Part shown: piece after piece, positions 1 to 64,000 of the stretch
Layout of the letters: each line of letters begins with the position of its first letter
How positions within the stretch are numbered: the stretch's first letter is position 1
Assembly: GCF_006716785.1 (NCBI RefSeq)
Contig: NZ_VFPQ01000001.1
Coordinates: 186,001 to 250,000, forward strand
Source of the DNA: Thermopolyspora flexuosa
Lineage (GTDB): Bacteria; Actinomycetota; Actinomycetes; Streptosporangiales; Streptosporangiaceae
Length of the DNA: 64,000 nt
Direction: 5' to 3'
Translations under genes and position numbers: made by a program
The notes under the pieces: generated by a model
The model's database searches: none
What the model was told of the DNA's origin: nothing
What the model saw: only the letters and a program-made list of their open reading frames with translations

Positions 1-888
1 CCCGCCCCACCCGTGAGCGAGCTTCGCTCGCAGGTCGAGCGCGCGTGGGAACTGACCCACGAAAGCCGGTACACCGAGCTGGCCGACCTGCTGCGCGGCC
101 TGATCCCCGAATTGGAGGGCGCCGCCCGCTCGGCCGAGGCCGACCGTCGGCCCGAACTGTTCGAGCTGCTGGCCACCACGTACCAGACCTGCTCGGCATC
201 ATTGGCCAAGCTTGGCGAGCCGGAAGCAGCGTGGATCGCCGCCGACCGTGCCATCGCCGCGGCCGAACGTACGGGCAATCCGCTCCTGATGGCGGCCGGA
301 GCCTACCGCCTCGGCTTCGTCTTCCTCGGCGCCCGCCACTTCGACCAGGCCGAGGAGGTGGCCCGCACCGCCGCGGATGCCCTGTCGAATCTGGCCGACG
401 AGGGAAATCCTGAGGCGATGTCGCTATGGGGCGCCCTGACCTTGCAGCGCGCCATGGCCGCCGCCCACCTCAACCAGGCCGACCCCGCCTATCACCACCT
501 CGCCCGCGCCCGCGAAATGGCCGAACGACTCGGCGAAGGCCGCAACGACTTCAACACCGAATTCGGCCCGGCGAACGTCGCCCTGTACGAGGTCGCGGTG
601 GCCGTCGAACTCGGCGACGCCGGCCGCGCCATCCGAATCGGCACAACCGTGGACACCTCCGTTCTCTCCAGCGAACGCCGAGCCCGCCTCCACATCGACC
701 TCGCCCGCGCCCACGCCCAGCGCCGCCAGGTCGACGATGCCGTCGCCGCCCTGCGAACGGCCGAATCCATCACCCCAGAGCAGGTGCACAACCACCGAGT
801 CGTCCGTCGCCTCGTCGCCGACCTTCTCACCATGCAGAGTCCCCCGTCCGCGGAGTTGCGCGAGCTGGCCGAACGGGTTGGCGCGTAG
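1..888 (+). CDS. TPR-type regulator, C-terminal part (5' end outside the window)
   Basis: The reading frame is open to the first base, so the GTG at 13 is probably internal and the N-terminus lies upstream. The visible 290 or so residues are almost all alpha-helical with TPR-like Ala/Leu patterning (for example EAAWIAADRAIAAAERTGNP and DPAYHHLARAREMAERLG). This resembles the C-terminal half of actinobacterial XRE-family regulators, which carry an N-terminal HTH followed by TPRs. The HTH is not visible here, so its presence is inferred. The last TPR-like segment includes RRQVDDAVAALRTAESITPEQ. It may sense a peptide or partner protein, but no ligand can be named. Related proteins occur at 40238-43603. 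Confidence 0.7.
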   Translation, partial: PAPPVSELRSQVERAWELTHESRYTELADLLRGLIPELEGAARSAEADRRPELFELLATTYQTCSASLAKLGEPEAAWIAADRAIAAAERTGNPLLMAAGAYRLGFVFLGARHFDQAEEVARTAADALSNLADEGNPEAMSLWGALTLQRAMAAAHLNQADPAYHHLARAREMAERLGEGRNDFNTEFGPANVALYEVAVAVELGDAGRAIRIGTTVDTSVLSSERRARLHIDLARAHAQRRQVDDAVAALRTAESITPEQVHNHRVVRRLVADLLTMQSPPSAELRELAERVGA

Positions 889-1154
889 GAAGCGCAGCTC
901 GATATGGCCGTATCAGGGGCCACCGTTCCTGGTGGCGAAAGGCTCGGCACCCAATCACGACCGAGCTGGGCAACGCGACTTGATAAGCAACTGATTCAAC
1001 TGGTTGATCACGGCGAATCTGATGCATTTGGTAATAGAAATGATTCGTGTGTCGATGTTGCTTACAGGTCTCTGCTAAATGGATGGGAAGAGTTTCTTGC
1101 CTGTCCGTAGAGATCGCTGGCGCCGGATGGTTAGGGTATTGTTGCTGGTCGGTT

Positions 1155-1592
1155 ATGTTGTGGGTCCGCTACGTTGCTGGTGTGGCCCGGAGGAGGAAGA
1201 GTTTCTTAGAAAAATACTGGGGTTACGGCGTACTTGTGGCCATTATCCTCGGCTGGTGGTTTGCGGAGGACAAAGGCAAGATCGCCCCCTTGCTGATTGT
1301 GGGTAGCCTGCTGGCGATCTTTTATTTTCTCTTCAGAGTCCCCAGGACGTGCGGTGCCGAAGGTCGCGAGGGTCCGTGCCGAAACAACGCCCAAGGCCTT
1401 CTCTTCGGATGTAACCAGGTCCGCCAACACAAGCGGCAGAATTTCGCGAGACGGCTGGGTAGAGAGCGATGGCGCAGACTGAACAGAGGACTCTGGACCT
1501 CACCTAAGGATGCCGTGGCGACACTCTCATGTCTCGGTACGGTGGTCTCGGCCATAGCGGCAACAATGGCGGTCATTCTGGACCGAGGTTAG
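1155..1592 (+). CDS. Small hypothetical membrane protein
   Basis: I do not recognise a family with certainty. From the ATG at 1155 the product is 145 residues with hydrophobic segments around residues 23-34 and 41-56, then a Cys-rich patch (RTCGAEGREGPCRNNAQG) and a basic region, and a final hydrophobic stretch near the C-terminus. The frame extends upstream to 1047, but that extension (MCRCCLQVSAKWMG) looks non-coding. The Shine-Dalgarno signal is weak, so the start is uncertain. GC content is lower than in the flanking genes, suggesting acquisition. The cysteine patch could bind zinc; this is inference only. Confidence 0.45.
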   Translation: MLWVRYVAGVARRRKSFLEKYWGYGVLVAIILGWWFAEDKGKIAPLLIVGSLLAIFYFLFRVPRTCGAEGREGPCRNNAQGLLFGCNQVRQHKRQNFARRLGRERWRRLNRGLWTSPKDAVATLSCLGTVVSAIAATMAVILDRG

Positions 1593-1750
1593 ACCGCTGG
1601 CGTCCTTTCCGGCTAGAGGAAACTCCGGAAACTAAGCTCACCTTTCCCTGGCTAGTGGTGAGACTCGATGGTTATGCCTTTATCGGTGTCTCACAGTGGA
1701 CTGGGAATGGCGAAATACTTGGCGGTTCTCTCGCCTGCCGACACTGAGAT

Positions 1751-3409
1751 TCACTTGGTCTCGAGGTCGCGGTGGCGGAAGCCGTACAGGCCAAGGGCGA
1801 CCAAGGCGGCTGCGATGGCGGTCAGGGCCAGCAGCGGGGTCCAGGTGAGGTCCTCGACCGGGAGGCGGGGGATGTGGCTGAACGGGGACAGGCTCGTCAG
1901 CCAGGTGGGGAGCCGGAGGATCATGCCCAGGTAGCCGGTGACGGCGATGTAGCCGACATAGACCCAGGCCAGGGCGGTCGCCCGGGGGAGCCAGCCGACC
2001 AGGGCGACGGTGAGGCCCGCCGTGGTCCAGAGGGCCGGGATATAGGCGGCGGAGGCGGCCATGGTCTTGGCGAAGAGGTCGGGGTCGGACGTGGTGGGGG
2101 CGCCGGTGGCGGCGAGGGCCAGGCCGGAGAGGAGGAGCATCGCCGGGCCGCCGATCAGGGCCACGGCCAGGTGGCTTGCGAGCCAGCGGGTTCGGGACAG
2201 GGCGGTGGCGAGGACGGCTTCGGCTCGGCCGGAGGTCTCCTCGGCGCGGGGGCGCAGGGTGGTGAGCACCACGTGGATGGTCGCGACGATGGTGAAGACC
2301 GTCATGACCATGGCGATGAACGCGTCGGTCACCGTGGTGCCGCCGAGGTTGGCCAGCGCGTCCTGCAGCACCTGGATGTCGCGGAACATCTCCTCGATGT
2401 CGCCGAGGAACGGGCCGTACGACGCGCCGAGCAGGAGCATGCCGACGGCGAAGCCGATCAGCATGCCGCGGTGGAGGCGCAGTGCGAAGCCGATCAGGGT
2501 GGTGAGCAGGCGGGAGGCGGCCGGGCGGCCGCGCCGGGCGGCGCGCAGGCCGGCGCCGAGGTCGCGGCGCAGGCTGAGGGCGAAGCCGACGGCGGCCAGT
2601 ACCGCGGCCGTGGCCAGGTTGAGCAGCAGGGGCCACCAGCGGTTGTCGAGGTAGGGGAAGGTCTGCTGGGCCCAGCCGATCGGAGAGGCCCACGACAGGG
2701 CGCTGTCCGCCGAGTCGCCGGCCGCGCGGACCAGGTACGCCGCGCCGACGACCGCGATGCCCATGCCCGAGGCGCCCCGGGAGTGGGCGGTGATCTGGAC
2801 GGCCACCGCGGCGACTCCGGCGAACGTGATGCCGGCCGCCGCGTACGCCGCGCCGTACAGCAGCGAGCCCTCCCAGGTCATGCCCTCCAGGCCGAGTGCG
2901 CCCATGCCGAGCGCCAGGAGGATCCCGAGGGCGACGTTCACCGCGACGGCCAGGATCAGCGCGGCGGCGAGCTGGGCGTGGCGGCCCACGGCGGCCGCGC
3001 GGATGAGCTCGGCGCGGCCGGTCTCCTCCTCGGTCCGGGTGTGCCGGGTCACCAGGAGGACGCTCATGATCCCGACGAAGACCACCACGAAGCCGAGCAG
3101 CTGGTGGCTCACGATCGAGCCGTAGTGGTAGTCGGTCAGGTAGTGCGCGGGGCCGGTGAACGCCAGCCCGGCGGGGGTGTTCATCGTGGCGGCCGTGGTC
3201 TGGCGGGCGGCGGCGGTGGGGTAGATGTCGCCGAAGGCGGCCGCGGTCCACACGCTTCCGAGGGCGAGGGCGGCGAGCCAGACCGGGATGCGGACGCGGT
3301 CGCGGCGGAGGGCGAAGCGCAGCAGGCGGCCCGTTCCGGCCAGGGCGTTTCCGGTTGCCGAGCCTGCCGTACGGCCGATGGCGGGGGTGGCGGTGGCCGT
3401 CAATCTCAT
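1751..3409 (-). CDS. ABC exporter permease (ABC-2 type, fused two-half form)
   Basis: A 552-residue polytopic protein with about twelve hydrophobic segments, arranged as two similar halves, as in actinobacterial exporters annotated as polyketide-antibiotic transport permeases. Each half has the first-loop motif near RHTRTEEETGRAELIRA (around residue 125) or LRPRAEETSGRAEAVLA (around residue 390). Repetition of the TRAEE-TGRAE signature shows the duplication. The ATG at 3409 overlaps the TGA of the upstream ATPase gene by one base (TGATG), so translation is probably coupled. With the ATPase it would form a complete exporter. The substrate is unknown; the adjacent TetR gene suggests drug- or lipid-inducible efflux. 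Confidence 0.9.
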   Translation of the reverse strand: MRLTATATPAIGRTAGSATGNALAGTGRLLRFALRRDRVRIPVWLAALALGSVWTAAAFGDIYPTAAARQTTAATMNTPAGLAFTGPAHYLTDYHYGSIVSHQLLGFVVVFVGIMSVLLVTRHTRTEEETGRAELIRAAAVGRHAQLAAALILAVAVNVALGILLALGMGALGLEGMTWEGSLLYGAAYAAAGITFAGVAAVAVQITAHSRGASGMGIAVVGAAYLVRAAGDSADSALSWASPIGWAQQTFPYLDNRWWPLLLNLATAAVLAAVGFALSLRRDLGAGLRAARRGRPAASRLLTTLIGFALRLHRGMLIGFAVGMLLLGASYGPFLGDIEEMFRDIQVLQDALANLGGTTVTDAFIAMVMTVFTIVATIHVVLTTLRPRAEETSGRAEAVLATALSRTRWLASHLAVALIGGPAMLLLSGLALAATGAPTTSDPDLFAKTMAASAAYIPALWTTAGLTVALVGWLPRATALAWVYVGYIAVTGYLGMILRLPTWLTSLSPFSHIPRLPVEDLTWTPLLALTAIAAALVALGLYGFRHRDLETK

Positions 3410-4329
3410 CACCTTCTCGCGGGGGTGCCGCCGGTCTCGGTGGCGAGGTCGTCGCCGTAGTGCCGGAGCATGAGCTCCTCGAGCGTGGGCGGGTGGCTGG
3501 TGAGCGCGCGGATGCCGAAGCCGACCAGGTGCCTGATCGCGCCGTCGAGGTGGGCGCCGTCGACCGCGAACCGTACCCGGGTGCCGTCCACCTCGGCGTC
3601 GTATACGCCGGGCAGCCGGTCGAGGCCGGTGACCGGGGTGGCGGTGTCGGCCTCGACGGTGGTGCGGGTGAGGTGCCGCATCTCGGCGAGCGTGCCGGAC
3701 TGCACGATCCTGCCCAGGCGGATGATGCTGATCCGGTCGGCGAGCTTCTCGACCTGGGCGAGGATGTGGCTGGACAGCAGGACGGTACGGCCGGCCGCCT
3801 TGACCTCGCGGATCACGTCCTGGAACACGACCTCCATCAGCGGGTCGAGGCCGGCGGTCGGCTCGTCGAGCAGCAACAGCTCGGCGTCGGAGGCGAGCGC
3901 GGCCACGATGGCGACCTTCTGGCGGTTGCCCTTGGAGTACGTGCGGCCCTTCTTCGACGGGTCGAGGTCGAAGCGTTCGATCAGCTCGTCGCGGCGCCGC
4001 CGGTTCAGCCCGCCGCGCAGGCTGCCGAGCAGGTCGATGGCCTCGCCGCCGGTGAGGTTGGGCCACAGCTCGACGTCGCCCGGCACGTACGCCATGCGCC
4101 GGTGCAGGGCCACCGCGTCGGCCCACGGATCGCCGCCGAGCACGGTGACCGAGCCCGCGTCGGCCCGCAGGATGCCGAGCAGGATCCGGATGGTGGTGGA
4201 TTTCCCGGCGCCGTTCGGCCCGAGGAAGCCGTGGACCTCGCCCGGGTTCACGGTGAGGTCGAGGCCGTCGAGGGCCCGTGTCGCCCCGAAGGTCTTGACG
4301 AGTCCGGAGGTGGCGATGGCAGCGGTCAT
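3409..4329 (-). CDS. ABC exporter ATP-binding protein
   Basis: A 306-residue nucleotide-binding subunit. Visible motifs are Walker [10 protein letters not shown] (residues 37-45), a signature loop in the variant form YSKGNRQK (about 133-140), Walker B with D-loop [12 protein letters not shown] and the H-loop region LLSSHIL. The C-terminal 80 residues form the accessory region common in drug/antibiotic resistance ABC ATPases. The start at 4329 overlaps the stop of the TetR gene (ATGA, four bases) and its own stop overlaps the permease start, so the three genes form one tightly coupled operon transcribed leftward. It energises export by the permease at 1751-3409. Confidence 0.93.
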
Positions 4330-5045
4330 GTCGTGTCCCGGTCCGTGCTTTCGCTCTGCTCGGTGGTGGCCTGCCGTTCGGCGGCCTTCATGGCGTCCCG
4401 CCAGTTGTCGTAGATCTCCTCGTTGATGACGCCCTTGGCGAGGATCTCGGCGTTGATCCGCATCCACTTGACCAGCGAGCGGGGGTCGCCCTCGACGAGG
4501 TCGATCCCCAGCAGCCGCTTGACGTGTTCGTGCAGGACGAGCGTGCCCAGTTGCCACAGGCACAGCAGGGCCGCCGATTCCCGGAGGTTCTCGGTCGGCT
4601 TGAGGAGCCCGTTCGCGATCCCGTCGGTCAGGTAGGACAGCGAGTCCTCGACCATCTCGTCGATCAGTTCGGCCACGTGCGGAGAACCGTCGGCGATCGT
4701 CCTGGCGAGGTACTTGAGGATCGGCGTGTCGCCGTACGCGTCCCGGATCGCCTGGAGGGGGTCGAGGTTCCTGCCCTCCGACATCGCCCTGCTCTTCTGT
4801 TCCCTGATCAGGGAGGCGATGTGTTCGTCGCAGGCGGCCTTGAGCCCTTCCTTCGAGCCGAAGTGGTGGATGACGAGCGGTGGCGACACGCCCGCGTCGG
4901 CGGCGATGTCTTTCAGGTTGGTGGCCGCCACGCCGTGGGTGGCGAAGCGCTCGATCGCGGCGTCCCGGATGCGCGCCCGCGCGGTGCGGTCGGGATCGTC
5001 GGTTCGCCTGCGCCGGGGCGGGCCGTTCGTGCTCATGCTCGCCAT
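4326..5045 (-). CDS. TetR-family repressor of the ABC exporter operon
   Basis: A 239-residue protein with an N-terminal TetR HTH at about residues 25-70 ([20 protein letters not shown], then [20 protein letters not shown]). The ligand-binding C-terminal half is diverged, as usual. It is the first gene of the operon and overlaps the ATPase gene, so it probably represses its own operon and is released by the exporter substrate. A second in-frame ATG at 5036 is possible. Inverted TGAAC-type repeats and an AT-rich -10-like block lie directly upstream (5052-5090). Confidence 0.92.
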
Positions 5046-5051
5046 CCGCCT

Positions 5052-5090
5052 GAACTCTGGTCAGTTCCCTGAATCGAGTTCAAATTAAAT
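5052..5090 (-). promoter_or_regulatory. Probable TetR operator and promoter
   Basis: Two imperfect dyads lie just upstream of the TetR gene: GAACT-6 nt-AGTTC at 5052-5067 and TGAA-5 nt-TTCA at 5070-5082. A -10-like TTTAAT (minus strand) is at about 5084-5089, and a further GTTCAG half-site is at 5094-5099. The dyads sit between the -10 and the start codon, consistent with autorepression. The operator role is inferred. Confidence 0.5.
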
Positions 5091-5099
5091 CGCGTTCAG

Positions 5100-5548
5100 T
5101 CCGCTGTCAACGGTTCAGCCGTCCCCGGTCGCCGCCCGGTACGGCGTGCCGCGCGCGACGGCCAGGCGCGCGTGCAGCCCCGCCAGGCCCGCCAAGGAGT
5201 CGACCTCGCGCTTTTCGTATTTGTCCGGCGTGCCGTCACGGCCGTACCCGTTTCGCCGCCACGTCAGGACAAGGTCAAAGACAGGGAAGGCGATCGTCGG
5301 AGATTGGTCAACGAACACTCGGCGTGTCGGCTCGCATACGGAGCGACAAGCCGGTGGGCTTGGAGGCGGCCGACGCAGCCCCGCTGCCGAGGCACGAAGG
5401 CATACCGCTGTCCTGTTGACCAGAGACGTCCGCGGTGATCCAGGCACCGTCGGGCCGGCCGTACCCGGTCCGCCCGGGAACGGCCCCGGTACGGCACGGC
5501 CGTACCCGCGATGCCTGCGTCACGGGACGTGGCGAGGGGGAGACATCC
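5100..5548. other. Intergenic region without a supported gene
   Basis: No reading frame here has convincing coding character. The region holds the upstream part of the secreted-protein gene at 5549 and, at 5486-5508, a copy of the recurring intergenic palindrome GGTACGGCACGGCCGTACC (perfect 7-bp arms). Confidence 0.5.
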
Positions 5549-6610
5549 ATGACCTTAAGACCGGTCGCCACCGCGTTACTGGCCGTGGCGCTGGCAATGA
5601 CCGGCGTCCAGCCGGCGAGCGCCCACGAGCCGGGCACGCCCAACGTCGCCCCGCGGTCCGTCCAGGCGAAGCAGTGGACCAAGCTGGCGGGCACGTTGGC
5701 CCGGGTCAACGATGGGGCGGGCGCGCTCCGCCTGGCCTCGTACTCGCTGGTCTCCGGCGCCGGTCAGAGACTCGAGGCGTACCTGCGCGAGGGCGACAGG
5801 TTCGTCAGGACGCCGTACCGCGAGGCGGTGGTGTCGCCCGGGCAGCGCTGGGTGGCCGCGATCCGGGGCCACCGGGTGGGGGAGGCCGTCCGGTCGCTCG
5901 ACCTGATCGACCGGCGCACCGGCGTGACGCACACCATCACCATGCCCGCGCCGGTCACGTCCCCCGAATGGTCGCCGGACGGGCGCAGGCTCCTGCTCAC
6001 CGCGTACCAGCCGCGCCGTGGCAGCGGCCTGGCCGTGATCGGCTTCGTCGTCATGGACGTGGCCGACCGCGAACCCCGGCTGGTCCGGACCGGGCCGCGC
6101 AGCGTCGTCCACGACCGGGAGGCCGGGCGTGAGTACCGCTTCTTCTTCGCCGGCCGGCCCGATCGGGTGCTCCGCACGCACGGCGAGGGAGAGGGGACCA
6201 CGACCGGGTCCCTGATCGCCGTCTACGACCTCCGCGGCAGGCCGGCCGGGCGGTACGCGGGGGTCGGCGTGCCGGACGGGTGGTCGGCCGCGCCGCTCTT
6301 CTCGCCGTCCCGGCGGTTGTTCGCCACGGTGGCCCGCCACGACCGCGGCGCCAGGGCCGAGATCCGCATCGTCAACGCGTCGACCGGCAGGGTGCTCAGC
6401 CGGATCGGCGACAGGGACATCCGTGCCTTCGCCGGCTGGTACGACGACGAGCACATCATCGTGAAGCGGGAACGCGGCCGTACCGCGCTCTACCAGCGCG
6501 TCGACCTGTCCGGCCGGGCCGACCTGGACCTGATCAGGGAGAGGCTCGTCCTCACCGGTGGCGAACTCAAGCCGCGCCTGGACCGGGTGTACTTCGTGCG
6601 CCGGGGCTAG
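5549..6610 (+). CDS. Secreted beta-propeller-like protein
   Basis: The ATG at 5549 is preceded by a purine-rich ribosome site (GAGGGGGAGAC) and begins a Sec signal peptide (hydrophobic core VATALLAVALAMTGV, likely cleavage after PASA near residue 26). The mature part is about 327 residues of repeating beta-strand segments. It has TolB/WD-like phrases such as SPEWSPDGRRLLLTAY and APLFSPSRRLFATVA, each followed by turns like VYDLRGRPAGRY. This suggests a 5-7 bladed propeller located outside the membrane. No catalytic residues can be assigned; it may bind a partner. It is followed by a strong hairpin terminator. The in-frame extension upstream (to 5435) lacks a ribosome site and would bury the signal peptide. 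Confidence 0.75.
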   Translation: MTLRPVATALLAVALAMTGVQPASAHEPGTPNVAPRSVQAKQWTKLAGTLARVNDGAGALRLASYSLVSGAGQRLEAYLREGDRFVRTPYREAVVSPGQRWVAAIRGHRVGEAVRSLDLIDRRTGVTHTITMPAPVTSPEWSPDGRRLLLTAYQPRRGSGLAVIGFVVMDVADREPRLVRTGPRSVVHDREAGREYRFFFAGRPDRVLRTHGEGEGTTTGSLIAVYDLRGRPAGRYAGVGVPDGWSAAPLFSPSRRLFATVARHDRGARAEIRIVNASTGRVLSRIGDRDIRAFAGWYDDEHIIVKRERGRTALYQRVDLSGRADLDLIRERLVLTGGELKPRLDRVYFVRRG

Positions 6611-6629
6611 CGGCGTACATGCACGTCAC

Positions 6630-6666
6630 ATCGGCCTCGCACCGCCTTCCTCGGTGCGGGGCCGAT
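6630..6666 (+). terminator. Strong hairpin terminator
   Basis: A 15-bp stem (ATCGGCCTCGCACCG against CGGTGCGGGGCCGAT, with one T-G pair) encloses a 7-nt loop, 20 nt after the stop of the secreted-protein gene. There is no long T-run, as is common in actinomycetes. Confidence 0.75.
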
Positions 6667-6780
6667 CGCGCGTTTTCCGCCGTTGACCGCGTACGGCTGG
6701 GCGGCCGCGGCCGAGCCGTACGGGTCGCCCTGCCAAAGGCGGGATGGTGGGCCGGAGCCCCGGGGCGCGGCGCCGGCGCG

Positions 6781-7317
6781 CTATGAATCCGGGCGTTCCC
6801 CGGCCGGTGGCGTCGAGCCTGTCGTACGGTCGCCGCTGTAGTGGGCGATGAGCGGCAGGAACAGGTCATCCACGACGGCGGTGATCCGCTCGTCCGGGAC
6901 GGTGTCGAAGGTCATGAGCATGTCGTGCCGCAGCAGGTCGAACGGCATGTCGAGCACGTGCCGCGGGACGCGGTCGAGGTCGAGTTCGCCGCGCTCGGCC
7001 GCCCGGTCGTAGACGCGCCGCGACGAGGGACGTCTGCCGCCGAGGGCGAGCTCGCGCAGCTCGGCGGGGCTCGTCCGCACCTCGGCGAACAGCACCCCGA
7101 GCTGGGTCCCGATCATGGCGGCCAGCTCGCCCCGCCTGCGGGTCATCGCGCGCAGCAGCGCGATGAGGTCGCCGCGCAGGCTGCCGGTGTCCGGGATGGG
7201 GAGCGGGTTGGTCTCGATGTGGTGCCGGATGGCCGCGACGGCGAGGTCGGCCTTGCCCGGCCAGCGGCGGTAGAGCACCGCGCGGCCGGTGCCCGCGCGC
7301 ACGGCCACGCGTTCCAT
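6781..7317 (-). pseudogene. TetR-family regulator lacking the start of its HTH
   Basis: The 178-residue frame begins at MERVAVRAGTGRAVLYRRWP, which corresponds to the recognition-helix half of a TetR HTH of the type usually found beside MFS exporters. The first 25-30 residues of the HTH are missing upstream. In their place on the opposite strand lies the C-terminal tail of an MFS transporter (7320-7487). The remaining C-terminal TetR domain looks intact (VVDDLFLPLIAHYSGDRTTG). Without the first helix it should not bind DNA normally. Either this is a deletion scar or a start far upstream was lost by frameshift. Confidence 0.6.
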
Positions 7318-7319
7318 GG

Positions 7320-7487
7320 TCAGCCCGCCCCGATCTCGCGACGGCCTTCCGGGGTACCTTCTGGTGGGCCACCGGCTTCACCGTTCTCGCCGCCCTGCTC
7401 GCCCTCACCCTCCCCGGCAGGGGCGAGGCCGCGGGGGAGCCCGTCACAGGTCCTTCCGCGGACGTCCGCGTCGGCGCGGCCACCTGA
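7320..7487 (+). pseudogene. C-terminal remnant of an MFS (DHA2-type) exporter
   Basis: Read on the plus strand in the frame ending at the TGA 7485-7487, about 55 residues are open. They include ATAFRGTFWWATGFTVLAAL followed by LALTLPGRG, the last transmembrane helix and tail typical of EmrB/QacA-type drug exporters. No upstream part of the transporter exists in this window, because the frame runs into the opposite-strand TetR fragment. An MFS exporter next to a TetR gene is a standard pairing, so the two fragments probably remain from one deleted efflux locus. Confidence 0.55.
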
Positions 7488-7547
7488 TCCGGCGTGGGCA
7501 GCCGGCGCCCGGCATGCGGGTACGGCCCGCCGCCCTGACCTGGCCCG

Positions 7548-8429
7548 TCACAGGTTCTCCCGCGCGTGGCGGCCCCAGTCCGGGGTGGTGCCGTCGACGT
7601 CGGTGAACCCGTACCGCTTGGCGAGATCCCAGCTCGTGGTAGCGGTGCCGGTGAGGCTCATCCGGTCCGGGTCGGCCGCGAGGTGGGCGATCCCGCGCCC
7701 GATGTAGCGGGGCGTCTCTGACGCGGCGAAGTGCGGATCCTTGGCGATCGCGTCCCGCCAGGTGTCCGCGGTCACGCCGAAGTGGTCGAGCACGGCCTCG
7801 GACCGCAGGAACCCGGGCGTCACGGCCACCGCCGCCGCGCCGTACGGCCTGAGCTCCTCGGCCTGGGCCCGGGCGAGCCGGATCACCGACGCCTTGACCA
7901 GGTCGTAGAACAGCGAGCCGCGGTAGCCGTCCCCGACCCCGTCGGTGACCTCGACGACCAGCCCGCCGGGCGCGCGGGTCAGCAGCGGGGCCGCGTACCA
8001 GGCGGTGATGATGTGCGTGTCGATCGCGTTGCGCAGCATCCGCAGCCCGTTGCCGAGGTCGTGCTTCCAGAACGGCACGCCCCACTCGGTCAGCGGGTCG
8101 CCGCCCCAGATGTCGTTGACGAGCACGTCGAGCCGGCCGTACTCGTGGTCGATCCGCTCGACGAGCGCCCGCACCTGGCCCGGCTCGTTGTGGTCGACCC
8201 GTACGGCGATGCCGGTCCCGCCGGCCTCGGCGATGAGCCGTGCCGTCTCCTCGATGGTCTCCGGCCGCCGCATCGGCGACGGCGAGTCCGCGGTGGTCCT
8301 GCCGGTCACGTAGACGACCGCACCGGCGGCCCCCAGCTCGACGGCGATCCCGCGTCCGGCGCCCCGGGTAGCACCGGCGACCAGCGCGACCCGCCCGGTG
8401 AGGTCGATGGCGGTGGTGGCAGAGGTCAT
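7548..8429 (-). CDS. SDR-family oxidoreductase
   Basis: A 293-residue short-chain dehydrogenase/reductase. The Rossmann glycine motif is GATRGAGRG (residues 19-27), the cofactor segment VTGRTT follows strand 2 (basic residue consistent with NADPH), and the catalytic pair is Y175-x3-K179 (YDLVK). The expected catalytic serine is replaced by a Thr-containing segment (VEVTDG, about 160-164), and the usual NNAG motif is VNDIWGG. It diverges from the TetR gene at 8485 across a 55-bp region containing a palindrome, so it is the likely target of that repressor. Substrate unknown. Confidence 0.85.
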   Translation of the reverse strand: MTSATTAIDLTGRVALVAGATRGAGRGIAVELGAAGAVVYVTGRTTADSPSPMRRPETIEETARLIAEAGGTGIAVRVDHNEPGQVRALVERIDHEYGRLDVLVNDIWGGDPLTEWGVPFWKHDLGNGLRMLRNAIDTHIITAWYAAPLLTRAPGGLVVEVTDGVGDGYRGSLFYDLVKASVIRLARAQAEELRPYGAAAVAVTPGFLRSEAVLDHFGVTADTWRDAIAKDPHFAASETPRYIGRGIAHLAADPDRMSLTGTATTSWDLAKRYGFTDVDGTTPDWGRHARENL

Positions 8430-8442
8430 GCCGCCGAACTTA

Positions 8443-8462
8443 CTTTATGTCCATTAATAAAG
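8443..8462. promoter_or_regulatory. Palindromic operator between SDR and TetR genes
   Basis: A perfect inverted repeat, CTTTAT-8 nt-ATAAAG, lies in an AT-rich patch between the two divergent starts (8429 and 8485). It is well placed to control both promoters. Binding by the TetR protein at 8485 is inferred. Confidence 0.6.
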
Positions 8463-8484
8463 CAATTCGGTCTAAGATGGCCCC

Positions 8485-9093
8485 ATGCCCGGTCGCCCCC
8501 GCTCCGTGAGCGACGAGGCCATCTTCGAGGCCGTCACCGCCGTGATCTCCGACGTGGGCCCGAAGGGCCTCACCCTGGCCGCGGTCGCCAAACGCGTCGG
8601 CCTCACGGCCTCCGCCCTGACTCAGCGCTTCGGCTCCAAGCACGGCCTACTCGTGGCCTTCGCCACCCGCGAGGCGGCCAACGTCGCCGGCATCTTCGCC
8701 AAGGCCAGGGCCACCCACCTCGACCCCCTGACCGCCCTCATCACCACCCTGTCCACCCTCCCGACCGGCATCACCACCCCCGAAAGCCTGGCCAACAACC
8801 TCGCCTTCCTCCAGCTCGACCTCACCGACCCCGAACTCCGCCCCCACGCCGTAACCCAAAGCCGGGCCCTCCGTGCCGAGATCACCACCCTCCTCACCGA
8901 GGCCATCGAGTACGGCCTGCTGGCCCCAACCACCTCCCCGGAAACCCTGGCCGCCGACCTGTATGCCACCTACTGCGGCGCCATGCTCACCTGGGCCATC
9001 GACGGCACCGGCCCCCTGCCCGACTGGCTGACCCAGCACCTCGAGCGCACCCTCGCCCCCTACCTCACGCAGTCGACGGACGCCACCCGTTGA
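8485..9093 (+). CDS. TetR-family regulator
   Basis: A 202-residue repressor. The HTH covers about residues 12-55 (DEAIFEAVTAVISDVGPKGL, then AAVAKRVGLTASALTQRFGS). The C-terminal half is helical with WAIDGTGPLPDWLTQHLERT near the end. It is transcribed divergently from the SDR gene, so it probably senses the SDR substrate or product and represses both. The stop lies inside a hairpin (9073-9108). Confidence 0.92.
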   Translation: MPGRPRSVSDEAIFEAVTAVISDVGPKGLTLAAVAKRVGLTASALTQRFGSKHGLLVAFATREAANVAGIFAKARATHLDPLTALITTLSTLPTGITTPESLANNLAFLQLDLTDPELRPHAVTQSRALRAEITTLLTEAIEYGLLAPTTSPETLAADLYATYCGAMLTWAIDGTGPLPDWLTQHLERTLAPYLTQSTDATR

Positions 9094-9108
9094 GTGGCCG
9101 TCCGTCGA
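9073..9108 (+). terminator. Hairpin terminator overlapping the TetR stop codon
   Basis: The arms TCGACGGACGCCAC and GTGGCCGTCCGTCGA pair over about 14 bp with one bulge. The TGA at 9091-9093 is in the loop region. Confidence 0.6.
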
Positions 9109-9396
9109 GTCTTGGGTGCCTTCAGGAGTCCTCGAGGGTGCCGGTGGCAGGGTGAAGACGACAGCAGCGGGCGAGACCCGGCGAGACGCGATCGACCGCC
9201 GAGCGGATACCCCGCATCAGACGGCGAACTGCAACGCGCGACCTCACAGCAGTGATACGGGCCGTGGCCCGGCAAGTGGCCCGAGGCGCGAACGACACAA
9301 AGGCCGACCGCAGTAGCCCGTGGCGTGGATCAGCCGCGAAGCTCAGCCGCCCGCCCAACGGAAGGAACCGCCGGAAAGCGGTAGTGGACAGTTCGC

Positions 9397-10323
9397 TTAT
9401 TTGGACTGGGCCATCTTGCCCCACTGCATCCCGTAGTCACTTTTGGGAAGGATGCCCTTCCCCTCATATGCGACTTTGTACTGAGTCGGGTCCCATTGAC
9501 CGTCGGTATCCCGTAGTACGGCGGTCAACTCGAAGGGGCGCCCTTTGTTGTCGATGATCAGGGGAACCTTTTGGCCATCGTGGAGTATGTCGGCGAGGAA
9601 TTTGAACGAACAGTACCTTTGTCTTGTCGTGACGTAGAAGAAGAAAACCACGTCCTCGTCGCGTTTGAGGGAGATGGTCTTCTCGGAGAAGTAGGGCCCC
9701 ACAAACCTATAGCCCTTCAGTTCCTGGGCGTGCGAAGGGTCCGAGTCCAGGTCGAACCCCAGCCGTATGATGTCCTCCTCCGCGCCGCCGGGAGGATCCC
9801 AAAAGATCGTTCCATCGTATGGTGACGAGCACCTCTTGTCGGCGGTGATCTGCATGATACGCACTTGCTTGTCGCTGTTTCCGCGCAGGACGACCTTGAG
9901 CTGCATCCGGTCGAGCGGAACGCTCCCGTTCCGCTTGAACCACCCCCTCTGGTCTTGATGGGTGAGTTTGTTCAACTGGGCGAGTTCGGAGTCGCTCAGA
10001 TCGATTGGTTCGGGTAAGACATGGGTGTTTCCGAGCCCGAATTCCTCCGACTCCATCTCCACAAGGTCGATTGCGACCGGCGGGTTCCCCGCGACTGACG
10101 TGGACGGACTGGTGGGTGAGCTCGAAGGCGGCTGCTCTGAATCCTCTGAACCAGGAGTGGGAGTGATGCCCGCCAAATACTCGGCCGCATAACTGATCGC
10201 AAACGGCAGGATCACCACCGAGCCGATGATGGCAAGCCGCTTACGCTTTCGAGTATTACGTGCTGTCGCGGCCTTCCGCGGACGACCAGTTCCGGTAGAA
10301 GTACGAGATCCGCGTCGCCCCAT
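9397..10323 (-). CDS. Membrane-anchored hypothetical protein
   Basis: I do not recognise the family. The 308-residue product has a very basic N-terminus (RKAATARNTRKRKRL), a single transmembrane anchor at about residues 30-50 and a Pro/Ser/Thr-rich linker (about 55-80). It ends in a roughly 220-residue extracytoplasmic domain with many charged and aromatic residues and three Cys. The type II topology and linker suggest a surface-exposed domain. GC is clearly lower than in neighbours and the gene is flanked by non-coding stretches, so horizontal acquisition is likely. No partner gene is adjacent. Confidence 0.65.
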   Translation of the reverse strand: MGRRGSRTSTGTGRPRKAATARNTRKRKRLAIIGSVVILPFAISYAAEYLAGITPTPGSEDSEQPPSSSPTSPSTSVAGNPPVAIDLVEMESEEFGLGNTHVLPEPIDLSDSELAQLNKLTHQDQRGWFKRNGSVPLDRMQLKVVLRGNSDKQVRIMQITADKRCSSPYDGTIFWDPPGGAEEDIIRLGFDLDSDPSHAQELKGYRFVGPYFSEKTISLKRDEDVVFFFYVTTRQRYCSFKFLADILHDGQKVPLIIDNKGRPFELTAVLRDTDGQWDPTQYKVAYEGKGILPKSDYGMQWGKMAQSK

Positions 10324-10981
10324 CCACTCCTCCCGCCGGCTTGGTCTGGGATTGTGATCCTAACTCGTACAGAGATTTCGCGCGATGGTTTGCTTTGCGA
10401 TGTCACGTGACGGCGATCGGCCCACTCCGCCTGGGAGTGGACGCGAGAAGCCGTTCAAGAAGGAGGGAGCCAAGAGATGGGCCGGCCTAGGTCGTGAGCG
10501 GAAAGCCGCTGCCGATCGCGATGAAGTCGCTGGCCGGGATCCGTTGATCGGGTGCGAGCACCCAAAACGACACCCTGGGCCGAAGTGGGTCCGCGACGCC
10601 CGTCGTTATTGTGAGACTCAAATGGAGCGGGCGCGTGAGATGGCCGAACGATTCTTGACGCTGCCGCAGCCTCAGCGCCGGGCGTACACTCAAGGGCGGT
10701 CGCCAGGGCCGTTGCTCTGATTCTCGGCGACAACGTCGACACCCTGCGCCGGTTGTCCCCCTCACTCATATACGGCCAACGAGGCCTTCGAGCGAGTCCT
10801 GCACGACGCGCTCATCAGGAATTCGCCTTGCGGAGCCGAGAACCAACCGACGCGCTGACCTGCTGAGACTTGACCATCGGCTCGACCGCGGTTTCCGGCT
10901 GTGCTCGGTCGCCCCTGGCTGAGGTTCTTCCCTCGCCCCTGGTCATCCGTTCAGCCGCGCGATCACTGTCTCGGCCCGGTG
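10324..10981. other. Intergenic region, possibly decayed genes
   Basis: No intact gene is supported. Short stretches read like protein debris. For example, on the plus strand at about 10711-10770 VALILGDNVDTLRRLSPSL recalls the start of type III/adenine-specific DNA methyltransferases, but it is isolated and followed by nonsense. Composition is less GC-rich than the surroundings. Confidence 0.35.
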
Positions 10982-11458
10982 CTAGCCGATGTGCGGCAGC
11001 CCGGTTCCGGCAAGGTAGTGCCCGATCCGCATGCGCATCGACCGATCCATCGGGTAGTCGCGGACCTGGTCGCGCGGCACCCAGCGGACCTCGCGCGACT
11101 CATCGCTCGGCGTCGGGGTCCCGCCGATGGCGCGGGCGGTGACCACGATGGAGAACTCCTGGCGCACCTCGCCGTTGGAGGTGTACAGGATCACGTGACG
11201 CGGGTCGGTGTAGATGCCCACCAGCCCGGTGATCTCACACTCGATCCCGGTCTCCTCGCGGGTCTCGCGGATCGCGGCCTGGGGGAGGGATTCGCCCAGG
11301 TCGATGGCTCCGCCGGGGACGGCCCAGTTGTCGTTGTCGGACCGGCGGATCAGCAGGATGTCGCCGGCGTCGTTGGTGACCACGACGTTGACCGAGGGGA
11401 CCAGGCTGTTGGCGGGCGGGGCCGCAGGGTCGTCGTAAAAGTCGATCCTCCGCGCCAT
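10982..11458 (-). CDS. Nudix hydrolase
   Basis: A 158-residue Nudix protein. The Nudix box is complete: G-x5-E-x7-RETREETGIE, seen as GAIDLGESLPQAAIRETREE followed by TG. It hydrolyses a nucleoside diphosphate linked to another group; the exact substrate cannot be read from sequence. The ATG at 11458 is preferred to the GTG at 11464. The gene lies 21 bp downstream of the HTH/PLD-like gene at 11480-12216. This pairing recurs in actinomycetes and suggests joint control. Confidence 0.9.
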   Translation of the reverse strand: MARRIDFYDDPAAPPANSLVPSVNVVVTNDAGDILLIRRSDNDNWAVPGGAIDLGESLPQAAIRETREETGIECEITGLVGIYTDPRHVILYTSNGEVRQEFSIVVTARAIGGTPTPSDESREVRWVPRDQVRDYPMDRSMRMRIGHYLAGTGLPHIG

Positions 11459-11479
11459 GACCACAACCCTAGCCGCAGA

Positions 11480-12216
11480 TCAGTCGACCGGCCGGGCGCC
11501 GTCCCAGACGCGTTCGAAGCTGGTGGTGTAGGTGGTCGCCATGTCGCCCCCGGTGACCTTGCGCAGGTGCAGGACGGGGGCTTGGGCGGCGGGCGTGCCG
11601 TAGACGTGGGTGTTGACGAACAGCTGGTCGTCGGCCCGGTAGATGGAGTTGTACAGGATCGTGCGGTGAAGCCGGATCTCCACTGACTGCTGGCCGCGGA
11701 TGGGCCGGTATAACACCAGCGCGTTTCTGATCCGTGCGGCCATCGCCTCGTTGATGCCCTCGTCGGCGCCGCGCTGGGCGACCTCGGGGCAGTCGGGATC
11801 GCCGAGCAGGATGCGTACCCGCACGCCGGCGGCGGCCTTGTCCTTGAACAGCCGGACCATGCCCGGGTCCTCGGCGAGGAAGAGCCCGGAGTAGACCAGC
11901 ACGCCGATCTCCTGCTTGGCCTCAGCGAAGAGCCGTTCCCAGGTGCCGCGTGGTACGGCCCAGCGGTGGGGTAGACGGCGATGATCTCGCTTTGGGAGGC
12001 TGCGGCGACCTGCTCGCGGCTGAGCGCGTCGGGCCACAGGTAGGACTCGTCCACGCCGAGGAACGCGGCGACGGCGTACCGGTGGCGGCGGTAGGGTGTG
12101 CGTCCCTTGGTGATCCAGCGTTCGACGGTCTTGGGGTCGACTTGAGCGACGGCGGCCAGGTCGGTGAGGGTCACTCCGCGTTCGAGGAGTACGGCGCGCA
12201 GTCTCTCGTTGGCCAT
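11480..12216 (-). pseudogene. HTH protein with PLD-like C-terminal domain, frameshifted
   Basis: The N-terminal part from the ATG at 12216 (RBS-like AGGTGAG upstream) reads MANERLRAVLLERGVTLTDL, then an XRE-type HTH (AAVAQVDPKTVERWITKGRT) up to SEIIAVYP. The sequence then continues in the next frame as HRWAVPRGTWERLFAEAKQE, then GVLVYSGLFLAEDPGMVRLF and later RLHRTILYNSIYRADDQLFV, ending at 11480. The two parts make one protein of about 245 residues if a C is restored in the C run that corresponds to plus-strand G at 11968-11971. The C-terminal half resembles the phospholipase-D-like fold seen in some actinobacterial XRE proteins. The shift is either a sequencing indel or a real inactivation. 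Confidence 0.75.
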
Positions 12217-12481
12217 CTCACCTGTCCGCTTCGGGATGTCAGGGGACGCGCAAACCCTAGCCGTACGTCCTGAACAGTACCAGCCATGTGCTGAGAGCGT
12301 TCTCGTCCTCCTCTTGCACCCTCGGTGCGAACAGAGCACCAAGGCAGGGCGGGCGGCAATGTGATCGACAAAGCGCCCCTCTGCAAGGGATCCAGGAGAC
12401 CTGGCCGGCGGCTGCTCTTGGTCGAATGTGAGTACGCGCAAAAAGGCCCAGGTCAGGGCTGGTATGGGCTGGTCGGAGGAG

Positions 12482-12554
12482 TGCCCCCGGCAGGATTCGA
12501 ACCTGCGGCACCCGCTTTAGGAGAGCGGTGCTCTATCCCCTGAGCTACGGAGGC
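12482..12554 (-). tRNA. tRNA-Arg (anticodon CCU)
   Basis: On the minus strand the acceptor stem GCCTCCG pairs with CGGGGGC, the anticodon stem CCGCT/AGCGG holds the loop CTCCTAA (anticodon CCT), and the T arm contains GGTTCGAATCC. Length is 73 nt with discriminator A; CCA is not encoded. Confidence 0.95.
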
Positions 12555-12706
12555 TTGATGGTGTAAGCCTACCGAACTGTGCGGGCTTGGTGTGCCTCAT
12601 GGGGACGTGGGTCGGGGAAGGGGGTGGTCATCGGGGGTGTGGTGGGTGGCAAAGGTCTGGTAAGCGGTGGGTTCGGTGGGGTGGGGGCTGATTACCGTCA
12701 CCTGGC

Positions 12707-13465
12707 ATGAGCGAAGGGATGCGAGGGACGGAAGGGCGGGCTCCGGAGCGGGCGGGGTGTCTGCCGAGCGGGGTGGGGCGGCCCTGGGTGCTTGTGGTGG
12801 CGATGCTGGTCCCGGCTGCGGTGGGGGGTGCCCTGATGGTCGTGTCCCTGGCCGGGGTTGGGGTGCAGGAGCGGCAGGCGGGGGCGGTTCGGGCCGACGC
12901 GGGGGTGGTCGGGGCCGAGCCGCGGAGGCAGCCGTCGTTCGCCATGCCGGAGGTGGTGTACGGCCGGGCGGTGGTGAAGGTCTCGAGGGCCGGAGAGCGG
13001 CGACGGCCGGAGGCGGCCGGGCCGCGGAAGGCGCCGGCGAGGTCGGGGGTGGGGTCGCGGCCGGAGCAGGGTGAGCGGGAGCGCGGGCCTGTGCGGCTGC
13101 GGGGTGAGCGGACGCCGGTGCCGGCGGTGATGCAGCGCGGGCGGGTGGTGGAGCCCGGCGGCAAGGCGCGGGAGCGGAAGCGGGAGAAGAACGCGGAGGA
13201 GTGTCCGCCGGGGGAGCGTGGGCGTGGGGAGGTCGGTGAGAGGCGCGTCGGGGCCGGTGGGAAGCGCGCGCAGCGCGCACAGGTCGGTGGCAAGCCTGTG
13301 GAAACCGGCGGGAAGGGCGTGCAGGCCGGTGATGAGCCCGCGCAGGGCGGTGGCAAGGTCGCGCAGGTCGGGGAGAGGCCTGTGGAGGCCGGTGAGCGGG
13401 TGAAAGGGCAGGAAGGGGCGGCGCCGCTGTTGCGGCTGCGGATCCTGGCCACGGAGGCCGAATAG
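12707..13465 (+). CDS. Hypothetical membrane protein with long disordered tail
   Basis: No family recognised. The 252-residue product has one strong transmembrane segment at about residues 26-52 (GRPWVLVVAMLVPAAVGGAL, then MVVSLAG). A roughly 200-residue tail rich in Gly, Glu, Lys, Arg and Pro follows. Near its end the tail repeats short units such as VGGKPVETGGKGVQAG and GGGKVAQVGERPVEAG. Translation is supported by the purine-rich coding strand and a possible start ATG after a GC-rich leader, not by homology. It lies upstream of and in the same direction as the VanY-type gene at 13792. Confidence 0.45.
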   Translation: MSEGMRGTEGRAPERAGCLPSGVGRPWVLVVAMLVPAAVGGALMVVSLAGVGVQERQAGAVRADAGVVGAEPRRQPSFAMPEVVYGRAVVKVSRAGERRRPEAAGPRKAPARSGVGSRPEQGERERGPVRLRGERTPVPAVMQRGRVVEPGGKARERKREKNAEECPPGERGRGEVGERRVGAGGKRAQRAQVGGKPVETGGKGVQAGDEPAQGGGKVAQVGERPVEAGERVKGQEGAAPLLRLRILATEAE

Positions 13466-13791
13466 CCGAATAACGGGCATTCCCGTAAAACTGCTCACGT
13501 TGGGGGCGTGGGTGTGTTTCACTCTTAGGCGGCCGGTGGCGCTGGTGGGCAGGGCCCTGGCCGTCTTGCGGTGTGGACTGCGTGGCGTGATGTGGCCGGA
13601 TGTGCGGCGCCGGGGCTGACCGGTATGGCCCTGGCGGCGTGTGAGGTCGTCGCGTACTGCTGCGACTGAGACTCACGAAATCATCCTTCTCGGTACATAC
13701 CGGTCGTGGAGAGTTCCCGTCGGGGGCTCGTTTCCCTGTAGTAACGTGCCTTGCGGTTCGGATCGCGAGTTGGCAAACGGAGGAGTCGGAC
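13466..13791 (+). other. Intergenic leader of the peptidase gene
   Basis: No gene is seen. The final 15 bp contain the ribosome site GGAGGAG before the GTG at 13792. I looked for a c-di-AMP (ydaO) riboswitch, common upstream of actinobacterial wall hydrolase genes, and found no matching core. Confidence 0.4.
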
Positions 13792-14898
13792 GTGGCATCT
13801 CCTCGGTCAGCGGGGCTGATCGCGGTCGTCATGGTGGTGACTTCGCTCGTTGGAGAGGCCTCCTCGGCGAAGGCCGAGGCCCGCGTCGCGATCGGGGCCA
13901 CGAACGAGGCGGGGACCGAGCGGCAGGGGGCGGACAAGGAGCCGACCACGCTGCTCGAGCTTCGGCGGCAGGCGCAGAAGGCCACCGCGGACATCGAGGC
14001 GGCCACGAAGGCGCTGGTCAATCGGCAGAAGGCGCTGGAGGAGTCGCAGAAGAAGCTCGCGGCCAAGCTCAACCAGCTCCAGGAGGCGAACCGGGAGCTC
14101 GCCAAGATGCGGGAGCCGTTGGCCGAGCTGGTGCAGTCGCTCTACCAGGTGCCGACGATCGGCGGCCTGTCCACCTTCATGTCGGGTAACGAGCAGGCCA
14201 GCCTGCGGGCGATGAGCGACGCCACGCACCTCGTCGCCGCCAGGAACCAGGTACTCGAAGAGAGCGGGAAAGCGTTCCAAGAGCGGGAGCGGCTCGCGGC
14301 CGAGGCGCAGGAGCTGCGGGCGGCGAACCTGCTGCAGGAGGCGCAGCTCAACGCCGAGATCGACACGCTGCGGAAGCGGTCGCAGAAGCTGGTGAAGAAC
14401 CTCACCGCGGCGCTGCAGAAGGCCGGCGTACGGCTCAACAAGCAGGCCAGGACGACGGGGTGCAATCCCTCGCTGGTGCCGACCGCCGCCCAGTACCCCA
14501 ACGGTCTGCTGCCGCAGGCCTATCTCTGCCCGCTGCCGAACACCAAGGGGCACCAGCTGCGGGCGGACGCGGCGATCGCGTTCGCCGCGATGAACGAGGC
14601 GTACCGTAAGCGGTTCGGCAGGCCGCTGTGCGTCACCTCGAGCTACCGCAGCCTCGGGGCGCAGCAGGCCGTCTACTACCAGCGGCCCGGCCTCGCGGCG
14701 ATCCCCGGGAAGAGCAACCACGGGTTCGGGCTCGCGGTCGATTTGTGTGGGGGTGTGGAGGTTTTCCGGTCGCCGCAGTTCAACTGGATGGAGGCCAACG
14801 GCAAGAAGTTCGGGTTCATCCACCCCGACTGGGCGTACCGGAGTCCTTTCGAGCCCTGGCATTGGGAGTACGACCCCGAGCTTGGTGCGAAGCTCTGA
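13792..14898 (+). CDS. Secreted coiled-coil D-alanyl-D-alanine carboxypeptidase (VanY type)
   Basis: A 368-residue exported protein. The GTG start is fixed by GGAGGAG a few bases upstream and by the signal peptide (hydrophobic core LIAVVMVVTSLVGEA, residues 9-23). Residues about 53-215 are a long Lys/Glu/Ala coiled coil like those of peptidoglycan hydrolases that need FtsX-type activation. The C-terminal domain (about 250-368) is a VanY/M15 zinc peptidase. It shows SNHGFGLAVD (metal-binding His and Asp, SxHxxGxAxD) and EPWHWEY (ExxWH catalytic Glu and His). It should trim peptidoglycan stem peptides outside the membrane. Confidence 0.92.
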   Translation: MASPRSAGLIAVVMVVTSLVGEASSAKAEARVAIGATNEAGTERQGADKEPTTLLELRRQAQKATADIEAATKALVNRQKALEESQKKLAAKLNQLQEANRELAKMREPLAELVQSLYQVPTIGGLSTFMSGNEQASLRAMSDATHLVAARNQVLEESGKAFQERERLAAEAQELRAANLLQEAQLNAEIDTLRKRSQKLVKNLTAALQKAGVRLNKQARTTGCNPSLVPTAAQYPNGLLPQAYLCPLPNTKGHQLRADAAIAFAAMNEAYRKRFGRPLCVTSSYRSLGAQQAVYYQRPGLAAIPGKSNHGFGLAVDLCGGVEVFRSPQFNWMEANGKKFGFIHPDWAYRSPFEPWHWEYDPELGAKL

Positions 14899-14905
14899 AG
14901 TCGGG

Positions 14906-14961
14906 CTTCTGCTTCTCCTCTCTTCTCCGTTCTTCTCCTCTTCCTCCTCCGCTGCGCTGCT
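14906..14961. repeat. Polypyrimidine tract between convergent genes
   Basis: About 55 bases are almost entirely C and T on the plus strand, built of CTTCT and CTCCT units, with very few purines. The tract lies between the VanY-type gene and the convergent SAF gene. It could form unusual DNA or act in transcription termination; neither is shown. Confidence 0.55.
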
Positions 14962-15045
14962 CTTTCGCGCGCTCGGGTGAGGGGCGTGTGTCTCCGTGCG
15001 GCTTCCCGCCGAGCGGCTTGGGGTGAAGGTGCTCGGATGCACCGG

Positions 15046-15648
15046 TCATCGGCGGGGGCGGATCGCCACGGAGAGGCGGCCGGTCGATTGGGCGAGGGCC
15101 AGGTGGGCGGCCTGGGCCGGGGTGGTGGCGAGGACGACGAGGGCTCCGGTGCCGCTGTCGCCGGTGGGGGTGGTGATGACGCGGACGTTCTGGGCCACCG
15201 GGAGAGCGGCGGTGGGGCGGTCGGTCAGGTCCGTCGGGGCGCTGAGGACGTCGATCGTGTCGCCGGGGGAGAGGAGCTTGGCGGCGTCGGCGTCGGCGAT
15301 GCGGACCGGGGTGGCGAGCAGGTGAGTGCCGTAACCGGCCAGCAGGCCGGGGCCGAGGAGGCGGGCGTCGGTCAAGGGCTCGCCCGCGCGCATGGGGGAG
15401 GCGAGGACGCGGCCGGTCACCTGGGCGCCGGGGCGGAGGACGCCCGCGGGGAGCACGTCGGGTGGGAAGCGTGCGGAGGTGACGTCCGCGGCGGTGAGCG
15501 GGCCGCCCGGGAGGTCGCGGGCCGCCACGAGGATCTCCACGCCCGGGGCGGGGCGGACCGAGATGAGGGCGCAGGCCATCGCGGTGGCGGCGAGCAGGGC
15601 GGCGATTGGGCGACGTCGCCGGGCGAGGAGACGACGCAAGGTGTGCAT
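15046..15648 (-). CDS. SAF-domain protein (CpaB/RcpC-like)
   Basis: A 200-residue protein starting at the ATG 15648. It has a basic N-terminus and one transmembrane segment (about residues 13-32), then a SAF domain beginning VEILVAARDLPGGPLTAADV. Such proteins resemble the periplasmic CpaB/RcpC component of Flp/Tad pili. No other Tad pilus gene is nearby, so here it is the stand-alone actinobacterial form usually found close to the fmdB and 5-formyl-THF ligase genes. It would be anchored outside the membrane. Function beyond the fold is unknown. Confidence 0.8.
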   Translation of the reverse strand: MHTLRRLLARRRRPIAALLAATAMACALISVRPAPGVEILVAARDLPGGPLTAADVTSARFPPDVLPAGVLRPGAQVTGRVLASPMRAGEPLTDARLLGPGLLAGYGTHLLATPVRIADADAAKLLSPGDTIDVLSAPTDLTDRPTAALPVAQNVRVITTPTGDSGTGALVVLATTPAQAAHLALAQSTGRLSVAIRPRR

Positions 15649-15995
15649 GGTCGTTCGTGACTCCTGAGGCGGGGTCGGGGCGTCGGCATCGATCGGTGGT
15701 CGGTACGGCTGCGCGGTTCGGCCGTGGACCCGGTCGCGGGCACGACCTGGCTGGGCATGGTGCGCAGCCGGGGTTGGGTCTGGTACCGCTGCCGTCCTGC
15801 CGCCGCGCCGGTCGCGGGGGGCGAGGCGGCAGGGGCAGGTCGGTCTCGTCACGCCAGGGTGTGGGGGATGGGCGCGCCAAGGTGGCAGGTGCCGGCTCGG
15901 GTTGTGGCCGGTGCCGTCCGCCGAGGGGCGTGGCGGGTCGTCGGCGGGCTCGGCGGCCGGCCGGTCAGTGGCTGGCCGGATGGACGGTCGCCGGG
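15649..15995. other. Intergenic region without a supported gene
   Basis: Frames on both strands are open only because of the high GC and none has protein-like composition. It should contain the promoter of the SAF gene. Confidence 0.4.
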
Positions 15996-16802
15996 CTAGG
16001 GGAGCTCGAAGGGGAGTTTGATGCCGTCGAGGGCGTGGCCGCAGGGGCAGGTGCGTTCCTCGGGGAGGGCCTCGACGACCTTCGCCACCAGGGAGCGCAT
16101 GCGTTCGATGTTGGCGGCGAAGAAGGCGAAGACCTCCTCCTGGCTCACGCCCTCGCCCACCTCCACGCCGGCGTCGTGGTCGGTCACGAGGGAGAGGGAG
16201 GTGTAGCAGAGGGCGAGCTCGCGGGCGAGGACCGCCTCGGGGTGGCCGGTCATGCCGACGATGGTCCAGCCGTTGCTCGCGAACCACTGGGACTCGGCGC
16301 GGGTGGAGAAGCGGGGGCCCTCGATGACGACGAGGGTGCCGCCGTCCACGGTGGGCCAGCCCTCGGCGCGGGCGACGGAGACCGCGGCGGCGCGGCCGGC
16401 CGGGCAGTAGGGGTCGGCGAAGGTGACGTGTACGGCTCCACCTTCGTCGTAGTAGGTCTGGGGGCGGCCGGAGGTGCGGTCGACCAGCTGGTCGGGGATG
16501 ACGAGGGTGCCGGGGCCGTACTCCTGGCGGAGGGAGCCCACGGCGCTGGGGGCGAGGACCTGGCGTACGCCGAGGGAGCGCAGGGCCCACAGGTTCGCCC
16601 GGTAGGGGATGCGGTGCGGGGGATAGCGGTGGCCCCTGCCGTGGCGGGGGAGGAAGGCCACGGTCCGGGAGCCGATGCGGCCCACGGTGATGACGTCGCT
16701 TGGGGGGCCGTAGGGGGTGTCGACCTGGAGCTCCTCGGCCTCGTCGAGCAGGGAGTAGAAGCCGGAGCCTCCGATGACGGCGATGTCCGCGCGAGTGACC
16801 AT
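15996..16802 (-). CDS. mtnP: S-methyl-5'-thioadenosine phosphorylase (or related purine phosphorylase)
   Basis: A 268-residue PNP/MTAP-family phosphorylase that cleaves methylthioadenosine (or a related purine nucleoside) with phosphate in purine and methionine salvage. Visible are the N-terminal phosphate-binding loop IGGSGFYSL (residues 9-17), PRHGRGHRYPPHRIPYRANL around residue 53, the substrate region GMTGHPEAVLARE and the ribose/base site LVTDHDAGV. The C-terminus ends in CPCGHALDGIKLPFELP, a cysteine-containing tail typical of actinobacterial members. The start ATG at 16802 is chosen because the family begins with a short lead to the IGGSG strand. Confidence 0.92.
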   Translation of the reverse strand: MVTRADIAVIGGSGFYSLLDEAEELQVDTPYGPPSDVITVGRIGSRTVAFLPRHGRGHRYPPHRIPYRANLWALRSLGVRQVLAPSAVGSLRQEYGPGTLVIPDQLVDRTSGRPQTYYDEGGAVHVTFADPYCPAGRAAAVSVARAEGWPTVDGGTLVVIEGPRFSTRAESQWFASNGWTIVGMTGHPEAVLARELALCYTSLSLVTDHDAGVEVGEGVSQEEVFAFFAANIERMRSLVAKVVEALPEERTCPCGHALDGIKLPFELP

Positions 16803-17749
16803 GGCGCCGACACTAACGAATGCGGTGGCTCGTGCGGATCCGGGTGGGGTGGTCCTGTGGATAACTCCGCACGGGTGGGCACGGCCTGTGGATGGAGGGC
16901 CGCGCACCTGTGGACAAAGTCCCGGGCAGGGCTCGTCGGCAGGGCGTTACGTGAGTGACTCCGTCGGCCCGAGGCCGGGTCCTGCCGTTTTGGGTCGCGT
17001 TTACCGCACGGTTGACGGAATCAGGGTGCCGGTACGGCGAGCCGAATCAACCGGTAAAACCGCGTGAATCGGGGTGGGATTTGGCATTGCGAAGGCGTAC
17101 GAGCCGGGTCGCCGAGATCGAAGGGCCGTTTCCGCCGGCCGTTCTGCCGCGGCGCGGCGCCGACGACGGCATGGGGAAAGGGCTTGGGCGGAGACCGTCA
17201 ACGCCCTTTGCACGCGATGGCGTTTTCCCCGCAATCCGTAAAGGCGTGCGTGAAGCTTTCGCGGGCCGTACGCGATGGCGACCCGGCCCGTACGCGCCGT
17301 TGCGTCGGGGAAAGGGAGAATCCACCACCCGGCGGCAGGTCGTCCCTCGATGCGCCGTTGTGGCCGGATATGCCGCAGGCCGCGCCGATGGGTCGTGACC
17401 GACGTGGCCGAGGACGCCGTGCGGCCACTTGGTGCGGCACCGCACCAGGTCACGGTCGTGGCCGCGAAACGCACGGGGCGTCCGAATGCTCGCCACCTCG
17501 CACGTGCGCCGGAGACCGGCCTGCCACGGGCCGACGGCGAAGTCCGGGGTCGGGTGCGGTGGCGGGAACGGCGGCGGAAGGCCTGGGGACGATGTGGGGA
17601 TCGTCCGGGCTGTGGCCGCAGGCCCGGCTTGGGCCCTGTGGGGCCGGGCAAACCGGGCCGGGTACGGAGTGCCGAGCGGCGACGCCCGGGCGACGCCTGT
17701 ATCCGCTTGCGGGCGGAGGAGTGGCCGCGCTCAGCGGGATGCGGTCGGC
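16803..17749. other. Long intergenic region without a supported gene
   Basis: Almost 950 bp separate the phosphorylase start from the fmdB stop. Several frames are open by composition but none has a ribosome site plus recognisable protein. A small hairpin (GGTGCGG-CA-CCGCACC) lies near 17431. A decayed gene is possible. Confidence 0.45.
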
Positions 17750-18055
17750 TCAGGCGGCCGAGGTCGACGCGGTGCTGCTCGTGCTGTCGGACTTGCTGCT
17801 GCTGTCGGACGAAGAGGAGCTCGAGGTGCTCTTGCTCCCGTTCGAGCTCGACGAGGACGACGAGGACGAGCCGTTCGACGAGCGGTTGTCCGTGCGGTAG
17901 AAGCCGGAGCCCTTGAAGACGATGCCGACCGGCGAGAAGACCTTGCGCAGCCGTCCCTTGCAGCTCGGGCACTCGGTCAGCGGGTCGTCGGTGAACTTCT
18001 GGACGACCTCGAGCTGCTCGGAGCAGGCGGTACAGGCGTACTGGTAGGTGGGCAC
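17750..18055 (-). CDS. FmdB-family zinc-ribbon protein
   Basis: A 101-residue protein. Residues 1-50 form the FmdB zinc ribbon with two CxxC pairs (YACTACSEQLEV and CPSCKGRLRKVF), followed by GIVFKGSGFYRTD, the family hallmark. The last 45 residues are almost only Ser, Thr, Lys, Asp and Ala, a disordered tail. The GTG start follows a strong GAGGAGG. FmdB proteins are putative regulatory or assembly proteins; the precise role is unknown. A CIRCE-like dyad lies 28-54 bp upstream of the start, hinting at heat-shock control by HrcA. Confidence 0.93.
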   Translation of the reverse strand: MPTYQYACTACSEQLEVVQKFTDDPLTECPSCKGRLRKVFSPVGIVFKGSGFYRTDNRSSNGSSSSSSSSSNGSKSTSSSSSSDSSSKSDSTSSTASTSAA

Positions 18056-18082
18056 GCACTCCTCCTCAATGGCTCACACCGA

Positions 18083-18109
18083 CTGGCACTCTGACGGTGC
18101 GACTGCTAA
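18083..18109. promoter_or_regulatory. CIRCE-like inverted repeat upstream of fmdB
   Basis: CTGGCACTC-9 nt-GACTGCTAA matches the HrcA operator (TTAGCACTC-N9-GAGTGCTAA) at 15 of 18 arm positions with exactly the canonical 9-nt spacer. It lies between a -10-like TATGCT (minus strand, 18126-18131) and the fmdB start. HrcA binding is inferred. Confidence 0.55.
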
Positions 18110-18338
18110 TGGTACGGCTCGGACTAGCATAAATGCCACTCAGGTCCGGTCTAGCCCGCTTGACCAGCGCCTTCGCATCGCACGGCCCCGTGCGCCGCCG
18201 ACCCGCCGCACCACCGCGGCACGGTCGCCAACACCGTCCGCCCCCTACCACACGGCGATCCCTCCCCGGTACGGCACAGCCGCCTTGGCGCCTGCCAAGG
18301 CGTGACGCAGGCCACGGTAAAGGCCGCAGGCGGCAGCC

Positions 18339-19841
18339 TCAGTCCCCCCGCTCGCCGTACCACCCGGCAAGCTTGCCGCTGCGGCTCACGGCCCGCAGGC
18401 GGCGCTCCACGGCCTCCCGACACGCGGCCGTGGCGACCACGAGAAGCTGGTCCCCGGTGAGCAGCCGGGTGCTCGGCTCGGGCACGAAGGCGCGGCCCTG
18501 GCGCACGATCATGGTGACCGCGGCGTCGCTGGGCAGCCGCAGCTCGAAGATCTCCACGCCGTCGAGCCGGGAGCCGGGCGGCACGGTGACCTGGAGCAGC
18601 TCGGACTTGAGCTCCTCCAGCGGCGCGGCCTCCACGTCGAGGTCGTGGGCCTCGCCGGGATCGGTGACCTTGAGCAGCCGGGCGGCGAGCGGCAGCGTGG
18701 GCCCCTGGACCAGGGTGAAGACGATCACGATGACGAAGACCTCGTTGAAGATCGTCTTCGCTCCGGGCACCCCGGCCGCCCACGGGATGGTGGCGAGCAC
18801 GATCGGCACCGCGCCGCGCAGCCCGGCCCACGACAGGAACGCCTGCTCCCGCCACGGGATGGCGCCGATCCGGGCGACCCGGGCGAGCAGCGCCGAGGCC
18901 ACCACCGAGGCCGGCCGCGCCACCAGGATCAGCGCGAACCCGGCCACCAGCCCGGGGACGAGCGCGGCGGGCAGCTCGTCCGGCCGGGCGAGCAGCCCCA
19001 GCATGACGAACAGCCCGATCTGGGCGAGCCACGCCGCCCCCTCGGCGAACCCGCGGGTCGCGGCCCGGTGCGGCAGGCCCGCGTTGCCGAGCACCACCGC
19101 GGCGAGGTAGACGCCGAGGAACCCGCTGCCGTGCGCCAGCACCGCCCCGCTGTACGCGCCGAGCGCGACCGCGAACACCGCGAGCGGGTACAGACCGGAC
19201 GCGGGCAGCGCGACCCGGCGCAGCGCGAACGCGGCGAGGAACCCCACCCCGAGCCCGATCGCCCCGCCGATCGCGAGCTCCAGCAGCACGTCGAGCACGA
19301 GGATGCCGGCCCGCGTCGCCGCCGCGCCCCCGGTGCTCAGCGCGGCCACGAGGATCACCGCGGGCGCGTCGTTGAAGCCGGACTCCGCCTCCAGCGTCCC
19401 GGCGAGCCGGGCCGGCAGCGGCAGCCGGCGCAGCACCGAGAACACCGCGGCCGCGTCGGTCGAGGCGAGCACCGCGCCGAGCAGCAGCGCCGACCGCCAG
19501 TCGAGGCCGAGCGGCCCCGCCGTGCACGCGGCGAGCACGACCACGCTCACCCCGACCCCGGCCGTGGCGAGCACGATCGCCACCGGTACGGCCGGCCGTA
19601 CCTGCCGCCAGTTCGTGGTCAGCCCGCCCTCGGCGAGGATGACCGCGAGCGCGACCAGGCCGATCTCCCGGGCCAGCTCGGCGTCGTCGAACACGAGGCC
19701 GAACCCGTCCTCGCCGAGCAGCAGCCCGAGGCCCAGGTAGATGAGCAGGCTCGGCAGCCCGGTGCCGTGCGCGATCCGGACCGAGACGATCGCGGCGATG
19801 ACCACGCCCGCGCCGAGGAGCAACCAGACGTCGAGATGCAT
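18339..19841 (-). CDS. Potassium/proton antiporter of the NhaP2/CvrA (CPA1) type
   Basis: A 500-residue membrane protein with about 12-13 hydrophobic helices (residues 5-390). It carries CPA1 signatures such as GLLLGEDGFG, LAEGGLTTNW, ASTDAAAVFSVLRRLPLPAR and ESGFNDAPAVILV (the ND/DP-type ion-binding Asp region). Residues about 405-485 form a cytoplasmic TrkA-C-like regulatory domain (SRLDGVEIFELRLPSDAAVT). It probably exchanges K+ or Na+ for protons at the plasma membrane. The gene stands alone on the minus strand. Confidence 0.9.
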   Translation of the reverse strand: MHLDVWLLLGAGVVIAAIVSVRIAHGTGLPSLLIYLGLGLLLGEDGFGLVFDDAELAREIGLVALAVILAEGGLTTNWRQVRPAVPVAIVLATAGVGVSVVVLAACTAGPLGLDWRSALLLGAVLASTDAAAVFSVLRRLPLPARLAGTLEAESGFNDAPAVILVAALSTGGAAATRAGILVLDVLLELAIGGAIGLGVGFLAAFALRRVALPASGLYPLAVFAVALGAYSGAVLAHGSGFLGVYLAAVVLGNAGLPHRAATRGFAEGAAWLAQIGLFVMLGLLARPDELPAALVPGLVAGFALILVARPASVVASALLARVARIGAIPWREQAFLSWAGLRGAVPIVLATIPWAAGVPGAKTIFNEVFVIVIVFTLVQGPTLPLAARLLKVTDPGEAHDLDVEAAPLEELKSELLQVTVPPGSRLDGVEIFELRLPSDAAVTMIVRQGRAFVPEPSTRLLTGDQLLVVATAACREAVERRLRAVSRSGKLAGWYGERGD

Positions 19842-19905
19842 CCGGCGCCCCCTCCCCGCCCGGTCTCACCGGCCGTATCCGTGCATGTGAGCCACGTAAT
19901 TTCCG

Positions 19906-20487
19906 TTACGTCGCCGCCTCGACCCGCCCGACCCTCACGATTCCCGAGGGGAGTGCGGCGTACCGGACGGGCTGGTCGTGGGGCTCGGCGGGCACGCCGT
20001 CGACCAGCTCGCCCTCGTGCAGCAGGGCCACCGTGGGCACGTTCGGGCCCACCCGGGCGAGCGCCCGGTCGTACGAGCCGCCGCCCCGGCCGAGCCGTAC
20101 CCCGGTGGTCCGGTCGACCGCGAGGGCGGGCACGATGACGAGCGCGGCGGTGCGGATCGCGTCCACGCCGCGGCGGGTGTCGACCGGCTCGAGCAGGCCG
20201 TTTCTCCCCGGGGCGAGGGAGTCCGGGCCGTCGTAAACCGCCCAGTCAAGATCGTTGTCAGGGCGCAAAACCGGCAGCATCACGGTCGCGCCGTGCTTCC
20301 ACAACGCGTAAACGAGGCCGTGGGTGGAGGGCTCGGTGCCGAAGGACCAATAACACGCGACCAGCCCCGCCATCTGCACCCACGGCTGGTCGAGAAGCGA
20401 CTCTCTGATCGCGGCCGCGGCGCCCTGCGGGTCCTTCACCGTGGCCCGCCTCTCCAGGATTCGGCGACGCCACTCCCGCTTCTCCAT
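19906..20487 (-). CDS. 5-formyltetrahydrofolate cyclo-ligase
   Basis: A 193-residue enzyme that converts 5-formyl-THF to 5,10-methenyl-THF with ATP. The N-terminal basic helix (MEKREWRRRILERRATVK), the WSFGTEPSTHGLVYALWKHG core and the nucleotide motif RLGRGGGSYDRALA near residue 135 are all present. The ATG at 20487 is preferred over that at 20499 because GGAGGGG lies 6 bases before it. It diverges from galU at 20512 with only 24 bp between start codons, so their promoters must overlap the genes or face each other. Confidence 0.93.
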   Translation of the reverse strand: MEKREWRRRILERRATVKDPQGAAAAIRESLLDQPWVQMAGLVACYWSFGTEPSTHGLVYALWKHGATVMLPVLRPDNDLDWAVYDGPDSLAPGRNGLLEPVDTRRGVDAIRTAALVIVPALAVDRTTGVRLGRGGGSYDRALARVGPNVPTVALLHEGELVDGVPAEPHDQPVRYAALPSGIVRVGRVEAAT

Positions 20488-20511
20488 AAGCCCCTCCATT
20501 AAAGTCAATGC

Positions 20512-21417
20512 ATGGCTGACTTCGACACTGTGACGAAAGCCGTCATCCCCGCGGCGGGTCTCGGAACACGATTCCTCCCCGCCACCAAGGCAACGCCGAA
20601 AGAGATGCTGCCCATCGTCGACAAGCCGGCCATTCAGTATGTGGTCGAGGAGGCGGTGGACGCCGGACTCCTCGACGTGCTGCTGGTCACGGGCCGGAAC
20701 AAGCGTTCCATCGAGGACCATTTCGACCGAGCGTACGAGCTGGAGGAGGCGCTCGCCGCAAAGGGGGACGAGGTACGGCTGTCACAGGTGCTGGAGACGG
20801 CCGACCTCGCCACCGTGCACTACGTACGGCAGGGCGAGCCGAAGGGCCTCGGCCACGCGGTGCTGTGCGCCAAGCAGCACGTGGGCGACCACCCTTTCGC
20901 CTGTCTGCTCGGTGACGACCTGATCGACCCGCGCGACCCGCTGCTCAAGCGCATGATCGAGGTGCGCAGGCGGTACGGCGGCAGCGTGGTGGCGCTGATG
21001 GAGGTACCGAAGGACCAGGTCTCGCTGTACGGCTGCGCCGCGATCGCCCCCACCGAGGAGGATGACGTGGTGCGGGTCACCAACCTGGTGGAGAAGCCCG
21101 CCCCGGAGGACGCCCCGTCGAACTGGGCGGTGATCGGCCGCTACGTGCTCGACCCGGCGGTCTTCGAGGTGCTGGAGGAGACCAAGCCCGGCCGCGGCGG
21201 CGAGATCCAGCTCACCGACGCCCTGCTCACGCTCGCGGGACGGGACCGTGACGAGGGCGGCCCCGTCCACGGCGTGCTGTTCCGCGGGCGTCGCTACGAC
21301 ACCGGCAACAAGGCCGAGTACCTGCGCACCGTGGTGACGTTCGCCGCGGAACGCGAGGATCTCGCGCCCGAGTTCCTGCCGTGGCTGCGCCGCTTCGTGG
21401 AGGAGCGGGTCCGGTAG
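20512..21417 (+). CDS. galU: UTP-glucose-1-phosphate uridylyltransferase
   Basis: A 301-residue nucleotidyltransferase that makes UDP-glucose. It begins with the G-rich nucleotide loop AVIPAAGLGTRFLPATKATP (residues 10-29) and continues with KEMLPIVDKPAIQYVVEEA and LGDDLIDPRDPLL (metal-binding Asp). The lysine of the VEKPAPEDAPSNWAVIGRYV segment is conserved. It opens a rightward run with moeA/glp, moaC, mog, a rimJ-like gene and glpR/sepX, an arrangement conserved in actinobacteria. Confidence 0.96.
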   Translation: MADFDTVTKAVIPAAGLGTRFLPATKATPKEMLPIVDKPAIQYVVEEAVDAGLLDVLLVTGRNKRSIEDHFDRAYELEEALAAKGDEVRLSQVLETADLATVHYVRQGEPKGLGHAVLCAKQHVGDHPFACLLGDDLIDPRDPLLKRMIEVRRRYGGSVVALMEVPKDQVSLYGCAAIAPTEEDDVVRVTNLVEKPAPEDAPSNWAVIGRYVLDPAVFEVLEETKPGRGGEIQLTDALLTLAGRDRDEGGPVHGVLFRGRRYDTGNKAEYLRTVVTFAAEREDLAPEFLPWLRRFVEERVR

Positions 21418-21432
21418 GCCACAATAGGCAAC

Positions 21433-22665
21433 GTGCACGATCCCCGACGCCCCGGTGACGGCGTCACGCTGAAGCCCGTCGACCGGCACCTGGAGGAGAT
21501 CCTCGCGACCGTGCGGGCGGTCACCCCGCTCGAGCTCGATCTCGACCAGGCGCTCGGCACCGTACTCGCCGAGAACGTCACCTCCCCGCTGCCGCTGCCG
21601 CCGTTCGACAACTCCGCGATGGACGGCTACGCGGTGCGGGCCGAGGACGTGGCCGGCGCGTCCGAGACGCGCCCGGTCGTGTTGCCGGTGATGGACGACG
21701 TGGCGGCCGGGGACGGACGCACGTACGCGGTGGGCCGCGGCATGGCCGCACGCATCATGACCGGCGCCCCGGTCCCCGGCGGCGCCGACGCGGTCGTGCC
21801 GGTGGAGTGGACCGACGGCGGCACGGTGCGCGTGGCGATCCGCCGCGCGCCCGAGCCGGGCAACGCGATCCGCCGGGCCGGCGAGGACGTCCGGCCCGGC
21901 CAGGTCGTGCTCCCGGCCGGGACGCCGATCGGCCCGGCCCAGCTCGGCATCCTCGCCGGGGTGGGGCGGCGCCGGGCGCGGGTGCTGCCGCGCCCGCGCG
22001 TGGTCGTGATGTCGACCGGCGCGGAGCTCGTGCCGCCGGGCGAGCCGCTGGCCCCCGGCAAGATCTACGAGTCGAACAGCTACACCCTCTGCGGCGCGGT
22101 ACGGCAGGCCGGGGCCGAGGCGTACCGCGCCGAGGCGGTGACCGACGACCCGGCCGTGTTCCTCGACCGGCTGGAGTCCCAGCTGGTGCGGGCCGACGTG
22201 GTGATCACCAGCGGCGGGGTGTCGATGGGCGCGTACGAGCCGGTCAAGGAGGCGCTCGCCCCGCTCGGCACGGTGCGGTTCGACAAGGTCGCGATGCAGC
22301 CCGGCATGCCACAGGGGTTCGGCGTGGTCGGCGAGGACCGGGTGCCGATCTTCTGCCTGCCGGGCAACCCGGTGTCGGCGTTCGTGTCGTTCGTGCTGTT
22401 CGTCCGGCCCGCGCTGGACAAGATGCGCGGCCTGCCCGCGGGCCCGCCGAAGACCGTGCCCGCGACCGTGGACGCGCCGCTGCGCTCGCCCAAGGGCAAG
22501 CGCTCGTTCCTGCGCGGCGTGCTCGACGGCGACGTGGTGTCGCCGGTGCGCGGCCAGGGGTCGCACCAGCTCGGCGCGCTCGCCGCGGCGAACGCGCTCA
22601 TCGTCGTGCCCGAGGACGTCACCGAGGTGCCCAAGGGCGCCACGGTCCGGGTCATTCCCCTCTGA
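21433..22665 (+). CDS. Molybdopterin molybdenumtransferase / gephyrin-like protein (MoeA or Glp)
   Basis: A 410-residue MoeA-family protein. Domain order is the N-terminal linker/domain III-I (PPFDNSAMDGYAVRAEDVAG, residues 56-75), the MoCF domain (VVMSTGAELVPPGEPLAPGK, later VVITSGGVSMGAYEPVKEAL) and the C-terminal beta domain from about 335. Active-site Asp residues of MoeA appear to be present (DNSAMDGY). The gene lies between galU and moaC-mog upstream of a GlpR/SepX-type membrane gene. That is the context of Glp, the gephyrin-like divisome protein described in Corynebacterium. It may serve molybdenum insertion, cell division, or both. The GTG start at 21433 is 15 bp after galU with a poor ribosome site. 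Confidence 0.9.
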   Translation: MHDPRRPGDGVTLKPVDRHLEEILATVRAVTPLELDLDQALGTVLAENVTSPLPLPPFDNSAMDGYAVRAEDVAGASETRPVVLPVMDDVAAGDGRTYAVGRGMAARIMTGAPVPGGADAVVPVEWTDGGTVRVAIRRAPEPGNAIRRAGEDVRPGQVVLPAGTPIGPAQLGILAGVGRRRARVLPRPRVVVMSTGAELVPPGEPLAPGKIYESNSYTLCGAVRQAGAEAYRAEAVTDDPAVFLDRLESQLVRADVVITSGGVSMGAYEPVKEALAPLGTVRFDKVAMQPGMPQGFGVVGEDRVPIFCLPGNPVSAFVSFVLFVRPALDKMRGLPAGPPKTVPATVDAPLRSPKGKRSFLRGVLDGDVVSPVRGQGSHQLGALAAANALIVVPEDVTEVPKGATVRVIPL

Positions 22666-22740
22666 GCACGCGCCCGACGTACGATCTGGGGTATTCGTAC
22701 GGTTGAGCGACTGCCGGCGGCGGCCGGTCAGGAGGGCGAT

Positions 22741-23237
<497 letters not shown>

Positions 23238-23241
<4 letters not shown>

Positions 23242-23717
23242 GGGCGCTCGCGATCACGGTCTCCAACCGGGCATCCAAAGGCATCTATCCGGACAAATCC
23301 GGCCCGCTGCTCGTCTCGCTGCTGGAGGACGCGGGCTGCGAGCAGGTGGACGGCCCGCTCGTCATCCCCGACGGCGAGGCGGTCGAGACCGCGCTGCGCG
23401 ACGGCGTGCGCGACGGCTACGACGTGATCGTCACCACCGGTGGCACCGGGCTCACCCCCACCGACCTCACCCCCGAGATGACCCGGCGGGTGCTCGACCG
23501 GGAGATCCCCGGCATCGCCGAGGCGATCCGGCAGGTCAACCGGGATAAGGTGCCCACCTCGATCCTGTCGCGCGGCCTCGCCGGCGTGGCGGGCCGCACC
23601 CTGATCGTGAACCTCCCGGGCTCGTCGGGCGGCGTCAAGGACGGCATGGCCGTACTCGCGCCGATCCTGCGGCACGCGGTCGACCAGATCCACGGCGGCG
23701 ACCATCCGCGGGGCTGA
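23238..23717 (+). CDS. Molybdopterin adenylyltransferase (MogA/MoaB family)
   Basis: A 159-residue MoCF domain protein that would adenylylate molybdopterin. The TTGGTGLTPTDLTPEMTRRV signature (about residues 66-85) and PGSSGGVKDGM (residues 130-140) are conserved. The GTG start overlaps the moaC stop by four bases. Whether it is called mogA or moaB cannot be settled from sequence alone. Confidence 0.93.
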
Positions 23718-23814
23718 GCGTCCACGGGCTGAACGCCGCCGTCCCGAATAGGGAGAATTCGTGGCAAAGGAGGACGGCGTGGCGGATCGGCGGTCGCAGG
23801 GGGATGATTGACAG

Positions 23815-24444
23815 GTGGATCGACTTCGCGGTTGGCCGGTGACCCTGACGGAGGGGCCGGTCGGCCTACGGCCCATCCGGCTCCGTGACGTACGGGTCTG
23901 GCGTGAGACGCGGCTGCGCAACATCGAGTGGTTGCGCCCATGGGAGCCCACGAATCCGGAGACGCCGCTCTACCGCACCGGCCTGGGGCCGTACATCGCC
24001 ATGGTGGGCACGCTGCGCCGGGAGGCGCGGCAGGGCCTCGCCATGCCCTGGGTGGTGACCTACGAGGGGCGTTTCGCCGGACAGCTCACGATCGGCGGCA
24101 TCACGTGGGGAGCCGCCCGTTCCGCCCAGGTCGGTTACTGGATCGACAAGGCGCTCGCCGGTCGCGGCATCATTCCGACCGCGCTCGCCATGGCCGTTGA
24201 CCACTGTTTCTTTACCACGGGTCTACATCGCCTGGAGGCCAATATCCGTCCGGAAAACCACGCCAGCCGTAGGGTGGTGGAGAAGCTCGGTTTCCGGGAG
24301 GAGGGCCTACGCCGACGTCAACTGCACATCAACGGCGCCTGGCGAGACCACATCTGCTACGCGCTGACGCTGGAGGACGTGCCGAACGGCCTTTTGGCGC
24401 AGTGGCGGCGTACCCGGGAGGCGGCTGCTCGCGACGGCTCCTGA
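23815..24444 (+). CDS. GNAT acetyltransferase, RimJ/RimL-like
   Basis: A 209-residue GNAT protein of the ribosomal-protein-alanine N-acetyltransferase type. It has LRPIRLRDVRVWRETRLRNI (strand 1 and helix 1), WIDKALAGRGIIPTALAMAV (acetyl-CoA binding RGxG-type loop) and LEANIRPENHASRRVVEKLG (family motif B). GTG start at 23815 after GGGGGAT. It lies in the conserved galU-glp-rimJ-glpR order. The acceptor protein is unknown. Confidence 0.92.
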   Translation: MDRLRGWPVTLTEGPVGLRPIRLRDVRVWRETRLRNIEWLRPWEPTNPETPLYRTGLGPYIAMVGTLRREARQGLAMPWVVTYEGRFAGQLTIGGITWGAARSAQVGYWIDKALAGRGIIPTALAMAVDHCFFTTGLHRLEANIRPENHASRRVVEKLGFREEGLRRRQLHINGAWRDHICYALTLEDVPNGLLAQWRRTREAAARDGS

Positions 24445-24595
24445 ATGACCAGTGCGTTAACAGCCTTGCCGATCTCGCGACACACCGCACCGAATACTCG
24501 TCAATCAATGACACACAGTCTTACGGTGCGTGACGTGAGCACATCGGTGACGGCAAAAGACCCAGGATGTGTTCACGCTGCCCGGAGGCGGTGCC

Positions 24596-25426
24596 ATGGG
24601 TAGCGTATTCCTTTATCTCGCCATCGTCCTGATGTGGCTGTGCGTCCTGGTCCCGATGTGGCTGCGCCGGGACCGTACGGACGAGGGTGAGCTCGTGCCC
24701 GTCTTCGCCGAGGACACCGCCGACGACTCCGCGGGTGACACCGGCGGCTCCACCCGCGACGATAACAGTGATCAGTCCCGCGACGAGACCTCCGAGGAGA
24801 TCCGTGACGAAAGCGGCGGCGACACCCTCGTCGACGACGCCCCCGGCTCCGCGTCCCGGTCCACCGCCGGGTCCGCGGCGTACCCGGGCGGCGGCTCCTC
24901 CGGGTCCGGCGCCGCCCGGACCGGGGACCGGAGCGACGCCGACACCGGCGCCGACCTGAGCTCCGGCGTCCGGTCCGACACCGCAGCATCCCAGGCCGCC
25001 CTCTCCCCCGAACCCGGCGACAACACCTCGAGCACGCCGTCCATGTCCTCCCGAGCCGCCCGCCGCCGCGCCGCCCAGCGCCGCCGCGCCCGCATCATCG
25101 CGCGCCGCCGCCGGCGCCTGTTCTGGTCCGTCCTCCTCGTCCTCGCCTCCACCGTGACCGCCGCCACCGGCGTGGTCTCCTGGTGGGGCGTGATCCCGTC
25201 CGTCGTCCTCCTCCTCGGCTACCTCGTCATGCTCCGCGTCGCCGCCCGCATCGACGCGGAACGGCGGGCCCAGGCCGCCCGCCTCCGCGCCGAGCGCGCC
25301 CGGCGCCGCCGCGAGGCCCTCGCCGCCCGGCAGACCACCGCCGACGTGCTCGAATTCCAGGGCCCGCGGCATGCCGAGCTCTTCGACCAGTACGCGGATC
25401 CGCCGCGCCGCGCCGTCGGGGACTGA
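24596..25426 (+). CDS. GlpR/SepX-type divisome membrane protein
   Basis: A 276-residue membrane protein. The ATG at 24596 follows GGAGGCGG and starts directly with a transmembrane segment (FLYLAIVLMWLCVLVPMWL, residues 4-22). A very acidic, low-complexity cytoplasmic region (residues 25-155, rich in D, S, T, G) follows. Then come an Arg-rich stretch, two close hydrophobic segments (about 182-225) and a basic helical tail ending DVLEFQGPRHAELFDQYADP. This architecture and the position after galU-moeA/glp-rimJ match GlpR of Corynebacterium and SepX of Streptomyces, which act in septation. An upstream GTG (24569) would displace the membrane segment and is less likely. Confidence 0.8.
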   Translation: MGSVFLYLAIVLMWLCVLVPMWLRRDRTDEGELVPVFAEDTADDSAGDTGGSTRDDNSDQSRDETSEEIRDESGGDTLVDDAPGSASRSTAGSAAYPGGGSSGSGAARTGDRSDADTGADLSSGVRSDTAASQAALSPEPGDNTSSTPSMSSRAARRRAAQRRRARIIARRRRRLFWSVLLVLASTVTAATGVVSWWGVIPSVVLLLGYLVMLRVAARIDAERRAQAARLRAERARRRREALAARQTTADVLEFQGPRHAELFDQYADPPRRAVGD

Positions 25427-25475
25427 ATCCCTGGCGCGAGCACCCCCGAAAGTTTGCTACTCTGGTCGCGTCCTT

Positions 25476-25549
25476 GGGGCTATAGCGCAGTCCGGTAGCG
25501 CACCTCGTTCGCATCGAGGGGGTCAGGGGTTCAAATCCCCTTAGCTCCA
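25476..25549 (+). tRNA. tRNA-Ala (anticodon CGC)
   Basis: A 74-nt cloverleaf: acceptor GGGGCTA/TAGCTCC, D arm GCGC-loop-GCGC, anticodon stem CCTCG/CGAGG with loop TTCGCAT, and T arm AGGGG-TTCAAAT-CCCCT. Discriminator A. It is the insertion site of the mobile element; its 3' half from the anticodon loop is repeated at 35300-35342. Confidence 0.96.
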
Positions 25550-25550
25550 C
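25508..25550 (+). repeat. attL core (43-bp direct repeat)
   Basis: Identical over 43 bp to 35300-35342. It spans the tRNA-Ala anticodon loop to the base after the discriminator. Confidence 0.95.
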
Positions 25551-25559
25551 CCAGGTCAG

Positions 25560-25588
25560 GGGCCACTTCCGATCTTCGGAAGTGGCCC
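25560..25588 (+). terminator. tRNA-Ala terminator carried by the element
   Basis: A long hairpin (GGGCCACTTCCGA pairing with TCGGAAGTGGCCC) starts 11 nt after the tRNA. It resembles in sequence the hairpin just outside attR (35350-35377), so the element appears to bring its own copy of the tRNA terminator. Confidence 0.8.
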
Positions 25589-25599
25589 TCTGGGTGTCT

Positions 25600-25622
25600 G
25601 TACAGCAGCAAGTACAGCAACG
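25600..25622. repeat. Possible integrase arm site next to attL
   Basis: Two half-units, GTACAGCAGC and GTACAGCAACG, lie side by side. The same arrangement occurs near attR at 35193-35216 with one base more between them. Confidence 0.55.
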
Positions 25623-25623
25623 G

Positions 25624-26835
25624 CTACGCCAGCCGCCTGCCCAGCTTCCTGAGCGCCTCGAGCGTCTCCTCGGAGTACACCTCGCTGTAGACGTTCATCG
25701 TGACGCCGATCTGGCTGTGGCGAAGGATCTGCATCACGATCCTCGGGTGGACGTCGAGCGCGACGAGCAGGGAGGCGCACGTCTTGCGGGTGGCGTGCAA
25801 GGGGATGCGCGGCACCTGGGCATGCCTGATCGCGGCGGCGAAGCTCCGGTTGAAGTTCCGCGGCTCCACCGGCCGACCGGTCACGGTCGTGAAGACCAGG
25901 CCGGTCTCAACCCAGTCGCGGCCGGCCCTCAGACGGGCCGCGTTCTGCTCTGCCCGCCGGTCCCGTAGAGCGGCCACGCACGGCTCTACGAGCGGCAGCA
26001 CGGCGTCTGAGGACTCGGTCTTGGTCTCCCGGTGGTACAGCCGTCCACGGACCCGCTGAAGCTGCCATCCGATGCTGATTTCGGCGTTGTCCAGGTCGAC
26101 GTCCTCCCACCGGAGTCCGAGGACCTCGCCGCGCCGGAGACCGAGAACGAGGATGAGCACGTACGCGGCATAGAGCGGATCACGGCGGGTACGGGCGGAC
26201 TCCAGGAATCGCCGGGCTTCGTCGACCGTCCAAGGCTTGATCTTCCTTCGGCGAGGCTTGGGTACCCGTATCAGAGCCGCAACGTTCCTGGCGATCAGCT
26301 CTTCGCGGACCGCGTTGTTCAGCGCGGCCCGCAGCACGGCCCAAGCGTCCCGGACGGTCCGGTCGGAGGGGAGCTGCCGACAGCAGGAGCCCACCGCGCA
26401 GCACTTGCGATCACTTTCATGCCGGCGGGCGTCCTTGCCCTGGGCGCAGCACTGGCAGGTCTTGCGCAGCCGGGTGCACCAGCTCTGCACGTCACGCACG
26501 GAAAGCCGATCGAGCCGTTTGCGGCCGAGATCGGGCTTGATGTACAGCCGGGCGAACATCTCGTAGTTCGCCACCGTCGACGGCGCGAGGTTCGGCTCGA
26601 CGACGTCCCGAACCCAGTAGTCCAGGTAGGCGCCGAGCGTGGGCACCTTGCTCGCGATCGGCCCACGGGTCGCCTGGGCATGCAGCTTGATCCACTTACT
26701 GTGAGCTTCCTCACGCGACTGGCCGTAGACCCATTTGCGGGTCTTCTTGCCTTCCGGCGTGGTCACCCAGACGTACCCGGCCCAACCGTTCCGGTACGGG
26801 AAGATCGAACCCTCGCCGTTGGCACGCCGACCCAT
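25624..26835 (-). CDS. int: Tyrosine site-specific integrase
   Basis: A 403-residue phage-type integrase that recombines attP with the tRNA-Ala attB. Parts seen: an N-terminal AP2-like arm-binding domain (GSIFPYRNGWAGYVWV, residues 9-24), a SAM-like core-binding domain (about 65-190) and the catalytic domain. The Arg is in LGLRRGEVLGLRWED, the H-x-x-R in LHATRKTCASLL, the second His in RHSQIGVTMNVYS and the nucleophile Tyr in this last segment. A Cys-rich insert (CQCCAQGKDARRHESDRKCC) lies in the core-binding part, as in pSAM2-group integrases. Its start overlaps the excisionase stop by one base. The gene ends close to attL, the usual place. Confidence 0.95.
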   Translation of the reverse strand: MGRRANGEGSIFPYRNGWAGYVWVTTPEGKKTRKWVYGQSREEAHSKWIKLHAQATRGPIASKVPTLGAYLDYWVRDVVEPNLAPSTVANYEMFARLYIKPDLGRKRLDRLSVRDVQSWCTRLRKTCQCCAQGKDARRHESDRKCCAVGSCCRQLPSDRTVRDAWAVLRAALNNAVREELIARNVAALIRVPKPRRRKIKPWTVDEARRFLESARTRRDPLYAAYVLILVLGLRRGEVLGLRWEDVDLDNAEISIGWQLQRVRGRLYHRETKTESSDAVLPLVEPCVAALRDRRAEQNAARLRAGRDWVETGLVFTTVTGRPVEPRNFNRSFAAAIRHAQVPRIPLHATRKTCASLLVALDVHPRIVMQILRHSQIGVTMNVYSEVYSEETLEALRKLGRRLA

Positions 26836-27017
26836 CAGGCGGCCTCCTCACACAGCCGGGCCACGTACGCGTCCAAGGCGGACCGAGGGATACGGCGACA
26901 CCGCTCGCTGACGAGCACCGAGACCAGCTCACCCGAGCGTATGAGCTTGTAGACGGTCCACCGGCTGACCTTGAGCGCAGCCATCACTTCGGGAACGGTG
27001 AGCATGTCAGGGGTCAC
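26835..27017 (-). CDS. xis: Excisionase (MerR/Xis-like HTH)
   Basis: A roughly 60-residue winged-helix DNA-binding protein: LTVPEVMAALKVSRWTVYKL, then IRSGELVSVLVSERCRRIPR. Such proteins direct integrase toward excision. The GTG at 27017 has AAGGA at the right distance and is preferred over the ATG at 27026, although the ATG at 27005, one base after the initiator stop, is also possible. It overlaps the end of the replication gene and touches int, so the three are one unit. Confidence 0.85.
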   Translation of the reverse strand: MTPDMLTVPEVMAALKVSRWTVYKLIRSGELVSVLVSERCRRIPRSALDAYVARLCEEAA

Positions 27018-28380
27018 GGGGCGCATTCCTTCCGATCAGAGCGGCAAGCGCGGACTCGCCAGGGGTGAAGCCCTGGCCGGCGAAACGCCAGTGAGCGAGC
27101 ACCAGGGTGGTTTCGGGATCGTGGGAGCCCTGGGCGCGCAGGGTGCGGCAGTAGTCGACTCGGGCCTGACGCAGCGCGCCGAGCGTGGTCGAGTAGGCGC
27201 GGCTTTTGGTCGAGAAGTGGCCGCGAAAGCCAAGCATGTGCGCCCACTGCCGTAGCCGCAGATTCGCCAACTCGGGATAGGCGGCAGGGTTGCCCAGCTC
27301 CCAGGCGGTGCGGATCAGCCGGGCGGCATGCTCGGTGACGCCCAGCTCGCCAAGTCGGCGAAGGTCGGCCCGGTTGAGACGCCGATCCACGGTCCCGGCG
27401 GCTTCGGCGGCCTTGACGGCGTACTTGGCGATGTAGCCGGCGACCTTGGTCTCGGTCAGCTCGCCGTCGTCCAGGTCGCCGGTATCGATAGGGCGGATGT
27501 CGAGCTGTTCGCCCCAGCAAAGGCGTCGCGTGGGCTGGCCGAGGTCGGGTGCCTCGAGATGCACGGCGGCTGCGGCAGTGGTGATCGCACGGGTGAGCAG
27601 ATCGACGGTGGCCCAGGACGGGGGAGGGACGATCGCATCACCCTCACCGCGCCCATCCAGGCGGATCACAGCGTGGAAGTGGACCACTCCGCGAGCCTGG
27701 TATTCGGCGACCTTGGCATAGGAGACCTTGACCTGCCGGGCGAATTCGGCCTGTGTCAGCCCGGCGGCGGCAGCCAGGTGACGACGCAGGTAGATCGTGA
27801 AACGCCGCCACAGGTCGCCGGCGTTGGCGTTCCACAGCACATGCCCGACGTAGTCGTAGGTGTCAGGGTCGAGGGGCTGACCGATGCGCGGATCACCGGC
27901 GGCATGCCGCTCAAAGCAGGCAGGACCACGGCGACGCGGGTGACACACCGGCGAACGGCCGGTCTTGTCCGGGCCACGGTGGACCGGGCCGAAGCTCGGA
28001 GCGGTGAACGTGGCCAGCACCCGCGGATGAGTACGGACGGTTTCGGGCACGCCTTTGCTGCCGCCGAGCAGCCCGGCTTTGAGCAGGTGGTAGGTATCGG
28101 CCCGGTAGACCTCGGCGCAGGAGGGGCAGCGGGAGGCGCGGCGGTTGCCGCAGCGCACCAGCAGATGCCCATGCGGCTCGCTTGCGGTGGTGTAGGCGTG
28201 CAGGACCTCGCCGGTGCGGGTGTCGACAGTGAGCGACTCGCCGGTCAGCCGTACCGGTTCGGCGCAGCCGCGAAGGCGCGTGGCCTGATCGATCCAGCGA
28301 ACCAGGTCGGCGACCGAGTACCGGGCCAGGTCACGAACGGCCGACTCGGCAAGCTCGGCAAGAGTAGCGGCAGCGGTCAT
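27007..28380 (-). CDS. RepSA-family rolling-circle replication initiator
   Basis: A 457-residue initiator. N-terminal CxxC pairs (SRCPSCAEVYRADTYHLLKA, near residue 83) suggest a zinc site. The HUH motif VVHFHAVIRLDG is at about residue 235 and the downstream catalytic Tyr region is GYIAKYAVKAAE. These match the pSAM2 RepSA/HUH nickase family, which starts replication of the excised circle. Its ATG overlaps the stop of the 35-residue gene at 28377 (ATGA), so its translation is probably coupled to it. Confidence 0.93.
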   Translation of the reverse strand: MTAAATLAELAESAVRDLARYSVADLVRWIDQATRLRGCAEPVRLTGESLTVDTRTGEVLHAYTTASEPHGHLLVRCGNRRASRCPSCAEVYRADTYHLLKAGLLGGSKGVPETVRTHPRVLATFTAPSFGPVHRGPDKTGRSPVCHPRRRGPACFERHAAGDPRIGQPLDPDTYDYVGHVLWNANAGDLWRRFTIYLRRHLAAAAGLTQAEFARQVKVSYAKVAEYQARGVVHFHAVIRLDGRGEGDAIVPPPSWATVDLLTRAITTAAAAVHLEAPDLGQPTRRLCWGEQLDIRPIDTGDLDDGELTETKVAGYIAKYAVKAAEAAGTVDRRLNRADLRRLGELGVTEHAARLIRTAWELGNPAAYPELANLRLRQWAHMLGFRGHFSTKSRAYSTTLGALRQARVDYCRTLRAQGSHDPETTLVLAHWRFAGQGFTPGESALAALIGRNAPRDP

Positions 28381-28484
28381 GCTGCGCGCCCCAGTTGGCC
28401 GATAACAACGAGGTGCTTGTCAGTGTCGAGGCAGCCGAGGCCGCCCACGGCTAGAGGTTGGGCAGGAGGCAGCAAGCAAGGCAT
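28377..28484 (-). CDS. 35-residue peptide coupled to the replication gene
   Basis: A very small gene with a clear signal: GAAGGAG eight bases before its ATG, and a stop overlapping the initiator start (ATGA). The peptide MPCLLPPAQPLAVGGLGCLD continues with TDKHLVVIGQLGRAA. No family is recognised. It may simply be a leader that sets initiator translation, or a true micropeptide. Confidence 0.6.
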   Translation of the reverse strand: MPCLLPPAQPLAVGGLGCLDTDKHLVVIGQLGRAA

Positions 28485-28518
28485 ACTTGTGGCTCCTTCG
28501 CTGACACGTGAAGGGGGA

Positions 28519-28573
28519 GACGCCCCGCGGGACGGCGGTTGCCGCCAAGCTCTGGCCGTCCCGTGGGGGCGTC
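28519..28573 (-). other. Large branched hairpin upstream of the replication gene
   Basis: Arms of 17 bp (GACGCCCCGCGGGACGG and its near-perfect complement ending GGGGGCGTC) enclose a nested hairpin GGCGG-TT-GCCGCC. It could be a terminator/attenuator for the operon or part of a replication origin, since it lies just before the initiator unit. No T-run follows on the minus strand. Confidence 0.55.
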
Positions 28574-28596
28574 GGACTGTGACGAAGGGCGTCGGC

Positions 28597-28734
28597 TCAG
28601 CTGTTCTTGTTTTCGGTGTCCTGCTGGGCCAGCTGGGCGTCGTAGGCCTCGCGGACCGAGGCGGGTTCGCCGTTGGGCCAGGTGCCGGGACGCCCCTGGT
28701 CGAACTCGATCGTGATCACGTGGTCCTTGCGCAT
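28597..28734 (-). CDS. Small hypothetical protein of the element
   Basis: A 45-residue gene, ATG preceded by AAGGGAGAA. The product MRKDHVITIEFDQGRPGTWP continues with NGEPASVREAYDAQLAQQD and ends in TENKNS. It looks soluble and acidic at the C-terminus. It sits between the cysteine-motif genes and the replication unit; function unknown. Confidence 0.6.
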   Translation of the reverse strand: MRKDHVITIEFDQGRPGTWPNGEPASVREAYDAQLAQQDTENKNS

Positions 28735-28767
28735 CGGTGGTTCTCCCTTCGCTGGTAGCGGTTGCGG

Positions 28768-28905
28768 TCAGTGGTCGAGGTGGGTGTCCAGGCCGGTGCC
28801 GTTGCAGTCGCGGCAGTCCTCGCCGGATGTGTCACGGCCGGTTCCGGCGCAGGTGGCGCACGGGTAGAGCGCGCTGTCGGGCAGGTCGGCAGGGTTGAGG
28901 CTCAC
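28768..28905 (-). CDS. Mini zinc-finger protein with two DnaJ-type CxxCxGxG motifs
   Basis: A 45-residue product from the GTG at 28905, which overlaps the upstream stop (GTGA) and has GGAAGG before it. It contains CATCAGTGRDTS and CRDCNGTGLDTH, two CxxCxGxG units that together can make one zinc site like half of the DnaJ central domain. It is probably translated with the gene at 28902-29096, which carries the same kind of motif. Role in the element unknown. Confidence 0.7.
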   Translation of the reverse strand: MSLNPADLPDSALYPCATCAGTGRDTSGEDCRDCNGTGLDTHLDH

Positions 28906-29096
28906 CGGCGGGCCTTCCATCGCGGGACACGACCGGTGCCGTTGCAGGTCCAGCAGGAGTCGACGTAGGTGACGGTGCGCCAGAAGATGAACAGTCGGCG
29001 CCTGACCTCGGCGACACGGACGCGGCCGACTCCGGAGCAGTCAGCGCACAGCGAGCCACCGTCGGGAGGAGGGGTTCGAGCTGGGATGCGGGCCAT
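28902..29096 (-). CDS. Small zinc-finger protein with DnaJ-type cysteine motifs
   Basis: A 64-residue protein with AGGAGG five bases before its ATG. The motifs CADCSGVGRVRV and CWTCNGTGRVPR are two CxxCxGxG units separated by about 25 residues, including an aromatic segment (LFIFWRTVTYVDS). It overlaps the start of a second such gene. DnaJ-type fingers bind zinc and can bind protein or nucleic acid. No J-domain is present, so these are not chaperones of the usual kind. Confidence 0.7.
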   Translation of the reverse strand: MARIPARTPPPDGGSLCADCSGVGRVRVAEVRRRLFIFWRTVTYVDSCWTCNGTGRVPRWKARR

Positions 29097-29105
29097 GAGG
29101 ACCTC

Positions 29106-29262
29106 CTAGGGCTTGAGTTGGGTGATCAGGGCCGAGACGGCGTCGGACGACCTGGTGGAGCAGCACCAGCAGCGCCGAGGCGGTGTCGGCGGCTTGGGCC
29201 GGGCGGGTGACGATGTAGAAGGCGGCGAACAGCAGCACCAGTCGCATCGCCCAGCGGCGCAT
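29106..29262 (-). pseudogene. Small membrane protein of the element, apparent +1 frameshift
   Basis: From the ATG at 29262 the frame gives MRRWAMRLVLLFAAFYIVTR, then PAQAADTASALLVLLHQVV. If one base at 29145 is skipped it continues DAVSALITQLKP and stops at 29106-29108, directly before the ribosome site of the next gene. That reading is a compact 51-residue single-membrane-span protein. Without the shift the frame runs on into the next gene. The tight gene packing here (TGATG overlap upstream, stop next to AGGAGG downstream) argues that the shifted reading is the ancestral one. Confidence 0.5.
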
Positions 29263-29564
29263 CAGGCGGTGACCTGGCCGTACGGGCTGAGCAGGATGTC
29301 CCAGTCGTAGGCGGGTGGGGCTGGGACGGCCGCGCGGTAGGTGATCGGGCCGAAGTCACGGGTGGTCTGGTAGTCGAGGCCGTCGCTGGCGGGGCGGTCG
29401 ATCAGGGCGGCGATCCGGTCGACGGTGGCCCGGTCATGGACGTGGATGCTGATCTCGGTGCCGTCGCTCGGCACGGGCACCTTGGGATGGGTGGCCAGGA
29501 AGTCGGCCAGGCGGCGCAGGCCGGCGATGAATTCGGCACGGACGGTGCTGTCAGTGGTGAACAT
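29262..29564 (-). CDS. Hypothetical protein of the element
   Basis: A 100-residue soluble protein (MFTTDSTVRAEFIAGLRRLA, then FLATHPKVPVPSDGTEISIH). Ribosome site GAAAGGA lies eight bases before the ATG. Similar small proteins are common in actinobacterial conjugative elements, but I cannot assign a function. It overlaps the next gene by one base (TGATG). Confidence 0.75.
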   Translation of the reverse strand: MFTTDSTVRAEFIAGLRRLADFLATHPKVPVPSDGTEISIHVHDRATVDRIAALIDRPASDGLDYQTTRDFGPITYRAAVPAPPAYDWDILLSPYGQVTA

Positions 29565-29615
29565 GAGCAGAGTCCTTTCGGGAGCGGTTGAGCAACGCGA
29601 GGTTGCGGAGGGCCA

Positions 29616-29639
29616 GACACGCCCGGTCCGGGGCGTGTC
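29616..29639 (-). terminator. Hairpin after the DUF2637 gene
   Basis: Perfect 9-bp stem GACACGCCC-6 nt-GGGCGTGTC, 11 nt after the stop codon. Confidence 0.65.
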
Positions 29640-29649
29640 CAAAGGCCGG

Positions 29650-30417
29650 TCAGGCGGTTGTGGTGATGCGGGCCAGCAGGTGACGTGCGGTCGCAGGCGG
29701 CAGGCGCAGGCGCTTGCCGAGCTGTTCCGGGCTGATCGGTTCGCCGTGCAGCCGGGCGTGTTCCTGGGCGATGTAGCGGGCGTCCTCGAGCAGGGCCTCA
29801 GAGACCTGGGGCTCCATATCACCGTCAGGTGCGGCAGCGAGGGCTTCCCGGCTGTCGACTGGTCGCCCGGACGGTGCCGCCTCGACCAGAGGTCCGGCCG
29901 TACCGTGGCCGAGGGCACCGGAGGTCACCGCACCGGCCGAACCGCGGGGTTGCAGGTCGGGCATCACATCGCGGTGCACGGTGTCGACCACGGCGACCCC
30001 ACGCGCCTGATCCACCGGTGAGGCGACCTGGTGTGCGTGGGCAGCGCGGCGCTCGAGCATGGAGACCGCGATCAGGAACGCCCCGGCGGGGGTTCCGGCC
30101 ACGATCCAGCCCCACGGGCTTGGGTGGGCTTGGGCGAGGTTGGCCGCCAGGGTGAGCGTGATGCCGCCGGCGAGCACCAGCGTGGGCCACGAGACCGGCC
30201 CGCGCGGGCGGCGCCCGAGCCGCTTGTCCCGCTGGCGTTCGCGGGCGGCCATCACGCACATCAGGTCGATGCACACCGCCACCGCCCAGGAGCGCCAGCC
30301 GGTTTGGCCGTACCGAGCGGCCAGGTGGCTGATGTGGTCGAAGCTGCCAACAGCGGCGATCACCGCGAGGATCACCACCGGCCCGTTGTCGGCCAAGGCG
30401 GCTTTGACGCGGCGCAT
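29650..30417 (-). CDS. DUF2637 membrane protein (possible spread protein)
   Basis: A 255-residue protein with about four membrane segments in the first 130 residues (VVILAVIAAVGSFDHISHLA, SWAVAVCIDLMCVMAA, LVLAGGITLTLAANLAQA, IVAGTPAGAFLIAVSML). The first and third match the DUF2637 pattern found next to TraB-type genes. A cytoplasmic tail ends with an HTH-like segment (ISPEQLGKRLRLPPATARHL). GAAGGAG precedes the ATG at 30417. In pSAM2-like systems membrane Spd proteins act in intramycelial spread. Assignment to that role is inference. Confidence 0.8.
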   Translation of the reverse strand: MRRVKAALADNGPVVILAVIAAVGSFDHISHLAARYGQTGWRSWAVAVCIDLMCVMAARERQRDKRLGRRPRGPVSWPTLVLAGGITLTLAANLAQAHPSPWGWIVAGTPAGAFLIAVSMLERRAAHAHQVASPVDQARGVAVVDTVHRDVMPDLQPRGSAGAVTSGALGHGTAGPLVEAAPSGRPVDSREALAAAPDGDMEPQVSEALLEDARYIAQEHARLHGEPISPEQLGKRLRLPPATARHLLARITTTA

Positions 30418-30434
30418 CAGGGGTCTCCTTCGAG

Positions 30435-30620
30435 CTATGAGGTACGACGAGAGCAGGTGCAGCCGGGCGTCTGGCACCAGCCGGAGGCGTTGGCCCAGGT
30501 CGGGTCGTAGATCGCCCAGCCGTCCTTTTTCGCGCCTCCGGTGTGGACGGCCTTCTGGTGGCCGCACCGGCGGCAGGGCTTTTCGAGCACGCGCATTTGG
30601 GCAAGGTCCATGCGGCGCAT
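30435..30620 (-). CDS. Small Cys-rich protein of the element
   Basis: A 61-residue product starting at the ATG 30620 (CGGAGG seven bases before). It has CRRCGHQKAVHTGG and CQTPGCTCSRRTS, enough cysteine and histidine for a zinc site. It lies 17 bp upstream of the DUF2637 gene and is likely cotranscribed with it. Function unknown. Confidence 0.65.
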   Translation of the reverse strand: MRRMDLAQMRVLEKPCRRCGHQKAVHTGGAKKDGWAIYDPTWANASGWCQTPGCTCSRRTS

Positions 30621-30647
30621 GGAGTGCGCCTCCGTGTGAGGCGACGA

Positions 30648-30697
30648 GGGCATGGATCAGGCAGGGACCTGGCGTGATCAGGGCTCACGCCATGCCC
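30648..30697 (-). terminator. Double hairpin after the transfer ATPase gene
   Basis: Outer arms GGGCATGG/CCATGCCC enclose an inner perfect stem TGGCGTGA-7 nt-TCACGCCA (30670-30692). It lies between the ATPase stop and the next gene, so it may cut or reduce read-through. Confidence 0.55.
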
Positions 30698-30716
30698 GAG
30701 CCGGGGAGATCAGGAA

Positions 30717-32117
30717 TCAGGCGGAGGTCGAAGCCGAGAACTCGGCCAGTTCCTCGGGGGTCACATCGCTGGCATCCACCGGGTCAGCCGAGGCGCGTCC
30801 GGTGAGGTCTTCCCAGGAGGGTGCCAGGTGTGTCCAGGTGTCGGCGGCGGCGTCGGCCTCGTTCTCGGACACGTAGGCCGAGCGCATGCGCCGCCAGCGG
30901 CCATCGGCGCCGATGACCACCGAGGTGCCGGGCATGGAGGCCGGGATCTTCCGGGCGGCTGCCAGCGCGGCAGGGTCCATGTCGCCGAGGGCCATCTTGG
31001 CGGTTTCCTCGTCGTTGACCTTGTGGCAGATCCTGCCGGTGAGCTGGGCGCGGAGCGCGGTCACGCCCGAGCCGAGGTCGGAGCCGATACGCTGACCGCA
31101 GACCACCAGGTAGATCCCGAACGCCCGGCCGATCTGGGCCACCCGAAGCAGCCGGGTTGCCAGGGCCGAGACCTCCTCCTGTTCCTTTTTCTTGTCGGCC
31201 ATCAGGAACAGCTCGGCGACCTCGTCGACCAGCAGCACGATCGGGATCGGGCGCTCGGCATCCGGCAGGCCGGGCTGCCAGATGTTGCGCACCCGGTAGG
31301 TGCGGCACAAGGCCATGCGGTCTTTGATGACGCCGATCAGGTCGGCCAGCAGGGCGATGCACTCGGCTCGCTCGGTGGCCAGTGCGCTCAGCCGGCGCTC
31401 ATACGGTGCCAGCTCCACGCCGCCCTTGAGGTCGAAGCCGACCAGCGCCACCGGCTGGGGTGCCAGCCCGACGAACAGAGCGTTGATCAGGTTGGACTTC
31501 CCGCTTTGGGTCGCGCCGACGATCATCCAGTGCGGCACGGTGCGGAAGTCGATGACGAACGGCTCACCGGTGTCCAGAAGGCCGACCCGGACCCGCAGCA
31601 GCCCATCGGGTGCGGCGGGGAAGGGCACCTTGGCCAGCGGATCGGTGAGCGTCGCGACCAGGACGATGCGGCCCGGTTCCCACGAGGCCAGCCGTACCGA
31701 GTGGACCCGCCAGGCGTGGGCGAGCTTGTCCAGCACCCGGACGTAGTCCTCGGGAGTCTGCCCTTTGTGCAGGCGGATCGAGACTTGGAATCCCTGGCGG
31801 GTGGGGCGGATCAGCCCGATGCGGGGAGCGCGCTCGACATCGACGCGCCGGAGCTTGCGGCGCTGGTCAAGGGTGACCACGTGACGCGCTGCCATCGGCT
31901 CATCCCCCAGGCCGGGGAAGGTCCAACGCCAGCGGCGCTTACGGCGCGACAGCCCGCAGCCGGAGGCGACCGAGCGCCAGGTGCCGTAGATCATCAGCAT
32001 CCGCAGCGGGAACCCGACCAGGTACCAGAACGACACCGGATGCATCCGCTGCCAGACCCACAGCCCGACAGCTACGGATGCCGGTGCCAGTAGGCCCCAG
32101 ACCCAAAGGTCGGTCAT
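30717..32117 (-). CDS. FtsK/SpoIIIE-type DNA transfer ATPase (TraB/TraSA-like)
   Basis: A 466-residue protein. Two membrane segments lie in the first 50 residues, followed by a linker domain and a RecA-like motor with Walker A GATQSGKSN (201-209) and Walker B IPIVLLVDEVAEL (291-303). LLRVAQIGRAFGIYLVVCGQ follows. This is the single-protein conjugation pump of actinomycete elements: a membrane hexamer that moves double-stranded DNA between hyphae. A hairpin follows the stop. It belongs to the operon starting at 32733. Confidence 0.93.
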   Translation of the reverse strand: MTDLWVWGLLAPASVAVGLWVWQRMHPVSFWYLVGFPLRMLMIYGTWRSVASGCGLSRRKRRWRWTFPGLGDEPMAARHVVTLDQRRKLRRVDVERAPRIGLIRPTRQGFQVSIRLHKGQTPEDYVRVLDKLAHAWRVHSVRLASWEPGRIVLVATLTDPLAKVPFPAAPDGLLRVRVGLLDTGEPFVIDFRTVPHWMIVGATQSGKSNLINALFVGLAPQPVALVGFDLKGGVELAPYERRLSALATERAECIALLADLIGVIKDRMALCRTYRVRNIWQPGLPDAERPIPIVLLVDEVAELFLMADKKKEQEEVSALATRLLRVAQIGRAFGIYLVVCGQRIGSDLGSGVTALRAQLTGRICHKVNDEETAKMALGDMDPAALAAARKIPASMPGTSVVIGADGRWRRMRSAYVSENEADAAADTWTHLAPSWEDLTGRASADPVDASDVTPEELAEFSASTSA

Positions 32118-32160
32118 ACTGGAGACCTCCTATGCCTTTCCTGGATTCGGCTGGGAGACC

Positions 32161-32199
32161 CCGGAGCGGTCCGAGCCGGCCAAGCTATGACCGCTCCGG
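32161..32199 (-). terminator. Hairpin upstream of the transfer ATPase gene
   Basis: Perfect 11-bp arms CCGGAGCGGTC and GACCGCTCCGG with a 17-nt loop, between the gene at 32216 and the ATPase start. It may separate the regulatory genes from the transfer gene or work as an attenuator. Confidence 0.6.
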
Positions 32200-32215
32200 G
32201 ACCAAGCCTGCTGGT

Positions 32216-32404
32216 TCAAAACAGCGGCTCCATCGACGAGACAGAGGGAGCCGGTAGGCGACGCAGCCCGCGGAACGGGCGCACCACCTTCGAGCCGTCC
32301 TCGCGCTCGACGAGCACGTTGCGCGGGCCACCACCCCGACCCCACCCGATCAGGACGCGCACGGGACGGCCCTTCTCCAGGTAGACGCGGCCCACGATGC
32401 TCAT
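32216..32404 (-). CDS. Small hypothetical protein of the element
   Basis: A 62-residue basic protein (MSIVGRVYLEKGRPVRVLIG, then GPRNVLVEREDGSKVVRPFR). Its ATG overlaps the stop of the SCO3933-like gene (TGATG). Beta-rich and possibly nucleic-acid binding by charge, but no family is recognised. Confidence 0.7.
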   Translation of the reverse strand: MSIVGRVYLEKGRPVRVLIGWGRGGGPRNVLVEREDGSKVVRPFRGLRRLPAPSVSSMEPLF

Positions 32405-32733
32405 CAGGCCCTCGCCGCCTCGACCGGGCGGATCGCCTCGGCGCGGAACCCGAGGCCCGCGCGCCCGTTCATCTGCCAGAAGAAGGCCGACAGCCCGACC
32501 GGGCGCACCTGAATGCCCTGGGGGATTCTCGGGAAGTCGACCGACGGGAAGGTGACCATGATGACCGGGTTGCGCCGGTCGTCGTTCGGCTGAGGCAGCA
32601 GCGGGATCGTGTACAGCTCCCGCCCCTCGGCGTCCTTCTTGATCTCACCGGTCGCCCGATCGATGATCTTCGGCTCCGGCTCACCGGCGACGGTGAACGA
32701 CAGCGACGAGATGTCCACCGGGATGTTGCGCAT
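32404..32733 (-). CDS. SCO3933-family element protein
   Basis: A 109-residue protein (MRNIPVDISSLSFTVAGEPE, then PVIMVTFPSVDFPRIPQGIQ and VRPVGLSAFFWQMNGRAGLG). It matches the small protein regularly encoded upstream of the transfer ATPase in Streptomyces-type AICEs and named after SCO3933. GAAGGAG precedes the ATG. It is first in the leftward operon and lies just behind the putative GntR operator. Confidence 0.8.
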   Translation of the reverse strand: MRNIPVDISSLSFTVAGEPEPKIIDRATGEIKKDAEGRELYTIPLLPQPNDDRRNPVIMVTFPSVDFPRIPQGIQVRPVGLSAFFWQMNGRAGLGFRAEAIRPVEAARA

Positions 32734-32757
32734 GACGCCCTCCTTCGCATCGATCAG

Positions 32758-32805
32758 CTAGACGGCTACTCGTCTAGAGGAGTTGTAACATGTATAGAGG
32801 AGCTG
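32758..32805 (-). promoter_or_regulatory. Putative GntR operator and promoter of the transfer operon
   Basis: A perfect inverted repeat CTAGACG-6 nt-CGTCTAG (32758-32777) is followed by a direct repeat TAGAGGAG(T/C)TG at 32775 and 32795, spaced exactly 20 bp (two helical turns). The 12-mer CTCGTCTAGAGG (32769-32780) recurs as CTCGTCCAGACG in front of the GntR gene at 33630-33641. Confidence 0.6.
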
Positions 32806-32823
32806 AGCGGCATGCGTCAAGCC

Positions 32824-33615
32824 TTAGTGCGCGGGAAGTTCGTAGGAGAGCTGATAGGCGTCGCCGCGCATGATCGTGTCACAAACCTCCACGGCGCGAC
32901 CTTCGACGTCATAGGCTGTACGGATCAGCCGGAAAACTGGAGTGCCATCACCGAGGGACAACAACCGGGCCTCTTCACGCGTGGGCATTCGCGTGTACAC
33001 GTCTTCCACGAAGCGTTCCAGCTGATGCCCCTGCTCTTCGAGTCTCTCGTAGATCCCGCCGGGCCCGGGGTTGTCATCCATGATCCGGGTACCGCGCGCC
33101 AAGTCCACGGGGATGTACGACGTGGCAAGCTCCACCGGCCGACCATCGAGCAGGTAGCGCCGACTCCGGGAAACGACGATCTCACCCGTCTGAATCTTGA
33201 GACGTTCGGCGACATCGGCGGGCGCCGGCACCTCGCTCACCCGGATCATGTCGACGTCTGCTCTCGCGCCCACGGCCTCCGATTCGGCCAAGAAAGCCGC
33301 CTTGCCCTCTTTGCGGTGACGTCGAGCGAAGCGATCCGAGGCCAACCGCTTGACCGGCGGACGGGAGCGCACGAACACACCACGGCCGTGCTGCGACTCG
33401 ACGTGCCCTTCCGCCTTGAGCTCCTGAATGGCCTGGCGCACGGTCATGCGGGCCACGTTGTAGTGCTCCATGAGCTGTGCCTCAGAGGGCAGCTTGTCAC
33501 CCGCGCGCAAACGGCCGTTCAGGATGGCCTCACGCAGGTGGTCAGCGATCTGACGGAACACCGCACGATCACTTGCCTGGTCAATCTGCCGGGCAAGAAT
33601 CTCAGGGCCCGCCAT
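32824..33615 (-). CDS. GntR/HutC-family repressor (KorSA-like)
   Basis: A 263-residue regulator. The GntR winged HTH covers residues about 20-85 (FRQIADHLREAILNGRLRAG, then SEAQLMEHYNVARMTVRQAI). The C-terminal UTRA domain runs from about 105 to 255 (IVVSRSRRYLLDGRPVELAT, DTIMRGDAYQLSYELP). AAGGAG lies six bases before the ATG. In pSAM2 the equivalent KorSA silences transfer and replication functions. Here matching operator-like sequences lie upstream of itself and of the transfer operon. Confidence 0.92.
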   Translation of the reverse strand: MAGPEILARQIDQASDRAVFRQIADHLREAILNGRLRAGDKLPSEAQLMEHYNVARMTVRQAIQELKAEGHVESQHGRGVFVRSRPPVKRLASDRFARRHRKEGKAAFLAESEAVGARADVDMIRVSEVPAPADVAERLKIQTGEIVVSRSRRYLLDGRPVELATSYIPVDLARGTRIMDDNPGPGGIYERLEEQGHQLERFVEDVYTRMPTREEARLLSLGDGTPVFRLIRTAYDVEGRAVEVCDTIMRGDAYQLSYELPAH

Positions 33616-33629
33616 GCCGTACTCCTTGA

Positions 33630-33641
33630 CTCGTCCAGACG
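33630..33641. promoter_or_regulatory. Operator-like site between GntR and Nudix genes
   Basis: CTCGTCCAGACG contains the dyad CGTC-CA-GACG and resembles the site at 32769-32780. It lies 15-26 bp upstream of the GntR start and 41 bp upstream of the Nudix start, so it could control both. Confidence 0.5.
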
Positions 33642-33681
33642 TCTACTACTGTTCAGCCTATCCGCAGAAGGGACACCAACG

Positions 33682-34107
33682 ATGAGGGCAGATGCTCGAC
33701 ACTCTGTGAGCGTCGCGGGGGTCATCGTCGATGACCGTGGCCGCGTGCTGCTGACCCAACGCGCCGACAACGGCCAGTGGCAGGCACCCGGTGGTGTGTT
33801 GGAGATCTCAGAAGGGATCACTGAGGGCCTGCGTCGCGAGGTTCTCGAGGAGACGGGTCTCACCGTGGAACCGGTCGCCCTCACCGGTGTCTACAAGAAC
33901 ATGGCTCGAGGCATCATCGCTCTGGTCTTCAGATGCAAGGCGACGGGCGGAAGCCTCACGCTGAACGACGAGGTCCGGGACTTCCATTGGGCCACGCCCG
34001 ATGAGGTGTCAGAGATGGTCACGGAGGCCTTCGCAGTCCGCGTACTGGACGCATTGCACGACGGCACGCCCGCCATCAGAGAGCACGACGGCACGCACCT
34101 CGTCTAA
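33682..34107 (+). CDS. Nudix protein, possible Pif-like conjugal immunity factor
   Basis: A 141-residue Nudix protein: the box begins GGVLEISEGITEGLRREVLE and ends ETGL, with all key residues. Start ATG 33682 after GAAGGGA. It is the only rightward gene of the element and diverges from the GntR repressor. pSAM2 has a Nudix protein, Pif, that blocks transfer into cells already carrying the element. The same place and family make that role likely, but sequence alone cannot prove it; it might also be a plain house-cleaning hydrolase. Confidence 0.85.
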   Translation: MRADARHSVSVAGVIVDDRGRVLLTQRADNGQWQAPGGVLEISEGITEGLRREVLEETGLTVEPVALTGVYKNMARGIIALVFRCKATGGSLTLNDEVRDFHWATPDEVSEMVTEAFAVRVLDALHDGTPAIREHDGTHLV

Positions 34108-34139
34108 CAGCGCGTTACGAATTTCCATACGTCGTCAAG

Positions 34140-34157
34140 CCCGCCGCAAGCGGCGGG
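34140..34157 (+). terminator. Hairpin after the Nudix gene
   Basis: Perfect 8-bp stem CCCGCCGC-AA-GCGGCGGG, 32 bp after the stop. Its core CGCCGCAAGCGGCG recurs at 34464-34477 within a 9-bp stem. Confidence 0.6.
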
Positions 34158-35192
34158 GGAACACCAGGCAGCAGGAACCAAACAGCCTTAGACCAAGCAC
34201 CGTCGCACCCGCCACACGGGCGCCCGCGACAAGCCGCGGCACCGCCGAACGCCAACCGGCCACAACACCCAAGGCACCAAGCACCTTTGCCCGTGACACC
34301 ACCGCTGCGGACCCAACCAGCACACTCACACACGCAGCCTGCGGACCCGGCGGCCTTGCTCTCCCCGATCGAGAGCACACCCACACAGCCAGGTGCCGGG
34401 CTCGCGCCCGCTCGCCGGCGGGCTGCGGCCCGGGGCCGGTCCCGCCGGCGGCGGCGCGGCCCACGCCGCAAGCGGCGTGGCCACGAGCACGGCAGCAGAC
34501 CCACCCGCGACGACCAGGCCTGTTTCCACGCGGGTGAACCACAGCATGGCGCAATGCCCTGTCCTTGAGCCCAGCGCACGGCATGACCAGGCGAACGACG
34601 CCCAGAGACACAAAGCAAGGAGAAAAGGAAGGGAGGATCGGGAACGGGGCCGGGTGGGTGCGGGGAAGGTCTGTTTTTTGCCTCCGGCGGGGGCCTCCGG
34701 CTCCGGGAAGATCGCGATCTTGTGGTGGATGACCGTGAGGGCTGAGGTGGAAGCCCTGATCGTCCCGCCTGCCATCGGCCCGGGCAAGCCCAGCAGACCG
34801 GCTCCTGCGTGTCAAGCTCGGCAGCACCGGAGGACAACAGCCCACGCGGAAGGTCACCGGCCAAGGGACATGCGATGCCGAGCTTGACACTCCGTCGCCG
34901 GCCCGCTGCCCCTGGCGGGGCGGGCCGACGGCAGACGGGAAGATCAGGGCAGATGGGAAGGGTCTGCTGGACACCTGGGCAAAAGCGTGCTGCGGCGAGC
35001 TAGTCAAATCGCTTGCGCATTACTTCGAGGACGCCACCCGGATTTAATAGGTGATACGCCCGCTCGTGTCACGCGCTTGCTGGCTTCGCAGCACCGGGGC
35101 TATGGGGTGGTACCCGGCGATCTTTCGCAGGTTCACATCTACCTGTGCACTCAAGCTGGTGTCCTCACCAATCCTGCGAAGGACGACAGCTG
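34158..35192. other. Gene-poor right end of the element, possible origin or transfer locus
   Basis: No frame has convincing coding character on either strand. The region contains a second hairpin with the CGCCGCAAGCGGCG core (34461-34480), a G/A-rich stretch at about 34610-34680, and a 15-bp inverted repeat (34809-34890). There is also a short inverted pair TTCGCAGG/CCTGCGAA (35124-35131 and 35173-35180) close to attR. Elements of this class need a cis-acting transfer locus and replication origins, and this is the largest non-coding space available for them. Confidence 0.5.
34809..34890. repeat. 15-bp perfect inverted repeat with 52-nt spacer
   Basis: GTGTCAAGCTCGGCA at 34809-34823 is exactly complementary to TGCCGAGCTTGACAC at 34876-34890. 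The intervening 52 nt contain smaller CACCGG/TCACCGG repeats. Confidence 0.8.
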
Positions 35193-35216
35193 GTACAGCA
35201 GCGGAGTACAGCAACG
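35193..35216. repeat. Possible integrase arm site next to attR
   Basis: GTACAGCAGC and GTACAGCAACG side by side, matching 25600-25622 at the left end in the same orientation on the plus strand. Confidence 0.55.
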
Positions 35217-35299
35217 CCGTCTTGCTCGACCAACCAGAAACGCTCTCCAACCACCGCTCTACCTGGGCAGAAACGCCCCAAAGAGCTACCTGCCTTTCT

Positions 35300-35342
35300 T
35301 TCGCATCGAGGGGGTCAGGGGTTCAAATCCCCTTAGCTCCAC
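35300..35342 (+). repeat. attR core (43-bp direct repeat)
   Basis: Exact copy of 25508-25550. It preserves only the 3' half of the tRNA, so no functional tRNA is made here. Confidence 0.95.
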
Positions 35343-35349
35343 AGGTCGA

Positions 35350-35377
35350 GGGCCACCTCCGGATCCGGAGGTGGCCC
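35350..35377 (+). terminator. Original tRNA-Ala terminator, displaced
   Basis: Hairpin GGGCCACCTCCG-GAT-pairing CCGGAGGTGGCCC, a perfect palindrome over 26 bp, eight bases after attR. Before insertion it would have followed the tRNA. Confidence 0.75.
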
Positions 35378-35493
35378 TTCTGCTTTCGGTACGCCGCCCG
35401 CGTGGGCGGAGCGGACGCCGGTGCCGGGGCGGCGTTCCCCACACGCCCGCCCCGAGGGTTGAGCCGTAAGAGATCGCCGATCAGGCTGGACCC

Positions 35494-35958
35494 ATGGCGC
35501 GAACGGCGACAGTGCACGACATCCCGGAGCTCGTCCGCCTCCGGTCGCTGCTCTTCGACGACCTCGGCGGCGACTTCTTCAAGCCTCCGAACGCCGGTGA
35601 CGACTGGCGCGAGGCCCTGGCGCGGGTGCTCGAGCACAAGCTGGCCGACCCGGACTGCCGGATCCTCGTGGTGGACGGCGACACCGGGCTGGCCGCGTGC
35701 GGCGTCGGCGTGATCGAACAGTGGCTGCCCGGTCCTCACCTCGCCAACGGGCGGATCGGTCACGTCTTCGGCATGGTCACCGACCCGGCGTACCGGCGGC
35801 GCGGGCACGCGCGGGAGATCATGCTCGGCCTGCTCGACTGGTTCCGCGAGCGCGAGGTGGCCCGGGTCGACCTCACCGCCTCCCGCGAGGCCGAGGCGCT
35901 GTACCGGGAGCTCGGCTTCTCCGAGCATCCCGATCCCCTGCTGTGCTGGAAGCCCTGA
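35494..35958 (+). CDS. GNAT-family acetyltransferase
   Basis: A 154-residue single-domain GNAT. It has HVFGMVTDPAYRRRGHAREI (acetyl-CoA pyrophosphate loop R/Q-xxG-x-A) at about residues 89-108 and the C-terminal strand VDLTASREAEALYRELGF. It transfers an acetyl group to an unknown small molecule or protein amine. The gene stands alone next to the element. Confidence 0.9.
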   Translation: MARTATVHDIPELVRLRSLLFDDLGGDFFKPPNAGDDWREALARVLEHKLADPDCRILVVDGDTGLAACGVGVIEQWLPGPHLANGRIGHVFGMVTDPAYRRRGHAREIMLGLLDWFREREVARVDLTASREAEALYRELGFSEHPDPLLCWKP

Positions 35959-36089
35959 AGACGACCCGGTACGGCACGGCCGTGGCGGCGCCGCCGGGCG
36001 CACCGGCCGGGCACGGCACGACGGCGGCCTGCAGCGGGCGATCCGAAATCGGGTGGAGAACAGGCGGGAGAAACAGGCAGCATCCCTGC

Positions 36090-36830
36090 ATGTCGCTCAG
36101 ATTCCATGAGATCGCCGAGGGCGGTCACCGCATCCTCAACCCGCTCACCGACGCGAAGCTCGACCTCCTGGGCCGGATCGCCCGGCTGCGGCCCGGCATG
36201 CGGCTGCTCGACCTCGGCTGCGGGAAGGGCGAGATGCTCTGCCGGTGGGCCGCCGACCACGGGATCGAGGGGGTCGGGATCGACATCAGCCGGGTCTTCC
36301 TGGACGCGGCCCGCCGCCGGGCGGAGGAGCTCGGGGTCACCGATCGGGTCAGGTTCGAGCTCGGCGACGCCGCGGACCACCGGGCCGAGCCGGAGGCGTT
36401 CGACGTCGTGTCCTGCCTCGGGGCCACCTGGATCGGGGGCGATGTGCGGGGCACGATCGCGCTCATGCTCCCGCCGCTCAAGCAGGACGGCATCCTGCTC
36501 GTCGGCGAGCCGTACTGGGTGGACGAGCCTCCTCCCGGCGCGGCCGAGGCGCTCGGCCTCGCGCCGGGCGCCCACCTGTCGCTCGCCGGGACGTTCGACC
36601 GGTTCGAGGCGTGCGGCCTCGAGGTGCTGGAGATGGTCCTCGCCGATCCCGACGACTGGGACCGGTACGTGGCGAGCCAGTGGTGGACGCTGAGCGACTG
36701 GATCCGCGTCAACCCCGACGATCCGGACATCGAGCGGGTACGCGAGTTCCTCGCGCGCTGCCGCCGCAGCCACATCGAGTACGGCAGGCGCTACCTGGGC
36801 TGGGGCGTGTTCGTGCTGCGCCGCCGCTGA
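36090..36830 (+). CDS. SAM-dependent class I methyltransferase
   Basis: A 246-residue methyltransferase. Motif I is LLDLGCGKGEMLCRWAADHG (about residues 38-57), the acidic end of strand 2 is VGIDISRVFLDAARRRAEEL and motif II is EAFDVVSCLGATWIGG. The ATG at 36090 is chosen because the in-frame sequence before it is not protein-like. The family resembles small-molecule methyltransferases of unknown acceptor. It converges with the LysR gene. Confidence 0.88.
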   Translation: MSLRFHEIAEGGHRILNPLTDAKLDLLGRIARLRPGMRLLDLGCGKGEMLCRWAADHGIEGVGIDISRVFLDAARRRAEELGVTDRVRFELGDAADHRAEPEAFDVVSCLGATWIGGDVRGTIALMLPPLKQDGILLVGEPYWVDEPPPGAAEALGLAPGAHLSLAGTFDRFEACGLEVLEMVLADPDDWDRYVASQWWTLSDWIRVNPDDPDIERVREFLARCRRSHIEYGRRYLGWGVFVLRRR

Positions 36831-36856
36831 ACGGCCGGCCGTACGCCGCCCTGCGG

Positions 36857-37768
36857 TCACCAGTGGGCGGCGCTCGCCTTCAGGTGGGCGCGGACCGCCC
36901 CGACGGCCGGGTGGGGGACGGCGGAGGAGCGCCAGGCGAGGTAGAAGGTGTTGATCGGCGGGTCCTCGGGCTCGTGGAGGAGGACGAGCCGCCCGGCGGC
37001 CAGGAGGTCGGTGATCAGGTAGCGGGGGAGCGCGGTGTAGCCGGCCCCGGCGGCGCAGGCGGCGGCGACGGCGCGCAGGTCGGCGACGACGACCGCGGGC
37101 GGTACGCGCGGCACGGGGCGGCCGAACACGTGCCGCCAGTAGCGGCGCACGATCGGCAGCTCCTCGCTGTAGGCGACGAGCGGCAGGCCCGCCAGCACGC
37201 CGGCCGGGTCGGCGGCGAGCCGGTCGCGGTCGAGGCCCGCGGCGAGCTGCGGGGAGGCGACGAGCACGAACTCCTCGTCGGCGATCGGCACCCCGGTGAT
37301 CGCCCGGCCGCGGGGCCGGATCGTGGAGACGACCAGGTCGAGGCCGCCGCCCGCCAGCTCGGCCAGCAGGTCGTCGGCGAGGCCGGTGGTGACCCGTACC
37401 CGCAGGCCGCGCGAATACAGCTCGCCGAGCGACGGCAGCACCCGGACCGCGGTGAGCTCGGGCGGCCCGCCGAGCAGCACGGTGCGGGTGAACGGCGAGT
37501 CGGCCGTGGTCACCACCTCGTTGAGCGCCGCGGTCAGCGCGTCGAGGTGCGGGCCGACCCGGAGGGCGAGTTCGTCGCCCGCGGCGGTGGGGGTCAGGCC
37601 CCGCCCGGCCCGGTGGAACAGGGTGACGCCGAGCCGCCGCTCCAGCCGCCGGATCTGGGCGGTCACCCCGGGCTGGGACAGGCCCAGCTCGGCAGCGGCC
37701 TTGGTCATCGAGCCGGCGCGGTGCGCGGCGAGGAAGGTGCGCAGCAGCGTCAGGTCGATGTCGTCCAC
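36857..37768 (-). CDS. LysR-family transcriptional regulator
   Basis: A 303-residue regulator. The winged HTH is at residues 1-60 (DLTLLRTFLAAHRAGSMTKA, then AELGLSQPGVTAQIRRLERR). The C-terminal periplasmic-binding-like effector domain follows from about residue 90. The GTG at 37768 gives the normal LysR start; a GTG at 37813 would add 15 proline-rich residues. It diverges from the DJ-1/PfpI gene at 37947, its likely target. A TCA-9 nt-TGA dyad at 37827-37841 could be a LysR box. Confidence 0.9.
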   Translation of the reverse strand: MDDIDLTLLRTFLAAHRAGSMTKAAAELGLSQPGVTAQIRRLERRLGVTLFHRAGRGLTPTAAGDELALRVGPHLDALTAALNEVVTTADSPFTRTVLLGGPPELTAVRVLPSLGELYSRGLRVRVTTGLADDLLAELAGGGLDLVVSTIRPRGRAITGVPIADEEFVLVASPQLAAGLDRDRLAADPAGVLAGLPLVAYSEELPIVRRYWRHVFGRPVPRVPPAVVVADLRAVAAACAAGAGYTALPRYLITDLLAAGRLVLLHEPEDPPINTFYLAWRSSAVPHPAVGAVRAHLKASAAHW

Positions 37769-37946
37769 GGAGCCGGGAAACGGCGGTTGGGGCAGGTGGC
37801 GGGCGTCCGGCACACCGCCCGACCTATCACGTTCGTAATGACCGGTGCAAGCGACGGTTGTTGGACGGTGATACCCGCGGTGGGTCATCCTCCCCACGGA
37901 CCGGATCCCGTTCGTCCCGGTCCGTCGGATTGGAGGGGAGTGAACC

Positions 37947-38648
37947 ATGTCCAACGCCGCCTCGCGTGACCGCGCGCTGATCGTGCTCACCAGCCACGGC
38001 GAGCTGGGTGACACCGGGCGGAGCACCGGCTTCTACCTGCCGGAGGTCGCCCACCCGTGGAAGGTGTTCGCCGAGGCCGGGCTGACGGTCGACCTGGTGT
38101 CGGTGAAGGGCGGCGAGCCGCCGATGGACGGGCACGACCCGTCCGACCCGGTGCAGCAGAGGTTCCTCGAGGACCCGGAGATGTCGGCCAAGCTGAAGAA
38201 CACGCCGAAGCCGAGCGAGGTCGACCCATCCCGGTACGGCATCGTGCTCTACGCGGGCGGGCACGGCGTCATGTGGGACTTCCCGGGGAACGCCGAGCTC
38301 GCCGCGATCGGCCGCCAGGTGTACGAGCAGGGCGGCGTGGTCGCCGCGGTCTGCCACGGCCCGGCCGGCCTCGTCGACCTCACGCTGAGCGACGGCAGCC
38401 ACCTGGTCGCGGGCAAGCGGGTGGCCGCGTTCACCAACGACGAGGAGTCGGCGGTCGGCCTCACCGAGGTGGTGCCGTTCCTGCTCGCCGACAAGCTCAC
38501 CGAGCGCGGCGCCGTCCACGTCCCGGCCCCGAACTTCGAGGCGAACGTGGTCGTCGACGGCCGCCTGGTCACCGGCCAGAACCCGGCCTCCGCGACCGGC
38601 GTGGCCGAGGCCGCGGTCGCGGCCCTGCGGGAGCAGGCCAAGGCCTAG
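37947..38648 (+). CDS. DJ-1/PfpI-family protein (Hsp31-like)
   Basis: A 233-residue type 1 glutamine-amidotransferase-like protein. The nucleophile elbow is VAAVCHGPAGLVDLTL (Cys near residue 136), with the upstream GIVLYAGGHGVMWDFPGN loop and the Glu-bearing TGFYLPEVAHPWKVF near residue 35. Hsp31-like members act as glyoxalase III or protein deglycases against methylglyoxal. Its precise activity is inferred from family only. Divergent LysR gene upstream. Confidence 0.88.
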   Translation: MSNAASRDRALIVLTSHGELGDTGRSTGFYLPEVAHPWKVFAEAGLTVDLVSVKGGEPPMDGHDPSDPVQQRFLEDPEMSAKLKNTPKPSEVDPSRYGIVLYAGGHGVMWDFPGNAELAAIGRQVYEQGGVVAAVCHGPAGLVDLTLSDGSHLVAGKRVAAFTNDEESAVGLTEVVPFLLADKLTERGAVHVPAPNFEANVVVDGRLVTGQNPASATGVAEAAVAALREQAKA

Positions 38649-38928
38649 CCGTACGGCCGGGCGCGCCGAGGGCACTGGCCAGAGGACGGCCGTCGCCACG
38701 ACCCTCGGCCCCCCCGTACCGCGCCGTGCCGTACGGCCGAGGCGCGACCGGCCGTACGGCACCCGCGGCCCGGCGTACGTCAGGGCACCGACCGGCGCCG
38801 CGCCGGCGGCCGGGCGAGGCCCTCATGACCTCGGCGGTTTCGCCCATCCGCCTGCGGGAGCGGTGGTGCGCTGCCGATATGATGGCGCCCGCTTCACCAC
38901 CGACGGCACGTGAAAGAGGCGAACCATC

Positions 38929-40140
38929 ATGCGGCGAAGAGCGTTGCCCGTGATCTACCTGGCCGTCTTCGTCGACATGCTCGGGTTCGGCATCATCCTG
39001 CCGCTGCTGCCGTTCCACGCCGAGCAGCTTGGCGGCTCCGGGCTGTGGGTGGGCGGCGTGCTCACCGCGTACGCGGCGGCGCAGTTCGTCGCCGGGCCGG
39101 TGCTGGGGCTGCTGTCCGACCGGTTCGGGCGGCGGCCGGTGCTGCTGGCCGCCCTCCTCGGGTCGGCGGTCTCCCTCGCGCTGACCGGCCTCGCGAACTC
39201 CCTGCTCACGCTGTTCGCCGCCCGGCTGGTGGCCGGGCTGTGCGGCGGCGCGATCCCGGTCGGCCAGGCGTACGTCGTGGACCTCACCGAGCCGCGGGAA
39301 CGCACCAAGGCGCTCGGCATGGTCGGCGCCTCGATCGGCATGGGCTTCGTGTTCGGGCCCGCCATCGGCGCGGCGCTGTCCGGTCTCGGGTTCGCCGGGG
39401 TGAGCTTCGTCGCGGGCGGCATCGCCCTCGCCAACTTCCTCGCCGGGCTCCTGCTGCTGCCCCGGCAGACCCCGGCTCGTACGGCGGAGCAGGACGGCGG
39501 GCGCGCTCCCCGCAACGCCTCGCCCGCCGTGCTCGTCACCGCGCTGCGCGTGTCGTCCATGCGGCCCGTCCTCATCGCGATCTTCGCCGGGACGTTCGCG
39601 TTCACCGGCATGGAGGCCACGTACGCGCTGCTCGGGGAGCGCCTGTACGACCTCGGCCCGGCCGGGCTCGGCATCGTCTTCACCGGCGTCGGCCTGGTCA
39701 TGGCCGCGGTGCAGGGCGGCCTCGTGGGCAAGCTCTCCGCCCGGTACGGCGACCGCCGCGTCGCCGTCGGCGGCACTCTGCTCATGGCCGTCGGCCTGCT
39801 CGCCCTCCCGCTCGGCGTGACCTGGCTGAACTACGTCGGCCTCGCCGTACTGGCCGCCGGTCAGGGCCTGATGACCACGGCCACCTCCGCCCTCATCGCC
39901 GAGGCGGCCGGCGCGGCCCTCGGCGGCGCCTTCGGCGTCGGCCAGTCCTCCTCCGCCGCGGCCCGCGCCATCAGCCCTGTGGCCGCCGGCGCCGCCTTCG
40001 ACGTCCACCTCGCCCTGCCGTACTACCTCGGCACCGTCCTCTGCGTCGCCGCCGCCCTCCTGCTGCGCCGCCGCCCCGCGGCCCCGGCCCCCGCCCCGAG
40101 CCCGGCCGAGGCCGTCAAGGACGATCAGGCGGTGTCCTGA
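38929..40140 (+). CDS. MFS exporter, TetA/DHA1 type
   Basis: A 403-residue transporter with 12 predicted helices. Helix 1 is VIYLAVFVDMLGFGIILPLL (motif D1 of DHA1 exporters), the loop 2-3 motif A is GLLSDRFGRRPVLLA and motif C is GMGFVFGPAIGAAL in helix 5. It is close to class-G-like tetracycline or multidrug exporters, but the substrate is not readable. The Pro/Ala-rich tail ends in SPAEAVKDDQAVS. A hairpin terminator follows. Confidence 0.9.
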   Translation: MRRRALPVIYLAVFVDMLGFGIILPLLPFHAEQLGGSGLWVGGVLTAYAAAQFVAGPVLGLLSDRFGRRPVLLAALLGSAVSLALTGLANSLLTLFAARLVAGLCGGAIPVGQAYVVDLTEPRERTKALGMVGASIGMGFVFGPAIGAALSGLGFAGVSFVAGGIALANFLAGLLLLPRQTPARTAEQDGGRAPRNASPAVLVTALRVSSMRPVLIAIFAGTFAFTGMEATYALLGERLYDLGPAGLGIVFTGVGLVMAAVQGGLVGKLSARYGDRRVAVGGTLLMAVGLLALPLGVTWLNYVGLAVLAAGQGLMTTATSALIAEAAGAALGGAFGVGQSSSAAARAISPVAAGAAFDVHLALPYYLGTVLCVAAALLLRRRPAAPAPAPSPAEAVKDDQAVS

Positions 40141-40157
40141 CCTCGGCCATCGGGGTA

Positions 40158-40184
40158 CGGCACGGCCTCCGCCATGCCGTGCCG
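40158..40184 (+). terminator. Terminator of the MFS gene
   Basis: Perfect 9-bp arms CGGCACGGC and GCCGTGCCG with a 9-nt loop. It contains the recurring GTACGGCACGGCC motif at its left side. Confidence 0.65.
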
Positions 40185-40237
40185 CCGTTCGCGGGCGTCG
40201 CGAAGGCCGGATTGTCTGACGCGTTGTGGACCCGACG

Positions 40238-41320
40238 TCAGACGCCGACATGTCGCGGCCCTGTGGCGAGCAGATCGCGCAGTTCAACGACCGCCGGGCG
40301 GTGACGTTCTCCGGCGGGTACGGCCTGCAGGAGTCTCCGCCCGATCTGGTCGACCTGGTTCGTCCGGTACTGCGCGGGAAGGTCGCCGATCGTGGTGGCG
40401 GCGTGCCGCACCCCCTCCAGGACCCCGCCGCTTCTCACCGTGCACAAGGCCAGTTGCAGGTTTGACATGACGCGGTACTGGTAGTCCTGAACGACCGACA
40501 GCACGCGTTCGCAGGCCTCGGCGGTCGCTTCTTCGTCGCCCGCTTCGGCGTTGACCCACACTTCGGAGTACTCCAGCTGACCGCCCTGCATACGCCAGAC
40601 CGTCGGCATGATGCTCGCGGCCGGTGGCTCCGACTCCATCACGTCCCGGCACTCCTGAAGCGTGGCTTGAGCATCGCCGTGCCTGCCCAGGGTGGCGAGC
40701 GCCTTGGCGCGTGTGCACAGCAAGAACGCCCGGCCCGTGGAGTGCGCGTCGCCCGCCGACTCCAGTGCCTCATCGGCGAGACGGAGAACCGTCGCCGGAT
40801 CGCGCTGCCCGTGCCCCAGAGCATGGCCCCCTGACGTGGCACGGATCCCGAGCTGCAGATGGAGATCTCCCGTGGCGTCCGCGGCAGCACGGGCGGTGTG
40901 CCACCAGCGCAGCGCCTCGTCGCGCTCGCCGAGACGTGACAGCACATTGGCTTGTAGTGAGGAGAGTACGGCCATGACCCGGCGCAGTTCGGTGATATCG
41001 GTGGCGTTCGAGGCGCTGTGGAGCCGCCGCCGCAGAGTGGCAAGATCGGCGTTCAGGTCGGCGCTTGCCCTGGCGGGCGGGAGAGTGTGAATCGCTTTCA
41101 GGTGCTCGTTACAGGCAAGGTGCCAGTCCTCGACCGTGCGGCCTTCGGGAAGCCCCAGGCGCAGCATCCAGCGCTCTAGGCCTCCCGACTGGTCGAACGC
41201 GCCGAGTCCGGCGCTTACGGCCGTGAGCAGTAGCAGATGTCGGCGTTCCGTGGTGACCCCCTTGTCCGGACGGAGGGCGGTGAGCCCTCGTGCCTGGCTA
41301 TGGTCTGACTCGGTGTCCAC
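40238..41320 (-). CDS. TPR protein, HTH-less relative of the regulator at 42284
   Basis: A 360-residue protein that aligns along its length with residues from about 100 onward of the 42284-43603 product. Shared segments are RRVMAVLSSLQANVLSRLGE/RRVVAALSYLQAIVLSRLGE, then LRWWHTARAAADATGDLHL and FLLCTRAKALATLGRHGDAQ. The N-terminal HTH is absent; only a 25-residue lead precedes the conserved TERRHLLLLTAVSAGLGA. GTG start at 41320 after GAAGG. It could be a partner or antagonist of the full-length relative, or a decayed regulator. Confidence 0.75.
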   Translation of the reverse strand: MDTESDHSQARGLTALRPDKGVTTERRHLLLLTAVSAGLGAFDQSGGLERWMLRLGLPEGRTVEDWHLACNEHLKAIHTLPPARASADLNADLATLRRRLHSASNATDITELRRVMAVLSSLQANVLSRLGERDEALRWWHTARAAADATGDLHLQLGIRATSGGHALGHGQRDPATVLRLADEALESAGDAHSTGRAFLLCTRAKALATLGRHGDAQATLQECRDVMESEPPAASIMPTVWRMQGGQLEYSEVWVNAEAGDEEATAEACERVLSVVQDYQYRVMSNLQLALCTVRSGGVLEGVRHAATTIGDLPAQYRTNQVDQIGRRLLQAVPAGERHRPAVVELRDLLATGPRHVGV

Positions 41321-41339
41321 ACCAAAGAGGCCTTCAAGG

Positions 41340-42263
41340 TCATGCCTCGCCTCTCCTGGTCGCCGCCACGTCCCGCAGCCGGTCTCGGGCGGCGCGCAGC
41401 TCCGGATCGTTCATGGCTGCGGTCGCGTCGAGGATCCGGGCCACGCGCCTGTCCACGCGTCCGGACGTGACGAGGGGTAGCGCTCGCGACAGGCGGTCCA
41501 TGTACTCGCTCGCGAGCGAGAGGTCCCCGGCCCGAAGGGCGGCCTGAATCCGGCGGCCGAGGTACTGCGCGTGGAACAGCGGTGACGCTTGGCCGATCCG
41601 ATTGATCGCCGTGCCGAGCAGCGTCTGGGCTTCGGCGTGTTCGCGCAGGTGGATCATGCCGACGCCGACGTCTCCAGCGATCGTGGCCTGGTCAAGCGGC
41701 GAGAGACCGTGGGCTTCCAGGGCGGTGCCGAGCGCGGCGCGCGCGGCGCACTCCCCGCCTGGGGTGCGGGCGAGGCAGCGCCCGAGCCGCATGTACAGCG
41801 AGGCCCGCCGTTCTGGGGAAAGGTCGGGGATGCGAAGACCTTGCCGGGCGTACCGGATCCCGCGCGCATGATCACCTGAGTAAAGGCTCAGGCGGCTCAG
41901 GTTGTCGTACGCGTGGGCCTGGCGGTCCGGGTCGCCGGCGCATAGCGCGAATTCAAGCTCGAATGCCGCGATCTGTCTGGCCTGTGGCAGTCTTCCGGCG
42001 TCGTACAGAACGAGGGCGATCTGCGACATCAACTCCGCGGCCGCGGCGAACGTCGCCCTGTCCTTGTTTCCGTCGATCGCCGAAAGTGCCGATACGGCGT
42101 GGGCAAGGGAGCTCGAGACCAGCGGAGTTCCACCGAGTGCGTTCCTGCCGCGCTCAAGAGAGACGGACAGGGCTTTCAGATGTTCGCGATCTCGGTAGTC
42201 CGAGCCACGGGGCGCGACGAAGGGCGCGGCCGCGGCCGCGGCCAAGAACTCCCTGCGCTCCAC
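41340..42263 (-). CDS. TPR-type protein with RREFL-like N-terminus
   Basis: A 307-residue helical protein. The N-terminus MERREFLAAAAAAPFVAPRG looks like the RRxFL segment that in related regulators joins the HTH to the TPR region, and superficially like a Tat signal. TPR-like units include QAHAYDNLSRLSLYSGDHAR and HLREHAEAQTLLGTAINRIG. Gaps of 19-20 bp to both neighbours on the same strand indicate one operon. It probably works with the flanking TPR proteins; function unknown. Confidence 0.7.
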   Translation of the reverse strand: MERREFLAAAAAAPFVAPRGSDYRDREHLKALSVSLERGRNALGGTPLVSSSLAHAVSALSAIDGNKDRATFAAAAELMSQIALVLYDAGRLPQARQIAAFELEFALCAGDPDRQAHAYDNLSRLSLYSGDHARGIRYARQGLRIPDLSPERRASLYMRLGRCLARTPGGECAARAALGTALEAHGLSPLDQATIAGDVGVGMIHLREHAEAQTLLGTAINRIGQASPLFHAQYLGRRIQAALRAGDLSLASEYMDRLSRALPLVTSGRVDRRVARILDATAAMNDPELRAARDRLRDVAATRRGEA

Positions 42264-42283
42264 GAGTCGGTTTCCCCACCCGG

Positions 42284-43603
42284 TCAGATGCTGACGTGAG
42301 GTTTCGTGATCAACAGGTGCCGAAGGTCGTTGACGGCGGGGTGCTGGCGCTGTTCCTCCGGGATGATCTGGAGAAGTTGGCCGCCGAACTTATCGATGTA
42401 ATTTGTCCGGAATTCTGGGGGTACGCTGCCGATCGTGTCCGTGGCGTACCGGACACCCTCGACCATCCCACCGGCCTTCACAGTGCACATCGCGAGATGC
42501 AAGTGCGCGATGATGCGGTACTCGTAATCCTCGGCCAACGACAGGACGCGATCGCGCGCCTCAAGTGTGGCCTTCTCGTCACCCGCCTCCGCGCTGACCC
42601 ACAGTTCGGAGTACTCCAGCTGGCCTCCGCGCATGTACCAGACCTCCGGCATGATGTCCGCGGCCGGCGGGGCCGCTTCCATCACGTTCCGGCATTCGCG
42701 CAGTGCCGCTCGGGCCTCCTTGTGTCGGCCGAGCGTGGCGAGCGCCTTGGCGCGCGTGCACTGGATGAACGCGGTTCCCATGGAGTGCGCGTCACCGGCC
42801 AGCTCCCGGGCTTGGTCGGCGAGCCGGAGCACGGCCGCCGCATTGCGCTGTCCATGTCCCAGCATGTGGCCCGCCGTGCTGGCGCGGATGCCGAGCCGGA
42901 GATGGAGGTCACCTGTGGCGTCCGCGGCCGTTCGTGCTGTCTGCCACCAGCGCAGCGCCGCGACGTGCTCGCCCAAACGGGACAGCACGATGGCCTGGAG
43001 GTAGGAAAGCGCGGCCACGACCCGGCGCAGCTCGATGACCTCGGTGGCGTTCGAGGTGATGCGGAGTTGCCGCTGCAGCTCGATGAGGTCGGAGCACAGG
43101 TCGGTACTCACCTTGTCGGGCGGCCGGGTGCGGAGGGCCTTTAAATGATCGCTACAGGCGGTTTGCCAGTCTTCCACCGTGCGATCGTCGGGCAGGTCCA
43201 TGTGGAGGAGCTGGCGAATGGGCTCGGCCGTCGGATTGAGCGCGCCGAATCCGGCGCTCACCGCGGCGAACTGTAATACTTGTCGGCGTTCCGTGGCGTC
43301 CACCCCATTTGATTGTGTTTTTCTTACCAGAATACGTAGCCGCTCCAGTTCGGCAACAAAGGCGTGGAGTGCGATCAGCCGTCCGTTCGCGCCGTAGACC
43401 TCGTCCAGGCGGCGTACCGTGTCGGCCTGCGGGCGCGCAAGTCCCCGCTCCCATTTGGACAGGTCGGCGTCGTCGCAGAATGCCAGTTTGCCCGCCTGTC
43501 GCAGGGTGAGGCCGCGGACCTGGTCGCGCCAATACCGGAGTTCGGCGCCGAGCAGATGCCACGGGGACTCGCAGGGGTTCACCGGCTCGGGTTTACGCGG
43601 CAT
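42284..43603 (-). CDS. XRE-family regulator with TPR domain
   Basis: A 439-residue regulator. The HTH at residues about 15-75 reads LGAELRYWRDQVRGLTLRQA, then FCDDADLSKWERGLARPQAD. The middle segment TERRQVLQFAAVSAGFGALN is followed by some 300 residues of TPR-like helices. Such proteins are common actinobacterial regulators, often of development or antibiotic genes. It heads a leftward run with two HTH-less relatives. The ATG at 43603 is preferred over the GTG two codons upstream. Confidence 0.9.
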   Translation of the reverse strand: MPRKPEPVNPCESPWHLLGAELRYWRDQVRGLTLRQAGKLAFCDDADLSKWERGLARPQADTVRRLDEVYGANGRLIALHAFVAELERLRILVRKTQSNGVDATERRQVLQFAAVSAGFGALNPTAEPIRQLLHMDLPDDRTVEDWQTACSDHLKALRTRPPDKVSTDLCSDLIELQRQLRITSNATEVIELRRVVAALSYLQAIVLSRLGEHVAALRWWQTARTAADATGDLHLRLGIRASTAGHMLGHGQRNAAAVLRLADQARELAGDAHSMGTAFIQCTRAKALATLGRHKEARAALRECRNVMEAAPPAADIMPEVWYMRGGQLEYSELWVSAEAGDEKATLEARDRVLSLAEDYEYRIIAHLHLAMCTVKAGGMVEGVRYATDTIGSVPPEFRTNYIDKFGGQLLQIIPEEQRQHPAVNDLRHLLITKPHVSI

Positions 43604-43741
43604 TCCCACACTCCCTGATTCTGACGGTAGCGGGATGTGAGCTCTCCTACATCAAAAGTACACGCGTTCCTCATGAGTAGTCCCATGATTCGTTTCCGAA
43701 CGGCAAACCACAGGCAATGGTGAGCCATCTGGAGCGAATTC

Positions 43742-44194
43742 ATGAGTGATCTCGATATCGTCCGCGATTCTTCAGATATGCCCGGTTTGGGGTATGCGAT
43801 AAATGCGAGCATCTCCGACCATTTGTCGCTCATCGTCGGCCTGGTCGTCGCGATCGCGATCACTGGCGTGCTGGTATGCCGCCGCATCGGCGGCGCGGGG
43901 ACGGGGACAAGACGTGGCGGACCGGGCCGCGGGCGGCACCGGCGAGGGGTGCCGCGCGTGGCCTGGACGCCGATCCGGTGGGACGTGCGGGAACAGGCGG
44001 CCGCGGCCGGGCTCGACCTGGTCGAGCCGGACTGGGTGATCGTCTACCGGGTGTGGGCGCGGCGCTTCTACGCGGTGCCGGCCTGGCCGCTGCCCGGCCT
44101 GGCCGGGGTCGAGGCACCGACGATCGCAGGCCTGCGCGCGCTCATGCGCCAAGCCGAGGCGCGGGCGCACGGACTCCGGCGGGCGCGGGCATGA
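43742..44194 (+). CDS. Hypothetical single-span membrane protein
   Basis: A 150-residue protein with a short exterior N-terminus, one membrane segment (LSLIVGLVVAIAITGVLVC, about residues 28-46), a very basic Gly/Arg linker and a compact cytoplasmic domain (PIRWDVREQAAAAGLDLVEP, then DWVIVYRVWARRFYAVPAW). TGGAGCG lies before the ATG. It diverges from the XRE/TPR genes and overlaps the next gene (ATGA). No family recognised. Confidence 0.65.
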   Translation: MSDLDIVRDSSDMPGLGYAINASISDHLSLIVGLVVAIAITGVLVCRRIGGAGTGTRRGGPGRGRHRRGVPRVAWTPIRWDVREQAAAAGLDLVEPDWVIVYRVWARRFYAVPAWPLPGLAGVEAPTIAGLRALMRQAEARAHGLRRARA

Positions 44195-44568
44195 GCGGCG
44201 GCGTCCACCCCGCGCACCCCGGCGAGCCGCTGCTGTACGTCTACCAGGCCGACAGCGGCCAGGGATACGGCGTCTACGGCGTCACCGACGTGTTCGGGGT
44301 GGCCAAGCGGCGGCTGGTCGAGGCGCTGACGGCGATGCCGTACGGGGCGCGCGGGTCGATCCGGCGGGCGCGGCTGGACATCCTCGCGGTGCCGTACCCG
44401 TCCTACCGGTACGGCTCGGCCGTGGCCTGCGCCTGGCGGGACACCCGGAGCGGCGTGATCGTCGCCGTGGGCACGCTGCTCGAGTCCGAGCTCGCCGCGG
44501 ACGACTCCGGCGAGAGCCCGCTCAGCCTGTGGATCCTCGACGCCGCGCCGCCGGAGGGACGCCGCTGA
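44191..44568 (+). CDS. Hypothetical soluble protein
   Basis: A 125-residue protein (GEPLLYVYQADSGQGYGVYG, then VTDVFGVAKRRLVEALTAMP) translated with a four-base overlap after the membrane gene. The domain may be alpha/beta. The pair is likely functional together and perhaps under control of the divergent XRE regulator. No function can be assigned. Confidence 0.7.
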   Translation: MSGGVHPAHPGEPLLYVYQADSGQGYGVYGVTDVFGVAKRRLVEALTAMPYGARGSIRRARLDILAVPYPSYRYGSAVACAWRDTRSGVIVAVGTLLESELAADDSGESPLSLWILDAAPPEGRR

Positions 44569-44569
44569 C

Positions 44570-44589
44570 GGCCCGCCGTACGGCGGGCC
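44570..44589. terminator. Bidirectional terminator
   Basis: GGCCCGCCGTACGGCGGGCC is a perfect 20-bp palindrome directly between the stops of two convergent genes. Confidence 0.7.
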
Positions 44590-44599
44590 CGCCCGGCGG

Positions 44600-45439
44600 T
44601 CACGGCTTGGCGAAGTGGCGGTGGAGGAAGTCGGCGACCAGGCGGATGAGCGCGATGCGGTGGTCGGAGAGCGCGTGGTCGGTGGGCAGCACGTGGTGCT
44701 CGAGCCGCTCGACCGGGTGCCGCCGGTACGCCTCGACGACCGGGCGGACGTGGAACGGCTCGGGGGAGACGGTGTCCCGGCCCGCGCCGACCAGCAGCAC
44801 GGGCCGGTCGGCGAGCCGCGGCGCGAGGTCGGCGAGCCGCCACGCCTCCCCGGCGGTCTCCATCTCGGTGAGCAGGGCCTGCGGGGAGGTGCCGCGCAGC
44901 GGCAGCATGCACTCCTCGAACATCCGCAGGCACCAGTCCCGCTGCTCGGCGTCGGTACGGCAGGCCACGCCCATCGCGCCGAAGTCGAACGGGGCGATGG
45001 AGACGACGGCGGCGACCGCGGGATCGGCGGCCGCGGTGTGCAGGGCGGTGAAGCCGCCGAGGCTGTGCCCGGCGACCGCGACCCGCCCGGGGTCGAGCCG
45101 GTGCCGCGACGCGAAGCCGGGGTCGCGGACGGCGGCGACGACCGTGGCGGCGTCGGCGAGCACCTTCGCCCACGAGTAGGAGCCGCCCATGCCCCACGAG
45201 CCGCGGTAGTGGAACACCAGCGTGGCGTACCCGGCCCGGCGCAGCGCCTGCGCGATGTCGAAGTTGCGCTCGTAGCCGGGGAAGCCGTGGAGGATCACCA
45301 CGATCGGGTGCGGGCCCGGCCCCGCCGGGATGTGCAGCACCCCGGCGAGCTCCTCGCCGCCGCTGCGGAACGCGACCGCGGGCGTCTCGGCCGGGGGCGT
45401 CAGGTCGCGCGGGGGATCCGTGAAGAGGGCGTCGAGCAT
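44600..45439 (-). CDS. Alpha/beta hydrolase
   Basis: A 279-residue hydrolase. The oxyanion region is VVILHGFPGYERNFDIAQAL, the nucleophile elbow AVAGHSLGGFTALHTA (Ser near residue 125), and the late acid and His lie in GAGRDTVSPEPF and LPTDHALSDHR. It resembles dienelactone-hydrolase/peptidase-like esterases. The ATG at 45439 is chosen because upstream in-frame sequence is not conserved in style. Confidence 0.88.
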   Translation of the reverse strand: MLDALFTDPPRDLTPPAETPAVAFRSGGEELAGVLHIPAGPGPHPIVVILHGFPGYERNFDIAQALRRAGYATLVFHYRGSWGMGGSYSWAKVLADAATVVAAVRDPGFASRHRLDPGRVAVAGHSLGGFTALHTAAADPAVAAVVSIAPFDFGAMGVACRTDAEQRDWCLRMFEECMLPLRGTSPQALLTEMETAGEAWRLADLAPRLADRPVLLVGAGRDTVSPEPFHVRPVVEAYRRHPVERLEHHVLPTDHALSDHRIALIRLVADFLHRHFAKP

Positions 45440-45664
45440 GTTTCCCACGTTCACCGCCAATGGGTCATTCGACGCAGAGGGTAACACCGGCGGCCACACG
45501 TGATCGCGGCGGGTTCGGGCGCCGGGAGGCCGCCCGGCCCCGCGACCGGCATGCCCGCCCTCACCTGGGCGAACGCCGGGGCGCGCGATCACGGGACGAC
45601 CGCCACGCGGAGGCGCCGGTCCGCGGACGTACCCTCGTATGTGTGACGCCTTTGCCGGAGACCG

Positions 45665-46417
45665 ATGCGTGAGCTGAAGTCGGCCGACGAGGTCCGTTCC
45701 GCGTGCGCCGACGACGCGCTGATCATGTGGGCCGCCCAGGGCATGAAGCCGGGCGTACGCGCGTGGGCTGCGGGGAACGCCGTCGCCGTCGCCGCCCCCG
45801 ACCTGTTCCGCCGTGACCGCATCATCGTCATCGGCGACCCCGGCCCGGCCGCCGGCCTGGTCCGGCACGCCCTCGCCGAATGCGGTCCCACCTTCCGCGT
45901 GGTCGGTGACGAGCCCTTCGTCCGTGAGCTCACCGCCCGGCTGCCGGAACTCGAGTCCTACGTCGTCTTCGACTGGATGGACACCGACCGCCTCACCCCG
46001 CCCGGCCCGTACGGCACGGCCGCCTCGGCCGACGGCGTGGCCGTCCGCTGGCTGGACCCGGACGAGGACCCCAAGGTCGCGAACCTGCTCGAGGTGGCCT
46101 CGCCCACCTCATGGGCCCAGCCGGGGCTGCCCGGCGTGCGCCGCTGGGCCGGGGCGTGGCGGGACGGCGAGCTCGTCGCCTGCGCCGCCGACGCCTGGTC
46201 GTCCCCGACCGTGGGCCTCATCGCCGGCGTGGCCACCGCGCCCGCCCACCGGGGCCGCAGGTACGCCGAGGCGGTGTGCCGCCACATCGCCACCGCCCTG
46301 CTCGCCGCACACGGCCGGGTGGCCCTCATGGTCGACGCCGACAACCACGCCGCGATCCGCGTCTACACCCGCCTCGGCCTCACCCGCCGCGGCATCGCCG
46401 CCGCCCGCGTGGGCTAG
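45665..46417 (+). CDS. GNAT-family acetyltransferase (two-lobed)
   Basis: A 250-residue protein. The C-terminal GNAT core has VGLIAGVATAPAHRGRRYAE (acetyl-CoA loop) and ALMVDADNHAAIRVYTRLGL. The N-terminal 120 residues form a second lobe without clear motifs, as in other actinobacterial GNAT proteins with a degenerate first half. Acceptor unknown. Confidence 0.88.
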   Translation: MRELKSADEVRSACADDALIMWAAQGMKPGVRAWAAGNAVAVAAPDLFRRDRIIVIGDPGPAAGLVRHALAECGPTFRVVGDEPFVRELTARLPELESYVVFDWMDTDRLTPPGPYGTAASADGVAVRWLDPDEDPKVANLLEVASPTSWAQPGLPGVRRWAGAWRDGELVACAADAWSSPTVGLIAGVATAPAHRGRRYAEAVCRHIATALLAAHGRVALMVDADNHAAIRVYTRLGLTRRGIAAARVG

Positions 46418-46473
46418 CCGTGCTCCAGCAGTACGGCCTGACGGCGTGCCGCCGACCACCGATATAAGAGGCC

Positions 46474-47433
46474 CTACGAACTGGACTGAGGCTCGGTGGT
46501 GTCGTCGAAGAGGTCGTCGATGTGGGTGGCGTCCAGGGCGCGCCGGAGCCACAGGTCGAGGCGGTCCCGGTCGGTGCAGTCTTTGATCTGCTGTTCTCGC
46601 TCAGGTGGTACGTCGATGCCGCGGTGGCGGAGAATCGTGAGCACCGAGGCCGCCTCTCCTTTGGCGAGTCCTGCAGCCTCGCCCTTGGCGAATCCCGCGG
46701 CCTCGCCCTTTGCGAATCCGGCGGTCTCGCCCTTTGCGAATCCGGCGGTCTCGCCCTCGCGGTAGAGGTTTTGTGCCCAGGGGCTGTGCTTGGGGACGTA
46801 GACGGACACGGTCTCCTCCAGACGCCGGCGAGCCTCAGGCCCGGCCATGTCGATAGTGTAACCAAACAGAGACGTAGCGTCATCGGCCGGCAGATCGCCC
46901 AGAAGCTTGACGAACGCCTCGGTCACTTCCCGGCGATGCCCGTGCGCCATCACCGACAGCGCCGCCATCAACAGGTCGTCGGCCATCGCCTCGGGGCTGG
47001 TCAGCACGGGGATCTCGCCGGGTCCGGCGATCACCGGGGTGATGGTGACGCTCACGCAACCGTCGCCGACCTGCACGGCCTTGGTGAAGCGGGCCGCGTC
47101 CGGGTCGGGGGTGAGGAAGACCACGTAGACGGGTTTGCGGGTCTCCAGCCACAGGATGTTCGCGGCGACCGCGGTCTGGCGCAGCTTGTCCTCGGACATG
47201 TGGGTCTCGACCTCGACGATGACCGAGTACCAGCGGTCCTGCAGCGGGCCGCAGAACACGACCGTGTCGGCGTGCAGCTCACGGGAGATGCGGTCGCGCA
47301 GGTCGCCGGGGCCGACCGAGAGCCGGCCGCCGACAGGGAGGTCGATCCCGCCGATCTCGCGGAGCAGGCGGATGGGTAGGTGGGGGTGTTCTCGGACGAG
47401 TTTGTTGAGTGCGTCGTGCCGGGGGGATGGCAT
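46474..47433 (-). CDS. Rpn-like/PD-(D/E)XK family protein with octapeptide repeats
   Basis: A 319-residue protein. The N-terminal 200 residues look like the Rpn/putative-transposase nuclease fold of actinobacteria. In RWYSVIVEVETHMSEDKLRQ the E-V-E context may supply the ExK-like active site, and the preceding ADTVVFCGPL would give the Asp. Residues about 228-262 repeat GETAGFAK/GEAAGFAK four times, encoded by 24-bp units. A helical tail follows (LTILRHRGIDVPPEREQQIK). Rpn proteins act in recombination or phage defence. A perfect palindrome lies 16-34 bp upstream of the start. Confidence 0.75.
   Translation of the reverse strand: MPSPRHDALNKLVREHPHLPIRLLREIGGIDLPVGGRLSVGPGDLRDRISRELHADTVVFCGPLQDRWYSVIVEVETHMSEDKLRQTAVAANILWLETRKPVYVVFLTPDPDAARFTKAVQVGDGCVSVTITPVIAGPGEIPVLTSPEAMADDLLMAALSVMAHGHRREVTEAFVKLLGDLPADDATSLFGYTIDMAGPEARRRLEETVSVYVPKHSPWAQNLYREGETAGFAKGETAGFAKGEAAGFAKGEAAGLAKGEAASVLTILRHRGIDVPPEREQQIKDCTDRDRLDLWLRRALDATHIDDLFDDTTEPQSSS
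46652..46747. repeat. Four tandem 24-bp units inside the Rpn-like gene
   Basis: Units start at 46652, 46676, 46700 and 46724. The last two differ only at one position and the first is most diverged. Each encodes one octapeptide G-E-x-A-G-x-A-K. Confidence 0.9.
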
Positions 47434-47448
47434 GTGCGAGACGTTACC

Positions 47449-47467
47449 ACACGATTACTAATCGTGT
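47449..47467. promoter_or_regulatory. Perfect palindrome upstream of the Rpn-like gene
   Basis: ACACGATTA-C-TAATCGTGT, 9-bp arms around one base, in an AT-rich patch within otherwise GC-rich DNA. It overlaps the likely promoter of the Rpn-like gene and could be a repressor operator. Confidence 0.6.
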
Positions 47468-47568
47468 TCACGTTTTGAGGTACGGGCCGCCTGCGACGAC
47501 GCGAGCCGCCAAGACGTCGCGGCGCGCGGGGGGAACCGGAGCCGGCCCACGGGGAGCCAGGGGCGGCG

Positions 47569-48963
47569 TCAGCGCGGGGTGATGTACCGGCGCGGGCGCA
47601 GCGCGTGGGCGCGGAGGGCGGCGAGGGCGGCGGCCTGGCCGGCCGGGGTGAGCTGTTCGGCGCCCGAGCGCTGGCGGGCGCGCAGGCCGAAGGCGTCGAG
47701 GCGGCGGCGCAGCCGGTCGAGCAGCCGGGACGCCTGCGGGCCGTGCGTCGCCGCCGGGGAGGCGTCCGCACCGCCGTACGGGCGGCGGTCGTCCACCGCG
47801 GCGACCTCGGCGACCCGCGCGGTGAGCTCGCCGTCGCGGAGCGGGCGGCCCTCGGCGAGGATCATCAGGGCGATCTCGTGCATCGTGGCGTCGCTGCCGC
47901 CGTCCTCGGGCGCGGTGAGCGCGGCGGTGGCCGCGTCCCACATCGCGCCGGGGTCGTCGAGCAGGCGCCGGCCCTCGTTGGTGATCACGAGCCTGGCCCC
48001 GGTACGGCGCAGCGCCCGCAGCTCGCCCCGGGCGATGCCGTGCAGCGTGACCAGCTCGGGCACGTCGGCCTCGGCGCGCGGCACCCGGCCGCCGCGGGCC
48101 CGCCAGCCGAACCGTTCGGCGGCCTCGATCGCGACCGCGCGGGCGAGGTTGTGCCGCCGGGTGAGCGGCACCCCGGACACGCCGAGCTCGAGCAGCCAGC
48201 GCAGCGGCTCCAGGTGGTCGCCGTCCGGCGGGGGCACCGGGGCGTGCAGCCGTACCTCGTACGGCTGGGCGAGGGCGCGGCGGGCGGCGCCGCGGCCGAG
48301 CACCCACCGGTTGAGCCGTTCGCCGTGCACCCGCTGCAGCCAGTTGTCGCCGCCGAGCTCGGGGCGCGGGGTGAGCAGCCAGCGGGCGGTGAGCCGGGCC
48401 CGGGCGCGGTCCGCGCCGGGGGTGAGCTCGCCGGAGACGATGGCGAGCTCGAGCGCGGCCGAGCAGGCGGTGTGCGCGGCGGACTCCTCCGGCCCCATGA
48501 TCGTGCTCCAGGTGAGCTCGGGCACGTCCGGCGGGAGCACGCCGGTGGCCTCGAGGGCGCGCTGGCAGGCGGCGAGGCCCGCCTCCTCGCCCGCGCGCCG
48601 GTAGGTGCGCAGGATGCGCGCGGTGGTGCCGGACAGGCACAGCGCCGCGTACCGGGGCATGCCGCCGAGCCGCAGCAGGCGGCCGAGCGCGTGGGCGATG
48701 CGCAGCCGTTCCTCGTCGGTGGCCTCGATCCGGACCGGCAGCGTGTACCAGAGGAAGTCGCACACGTCGATCTGCGCGATCGTCGCCAGCGGCCTGCCGC
48801 CGGTGAGCCAGTCGACGGCGAGGCGGGCCGCGTCCGCGGTGGCCGGGTCGGACCGCTCCAGCTCGATGAGCAGCGCGGCGACGTCCGGCGCGGGAACGCT
48901 CCGCACCCGGCCGAACCCCACGTGCCCCGGCCGATGCCCGAAGCCACGCCCCCGATAGCGCAT
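47569..48963 (-). CDS. Conserved hypothetical protein, winged-helix-like
   Basis: A 464-residue soluble protein that I cannot assign to a named family. It is mostly helical. The C-terminal part has segments like LVTLHGIARGELRALRRTGA, then LVITNEGRRLLDDPGAMWDA, suggestive of a winged-helix (marker GRRLL after the wing). The final part LRRRLDAFGLRARQRSGAEQ, then LTPAGQAAALAALRA repeats this style. Start ATG at 48963; a GTG a few codons upstream is possible. It ends 135 bp from the Rpn-like gene. Confidence 0.65.
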   Translation of the reverse strand: MRYRGRGFGHRPGHVGFGRVRSVPAPDVAALLIELERSDPATADAARLAVDWLTGGRPLATIAQIDVCDFLWYTLPVRIEATDEERLRIAHALGRLLRLGGMPRYAALCLSGTTARILRTYRRAGEEAGLAACQRALEATGVLPPDVPELTWSTIMGPEESAAHTACSAALELAIVSGELTPGADRARARLTARWLLTPRPELGGDNWLQRVHGERLNRWVLGRGAARRALAQPYEVRLHAPVPPPDGDHLEPLRWLLELGVSGVPLTRRHNLARAVAIEAAERFGWRARGGRVPRAEADVPELVTLHGIARGELRALRRTGARLVITNEGRRLLDDPGAMWDAATAALTAPEDGGSDATMHEIALMILAEGRPLRDGELTARVAEVAAVDDRRPYGGADASPAATHGPQASRLLDRLRRRLDAFGLRARQRSGAEQLTPAGQAAALAALRAHALRPRRYITPR

Positions 48964-48990
48964 CACGTCAGCACCCACCCGGTCCAACCG

Positions 48991-50628
48991 TCAGATCCAC
49001 GAATTGAACAGCATGCGCCGGTGCCAGTCGGCGTGCGTGATGAGTTCGCCGGCGAGAACCGGGTACAGCCACCCGAAGTTGATCAGCGCCAGCAGCGTGA
49101 ACGCGCCCACCACGACCGCGCCGGTCAGCCGCCGCCGCTGCGACGCGCCGCCGGTGCCGAGCAGCAGCCCGGCGACGAGCACGATCGCCAAGATCATGAA
49201 CGGGACGAGCGGCAGCGCGTAGAACTGGAACATGGTCCGGTTGTCGGCGATGGCGTAGTAGAACCACGGCAGCCAGCCGACCGCGAGGGCGAGCAGCACC
49301 GCCCCGGCCCGCCAGTCGCGGGTCGCCACGTAGTAGGCGACGAGCCCGACGATCGCCACCAGCGCGCCGTACCAGATCACCGGGGTGCCGGTGCCGAGCA
49401 CCGCCTGCGCGCAGTCCTTCGCGCCACAGCCGGTCGGCTTGTCGGCCCAGAAGAACGCCACCGGGCGCAGCAGCAGCGGCCACTGCCACGGCTCGGACTG
49501 GTAGGGGTGCTTGGCCACGAGCCCGGTGTGGAAGTTCAGCACCATGAAGTGGTACGAGAACCACGACCGCACCGAGTCGACGACGAAGAACACCGGCCCG
49601 GCCGTGGTCGCCTGCTCCCAGTTGCGGCCGTAGCCGAGCGGCGAGGCGAACCAGCCGATCCAGCTCGCCACGTAGGTGATCGCGGGCACCAGCCCGAGCG
49701 CGACCGCGGCGTTCCGCAGGTCGAAGGCGAACACCCCCCGGTACGGCCGGCGCAGCCCGACCGCCCGCCGCGCCCCGGCGTCCCACATGAGACTGAGCAC
49801 GGCGAAGCCGATGAGGAAGAAGATCCCGCTCCACTTGCTGGCGCACGCCGCGCCGAGGCAGAGCCCGGCCGCGATGCGCCACGGCCGGATGCCGAGCCGC
49901 GGCCCGGTGTCGGTGAGCGGGGAGCGTTCGTACCAGTCGACGAGCCGTTCCCGCATCTTGTCCCGGTCGACCACGAGGCAGGCGAACCCGGCGATCACCC
50001 AGAACGTGAGGAACCCGTCGAGCAGGGCGAACCGCCCGAGCACGAAGTGCAGTCCCTCGATCGCGAGCAGGAACCCGGCGAGGCAGCCGAGCAGCGTCGA
50101 GCGGGTCATCCGGCGGGCCGTCCGCGTGAGGATGAGGATGCCGAGGGTGCTCACCACCGCCGCGGCGAACCGCCAGCCGAACGGCGTGGCGCCGAACAGC
50201 GCCTCGCCGAGCCCGATCATCCACTTCGCCAGCGGCGGGTGCACCACGTACGCGGCGCACTGGTCGGCCTGGTCGGCGGCGCACTGCTTCCAGATGTCGG
50301 TGTTGCCCGCGAGCAGCATCTTGTCCGCGTCGTCCACCGGCGTGCGCTCCACGCCGAACTCGATCAGCGAGAGCGCGTCCTTGGCGTAGTAGGTCTCGTC
50401 GAAGACGACCGCGTGCGGGACCGCGAGGTTGTAGAAGCGCAGAAAGCCGCCGAAGGCCGTGACGAGCAGCGCGCCGATCCAGCCCCAGCGGGGATCGCCG
50501 GGCATCGCGGGCACCAGCCGGTCGCGCAGCGAGCCCGCCTCGCGCACCGTCCCGGCGGCCTCCTCGGCGGTTCTCGGTGGCTGCCCCGGACGCTCGTTCG
50601 CCTGGTTCTGGAATTCGGTCACGGCCAC
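48991..50628 (-). CDS. Polyprenyl-phosphate-mannose protein O-mannosyltransferase (PMT)
   Basis: A 545-residue GT39/GT-C membrane enzyme that transfers mannose from polyprenyl-phosphate-mannose to Ser/Thr of exported proteins. The catalytic first-loop acidic motif is AVVFDETYYAKDALSLIEFG (about residue 70), followed by VHPPLAKWMIGLGEALFG. There are about 10-11 membrane helices. The GTG at 50628 or 50622 is the start. It diverges from rsmI, as in other actinobacteria. A second GT-C gene and a DPM-like gene lie close by. Confidence 0.92.
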   Translation of the reverse strand: MAVTEFQNQANERPGQPPRTAEEAAGTVREAGSLRDRLVPAMPGDPRWGWIGALLVTAFGGFLRFYNLAVPHAVVFDETYYAKDALSLIEFGVERTPVDDADKMLLAGNTDIWKQCAADQADQCAAYVVHPPLAKWMIGLGEALFGATPFGWRFAAAVVSTLGILILTRTARRMTRSTLLGCLAGFLLAIEGLHFVLGRFALLDGFLTFWVIAGFACLVVDRDKMRERLVDWYERSPLTDTGPRLGIRPWRIAAGLCLGAACASKWSGIFFLIGFAVLSLMWDAGARRAVGLRRPYRGVFAFDLRNAAVALGLVPAITYVASWIGWFASPLGYGRNWEQATTAGPVFFVVDSVRSWFSYHFMVLNFHTGLVAKHPYQSEPWQWPLLLRPVAFFWADKPTGCGAKDCAQAVLGTGTPVIWYGALVAIVGLVAYYVATRDWRAGAVLLALAVGWLPWFYYAIADNRTMFQFYALPLVPFMILAIVLVAGLLLGTGGASQRRRLTGAVVVGAFTLLALINFGWLYPVLAGELITHADWHRRMLFNSWI

Positions 50629-50784
50629 TCGGCCATCGTACGGGGCGACGATTAACCCGGGCCTAAGAAACAGGACTGCATGCCCCATATGACGGCTTTC
50701 CTCTGGGAGGTTCGACGGCCGGCGGGCCGGGAGCGGGAAGATGGGCGGGTGGGCAACGCGCATGACGGCCGAACGGACGGGCCG

Positions 50785-51642
50785 ATGACCGGTACGGCGG
50801 GCACGCCGGAGGAGGGCCGCGGGCTGCTGGTGCTCGCCGGGGCCCCGATCGGCCAGGTGGGCGACGCCTCGCCGCGGCTGCGGGCGGCGCTCGCCGAGGC
50901 CGACGTGGTCGCCGCCGAGGACACCCGGCGGCTGCGCCGGCTCGCCGCCGACCTCGGGGTGACGGTCACCGGCCGGGTGGTGTCGTACTACGACGTGAAC
51001 GAGGCGACCCGGGCCGCCGAGCTGCTCGAGGAGCTGCTCGCCGGGCGGACCGTACTGGTGATCACCGACGCGGGCATGCCCGGGGTGTCCGACCCCGGCT
51101 ACCGGCTCACCCGGCTCGCGGTCGAGCACGGGATCCGGGTCACCGCGCTGCCCGGGCCGTCCGCGGTGACCACCGCGCTCGCGGTGTCCGGGCTGCCCAG
51201 CGACCGGTTCTGCTTCGAGGGCTTCCTGCCGCGCAAGGCGGGGGAGCGCGCCCGCCGCCTCGCCGCGCTCGCCACCGAGGAGCGCACGATGATCTTCTTC
51301 GAGGCGCCGCACCGCCTGCACGCGGCCCTCGCGGCGATGGCCGAGGCGTTCGGGCCCGACCGGCCCGCCGCGGTGTGCCGCGAGCTGTCCAAGACCTACG
51401 AGGAGGTACGGCGCGGCGGCCTCGGCGAGCTCGCCGAGTGGGCGGCCGGGGAGGTGCGCGGCGAGATCACCGTCGTGGTCGGCGGCCACGTGGCCGAGCG
51501 GGGCGCCCGCGACATGGCCGAGCTCGTCGCCGAGGTGGCCCGGCGCGAGGAGCAGGGCGTGCCGCGCAAGCAGGCGATCGCCGAGGTCGCCAGGTCCGCC
51601 GGGGTGTCCAAGCGGGAGCTGTACGCGGCGGTCCACGCCTGA
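50785..51642 (+). CDS. rsmI: 16S rRNA (cytidine(1402)-2'-O)-methyltransferase
   Basis: A 285-residue tetrapyrrole-methylase-fold enzyme that methylates C1402 of 16S rRNA. It has LVLAGAPIGQVGDASPRLRA at the N-terminus (the usual TPIGN is here APIGQ), EDTRRLRRLAADLGV, DAGMPGVSDPGYRL and EGFLPRKAGERARRL. FFEAPHRL is the late substrate segment. The ATG at 50785 gives the family length; an upstream GTG at 50749 with a better purine stretch cannot be excluded. Confidence 0.94.
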   Translation: MTGTAGTPEEGRGLLVLAGAPIGQVGDASPRLRAALAEADVVAAEDTRRLRRLAADLGVTVTGRVVSYYDVNEATRAAELLEELLAGRTVLVITDAGMPGVSDPGYRLTRLAVEHGIRVTALPGPSAVTTALAVSGLPSDRFCFEGFLPRKAGERARRLAALATEERTMIFFEAPHRLHAALAAMAEAFGPDRPAAVCRELSKTYEEVRRGGLGELAEWAAGEVRGEITVVVGGHVAERGARDMAELVAEVARREEQGVPRKQAIAEVARSAGVSKRELYAAVHA

Positions 51643-51666
51643 CCCTCGGCCCGGCCGCGGCGCGGC

Positions 51667-53298
51667 TCAGGCCGGGTCGTCGTCCGCGTCGGGCTTGCCG
51701 CGCTTGTCGGTCTTGCCGGAGGTGTCCGGGTCGAGGTCGCCAGGGACCGGGGCGGCGAGCGGCATGGTCGTGGTGCGGGCGGGTTCGGTGCTCCGCCCGG
51801 CCGTCGCCTCGGCCTCGCCGGCGCGGGCCAGGCCACCGCGGGCGGCGCGCCGCGCGGCGAGACGGGCCCGGGCGAACGCGGGCAGCGGCACGCCGTGGCG
51901 CAGGCTGATCGCGGCCGCGAGGCAGGCGAGCGGCACCGCGGGCAGCAGGTAGCGGTAGTCGAACTCGGCGGTCGCCGCCGGGGCGAGGATCAGGCCCACC
52001 GCGGCGAGCCAGGGCAGGGCGACCGGCCCGCCGAGTTTGCGCCAGCGTACGGCCACGCCGTACAGGCCGACGAGCAGGATGAGGCCGAGCACGAGCCCGG
52101 GCAGCCGCACCACCCGCTGGTAGGCCTGCATGACGTTCGCCCACGGGGCGACGATCCGGGTCGCGGCCGGCCCCTGCTCGTAGGCCATCGCGTCGGTGTC
52201 GGCCCGGCCCTTGTAGAGGGGCCAGGTGGGTAGCGGCTTCTCCTCGTTGCGGAACTCGTACTGGTTGTAGGTGTTCGCGTCCGGGAAGACCGGCCGGTCC
52301 CAGCGGAACGCCCGGAAGAAGTCACGGGCCACCACGGCGAGGTAGTCGAGCGGCTGGGCGAGGATCGCCTCCTTGGCGAACTTGCTCGCCCACTCGTTCA
52401 CGTCGCCGTCGAACTTCGGCGTGCCGTACCGGTGCGGCGGGCCGCTCGGGTCCCACAGGTACCACTGCGAGTAGTCCTTGCGCTGGGTGGTGCACAGGAC
52501 GATGAGCTGGACCTCTTTGGGCTTGATCTTGTTGCAGTCGGCGAACGCCATGGTCCGCATGTAGAGGATCAGCCCGTCGCTGTTGGTCATCGCGAACCGG
52601 CCGTGCGCGCTCTTGAACCACGCCATGTACGCGAGCACCGGGATCGCGCACGCGGTCACCACGGCCACGACCGGCCGCCAGCCCACCCGTTTGACCAGCA
52701 GGTACGCCACGACGAGCGCGAGGATCGGCAGCCCGATCGAGCGGGTGAGCGCGGTCAGCGCGAGCAGCAGCCCGACCACCACCCCCATCCGGGCGCTCAT
52801 CCTGCGGTGCCACAGAATGAGCGTGATCACCCCGACCACGAGCAGGGTGAACATGGTGTCGGACATGATCAGGTGCTCGAGCTGGATCTGGTACGCGTCG
52901 AAGATGACCGGGGTCACCGTGAGCGTGGCGCCCCAGCGTGGTAGGTCAAATTTGCGTATCAGAAGCGCGTAGATCAGGACGGCCGTGGCCAACCCCATTA
53001 CATGCTGGGTGAAGACCACAAGCGAGAAGCTGTGGAACGGCTTGAGCAGCAGGAGCCAGAAGCCGTATCCGTCCGGACGGATCGGGTGCGGCCGAGGGTG
53101 CAGTGCGACCGAGACGTACTCGTAGGAGTCGTTGAACCACATCGCCGGCCGGTAGCCGAGCATGGTGATCATCCGTAGCACCGCACCCAGGCTGAGGGCG
53201 ACGACGAGGTGGCGATGGCGCAGCAGGAAGCCGCGCAACCGTGCGCCTCGGCTCGCCCCCGGAACGCGTACCCGAGTCCGTTCCGCAACGGTGACCAT
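51667..53298 (-). CDS. GT-C type membrane glycosyltransferase
   Basis: A 543-residue membrane protein with about 10-12 helices. The first loop contains WFNDSYEYVSVALHPRPHPI, an acidic motif as in polyprenol-phosphate-sugar-dependent GT-C enzymes. The C-terminal 70 residues are Pro/Thr/Lys/Asp-rich and cytoplasmic. Its ATG at 53298 faces the DPM-like gene at 53398, which could supply its lipid-linked donor. The acceptor (cell-wall glycan, protein or lipid) is unknown. Confidence 0.8.
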   Translation of the reverse strand: MVTVAERTRVRVPGASRGARLRGFLLRHRHLVVALSLGAVLRMITMLGYRPAMWFNDSYEYVSVALHPRPHPIRPDGYGFWLLLLKPFHSFSLVVFTQHVMGLATAVLIYALLIRKFDLPRWGATLTVTPVIFDAYQIQLEHLIMSDTMFTLLVVGVITLILWHRRMSARMGVVVGLLLALTALTRSIGLPILALVVAYLLVKRVGWRPVVAVVTACAIPVLAYMAWFKSAHGRFAMTNSDGLILYMRTMAFADCNKIKPKEVQLIVLCTTQRKDYSQWYLWDPSGPPHRYGTPKFDGDVNEWASKFAKEAILAQPLDYLAVVARDFFRAFRWDRPVFPDANTYNQYEFRNEEKPLPTWPLYKGRADTDAMAYEQGPAATRIVAPWANVMQAYQRVVRLPGLVLGLILLVGLYGVAVRWRKLGGPVALPWLAAVGLILAPAATAEFDYRYLLPAVPLACLAAAISLRHGVPLPAFARARLAARRAARGGLARAGEAEATAGRSTEPARTTTMPLAAPVPGDLDPDTSGKTDKRGKPDADDDPA

Positions 53299-53397
53299 GG
53301 TTAACAGGATGCCAGCGGTTGCACCGAGTTGACTCGACGATGACGAGGCTCGGGCATCATGGGGGAATTCACGCATGCCTAAGCGAGGGGTTGCGAC

Positions 53398-54654
53398 GTG
53401 GAACTGACCGTTGTAATGCCGTGCCTCAACGAGGCCGAGACCGTTGCCACGTGCGTGCGTAAGGCCATCGAGTGCATGGAGCGGCACGGGATCGACGGCG
53501 AGGTGGTGGTCGCCGACAACGGCAGCACCGACGGGTCGCAGCAGCTCGCCCGCGACGCGGGCGCTCGTGTGGTGCACGTCGCCGAGAAGGGGTACGGCAA
53601 CGCCCTCATGGGCGGCATCCGCGCCGCCCGCGGCAAGTATGTGATCATGGGCGACGCCGACGACTCGTACGACTTCACCGCGCTCATGCCGTTCGTGGAG
53701 CAGCTCCGGGACGGCGCCGACCTGGTGATGGGCAACCGGTTCCGCGGCGGGATCAAGCCGGGCGCGATGCCCCCGCTCCACCGCTACCTCGGCAACCCCG
53801 TGCTGTCGTTCATCGGGCGGCTGTTCTTCGGCAGCAAGGTCGGCGACTTCCACTGCGGGCTGCGCGGCTTCCGCCGCGACTCGATCCTGAGGATCGGGCT
53901 GCAGACCGGCGGCATGGAGTTCGCCAGCGAGATGGTGGTGAAGGCCACCCTGCACGGCCTCGACGTGCGCGAGGTGCCCACCACGCTCTCCCCGGACGGC
54001 CGGTCCCGCCCGCCGCACCTGCGCTCCTGGCGTGACGGCTGGCGCCACCTGCGCTTCCTGCTGCTGTACAGCCCGCGCTGGCTGTTCCTCATCCCCGGCC
54101 TGGTGATGATGGCGATCGGCCTGGTCGCCGGGGTCCTGCTCACCAAGGGGCCGGTGGTCATCGGCGCGCTCGCCTTCGACGTCGACACCCTCGTCGGCGC
54201 CTCGGCGATGGTGGTGATCGGCTTCCAGGCGGTGCTGTTCGCGCTGTTCACCAAGGTGTACGCGGCCGAGGAGGGCTTCCTGCCCGAGGACCGGCGGGTC
54301 CGCCGGCTGATCGAGGTGATCAGCCTGGAGAAGGGGCTCGTCGCGGGCGGCCTGCTCGCCCTCGCCGGGCTCGGCGGCCTGGTCGCGTCGCTGGTGCACT
54401 GGAAGGTGAACAACTTCGGCGAGCTCAACCCGCGGGAGGCGCTGCGCATCGTGGTGCCGTCCGCCACCGCGCTGATCATGAGCTTCCAGACGATCTTCGC
54501 GGCGCTGTTCATCAGCATCCTCGGCATCCGCCGGACCAAGGAGAACCCGGAGGACGTGGCCGCGTCGGCGGTGGAGGAGGCCGCCGAGGCCGTCACCCGG
54601 GCGCCGAAGGACGCCTCCGCGATCGTGGACAAGGAGACGGCGGAAACCACCTGA
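53398..54654 (+). CDS. GT2 glycosyltransferase, dolichyl/polyprenyl-phosphate-sugar synthase like
   Basis: A 418-residue protein. The GT-A catalytic domain (residues 1-235) has VVMPCLNEAETVATCVRKAI, VVADNGSTDGSQQLARDAGA and the metal motif MGDADDSYDFTAL, then HCGLRGFRRDSILRIGLQTG. About four membrane segments follow (225-390). It would charge a polyprenyl phosphate with a sugar. The flanking GT-C enzymes (51667 and 48991) are plausible users of that donor. GTG start at 53398. Confidence 0.88.
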   Translation: MELTVVMPCLNEAETVATCVRKAIECMERHGIDGEVVVADNGSTDGSQQLARDAGARVVHVAEKGYGNALMGGIRAARGKYVIMGDADDSYDFTALMPFVEQLRDGADLVMGNRFRGGIKPGAMPPLHRYLGNPVLSFIGRLFFGSKVGDFHCGLRGFRRDSILRIGLQTGGMEFASEMVVKATLHGLDVREVPTTLSPDGRSRPPHLRSWRDGWRHLRFLLLYSPRWLFLIPGLVMMAIGLVAGVLLTKGPVVIGALAFDVDTLVGASAMVVIGFQAVLFALFTKVYAAEEGFLPEDRRVRRLIEVISLEKGLVAGGLLALAGLGGLVASLVHWKVNNFGELNPREALRIVVPSATALIMSFQTIFAALFISILGIRRTKENPEDVAASAVEEAAEAVTRAPKDASAIVDKETAETT

Positions 54655-54713
54655 GCCCGCCGTACCCCCCAAACCGTTTCGAGACAGGTCTCCGCGCCCT
54701 CTAGGCTTGTAGC

Positions 54714-56498
54714 ATGCCTCAGCACATCTTGACCGCCGTCGCGTGGCCGTACGCCAACGGGCCGCGCCACATCGGACACGTCTCCGGATTCGGCGTTCCG
54801 TCCGACATCTTCAGTCGCTACCAGCGAATGGCGGGCAACAAGGTGCTGATGGTGAGCGGCACCGACGAGCACGGCACGCCCATCCAGGTGCAGGCCGACC
54901 AGGAAGGGGTGAGCACCCAGGAGCTGGTCGACCGGTACAACCGGATCATCGCCGAGGACCTGACCGCGCTCGGCCTCTCCTACGACCTGTTCACCCGCAC
55001 CACGACCCGCAACCACTACGCGGTCACCCAGGAGATCTTCCGCGGCCTGTACAAGAACGGCTACGTGGTGCCGCAGACCACGCTGGGCGCGGTGTCGCCG
55101 TCCACCGGCCGGACCCTGCCCGACCGCTACATCGAGGGCACCTGCCCCATCTGCAAGTACGACGGGGCGCGCGGCGACCAGTGCGACAACTGCGGCAACC
55201 AGCTCGACCCGATCGACCTGATCAACCCCCGGTCGAAGATCAACGGGGAGACGCCGAAGTTCGTCGAGACCGAGCACTTCATGCTCGACCTGCCCGCGTT
55301 CGCCGACGTGCTCGGCTCCTACCTGCAGAGCAAGCACGGCGAGTGGCGGCCGAACGTGCTCAGGTTCTCCCTCAACCTGCTCAACGACCTGCAGCCGCGC
55401 GCCATCACCCGCGACCTCGACTGGGGCGTCCCGATCCCGCTGGACGGCTGGCGCGACCTGGAGAACAAGCGGCTGTACGTCTGGTTCGACGCCGTCATCG
55501 GCTACCTCAGCGCGTCGATCGAGTGGGCCAAGCGGTCCGGCGACCCCGACGCCTGGCGGGCCTGGTGGCAGTCGCCCGACGCCCGCAGCTACTACTTCAT
55601 GGGCAAGGACAACATCGTCTTCCACTCCGTGATCTGGCCGGCGATGCTGCTCGGCTACAACGGGGAGGGGGCGAAGGGCGGCAGCCCCGGCTCGCTCGGC
55701 CGGCTCAACCCGCCCACCGAGGTCGTCTCCAGCGAGTACCTGACGATGGAGGGGCGCAAGTTCTCCTCCTCCCGCCGGGTCGTGATCTACGTGCGGGACT
55801 TCCTGTCCCGGTACGACGCGGACGCGCTGCGGTACTACATCGCGATCGCCGGGCCGGAGACCCAGGACACCGACTTCACCTGGGCCGAGTTCCTCAACCG
55901 GAACAACGGCGAGCTGGTCGCGGCCTGGGGCAACCTGGTCAACCGGTCGATCTCGATGGCCGCGAAGAACTTCGGCGAGATCCCGCAGCCGGGTGAGCTC
56001 ACCGACGCCGACCGGGCGCTGCTCGAGCGGTCGAAGGCGGCGTTCGCGACGGTGGGCGCCGAGCTGAGCCGGTCCCGGTTCAAGAACGCGCTCACCGAGG
56101 CGTTCAACGTGGTGCGCGAGGCGAACAAGTACCTCGCCGACCAGGCCCCGTGGAAGCTCAAGGACGACCCGGACCGCCAGCGGTCGATCCTGTACGTGGC
56201 GCTGCAGATCGTCGACGACGCCAAGACCCTGCTCACGCCGTTCCTGCCGAGCTCGTCGAACAAGGTCTACAAGATGCTCGGCGGCGAGGGCACCTGGTCC
56301 TCCATGCCGGAGCTCCGCGAGGTCGAGGAGGAGGGCGGCCGGCCGTACCCGGTGATCACCGGCACGTACGAGGACGACGTCGCCACCTGGGAGTCGCGGC
56401 CGATCCGGCCGGGCACCCCGCTGTCGGCCCCGACGCCGCTGTTCCGCAAGCTCGACCCGAAGATCGTCGACGAGGAGCTGGCCCGCCTTGAAGGGTGA
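54714..56498 (+). CDS. metG: Methionyl-tRNA synthetase
   Basis: A 594-residue class I synthetase. The HIGH motif is [10 protein letters not shown] (18-27). The zinc knob with four cysteines is [20 protein letters not shown], near residue 144. The KMSKS equivalent is [15 protein letters not shown], near residue 346. The alpha-helical anticodon domain fills the C-terminus; no EMAP-like tRNA-binding tail is present. It attaches methionine to initiator and elongator tRNAs. It overlaps tatD. Confidence 0.97.
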
Positions 56499-57345
56499 GC
56501 GGCCGCCGGCCCCCGAGCCGCTGGCCGGGGAGGTGTTCGACAGCCACTGCCACCTCGACATCATGGTGGGCGCGCGCGCCGCGTCCTCCGGCGACCCGAT
56601 CGCCCTCGCCGCCCAGGCGGCGGGGGCGGACGTGGCGCGCATCCTGGAGGAGTCGCGCGCGGTCGGGGTGACCCGGGTGGTCACCATCGGGTACGACCTG
56701 CGGTCGTCGGAGTGGGCGGCCGAGACCGCCGCCCGGCATCCCGACGTGTACGCCGGGGTGGCGATCCACCCGAACGAGGCCGGGTCGGCGACGGACGAGG
56801 CGCTCGCCCGCATCGAGGAGCTCGCCAGGCTGCCGCGGGTGCGGGCCGTGGGGGAGACCGGGCTCGACTACTACCGCGACTGGGCGTCCCGCGAGGACCA
56901 GCACGCCTCGTTCCGGGCGCACATCGAGATCGCCAAGCGCACCGGCAAGGCCCTGGTCATCCACGACCGGGAGGCGCACGACGACGTGCTGCGCGTGCTC
57001 GCCGAGGCCGGGGCGCCGGACGTGGTGGTGTTCCACAGCTTCTCCGGCGACGCGGAACTTGCGAAAAAGTGTGCGGATGCCGGATATTACATGTCGTTCT
57101 CGGGGCCGGTGACCTACAAGAACGCCGCATACCTTCGGGAAGCGGCGAAGGTGGCTCCAAAAGAGCTGATTCTTGTGGAGACCGACGCTCCTTATCTGCC
57201 GCCGACACCCCATCGCGGCAAACCGAACTCCCCTTACCTGATCCCGCTCACGCTGCGTTGCCTCGCCGAGGTGAAGTCCATTCCGGAGGACGAGCTCTGC
57301 GCGGTGATCAGCGCGAACGGCGAGCAGGTCTTCGGCGCCTGGTGA
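56488..57345 (+). CDS. tatD: TatD-family metal-dependent DNase
   Basis: A 285-residue TIM-barrel hydrolase with [11 protein letters not shown] (metal His pair), [20 protein letters not shown] (Glu), [11 protein letters not shown] (His), [20 protein letters not shown] and [17 protein letters not shown] (Asp). It starts with TTG at 56488, overlapping metG by 11 bases, so expression depends on metG. metG-tatD-rpf-rsmA is a standard actinobacterial order. Confidence 0.94.
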
Positions 57346-57394
57346 TTCCCGCCATCGGCGCCGGTTTTCTCCGGTTTCGTCCCGGCCGTGCCGT

Positions 57395-57410
57395 ACCCGC
57401 CGTGGCGGGT
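57395..57410 (+). terminator. Possible terminator after tatD
   Basis: ACCCGCC-GT-GGCGGGT, 7-bp perfect stem 50 bp after the stop. Confidence 0.45.
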
Positions 57411-57625
57411 GGCCCGGAACCGGGAGGCCGGTAATCGTCTCCCCGCCTTTCCTCACCGGCGGCGAAAGTCAAGCGTGGCCAATGTCACGCTGTGCGTTGC
57501 GGTGATCCGGTTGAGGCCCCTGTGATCTCACCGCTACCGTCAACCCGGCGACGCACCGTGGCGATAGTCCGGGTCGGCGCACTGAGGACGACGTACTGGT
57601 GACGATGTGCTTGGGGAGCCGATCA

Positions 57626-60340
57626 ATGCCTGACCGTCACGCCAGGATCCTCACCCAGCCGACATCGATGCCCGCCCGTCCGACCGCAGACCACGCCGCC
57701 GCCGTCCCGCCCGCCCGTGAGCCGATCTCCGACGCCTTCCCCGTACCCGTCCCCGGCCCCGGTGACGATCCCGGCCGGCCGCAGGATGGCACGCCGGCGG
57801 AGGGCATGGCCGAGCCGGCGCGCGGGCCGCAGGACGGGACGCCGCCACAGGGTGTGACGGCTCCGTCGCATGTCCCACAGGCCGCTCCCCGGCCTCCTCA
57901 GCGTGATTCGGTCCCGCCGCGGCGTCCAGCCGGTGCCGCGCCGCCTTCCGGTGAGGGCGGGCGGCCGGGTGCAGGTGGTGGGCCTGCACCCGTACGTGTT
58001 TCCGGCCCGGCCCGTGAGGGCGGGGCGCCGCAGGGCGGGACGCCGCCGCAGGGCATGCCCGGTCCGGTGCGTGCGCCACAGGGCGGGACCCCGCCGCAGG
58101 GTGCGACTCCGCCGCACGGCATGACGGCTCCTGCGCGTGCTCCCCAGACCGTCCCACGTCCTCAGCAGCGCGACTCGGCCCCGCCAAGACGCCCTGCCGG
58201 TGCCGCGCCGCCTTCCGGTGAGGGTGGGCGGCCGGGTGCAGGTGGTGGGTCTGCACCCGTACGTGTTTCCGGCCCGGCCCGTGAGGGTGGCGCGCCGCAT
58301 GGCGGGACGCCGCCGCAGGGCATGGCCGATCCGGCGCGTGCGCCACAGGCCGCGCCGCGGCCTCCACAGCGAGACTCCAGACCGCAGGGGCATCCCGGCA
58401 CGCCCGCGCCGCCCGCCGGTCAGCGTGGTGGGCGACCGGATGCCGGTCCGGCACCGGTATCCGGCCCGAGGCGCGAAACCGGTGCACCGCAGGGCGGGAC
58501 GCCGCCGCAGGGGGTGATGGCTCCTCCGCGTGGGCCGCAGGCGGCTCCGCGGCCTCCGCAGCGTGATGCGGCTCCGCCGGGGCGTCCGGCCGGTGGCTTA
58601 CCCCCTGCCGGGGCGAGCGGTGGACGACCGGAGGGAGGTCCTCCCGCTGCGCCCGCACGGGTCGCCGGGCAGAGGCGGGAAAACCGTGCTCCCCAGGGCG
58701 GGACGCCGCCGCAGGGCATGGCCGAGCCGGCGCGTGGGCCGCAGGACGCTACGCCGCCACAGGGAGTGACGGCGCCTTCGCGTGCACCACAGGCGTCTCC
58801 GCGCCCTCAACAGCGTGATTCGGCCCCGCCGGGGCGTCCGGCCGGTGCCGTACCGCCTGCCGGCGACGGTGGTAGGCGGACCGAGGGGAATCCTGCGCCT
58901 GCGCCCGCGCATGCCTCCGCGAGGCGTGAGGACGGTGCTCGTCAGGGCGGCACGCCGCCACAGGGTGTGACTCGGCCGCAGGGCATGGCCGGCCCGCCGC
59001 GTGGGCCGCAGGCGGCTCCGCGGCCTCCGCAGCGTGATCCGGCCCCGCCGGGGCGTCCGGCCGGTGCCGTACCGCCTGCCGGTGACGGTGGTGGGCGGCC
59101 GGAGGCGGGTCCGGCGCCTGTTCCCGGGCCGGTGCGTCAGGCCGAGCCGCCGCAGGACGTGCCGCGGCCCTCGCAGCCGGACGGCGCGTCACAGACGACT
59201 CCCGGCCACTCCGCGTCGCCCGCCGGTGAGCGCGACGAGCAGCGGCCGCAGGCGGGTCCGGTGCCCGAGCACGACCGGGAGGCCGCGCCGTCGCAGGAGC
59301 CCGCGCGGAGCCCTGCCTCGCCGCCGGTGGCCGAGGGTGCGGCGGAAGCCGCAGGCGGCGACGGCCAGGCTCAGCGGCGCCGGAAACGGCCCGCGCCCGC
59401 GGTGAGCGGCGCCAAGCCGCGGACGCGCAAGGGGAAGGGCAGGCCGGGGCGGTCGCGCCGGATCTCGTCGATCCTGATCGGGGTCGCCGGCTCGCTGGTC
59501 GGCGGTGTCTCCCTCGGCATGTTCGTCGTGTTCGGCCTCGCCAAGGAGGTCCACCTCATGGTGGACGGCGAGCCGATCGACATCCACACCTTCGCCGACA
59601 CCGTCGCCGAGGCGCTGGAGCGTGCCGACGTGAAGATCGGCCCGGCCGACTACGTCTCGCCGAAGCCCACCCAGCGCATCGCCGACGAGGGCCGCATCGA
59701 GGTACGGCACGCCCGCAAGCTCACCCTGATCAAGGACGGCCGCACCACGGTCCACACCGTCACGGCGCTCAACGTCGGCGACGCGCTCGAGGAGCTCGAC
59801 CTCGACCCCGACAAGGTCAAGCTCTCCGCGTCGGTGATGCGGCAGATCCCCCTCACCGGCCTCCGCCTCAGCGTCACCACCATCCGCGAGATCGACGTGG
59901 TCAAGGACGGGCGGCGGATCCGCATGACCACCACCGCCCGGACCATCCGCGAGGCGCTGGAGAGCAACGGCATCACCGTCGGCAAGGACGAGAAGGTACG
60001 GCCCAAGCTGTCCGCCTTCCCGGAGGACGGCCAGGTGGTCCGGATCATCCCGGTCACCCCGCCGCGCACCGAGCCGATCCGCCCCGAGGTCGCCCGCCTC
60101 AACTGGAACGCTCTCGCCCAGTGCGAGACCGGCGGCAACCCGCGCGCGGTCGACCCGGCGGGCACGAACTTCGGCATGTACGCGATCAGCCTGCAGATGT
60201 GGCGCGCGGTCGGCGGCAAGAAGACCCCAGTGGACTGGCCCGCCGAGGAGCAGACCTACCGGGCCCAGCTGCTCTACCAGAAGGTGGAGGGCCGCTGGCA
60301 GCGGCAGTGGCCGAACTGCGGGTCCCGGCTCTTCGACTGA
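57626..60340 (+). CDS. RpfB-like resuscitation-promoting factor with very long proline-rich N-terminus
   Basis: A 904-residue protein. About 600 N-terminal residues are Pro/Gly/Ala/Arg-rich and repetitive, with recurring phrases such as GGTPPQGM and APPGRPAGAVPPAGDGG. A basic stretch ([14 protein letters not shown]), one transmembrane segment (SILIGVAGSLVGGVSLGMFV) and three DUF348 units follow (LMVDGEPIDIHTFADTVAEA, LTLIKDGRTTVHTVTALNVG, IDVVKDGRRIRMTTTARTIR). The C-terminal Rpf lytic domain begins LNWNALAQCETGGNPRAVDP with the catalytic Glu. No G5 domain is seen between them. The ATG at 57626 after GGGGAG is preferred over the GTG at 57599. It would cleave peptidoglycan outside the cell while the long tail stays in the cytoplasm. 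Confidence 0.85.
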   Translation: MPDRHARILTQPTSMPARPTADHAAAVPPAREPISDAFPVPVPGPGDDPGRPQDGTPAEGMAEPARGPQDGTPPQGVTAPSHVPQAAPRPPQRDSVPPRRPAGAAPPSGEGGRPGAGGGPAPVRVSGPAREGGAPQGGTPPQGMPGPVRAPQGGTPPQGATPPHGMTAPARAPQTVPRPQQRDSAPPRRPAGAAPPSGEGGRPGAGGGSAPVRVSGPAREGGAPHGGTPPQGMADPARAPQAAPRPPQRDSRPQGHPGTPAPPAGQRGGRPDAGPAPVSGPRRETGAPQGGTPPQGVMAPPRGPQAAPRPPQRDAAPPGRPAGGLPPAGASGGRPEGGPPAAPARVAGQRRENRAPQGGTPPQGMAEPARGPQDATPPQGVTAPSRAPQASPRPQQRDSAPPGRPAGAVPPAGDGGRRTEGNPAPAPAHASARREDGARQGGTPPQGVTRPQGMAGPPRGPQAAPRPPQRDPAPPGRPAGAVPPAGDGGGRPEAGPAPVPGPVRQAEPPQDVPRPSQPDGASQTTPGHSASPAGERDEQRPQAGPVPEHDREAAPSQEPARSPASPPVAEGAAEAAGGDGQAQRRRKRPAPAVSGAKPRTRKGKGRPGRSRRISSILIGVAGSLVGGVSLGMFVVFGLAKEVHLMVDGEPIDIHTFADTVAEALERADVKIGPADYVSPKPTQRIADEGRIEVRHARKLTLIKDGRTTVHTVTALNVGDALEELDLDPDKVKLSASVMRQIPLTGLRLSVTTIREIDVVKDGRRIRMTTTARTIREALESNGITVGKDEKVRPKLSAFPEDGQVVRIIPVTPPRTEPIRPEVARLNWNALAQCETGGNPRAVDPAGTNFGMYAISLQMWRAVGGKKTPVDWPAEEQTYRAQLLYQKVEGRWQRQWPNCGSRLFD

Positions 60341-60349
60341 CCGCGGCGC

Positions 60350-60394
60350 GGCACGGCCGGGGCCGTCCGGCCCGGTCCCGGGTACGGCCGTGCC
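60350..60394 (+). terminator. Hairpin after the rpf gene
   Basis: GGCACGGCC and GGCCGTGCC (9 bp, perfect) frame a GC-rich loop containing further GTACGGCC copies. Confidence 0.5.
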
Positions 60395-60480
60395 CGCCGT
60401 ACCGCGCGGACGACCCGAGCGCCCCGCCGGGTGCGAGACACTTGGGGGGTGCTTAGGGGAGAGACGGGGAGTGGGAAGCC

Positions 60481-61332
60481 GTGAGCCTGCTCGGCCCGGC
60501 GGACATCCGGGTGCTGGCCGACAAGCTGGCCCTCCGGCCGACGAAGCGGCTGGGCCAGAACTTCGTGATCGACGGCGGCACCGTGCGCCGCATCGTCCGT
60601 ACCGCTGAGCTCAGCGCCGACGACGTGGTGATCGAGGTGGGCCCGGGCCTGGGCTCGCTCACCCTCGCCCTGCTCGAGCAGGTGCGCAGGGTGATCGCGG
60701 TGGAGATCGACCCGGTGCTCGCCCGGCAGCTGCCGCACACCGTGGCCGAGCGCATGCCCGAGGCGGCCGACCGGCTCACCGTCATCACCGCCGACGCGCT
60801 GCGGCTGCGCCCGGACGACCTCGACGAGGCCCCGGACGTGCTCGTCGCCAACCTGCCGTACAACGTGGCCGTGCCGGTCGTGCTCCACCTGCTCGAGGTG
60901 CTGCCCACGCTGCGCGGCGGCCTCGTCATGGTGCAGGCCGAGGTGGCCGACCGCCTCGCCGCCCGCCCCGGCTCCAAGATCTACGGCGTGCCCTCGGTGA
61001 AGACCGCCTGGTACGCCGAGGTGCGCAAGGCCGGTCCGGTCGGCCGTACCGTGTTCTGGCCGGTGCCGAACGTCGACTCCGGCCTGGTCGCCCTCGTCCG
61101 CCGCGACCCGCCCCCGACCGCGGCCACCCGCGAGGAGGTCTTCGCCGTCGTCGACGCCGCCTTCGCCCAGCGCCGCAAGACCCTGCGCGCCGCACTCGCC
61201 GGCTGGGCGGGCGGCGCCGCCCGCGCCGAGGAGATCCTCAAGGCCGCCGGCATCGACCCGGCCGCCCGGGGCGAACAGCTCGAGATCACCGACTTCGCCC
61301 GGATCGCCGAGGCCGCCCGGAAAATCGGGTAG
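60481..61332 (+). CDS. rsmA: 16S rRNA (adenine(1518)-N6/adenine(1519)-N6)-dimethyltransferase
   Basis: A 283-residue KsgA-type enzyme. It has [20 protein letters not shown] (family N-terminus), motif [21 protein letters not shown] and motif [19 protein letters not shown]. The C-terminal four-helix part includes [20 protein letters not shown]. It dimethylates two adenines near the 3' end of 16S rRNA. GTG start after GGGAG. ispE, which usually follows, is not here. Confidence 0.96.
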
Positions 61333-61341
61333 CCGCCGTGG

Positions 61342-61642
61342 TCAGGGCGTGCCCTGGCCGAGCGCGTCCTGCGGGGCGAAGGTGATGGTGATCTGGCGGC
61401 CGTTGGCGTAGCTGACCACGGGGCGCTGCAGCATGCCGCCGACCCGGCGGGCGACCGCCTGGAACGGCTCCACCATCTCCGGGGTGTCGGCGCTCACCCG
61501 GAACCGTCCGCTCTCCACGAGGTGCCGGGCGACCAGGGGGGGCGAAGTTCGCCTCCGCCCGGATGCGCTCCTCCGCGTCGAGCGGGGTCTGCCGGGACGC
61601 GGGCTGCGCGCCGGTGGACCGGGTGTCCAGAGGGCGGGGCAT
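61342..61642 (-). pseudogene. Small hypothetical protein, frameshifted in a homopolymer
   Basis: The N-terminal half (MPRPLDTRSTGAQPASRQTP, then LDAEERIRAEANFAP) and the C-terminal half (LVARHLVESGRFRVSADTPE, then AVARRVGGMLQRPVVSYANG and FAPQDALGQGTP) are in different frames. They join smoothly into a 99-residue protein if one of the seven G (plus strand) at 61536-61542 is removed. No family recognised. Either a sequencing indel or a true shift. It converges with rsmA. Confidence 0.6.
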
Positions 61643-61709
61643 CGCGATCTCCTCGGGTCGGCTCTGGGTAAGAGAGCCAGAAGTGCCCCGCCCGGGTTGC
61701 GTGCCGCCG

Positions 61710-62534
61710 CTACGGCCACCTCGCCCGGCGGTGGGCGTCGGCGAGGGTGTGCACGATCTCCGGGGCGGTCGGCCGCGGCGCGGGGGAGCGGGAGAGGGCG
61801 CGGCGGACCAGGTGGTCGAGCGGCCGGGGGAGGTGGCCGAGGCGGGGGTCGGCGTGGACCACGCGCTCGGCCATGGTGAGCGGGTCGCCCTCGCCGAAGG
61901 GGTGGATGCCGCTCGCCGCGTACGCCACCAGGCAGCCCCAGGCGAAAATGTCCGCGGCCGGGGTCACCTCGCCGCCGGTCACCTGCTCGGGGGCCCACCA
62001 GCCGGGGGAGCCCACGACCTCGCCGGTGAGGGTCTCGACCGTCGCGTGCCGGAGCGCCCGGGCGATGCCGAAGTCGATCACGCGGGGACCCGCCGCGGAG
62101 AGGATCACGTTCGCCGGTTTCAGATCCCGGTGCACCAGGCCGGCCGCGTGGATCGCGGCCAGCGCGGCCGCCGTGCCGTACGCGGTCTCGAGCAGGAGCG
62201 CGGGCTCCAGGGGACCGGCCTCGCCGACCCGCTCGGCCAGCGAGATGCCCTCGATGTACTCGGTCACCAGGTACGGCCGGCCGTCCCCGGTCACCCCGCT
62301 GCCGAGCACCCGGGCGGTGTGCGGCGACACCACCCGGCGGGTGTGCGCCACCTCGGCGCGGAACCGCGCCACGAGGCCGGGGTCGGCGGCGTACTCGCGG
62401 CGCAGCAGCTTCACCGCGACCGGCCGCCCCGCCGGGTCCGCGCCGAGGTAGACGGTCCCCATGCCGCCCTCGCCGAGGCAGCCCAGCAGGGTGTAGCCGC
62501 CGATCCGCGCCGGGTCGCCCGCCCGCAGGGGCAT
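61710..62534 (-). CDS. Serine/threonine protein kinase (soluble)
   Basis: A 274-residue Hanks-type kinase consisting of little more than the catalytic domain. It has the glycine loop LGEGGMGTVYLG, VAVKLLRRE (Lys), HRDLKPANVILS (catalytic loop), DFGIARALRH (DFG), then WWAPEQVTGGEVTPAADIFA. There is no membrane segment or PASTA domain, unlike PknB. Start ATG at 62534. It lies upstream of the rsmA-convergent small gene and downstream of the FG-GAP gene on the same strand. Substrates unknown. Confidence 0.9.
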   Translation of the reverse strand: MPLRAGDPARIGGYTLLGCLGEGGMGTVYLGADPAGRPVAVKLLRREYAADPGLVARFRAEVAHTRRVVSPHTARVLGSGVTGDGRPYLVTEYIEGISLAERVGEAGPLEPALLLETAYGTAAALAAIHAAGLVHRDLKPANVILSAAGPRVIDFGIARALRHATVETLTGEVVGSPGWWAPEQVTGGEVTPAADIFAWGCLVAYAASGIHPFGEGDPLTMAERVVHADPRLGHLPRPLDHLVRRALSRSPAPRPTAPEIVHTLADAHRRARWP

Positions 62535-62673
62535 GCGACCGCGCGGAAACCTGGACGTGCGCGGAAAATGGCGCGCGCCTGGGCGCTGTGTGCGATGCAA
62601 AAGATCCCCCTCGACGCTTGGTCCCCCTCGGAAACGCAGGCGCGGAACGGCGCGTGGACGCGCCGCCGCCGGG

Positions 62674-64000
62674 TCACCCGGTCACGACGGCTCCGAAGTC
62701 CACGGACGCGGCGATCTCGCGCGACCGGGACAGGCCGCCGGCGTGCGGGAGGTGGGGGATGCCCTTGTAGCCCGGGGCCAGCAGGTGCACGTCCCGGTGC
62801 ACGCCCTCGCCGAGCAGCCGGACGAGCGCGACCGCGCCGCCGTGCGTGGCCTGCTCGTCGGGCACGCCGACCGCCATCCACTCCTCGCCGACGCCGGTCA
62901 CCGACCAGCCGAAGTGGTCGTAGGCCTGGATGCGCACCCGCCCCTCGGTGACGAACGAGCCGGGTCCGCCGTCGAGCGGCACGACCGTCACCGAGCCCGC
63001 CTCGGGCAGCCCGCGCACGGCCTCGAACGGGGCGCCGACGAGCAGGTTCCCGCCCGCGAACCCCAGCGCGTGGCCGAACTCGTCGCCGCGCTCCGGCGCG
63101 TCGGGCAGTCCGCCCGCCCCCTGGCGCAGCAGGCGCACCGCCCGCGGCCCGGCCTTCCCGCCGGCCTCGTAGAGCCGTACCACGCCCGCGTCGGTGGCCT
63201 CGCCCACGTCCGCGCCCGGGGCACCGGCCGCGAGGTAGCCCAGGCCGCCCCACTCGCCGTAGGCGAGCGCGTGGCCGTACCGGTCGCCCGCCCGCTCCGG
63301 CAGGCCGTCGTCCGCCCCGGCCAGGTGGCGGCTCACCGCGTGCACCCTGCCGCCGCCGCGCCCGGTCACGTCGTACACGATCGTGATCGCGCCCGCGTCG
63401 CGCCCGGCCCCGGCCTCGATGTCCTCGTACGGCGCGCCGATCACCAGGTCGAGGGCCTCGGGGTCGCCGCCGAGCCGCCCGAGCGCGAGCGACCAGCCGA
63501 ACATGTCGCCGGGCTCGGCGACCCCCGGCACGCCCGGCGTCTCCTGGGTGATCCGCAGCGCCTTGGCCACCTTGCGGCCCGGCCCGACGGTGAACACGTG
63601 GACCGCGCCCGCCCGGCGCACTCCGCCCACGTCCTCGTACGGCGCGCCGACCGCGACCACGCCCTCGGCGGCGGCCACCGACCAGCCGGCGTTCGCCCCC
63701 GCGCCCGCGTCGACGGGGAGCGCCGTGGCGTCGACCTGGGCGAACGTGGGCCGGGCGCCGCGCCCGCCCCAGTAGATCACCGCGCGGTTCCGCTCGGCGT
63801 GCGGGCTGCCCACCACGAGGTCCGCGCAGCCGTCCCCGTCCACGTCCGCCAGCCGCATCGCCGCAGGCGCCCGCGCGCTGGTCAGCAGCGCGTCGGCCGC
63901 GTCGACCCGCGGGAGGCCCTCCTCGGTGCCGAGCAGCACGTGCACCGACCCGGCGCCGGGTTTGCGGAAGTGCGCGTTCGGGTCGCCCACGGCGAGGTCC
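62674..64000 (-). CDS. FG-GAP/integrin-alpha-like repeat protein (5' end outside the window)
   Basis: At least 442 residues of a repeat protein in open frame to the window edge. Seven or so FG-GAP units are recognisable by phrases such as ADVDGDGCADLVVGSPHAER, MFGWSLALGRLGGDPEALDL, DLVIGAPYEDIEAGAGRDAG and YLAAGAPGADVGEATDAG. They fold into an integrin-alpha-type beta-propeller that often binds Ca2+. The N-terminus, presumably with a signal peptide, is missing. It is probably secreted and followed by the kinase gene. Confidence 0.85.
   Translation of the reverse strand, partial: DLAVGDPNAHFRKPGAGSVHVLLGTEEGLPRVDAADALLTSARAPAAMRLADVDGDGCADLVVGSPHAERNRAVIYWGGRGARPTFAQVDATALPVDAGAGANAGWSVAAAEGVVAVGAPYEDVGGVRRAGAVHVFTVGPGRKVAKALRITQETPGVPGVAEPGDMFGWSLALGRLGGDPEALDLVIGAPYEDIEAGAGRDAGAITIVYDVTGRGGGRVHAVSRHLAGADDGLPERAGDRYGHALAYGEWGGLGYLAAGAPGADVGEATDAGVVRLYEAGGKAGPRAVRLLRQGAGGLPDAPERGDEFGHALGFAGGNLLVGAPFEAVRGLPEAGSVTVVPLDGGPGSFVTEGRVRIQAYDHFGWSVTGVGEEWMAVGVPDEQATHGGAVALVRLLGEGVHRDVHLLAPGYKGIPHLPHAGGLSRSREIAASVDFGAVVTG

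Follow-up and report, generated by a model that had tools for sequence, protein, structure and literature searches.

Structure of the element and its tRNA target

The window, a stretch of 64,000 nucleotides of the Thermopolyspora flexuosa genome (G000:C1:186001-250000; 5.77 Mb in three contigs), holds an element inserted in the 3' half of a tRNA-Ala(CGC) gene (Table 1). Its ends are marked by an exact 43-bp direct repeat, which extends to 46 bp with one mismatch (25505-25550 and 35297-35342), and the start-to-start spacing of the att repeats is 9,792 bp, giving an element of 9.8 kb. The left copy of the repeat forms the 3' half of an intact tRNA gene, which is the sole full-length tRNA-Ala(CGC) copy in the genome (the next full-length matches are 85% and 78% identical) and alone was matched by an Rfam scan over the region. 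Chance is no serious explanation for a 43-bp tRNA-derived repeat adjoining an integrase gene. The original prediction had placed both ends at these repeats and the restored tRNA at attL, and both the repeat pair and the intact tRNA were found again.

The predicted set of int, xis, RepSA-type initiator, FtsK-like pump, GntR repressor and Nudix genes was likewise confirmed, each at its expected place and with intact motifs. None of the 14 ORFs used had an internal stop and the core genes were uninterrupted, with their catalytic motifs; int and the initiator gene, in which inactivating mutations had been named beforehand as counting against the prediction, contained no such mutation. With respect to pSAM2-class RepSA proteins, the initiator scored 538 bits against NF041486, below the 700-bit equivalog cut-off of this NCBI model. 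The single transfer protein was the FtsK/SpoIIIE-type Tra: the scanned ORFs gave Pfam and NCBIfam matches to no other transfer gene.

Table 1. Features of the element and its borders (positions in the window)
Feature	Position	Strand	Evidence or remark
tRNA-Ala(CGC), rebuilt from host 5' part and element 3' part	25476..25549	+	ARAGORN; Rfam RF00005, 67 bits
attL core, 43-bp repeat	25508..25550	+	
Intrinsic-terminator-like hairpin of the element, directly 3' of the tRNA	25559..25589	+	Fold of 60 nt downstream, -33.5 kcal/mol
Left GTACAGCA pair, likely integrase arm-type sites (P' arm)	25600..25619	+	
int, tyrosine recombinase, 403 aa	25624..26835	-	PF00589 and PF14659; R-HxxR-H-Y residues present
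xis, excisionase, 63 aa	26835..27026	-	PF12728; TIGR01764 above cut-off
repSA, HUH-type replication initiator, 457 aa	27007..28380	-	PF20199, 540 bits; HFH and YIAKY (YxxKY) motifs
Small CxxC..CxxC zinc-motif protein, 50 aa	28768..28920	-	Weak DnaJ-type zinc-finger match; same position in several relatives
Second small CxxC protein, 64 aa	28902..29096	-	No relative with a match
C-terminal ~100 aa of ORF 29262-29918, start estimated	29262..29570	-	Conserved in some relatives
spd-like membrane protein, DUF2637	29650..30417	-	PF10935; start inferred from onset of relatives' matches
72-aa CxxC ORF	30435..30653	-	Match only in G001
tra, FtsK/SpoIIIE DNA pump, 466 aa	30717..32117	-	PF01580, 91 bits; Walker A GATQSGKS, Walker B LLVDE
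62-aa ORF	32216..32404	-	Match only in G001
pra-like gene, SCO3933-family regulatory protein, 109 aa	32404..32733	-	NF051478, 110 bits (cut-off 80)
7-bp inverted repeat CTAGACG..CGTCTAG between gntR and pra, candidate repressor operator	32758..32777	.	
GntR/HutC-type repressor (korSA-like)	32824..33615	-	PF00392 and PF07702 (GntR-UTRA)
Nudix hydrolase (pif-like)	33682..34107	+	PF00293; complete Nudix box
15-bp perfect inverted repeat GTGTCAAGCTCGGCA / TGCCGAGCTTGACAC	34809..34890 (arms at 34809/34876)	.	In ~1.1-kb non-coding right part
Right GTACAGCA pair, likely integrase arm-type sites (P arm), 87 bp from core	35193..35213	+	
attR core, displaced 3' half of host tRNA	35300..35342	+	
Displaced host terminator hairpin, after attR	35349..35379	+	Fold; same sequence type in G001 contig C386

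In Streptomyces coelicolor the Pra homologue is SCO3933, and pra of pSAM2 lies downstream of korSA (PMC8584621). Since the 109-aa product belongs to the SCO3933 family and its gene occupies a pSAM2-like position, one supposedly unknown small gene becomes the predicted master activator of the element. Position and domains also led us to assign the GntR protein as a KorSA-like repressor and suggested a probable Pif-type immunity role for the Nudix protein. The inverted repeat between gntR and pra, to which a half-site CTCGTCCAGA at 33630-33639 is related, is a candidate operator for this repressor.

The small genes, all thought at first to be probably needed for the element, turned out to be a mixture of conserved and non-recurrent ones, so that this view is supported for some of them only. 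Genes pra and spd (whose product shows 46-48% identity in the closer AICE relatives), the 50-aa zinc-motif ORF and the C-terminal part of ORF 29262-29918 recurred at the same place in relatives, whereas the 62-, 64-, 72- and 73-aa ORFs had no match there, save the 62- and 72-aa ORFs in the G001 copy described below. The upstream part of ORF 29262-29918, which overlaps spd, is probably non-coding. At the right end, about 1.1 kb (34115-35190) showed no codon-position GC signature of a gene, and its ORFs were ruled out as genes on this ground and for want of family matches. This part has a strong excess of A over T on the plus strand and is a possible origin or transfer site. The repeat of pSVH1 is GACCCGGA; a cluster of short Tra-recognition repeats, sought as over-represented 8- to 10-mers including this one, was not found in the element.

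Probable integrase arm-type sites and terminator behind the tRNA

Paired GTACAGCA sites, with repeats 12-13 bp apart and both pairs in the same orientation, lie within both ends, 50 bp from the left one and 87 bp from the right one. Zero such pairs were expected by chance in the window and two were found; in the whole 5.77-Mb genome they occur only at the two ends of the element. In relatives, the pair was found directly behind the tRNA, beside int. The distance between the right pair and the tRNA-derived core repeat was 85-88 bp here and at loci in G029 (tRNA-Thr, 43-bp repeat with copies 16.7 kb apart), G010 (tRNA-Ala(TGC)), G012 (tRNA-Ala(GGC), several cores in series) and G081 (tRNA-Ala(CGC)), and was similar, roughly 80-90 bp, in G060; the right pair was inverted at L060, the locus with the nearest integrase. 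Being unique to the element ends in its genome and recurrent at similar places in relatives, the GTACAGCA pair is probably an integrase arm-type site to which Int would bind. Arm-type repeats of matching architecture and other sequence are known from pSAM2 and pACPL, those of pACPL being of the GTCACCCAG type and said to resemble those of pSAM2 (PMC3364876).

Two loci, in G012 and G010, stood out in these comparisons. In L124 (G012:C30:16000-35000), tRNA-Ala(GGC) has at least three core repeats behind it, together with four GTACAGC pairs, an apparent tandem array of integrated elements. In L122 (G010:C12:90500-104500), matching core repeats and GTACAGC pairs flank tRNA-Ala(TGC), with no match to the integrase or RepSA of the window; this locus can be read as a decayed or divergent element.

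Integrating islands restore the tRNA gene that they enter. The hairpin brought by the element directly behind the rebuilt tRNA (arms GGGCCACTTCCG..CGGAAGTGGCCC) and the host hairpin displaced beyond attR suggest that integrating elements also carry a replacement terminator, although for its effect on expression this reading of the sequence, which is our own, is a prediction. A hairpin was present 3' of the tRNA in nearly all tRNA sites examined, being weak or absent in L102, L105 and L124, and most of the ten loci with a second core had one behind that copy too (weak in L099 and L056). Relative to the original prediction, pra, the arm-type sites and the replacement terminator are new.

Comparison with a same-genus genome and evaluation of mobility

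One same-genus genome, G001, was compared, a draft of 590 contigs and 78% completeness. Its flanks are 89-94% identical to those of the window. Over 2,908 bp (29846-32753), its contig C508 matches the element without a substitution and differs by a 1-bp insertion alone, which puts tra out of frame. Set against the identity of the flanks, the absence of substitutions indicates that the shared tract is very young, which argues for recent movement of the element and a recent common source with the G001 copy. The remainder of the element had no high-identity match in G001, so that two close species differ in what occupies this tRNA gene; an arrangement fixed in all relatives, which had been expected if the prediction were wrong, was thus not observed in the one same-genus genome compared. 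Contamination of G001 by the genome of the window itself was considered and is unlikely because a 10-kb control of neighbouring chromosome gave 87-91% matches in G001 and C508 carries G001's own flank beside the tRNA.

The order along C508 is G001's own tRNA-Ala(CGC), an integrase C-terminus, truncated capsid, scaffold-like and ADP-ribosyltransferase-like genes, and then the AICE tract, joined to the phage genes inside spd (prophage remnant L092, G001:C508, 2909-6640). The locus has the appearance of a prophage and an AICE that had stacked at a single tRNA before a deletion; the join inside C508 may also be a misassembly in the draft. A search for a syntenic empty site through the flanking GNAT gene found this gene kept beside the site only in G001, where contigs break at the repeat. 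Sequence like the left junction of the element was present in 23 of 201 family genomes, that of the window included. Among the matches listed, the complete genomes G022 and G024 had no second core for tRNA-Ala(CGC); several other genomes have one.

It could be argued that the element was formerly mobile and is now stuck, its genes looking intact with excision no longer taking place. Decay is common among AICEs (PMC9513070), and the G001 copy has indeed decayed, with a frameshift in tra, a cut spd and a fusion to prophage pieces. However, all core genes of the window are uninterrupted and keep their motifs, neither an arm-site pair nor a core is missing, and a recent common source with the G001 tract speaks against long immobility, so that we consider a defective element improbable. 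Far less credible still is a prophage or phage satellite in place of a conjugative element, a reading that could appeal to the tyrosine integrase in a tRNA gene and to the remnant of phage head genes that adjoins the related tract in G001: the Pfam and NCBIfam matches of the element's ORFs included no gene for head, tail or terminase, RepSA and an FtsK-type Tra are present, and RepSA had no match among 50,697 phage records. An actinomycete integrative and conjugative element (AICE) that is probably still mobile, as judged from its sequence, is the reading that we retain.

Classification and significance

Every testable feature that defines a pSAM2-type AICE in tRNA-Ala(CGC), as originally proposed, was found: att direct repeats and a tyrosine integrase for site-specific insertion into the 3' end of a tRNA gene, an autonomous replication initiator of the RepSA kind, a lone FtsK/SpoIIIE-type transfer protein with no type IV secretion gene among the family matches of the scanned ORFs, a Pra activator and a GntR-UTRA repressor with a putative operator, and, at the sequence level, arm-type integrase sites flanking the core. 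We are therefore highly confident that the element is a complete AICE of the pSAM2 type, its Int-arm, regulation and transfer steps being predicted. It adds to the AICE family and is ordinary in kind.

The tRNA target is Ala(CGC) here and Pro in the case of pSAM2. This prototype from Streptomyces ambofaciens shares with the element the int-xis-repSA block, an FtsK-like tra, the Nudix gene, 3'-tRNA integration, pra downstream of a GntR repressor, arm-type repeats flanking the core and a size of about 10-11 kb (PMC3364876, PMC8584621, PMC3218068); Nudix genes are a trait of AICEs in general, as is their preference for tRNA 3' ends (PMC3218068). The compact size below 10 kb stood, at 9.8 kb, but is not unusual beside the 10.9 kb of pSAM2 (PMC3364876). 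AICE pACPL from Actinoplanes sp. SE50/110 has in common a 43-nt att identity segment, two arm repeats flanking attP and the int/xis/repSA/tra/spd/pra/regulator/nud gene set, and differs in its size (13.6 kb), its tRNA-Pro target and its arm repeat (PMC3364876).

By integrase, the closest named relatives were Streptosporangium, Spongiactinospora, Sphaerisporangium and Nonomuraea, and the gene order pra-tra-spd-rep-xis-int was kept in genomes of Streptosporangium, Spongiactinospora and Nonomuraea. Streptosporangiaceae AICEs of the same integrase clade (L053, L054, L057, L058, L062, L067 and L101/L120) have integrases 54-73% identical, the same gene order, paired GTACAGC arm sites (the second site absent or degenerate in L053 and L054) and a terminator after the tRNA, which is Ala(CGC), Ala(TGC), Thr(CGT) or Thr(TGT). 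Several of them have another regulator beside pra, and elements elsewhere in the clade measured up to 16.7 kb (G029). The host genome itself contains a second, distinct RepSA element of 11.7 kb in tRNA-Ala(TGC), with 44-bp repeats and its own integrase, RepSA, FtsK-like, GntR and Nudix genes (G000:C2:95346-107123; L090:3347-15132).

Regulation, replication mode, transfer and immunity of the element are inferred from pSAM2. By this analogy, the GntR repressor would silence pra and, via pra, the xis/rep/int block. Once repression is lifted, Int and Xis, the former attached to the paired arm sites, would recombine attL with attR to free a 9.8-kb circle. RepSA would replicate this circle, the FtsK-like Tra would pump double-stranded DNA into an adjacent hypha and proteins of the Spd type would spread it, the Nudix protein probably conferring Pif-type immunity. 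Integration in the recipient would rebuild the 3' half of tRNA-Ala(CGC) and provide the gene with a new downstream terminator.

In Streptomyces, AICEs that share a tRNA site are documented to accrete, exchange modules and decay (PMC9513070). A broader proposal, in which we see about as much to doubt as to believe, is that the integrases of the clade use a common arm-site code (paired GTACAGCA, at ~50 and 87 bp from the core) with differing tRNA targets (Ala-CGC, Ala-TGC, Thr-CGT, Thr-TGT), that their elements carry a replacement terminator with the tRNA 3' half, so that the limits of AICEs in draft genomes may be recognisable from arm pairs alone, and that the join of AICE transfer module and prophage in G001 is a real hybrid. 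The locus is a clean, near-minimal, apparently intact AICE outside Streptomyces, with exact ends and predicted arm sites, and shows that genes have recently passed between two species at a single tRNA. Such an element could become a site-specific integration tool for Streptosporangiaceae.

Follow-up and report, generated by a model that had tools for sequence, protein, structure and literature searches.

The window, by which we mean the whole 64,000-nucleotide stretch of Thermopolyspora flexuosa DNA that was analysed, carries an rpfB-like gene (57626..60340, plus strand; open reading frame and Pfam) encoding 904 amino acids with a calculated mass of 92.5 kDa. On the same strand, metG (54714..56498) and tatD (56488..57345) lie upstream and rsmA/ksgA (60481..61332) lies downstream. 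This order, metG-tatD-rpfB-rsmA, is the classical rpfB context, and tatD and ksgA are described as flanks of rpfB (PMC1084345). The annotated ATG at 57626 has a Shine-Dalgarno-like GGGGAG (57613..57618, plus strand, identified from the sequence) 7 nt on its 5' side; an in-frame GTG at 57599, seen when reading the open frame, is an alternative start that would add nine residues.

Read from its N-terminus, and with all features on the plus strand, the protein begins with a tail of about 610 residues rich in Pro, Ala, Gly and Arg (57626..59455), which is predicted from composition, repeats and hydropathy to be disordered and cytoplasmic. This is followed by a basic juxtamembrane stretch, QAQRRRKRP...RSRR (59366..59461), a single predicted transmembrane helix (59462..59542; residues ~613-639, with hydropathy peaking at 2.11 on residue 616), three DUF348 domains and an Rpf/transglycosylase-like domain, PF06737 (60095..60319; Pfam and structure comparison). 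DUF348 domain 1 (59549..59668) was placed by the best PF03990 stretch and the AlphaFold model, domain 2 (approximately 59714..59881) by three PF03990 stretches together with strands and a helix in the model, and domain 3 (approximately 59885..60052) by PF03990 stretches and the model. In Pfam, DUF348 scored 97.5 bits, in three stretches when E values up to 1 were admitted, of which two passed 0.001 individually, and PF06737 scored 40.6 bits against a cut-off of 27. The catalytic Glu is present: alignment to RpfE, RpfC and RpfB chains places its codon at 60125..60127 (plus strand), where the CETGG of the window protein aligns with CESGG/CEAGG.

In the AlphaFold model (35-row alignment; mean pLDDT 86.9, pTM 0.59), three strand-helix units that resemble one another precede the Rpf domain. 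Foldseek ranked M. tuberculosis RpfB (5e27) first, with poor superposition of the whole model (TM 0.23-0.31); RpfC and RpfE structures fit the last domain with TM of 0.76-0.85 by target length and rmsd of 1.7-2.0. The G5 domain (PF07501) had no match at E 0.001 in the protein or anywhere in its genome. At the same threshold the window gene is the sole PF06737 match, and no second Rpf gene was found in the genome.

Because the Rpf and DUF348 domains, the gene context and the catalytic Glu of RpfB are all there and G5 is missing, we name the product a G5-less RpfB-family protein; it is a member of that family rather than a typical RpfB. It shares with RpfB (Rv1009) of M. tuberculosis and the RpfB subfamily three DUF348 domains, a C-terminal Rpf domain with a Cys-Glu active site, and the tatD-rpfB-ksgA gene order. 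It differs from Rv1009 in having a short linker in place of G5 and in adding the 610-residue, predicted cytoplasmic repeat tail. Where RpfB has a reported lipid-attachment site (PMC4118796), the window protein has a predicted transmembrane anchor. The enzyme type is already known, and what is unusual is the size of the tail.

Residues ~613-639 form the sole strongly hydrophobic segment of the protein and directly follow the basic stretch. Under the positive-inside rule, the basic side of a transmembrane segment stays in the cytoplasm. An N-in topology is therefore predicted, and we infer that the tail lies inside the cell. The same segment could instead belong to a signal peptide that is cleaved off, in which case the tail would be an outsized n-region; because several Nonomuraea homologues have a Val aligned at the position equivalent to -1, we prefer membrane anchoring.

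A clade of relatives without G5

A scan of named genomes yielded 52 loci, 47 of which (L031-L077) were assigned as G5-less by match continuity and names. The 35-row alignment comprises the exported parts of 33 of these 47 loci, the window protein and L002. DUF348 and PF06737 were found in all 35 aligned Streptosporangiaceae rows, window protein included, and G5 in none of them (threshold 0.001). As a control, G5 was returned in 10/10 two-piece, G5-bearing relatives scanned in the same way, and in 2/2 others. The 33 rows from other genera are 45-56% identical to the window protein. Across the family, 201 of 341 genomes have a match at 1e-20, and by hand count at least 66 of the listed matches span at least 275 of the 281 model positions in one piece.

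These comparisons bear on the initial annotation, which had described an RpfB-like factor with a cytoplasmic N-terminal extension and had presented the lack of G5 as a departure from typical RpfB. Kinship with RpfB holds, on the Rpf and DUF348 domains, the catalytic Glu and the tatD-rpfB-ksgA context, and the lone hydrophobic segment preceded by basic residues predicts the same cytoplasmic side for the N-terminus. G5 is indeed absent from the protein; since none of the 35 clade homologues has it, this absence is clade-wide and not peculiar to the window protein. RpfB proteins of Acrocarpospora, Sphaerisporangium, Nonomuraea, Herbidospora and Bailinhaonella have the same DUF348 and Rpf architecture without G5. 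A literature search, conducted mostly at the level of titles and the opening lines of abstracts, returned no description of a G5-less RpfB clade or of a long cytoplasmic Rpf tail.

Within this clade the catalytic Glu has been lost in 6 of the 35 aligned homologues (L042, L046, L051, L055, L058 and L063; five Nonomuraea and one Herbidospora), with V as the replacement in three and A, M and Q in one each. As judged from the alignment, this suggests repeated loss of enzyme activity. A G5-less clade in which some members are without the catalytic Glu is a natural experiment in what RpfB can do without. In another motif of the Rpf domain (60170-60190), the clade's usual YG[LM]YQFS reads FGMYAIS in the window protein and its same-genus relative; of the 35 rows, 27 keep the Gln of this motif and 32 the Phe.

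Several loci depart from the usual gene form. The rpfB homologue is apparently split in G242, where its N- and C-terminal parts match distant sites on one contig, and in L077 the match is to the C-terminal part only. The frame has the same length in the two, which may both be Nonomuraea wenchangensis. In Nonomuraea candida (L059:4776-7397) the rpfB frame continues for ~545 codons beyond the Rpf domain, into a region that overlaps an FG-GAP gene match on the opposite strand.

Repeats and translation of the tail

The tail (residues 1-610) consists largely of P (24%), A (16%), G (16%), R (11%) and Q (7%) and has no Tyr, Trp or Cys. The computed pI is 11.7 and the net charge +27, and by charge and hydropathy the tail is placed with disordered sequences (0.378 vs 0.429). 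At the DNA level, TRF reports a period of 267 with 2 copies and a score of 799. The annotation's proline-rich N-terminal extension of about 600 residues, repetitive in its DNA, is thus recovered at ~610 residues.

The tail has seven heads, each reading APQGGTPPQG[V/M] or something close to it; cut at these, it yields six units of 64-83 residues. On the plus strand these are unit 1 (57824..58072, 83 residues, containing a second head at 58025), unit 2 (58073..58291, 73 residues), unit 3 (58292..58483, 64 residues), unit 4 (58484..58687, 68 residues), unit 5 (58688..58936, 83 residues) and unit 6 (58937..59137, 67 residues). The tail contains six exact copies of GGTPPQG and eight of TPPQG, where 1000 shuffles of it averaged 0.0 and 0.02. 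Head residues are retained in 9-12 of 11-12 units, while the Gly, Ala and Pro codons there differ synonymously. The Thr of GGTPPQG is present in 12/12 aligned units, and head and QR positions are near-invariant across units and across both same-genus species. The repeat is specific to this gene: all seven DNA-pattern matches lie inside it, and protein matches elsewhere in its own genome are at E 0.1 or worse. The confinement of the DNA-pattern matches led us to reject a repeat family common to other genes of the genome.

Evidence that the repeat is read as protein comes from comparing the six window units with six units of the same-genus relative, one of which is cut by a contig end. In the annotated frame, pN/pS is 0.46 among the window units, 0.50 among those of the relative and 0.52 between the two, compared with 1.33-1.67 in frames +1 and +2 (where codon pairs containing a stop were skipped); the units share history, so that these counts are non-independent and homogenisation of units could mimic part of the constraint. 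The dN/dS of the units is 0.36-0.42, that of the exported part 0.35. Across 66 codon columns, the first, second and third codon positions have diversities of 13.2, 13.6 and 26.4, and none of 20,000 within-column permutations matched the observed third-position excess. Finally, the 610 codons of the tail are free of stops in the annotated frame, whereas the five other frames contain 2-15 stops. On these sequence patterns, the tail is very probably translated in the annotated frame; amino-acid constraint on the repeats is strongly supported, and its direction is unambiguous.

The alternative is that translation begins near the membrane segment at the in-frame GTG at 59402..59404 (plus strand), which would make the repeat an untranslated leader and the product an ordinary short G5-less RpfB. 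The same codon is GTG in the same-genus relative, and Nonomuraea proteins begin at about this place. However, neither GTG has a Shine-Dalgarno sequence, and the ATG at 57626 has a good one. A start close to the transmembrane segment, which the initial annotation had raised against its own reading, is accordingly disfavoured; we consider it highly improbable, and reject an untranslated repeat on the frame-specific constraint seen in pN/pS and in codon-position diversity.

Codon usage in the tail is distinct. GC3 is 0.73 in the tail vs 0.98 in the exported part, and T-ending codons are strongly raised (CGT 0.41 vs 0.03; GGT 0.36 vs 0.04). The same-genus relative has a similar difference (0.71 vs 0.96), and GC3 was below that of the exported part in 7/7 other tails measured. 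The low GC3 indicates an unusual mutational or codon regime, for which repeat turnover rather than function may be responsible.

Tail length in relatives and candidate roles

Among the 66 one-piece family matches listed, long N-tails occur in three, those of the window gene, G001 and G143; the long frame of G197 is a C-terminal run-on. In the same-genus genome (G001), whose exported part is 87% identical, the tail is at least 429 residues long and has the same heads, with the contig ending within the tail. Elsewhere in the clade, tail lengths were taken from Shine-Dalgarno-supported starts, less 35 residues for the membrane segment. By this measure tails are ~20 residues in 24 of 26 Nonomuraea loci (one labelled [Actinomadura] parvosata; the other two loci were unreadable), ~26 in Bailinhaonella, ~42-44 in Herbidospora (6 loci), ~37-122 in Sphaerisporangium (7 loci) and ~41-198 in Acrocarpospora (5 loci). 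Streptosporangiaceae bacterium NEAU-GS5 (L053) also combines a G5-less RpfB-like protein with a very long tail (~485 residues; P 24%, A 23%); it is built of IPGPP repeats and has no GGTPPQG. The window tail is the longest found in this graded series. Those tails of other Streptosporangiaceae genera that were read by eye have no GGTPPQG heads. In a tree of 38 rows, three of them a G5-bearing outgroup, the base of the clade lacks resolution, and the tree does not decide if the tails of NEAU-GS5 and the window protein arose once.

Comparison with relatives, to which the initial annotation had pointed as a check, shows a long tail in the same genus; outside it lengths run from ~20 to ~485 residues, and neither sequence nor length is conserved there. 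The ~20-residue tails of Nonomuraea imply that the tail is dispensable for the protein's core function.

The annotation had further suggested that the tail might bind SH3-like or division proteins and couple a wall hydrolase to a signal in the cytoplasm. The 24% proline content and six PxxPx[RK] motifs would suit an SH3-type docking segment, but PxxP is depleted (19 observed vs 35.1 in shuffles, with 0/1000 as low), [RK]xxPxxP is absent where 4.3 were expected (5/1000 as low) and PxxPx[RK] is not in excess (241/1000 as high). In addition, the bacterial SH3b domains described in PMC1084345 are those of cell wall amidases and peptidases, an extracellular location that argues against an SH3 partner for an inside tail. 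Given the depletion of PxxP, we reject an SH3 ligand as stated and regard a proline-rich docking segment of that kind as very improbable.

We consider the chances about even that the protein is a G5-less RpfB with one N-in transmembrane helix whose disordered tail acts in the cytoplasm as a multivalent tether. The single helix would anchor the protein, with the three DUF348 domains and the lysozyme-like domain in the wall space. Within the genus, a short cytoplasmic N-tail would have grown by tandem duplication of a unit of ~65 residues to its present ~610. Strongly basic and disordered, the tail may bind multivalently through its repeated heads and its charge, and might so keep the wall enzyme close to a cytoplasmic partner at sites of growth or division. 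We count in favour of this reading the domains and the single transmembrane segment, the constraint, the conserved heads, the same-genus tail, the gene-specific repeat and the disorder-side composition; against it we count the lack of conservation outside the genus, the low GC3 and the non-independent, possibly homogenised units.

A parallel in manner of working, for which we claim no homology, may be GlpR of Corynebacterium glutamicum, a membrane protein with a disordered, basic cytoplasmic region. Two regions of this corynebacterial divisome membrane receptor are cytoplasmic and disordered, one of them having a pI of 10.87, and the receptor binds the division protein Glp, although the account drawn on here does not assign binding to a particular disordered region (PMC10522489). 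GlpR differs from the window protein, with its one helix, in having three transmembrane helices.

The main rival to a tether, somewhat doubtful but of real weight, is near-neutral expansion. The tail would then be a translated but tolerated disordered ornament with no specific partner, in which weak compositional selection keeps it rich in Pro, Ala, Gly and Arg and replication slippage lengthens it. The wide spread of lengths inside one genus, Acrocarpospora, is consistent with this, as are the second long tail, in NEAU-GS5, made of other repeats, and the small number of long N-tails among the one-piece matches listed. Counter to this, the pN/pS of 0.46-0.52 and the near-invariant head and QR positions exceed what composition needs, although homogenisation may contribute. 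In the literature consulted, Rpf proteins are treated as secreted or membrane-associated wall enzymes that work from outside. A translated and constrained 610-residue tail with a predicted location on the inside would offer a concrete handle on possible cytoplasmic steering of a wall lytic enzyme.

Linked kinase and FG-GAP genes

Convergent to rsmA on the minus strand lie a gene for a short Ser/Thr kinase (61710..62600, 296 residues) and one for an FG-GAP repeat protein (62674..64000), the frame of which runs beyond the end of the window. Beyond the latter, outside the window and also on the minus strand, is a 607-residue kinase with a transmembrane segment by eye, so that in this genome the FG-GAP gene is flanked by two kinase genes. 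Both a kinase and an FG-GAP gene are found near rpfB in 40 of 47 G5-less clade loci; of the remainder, one has the kinase alone, two the FG-GAP gene alone and four neither (two of these being short loci), in a survey of flanks of at most 5 kb, for which absence is weak evidence. FG-GAP genes are thus present at 42/47 clade loci and at 0/10 G5-bearing loci, whereas a kinase is found at 7/10 of the latter. In the sampled loci it is the FG-GAP gene, not the kinase, that tracks the G5-less clade.

The linkage of Ser/Thr-kinase and FG-GAP genes is a hint of a possible signalling connection. One form of it, decidedly unlikely in our view, is that the membrane kinase, the short kinase or both phosphorylate the invariant Thr of GGTPPQG, giving cytoplasmic control over the wall enzyme or over its partners. 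That Thr is kept in every aligned unit and TPPQG occurs eight times in the tail, and the kinase and FG-GAP genes are linked to rpfB across most of the clade, two kinases flanking the FG-GAP gene here. Yet kinases also stand near rpfB at 7/10 G5-bearing loci, which makes the linkage a weaker argument for a partner specific to the tail, and a long tail is missing from nearly all members of the clade, so the linkage does not track the tail. A fuller version, which we rate as quite improbable, would make the tail a phosphorylatable multivalent array, in which the neighbouring Ser/Thr kinases modify the GGTPPQG Thr and so switch recruitment of the enzyme to the cytoplasmic growth machinery, with the FG-GAP protein outside the membrane. 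If true, such an array would mean that a resuscitation-promoting factor is controlled from the inside outwards.

The arrangement of these neighbours also varies within the clade: many relatives have the kinase and FG-GAP genes between rpfB and rsmA, whereas in the window both are convergent to rsmA.
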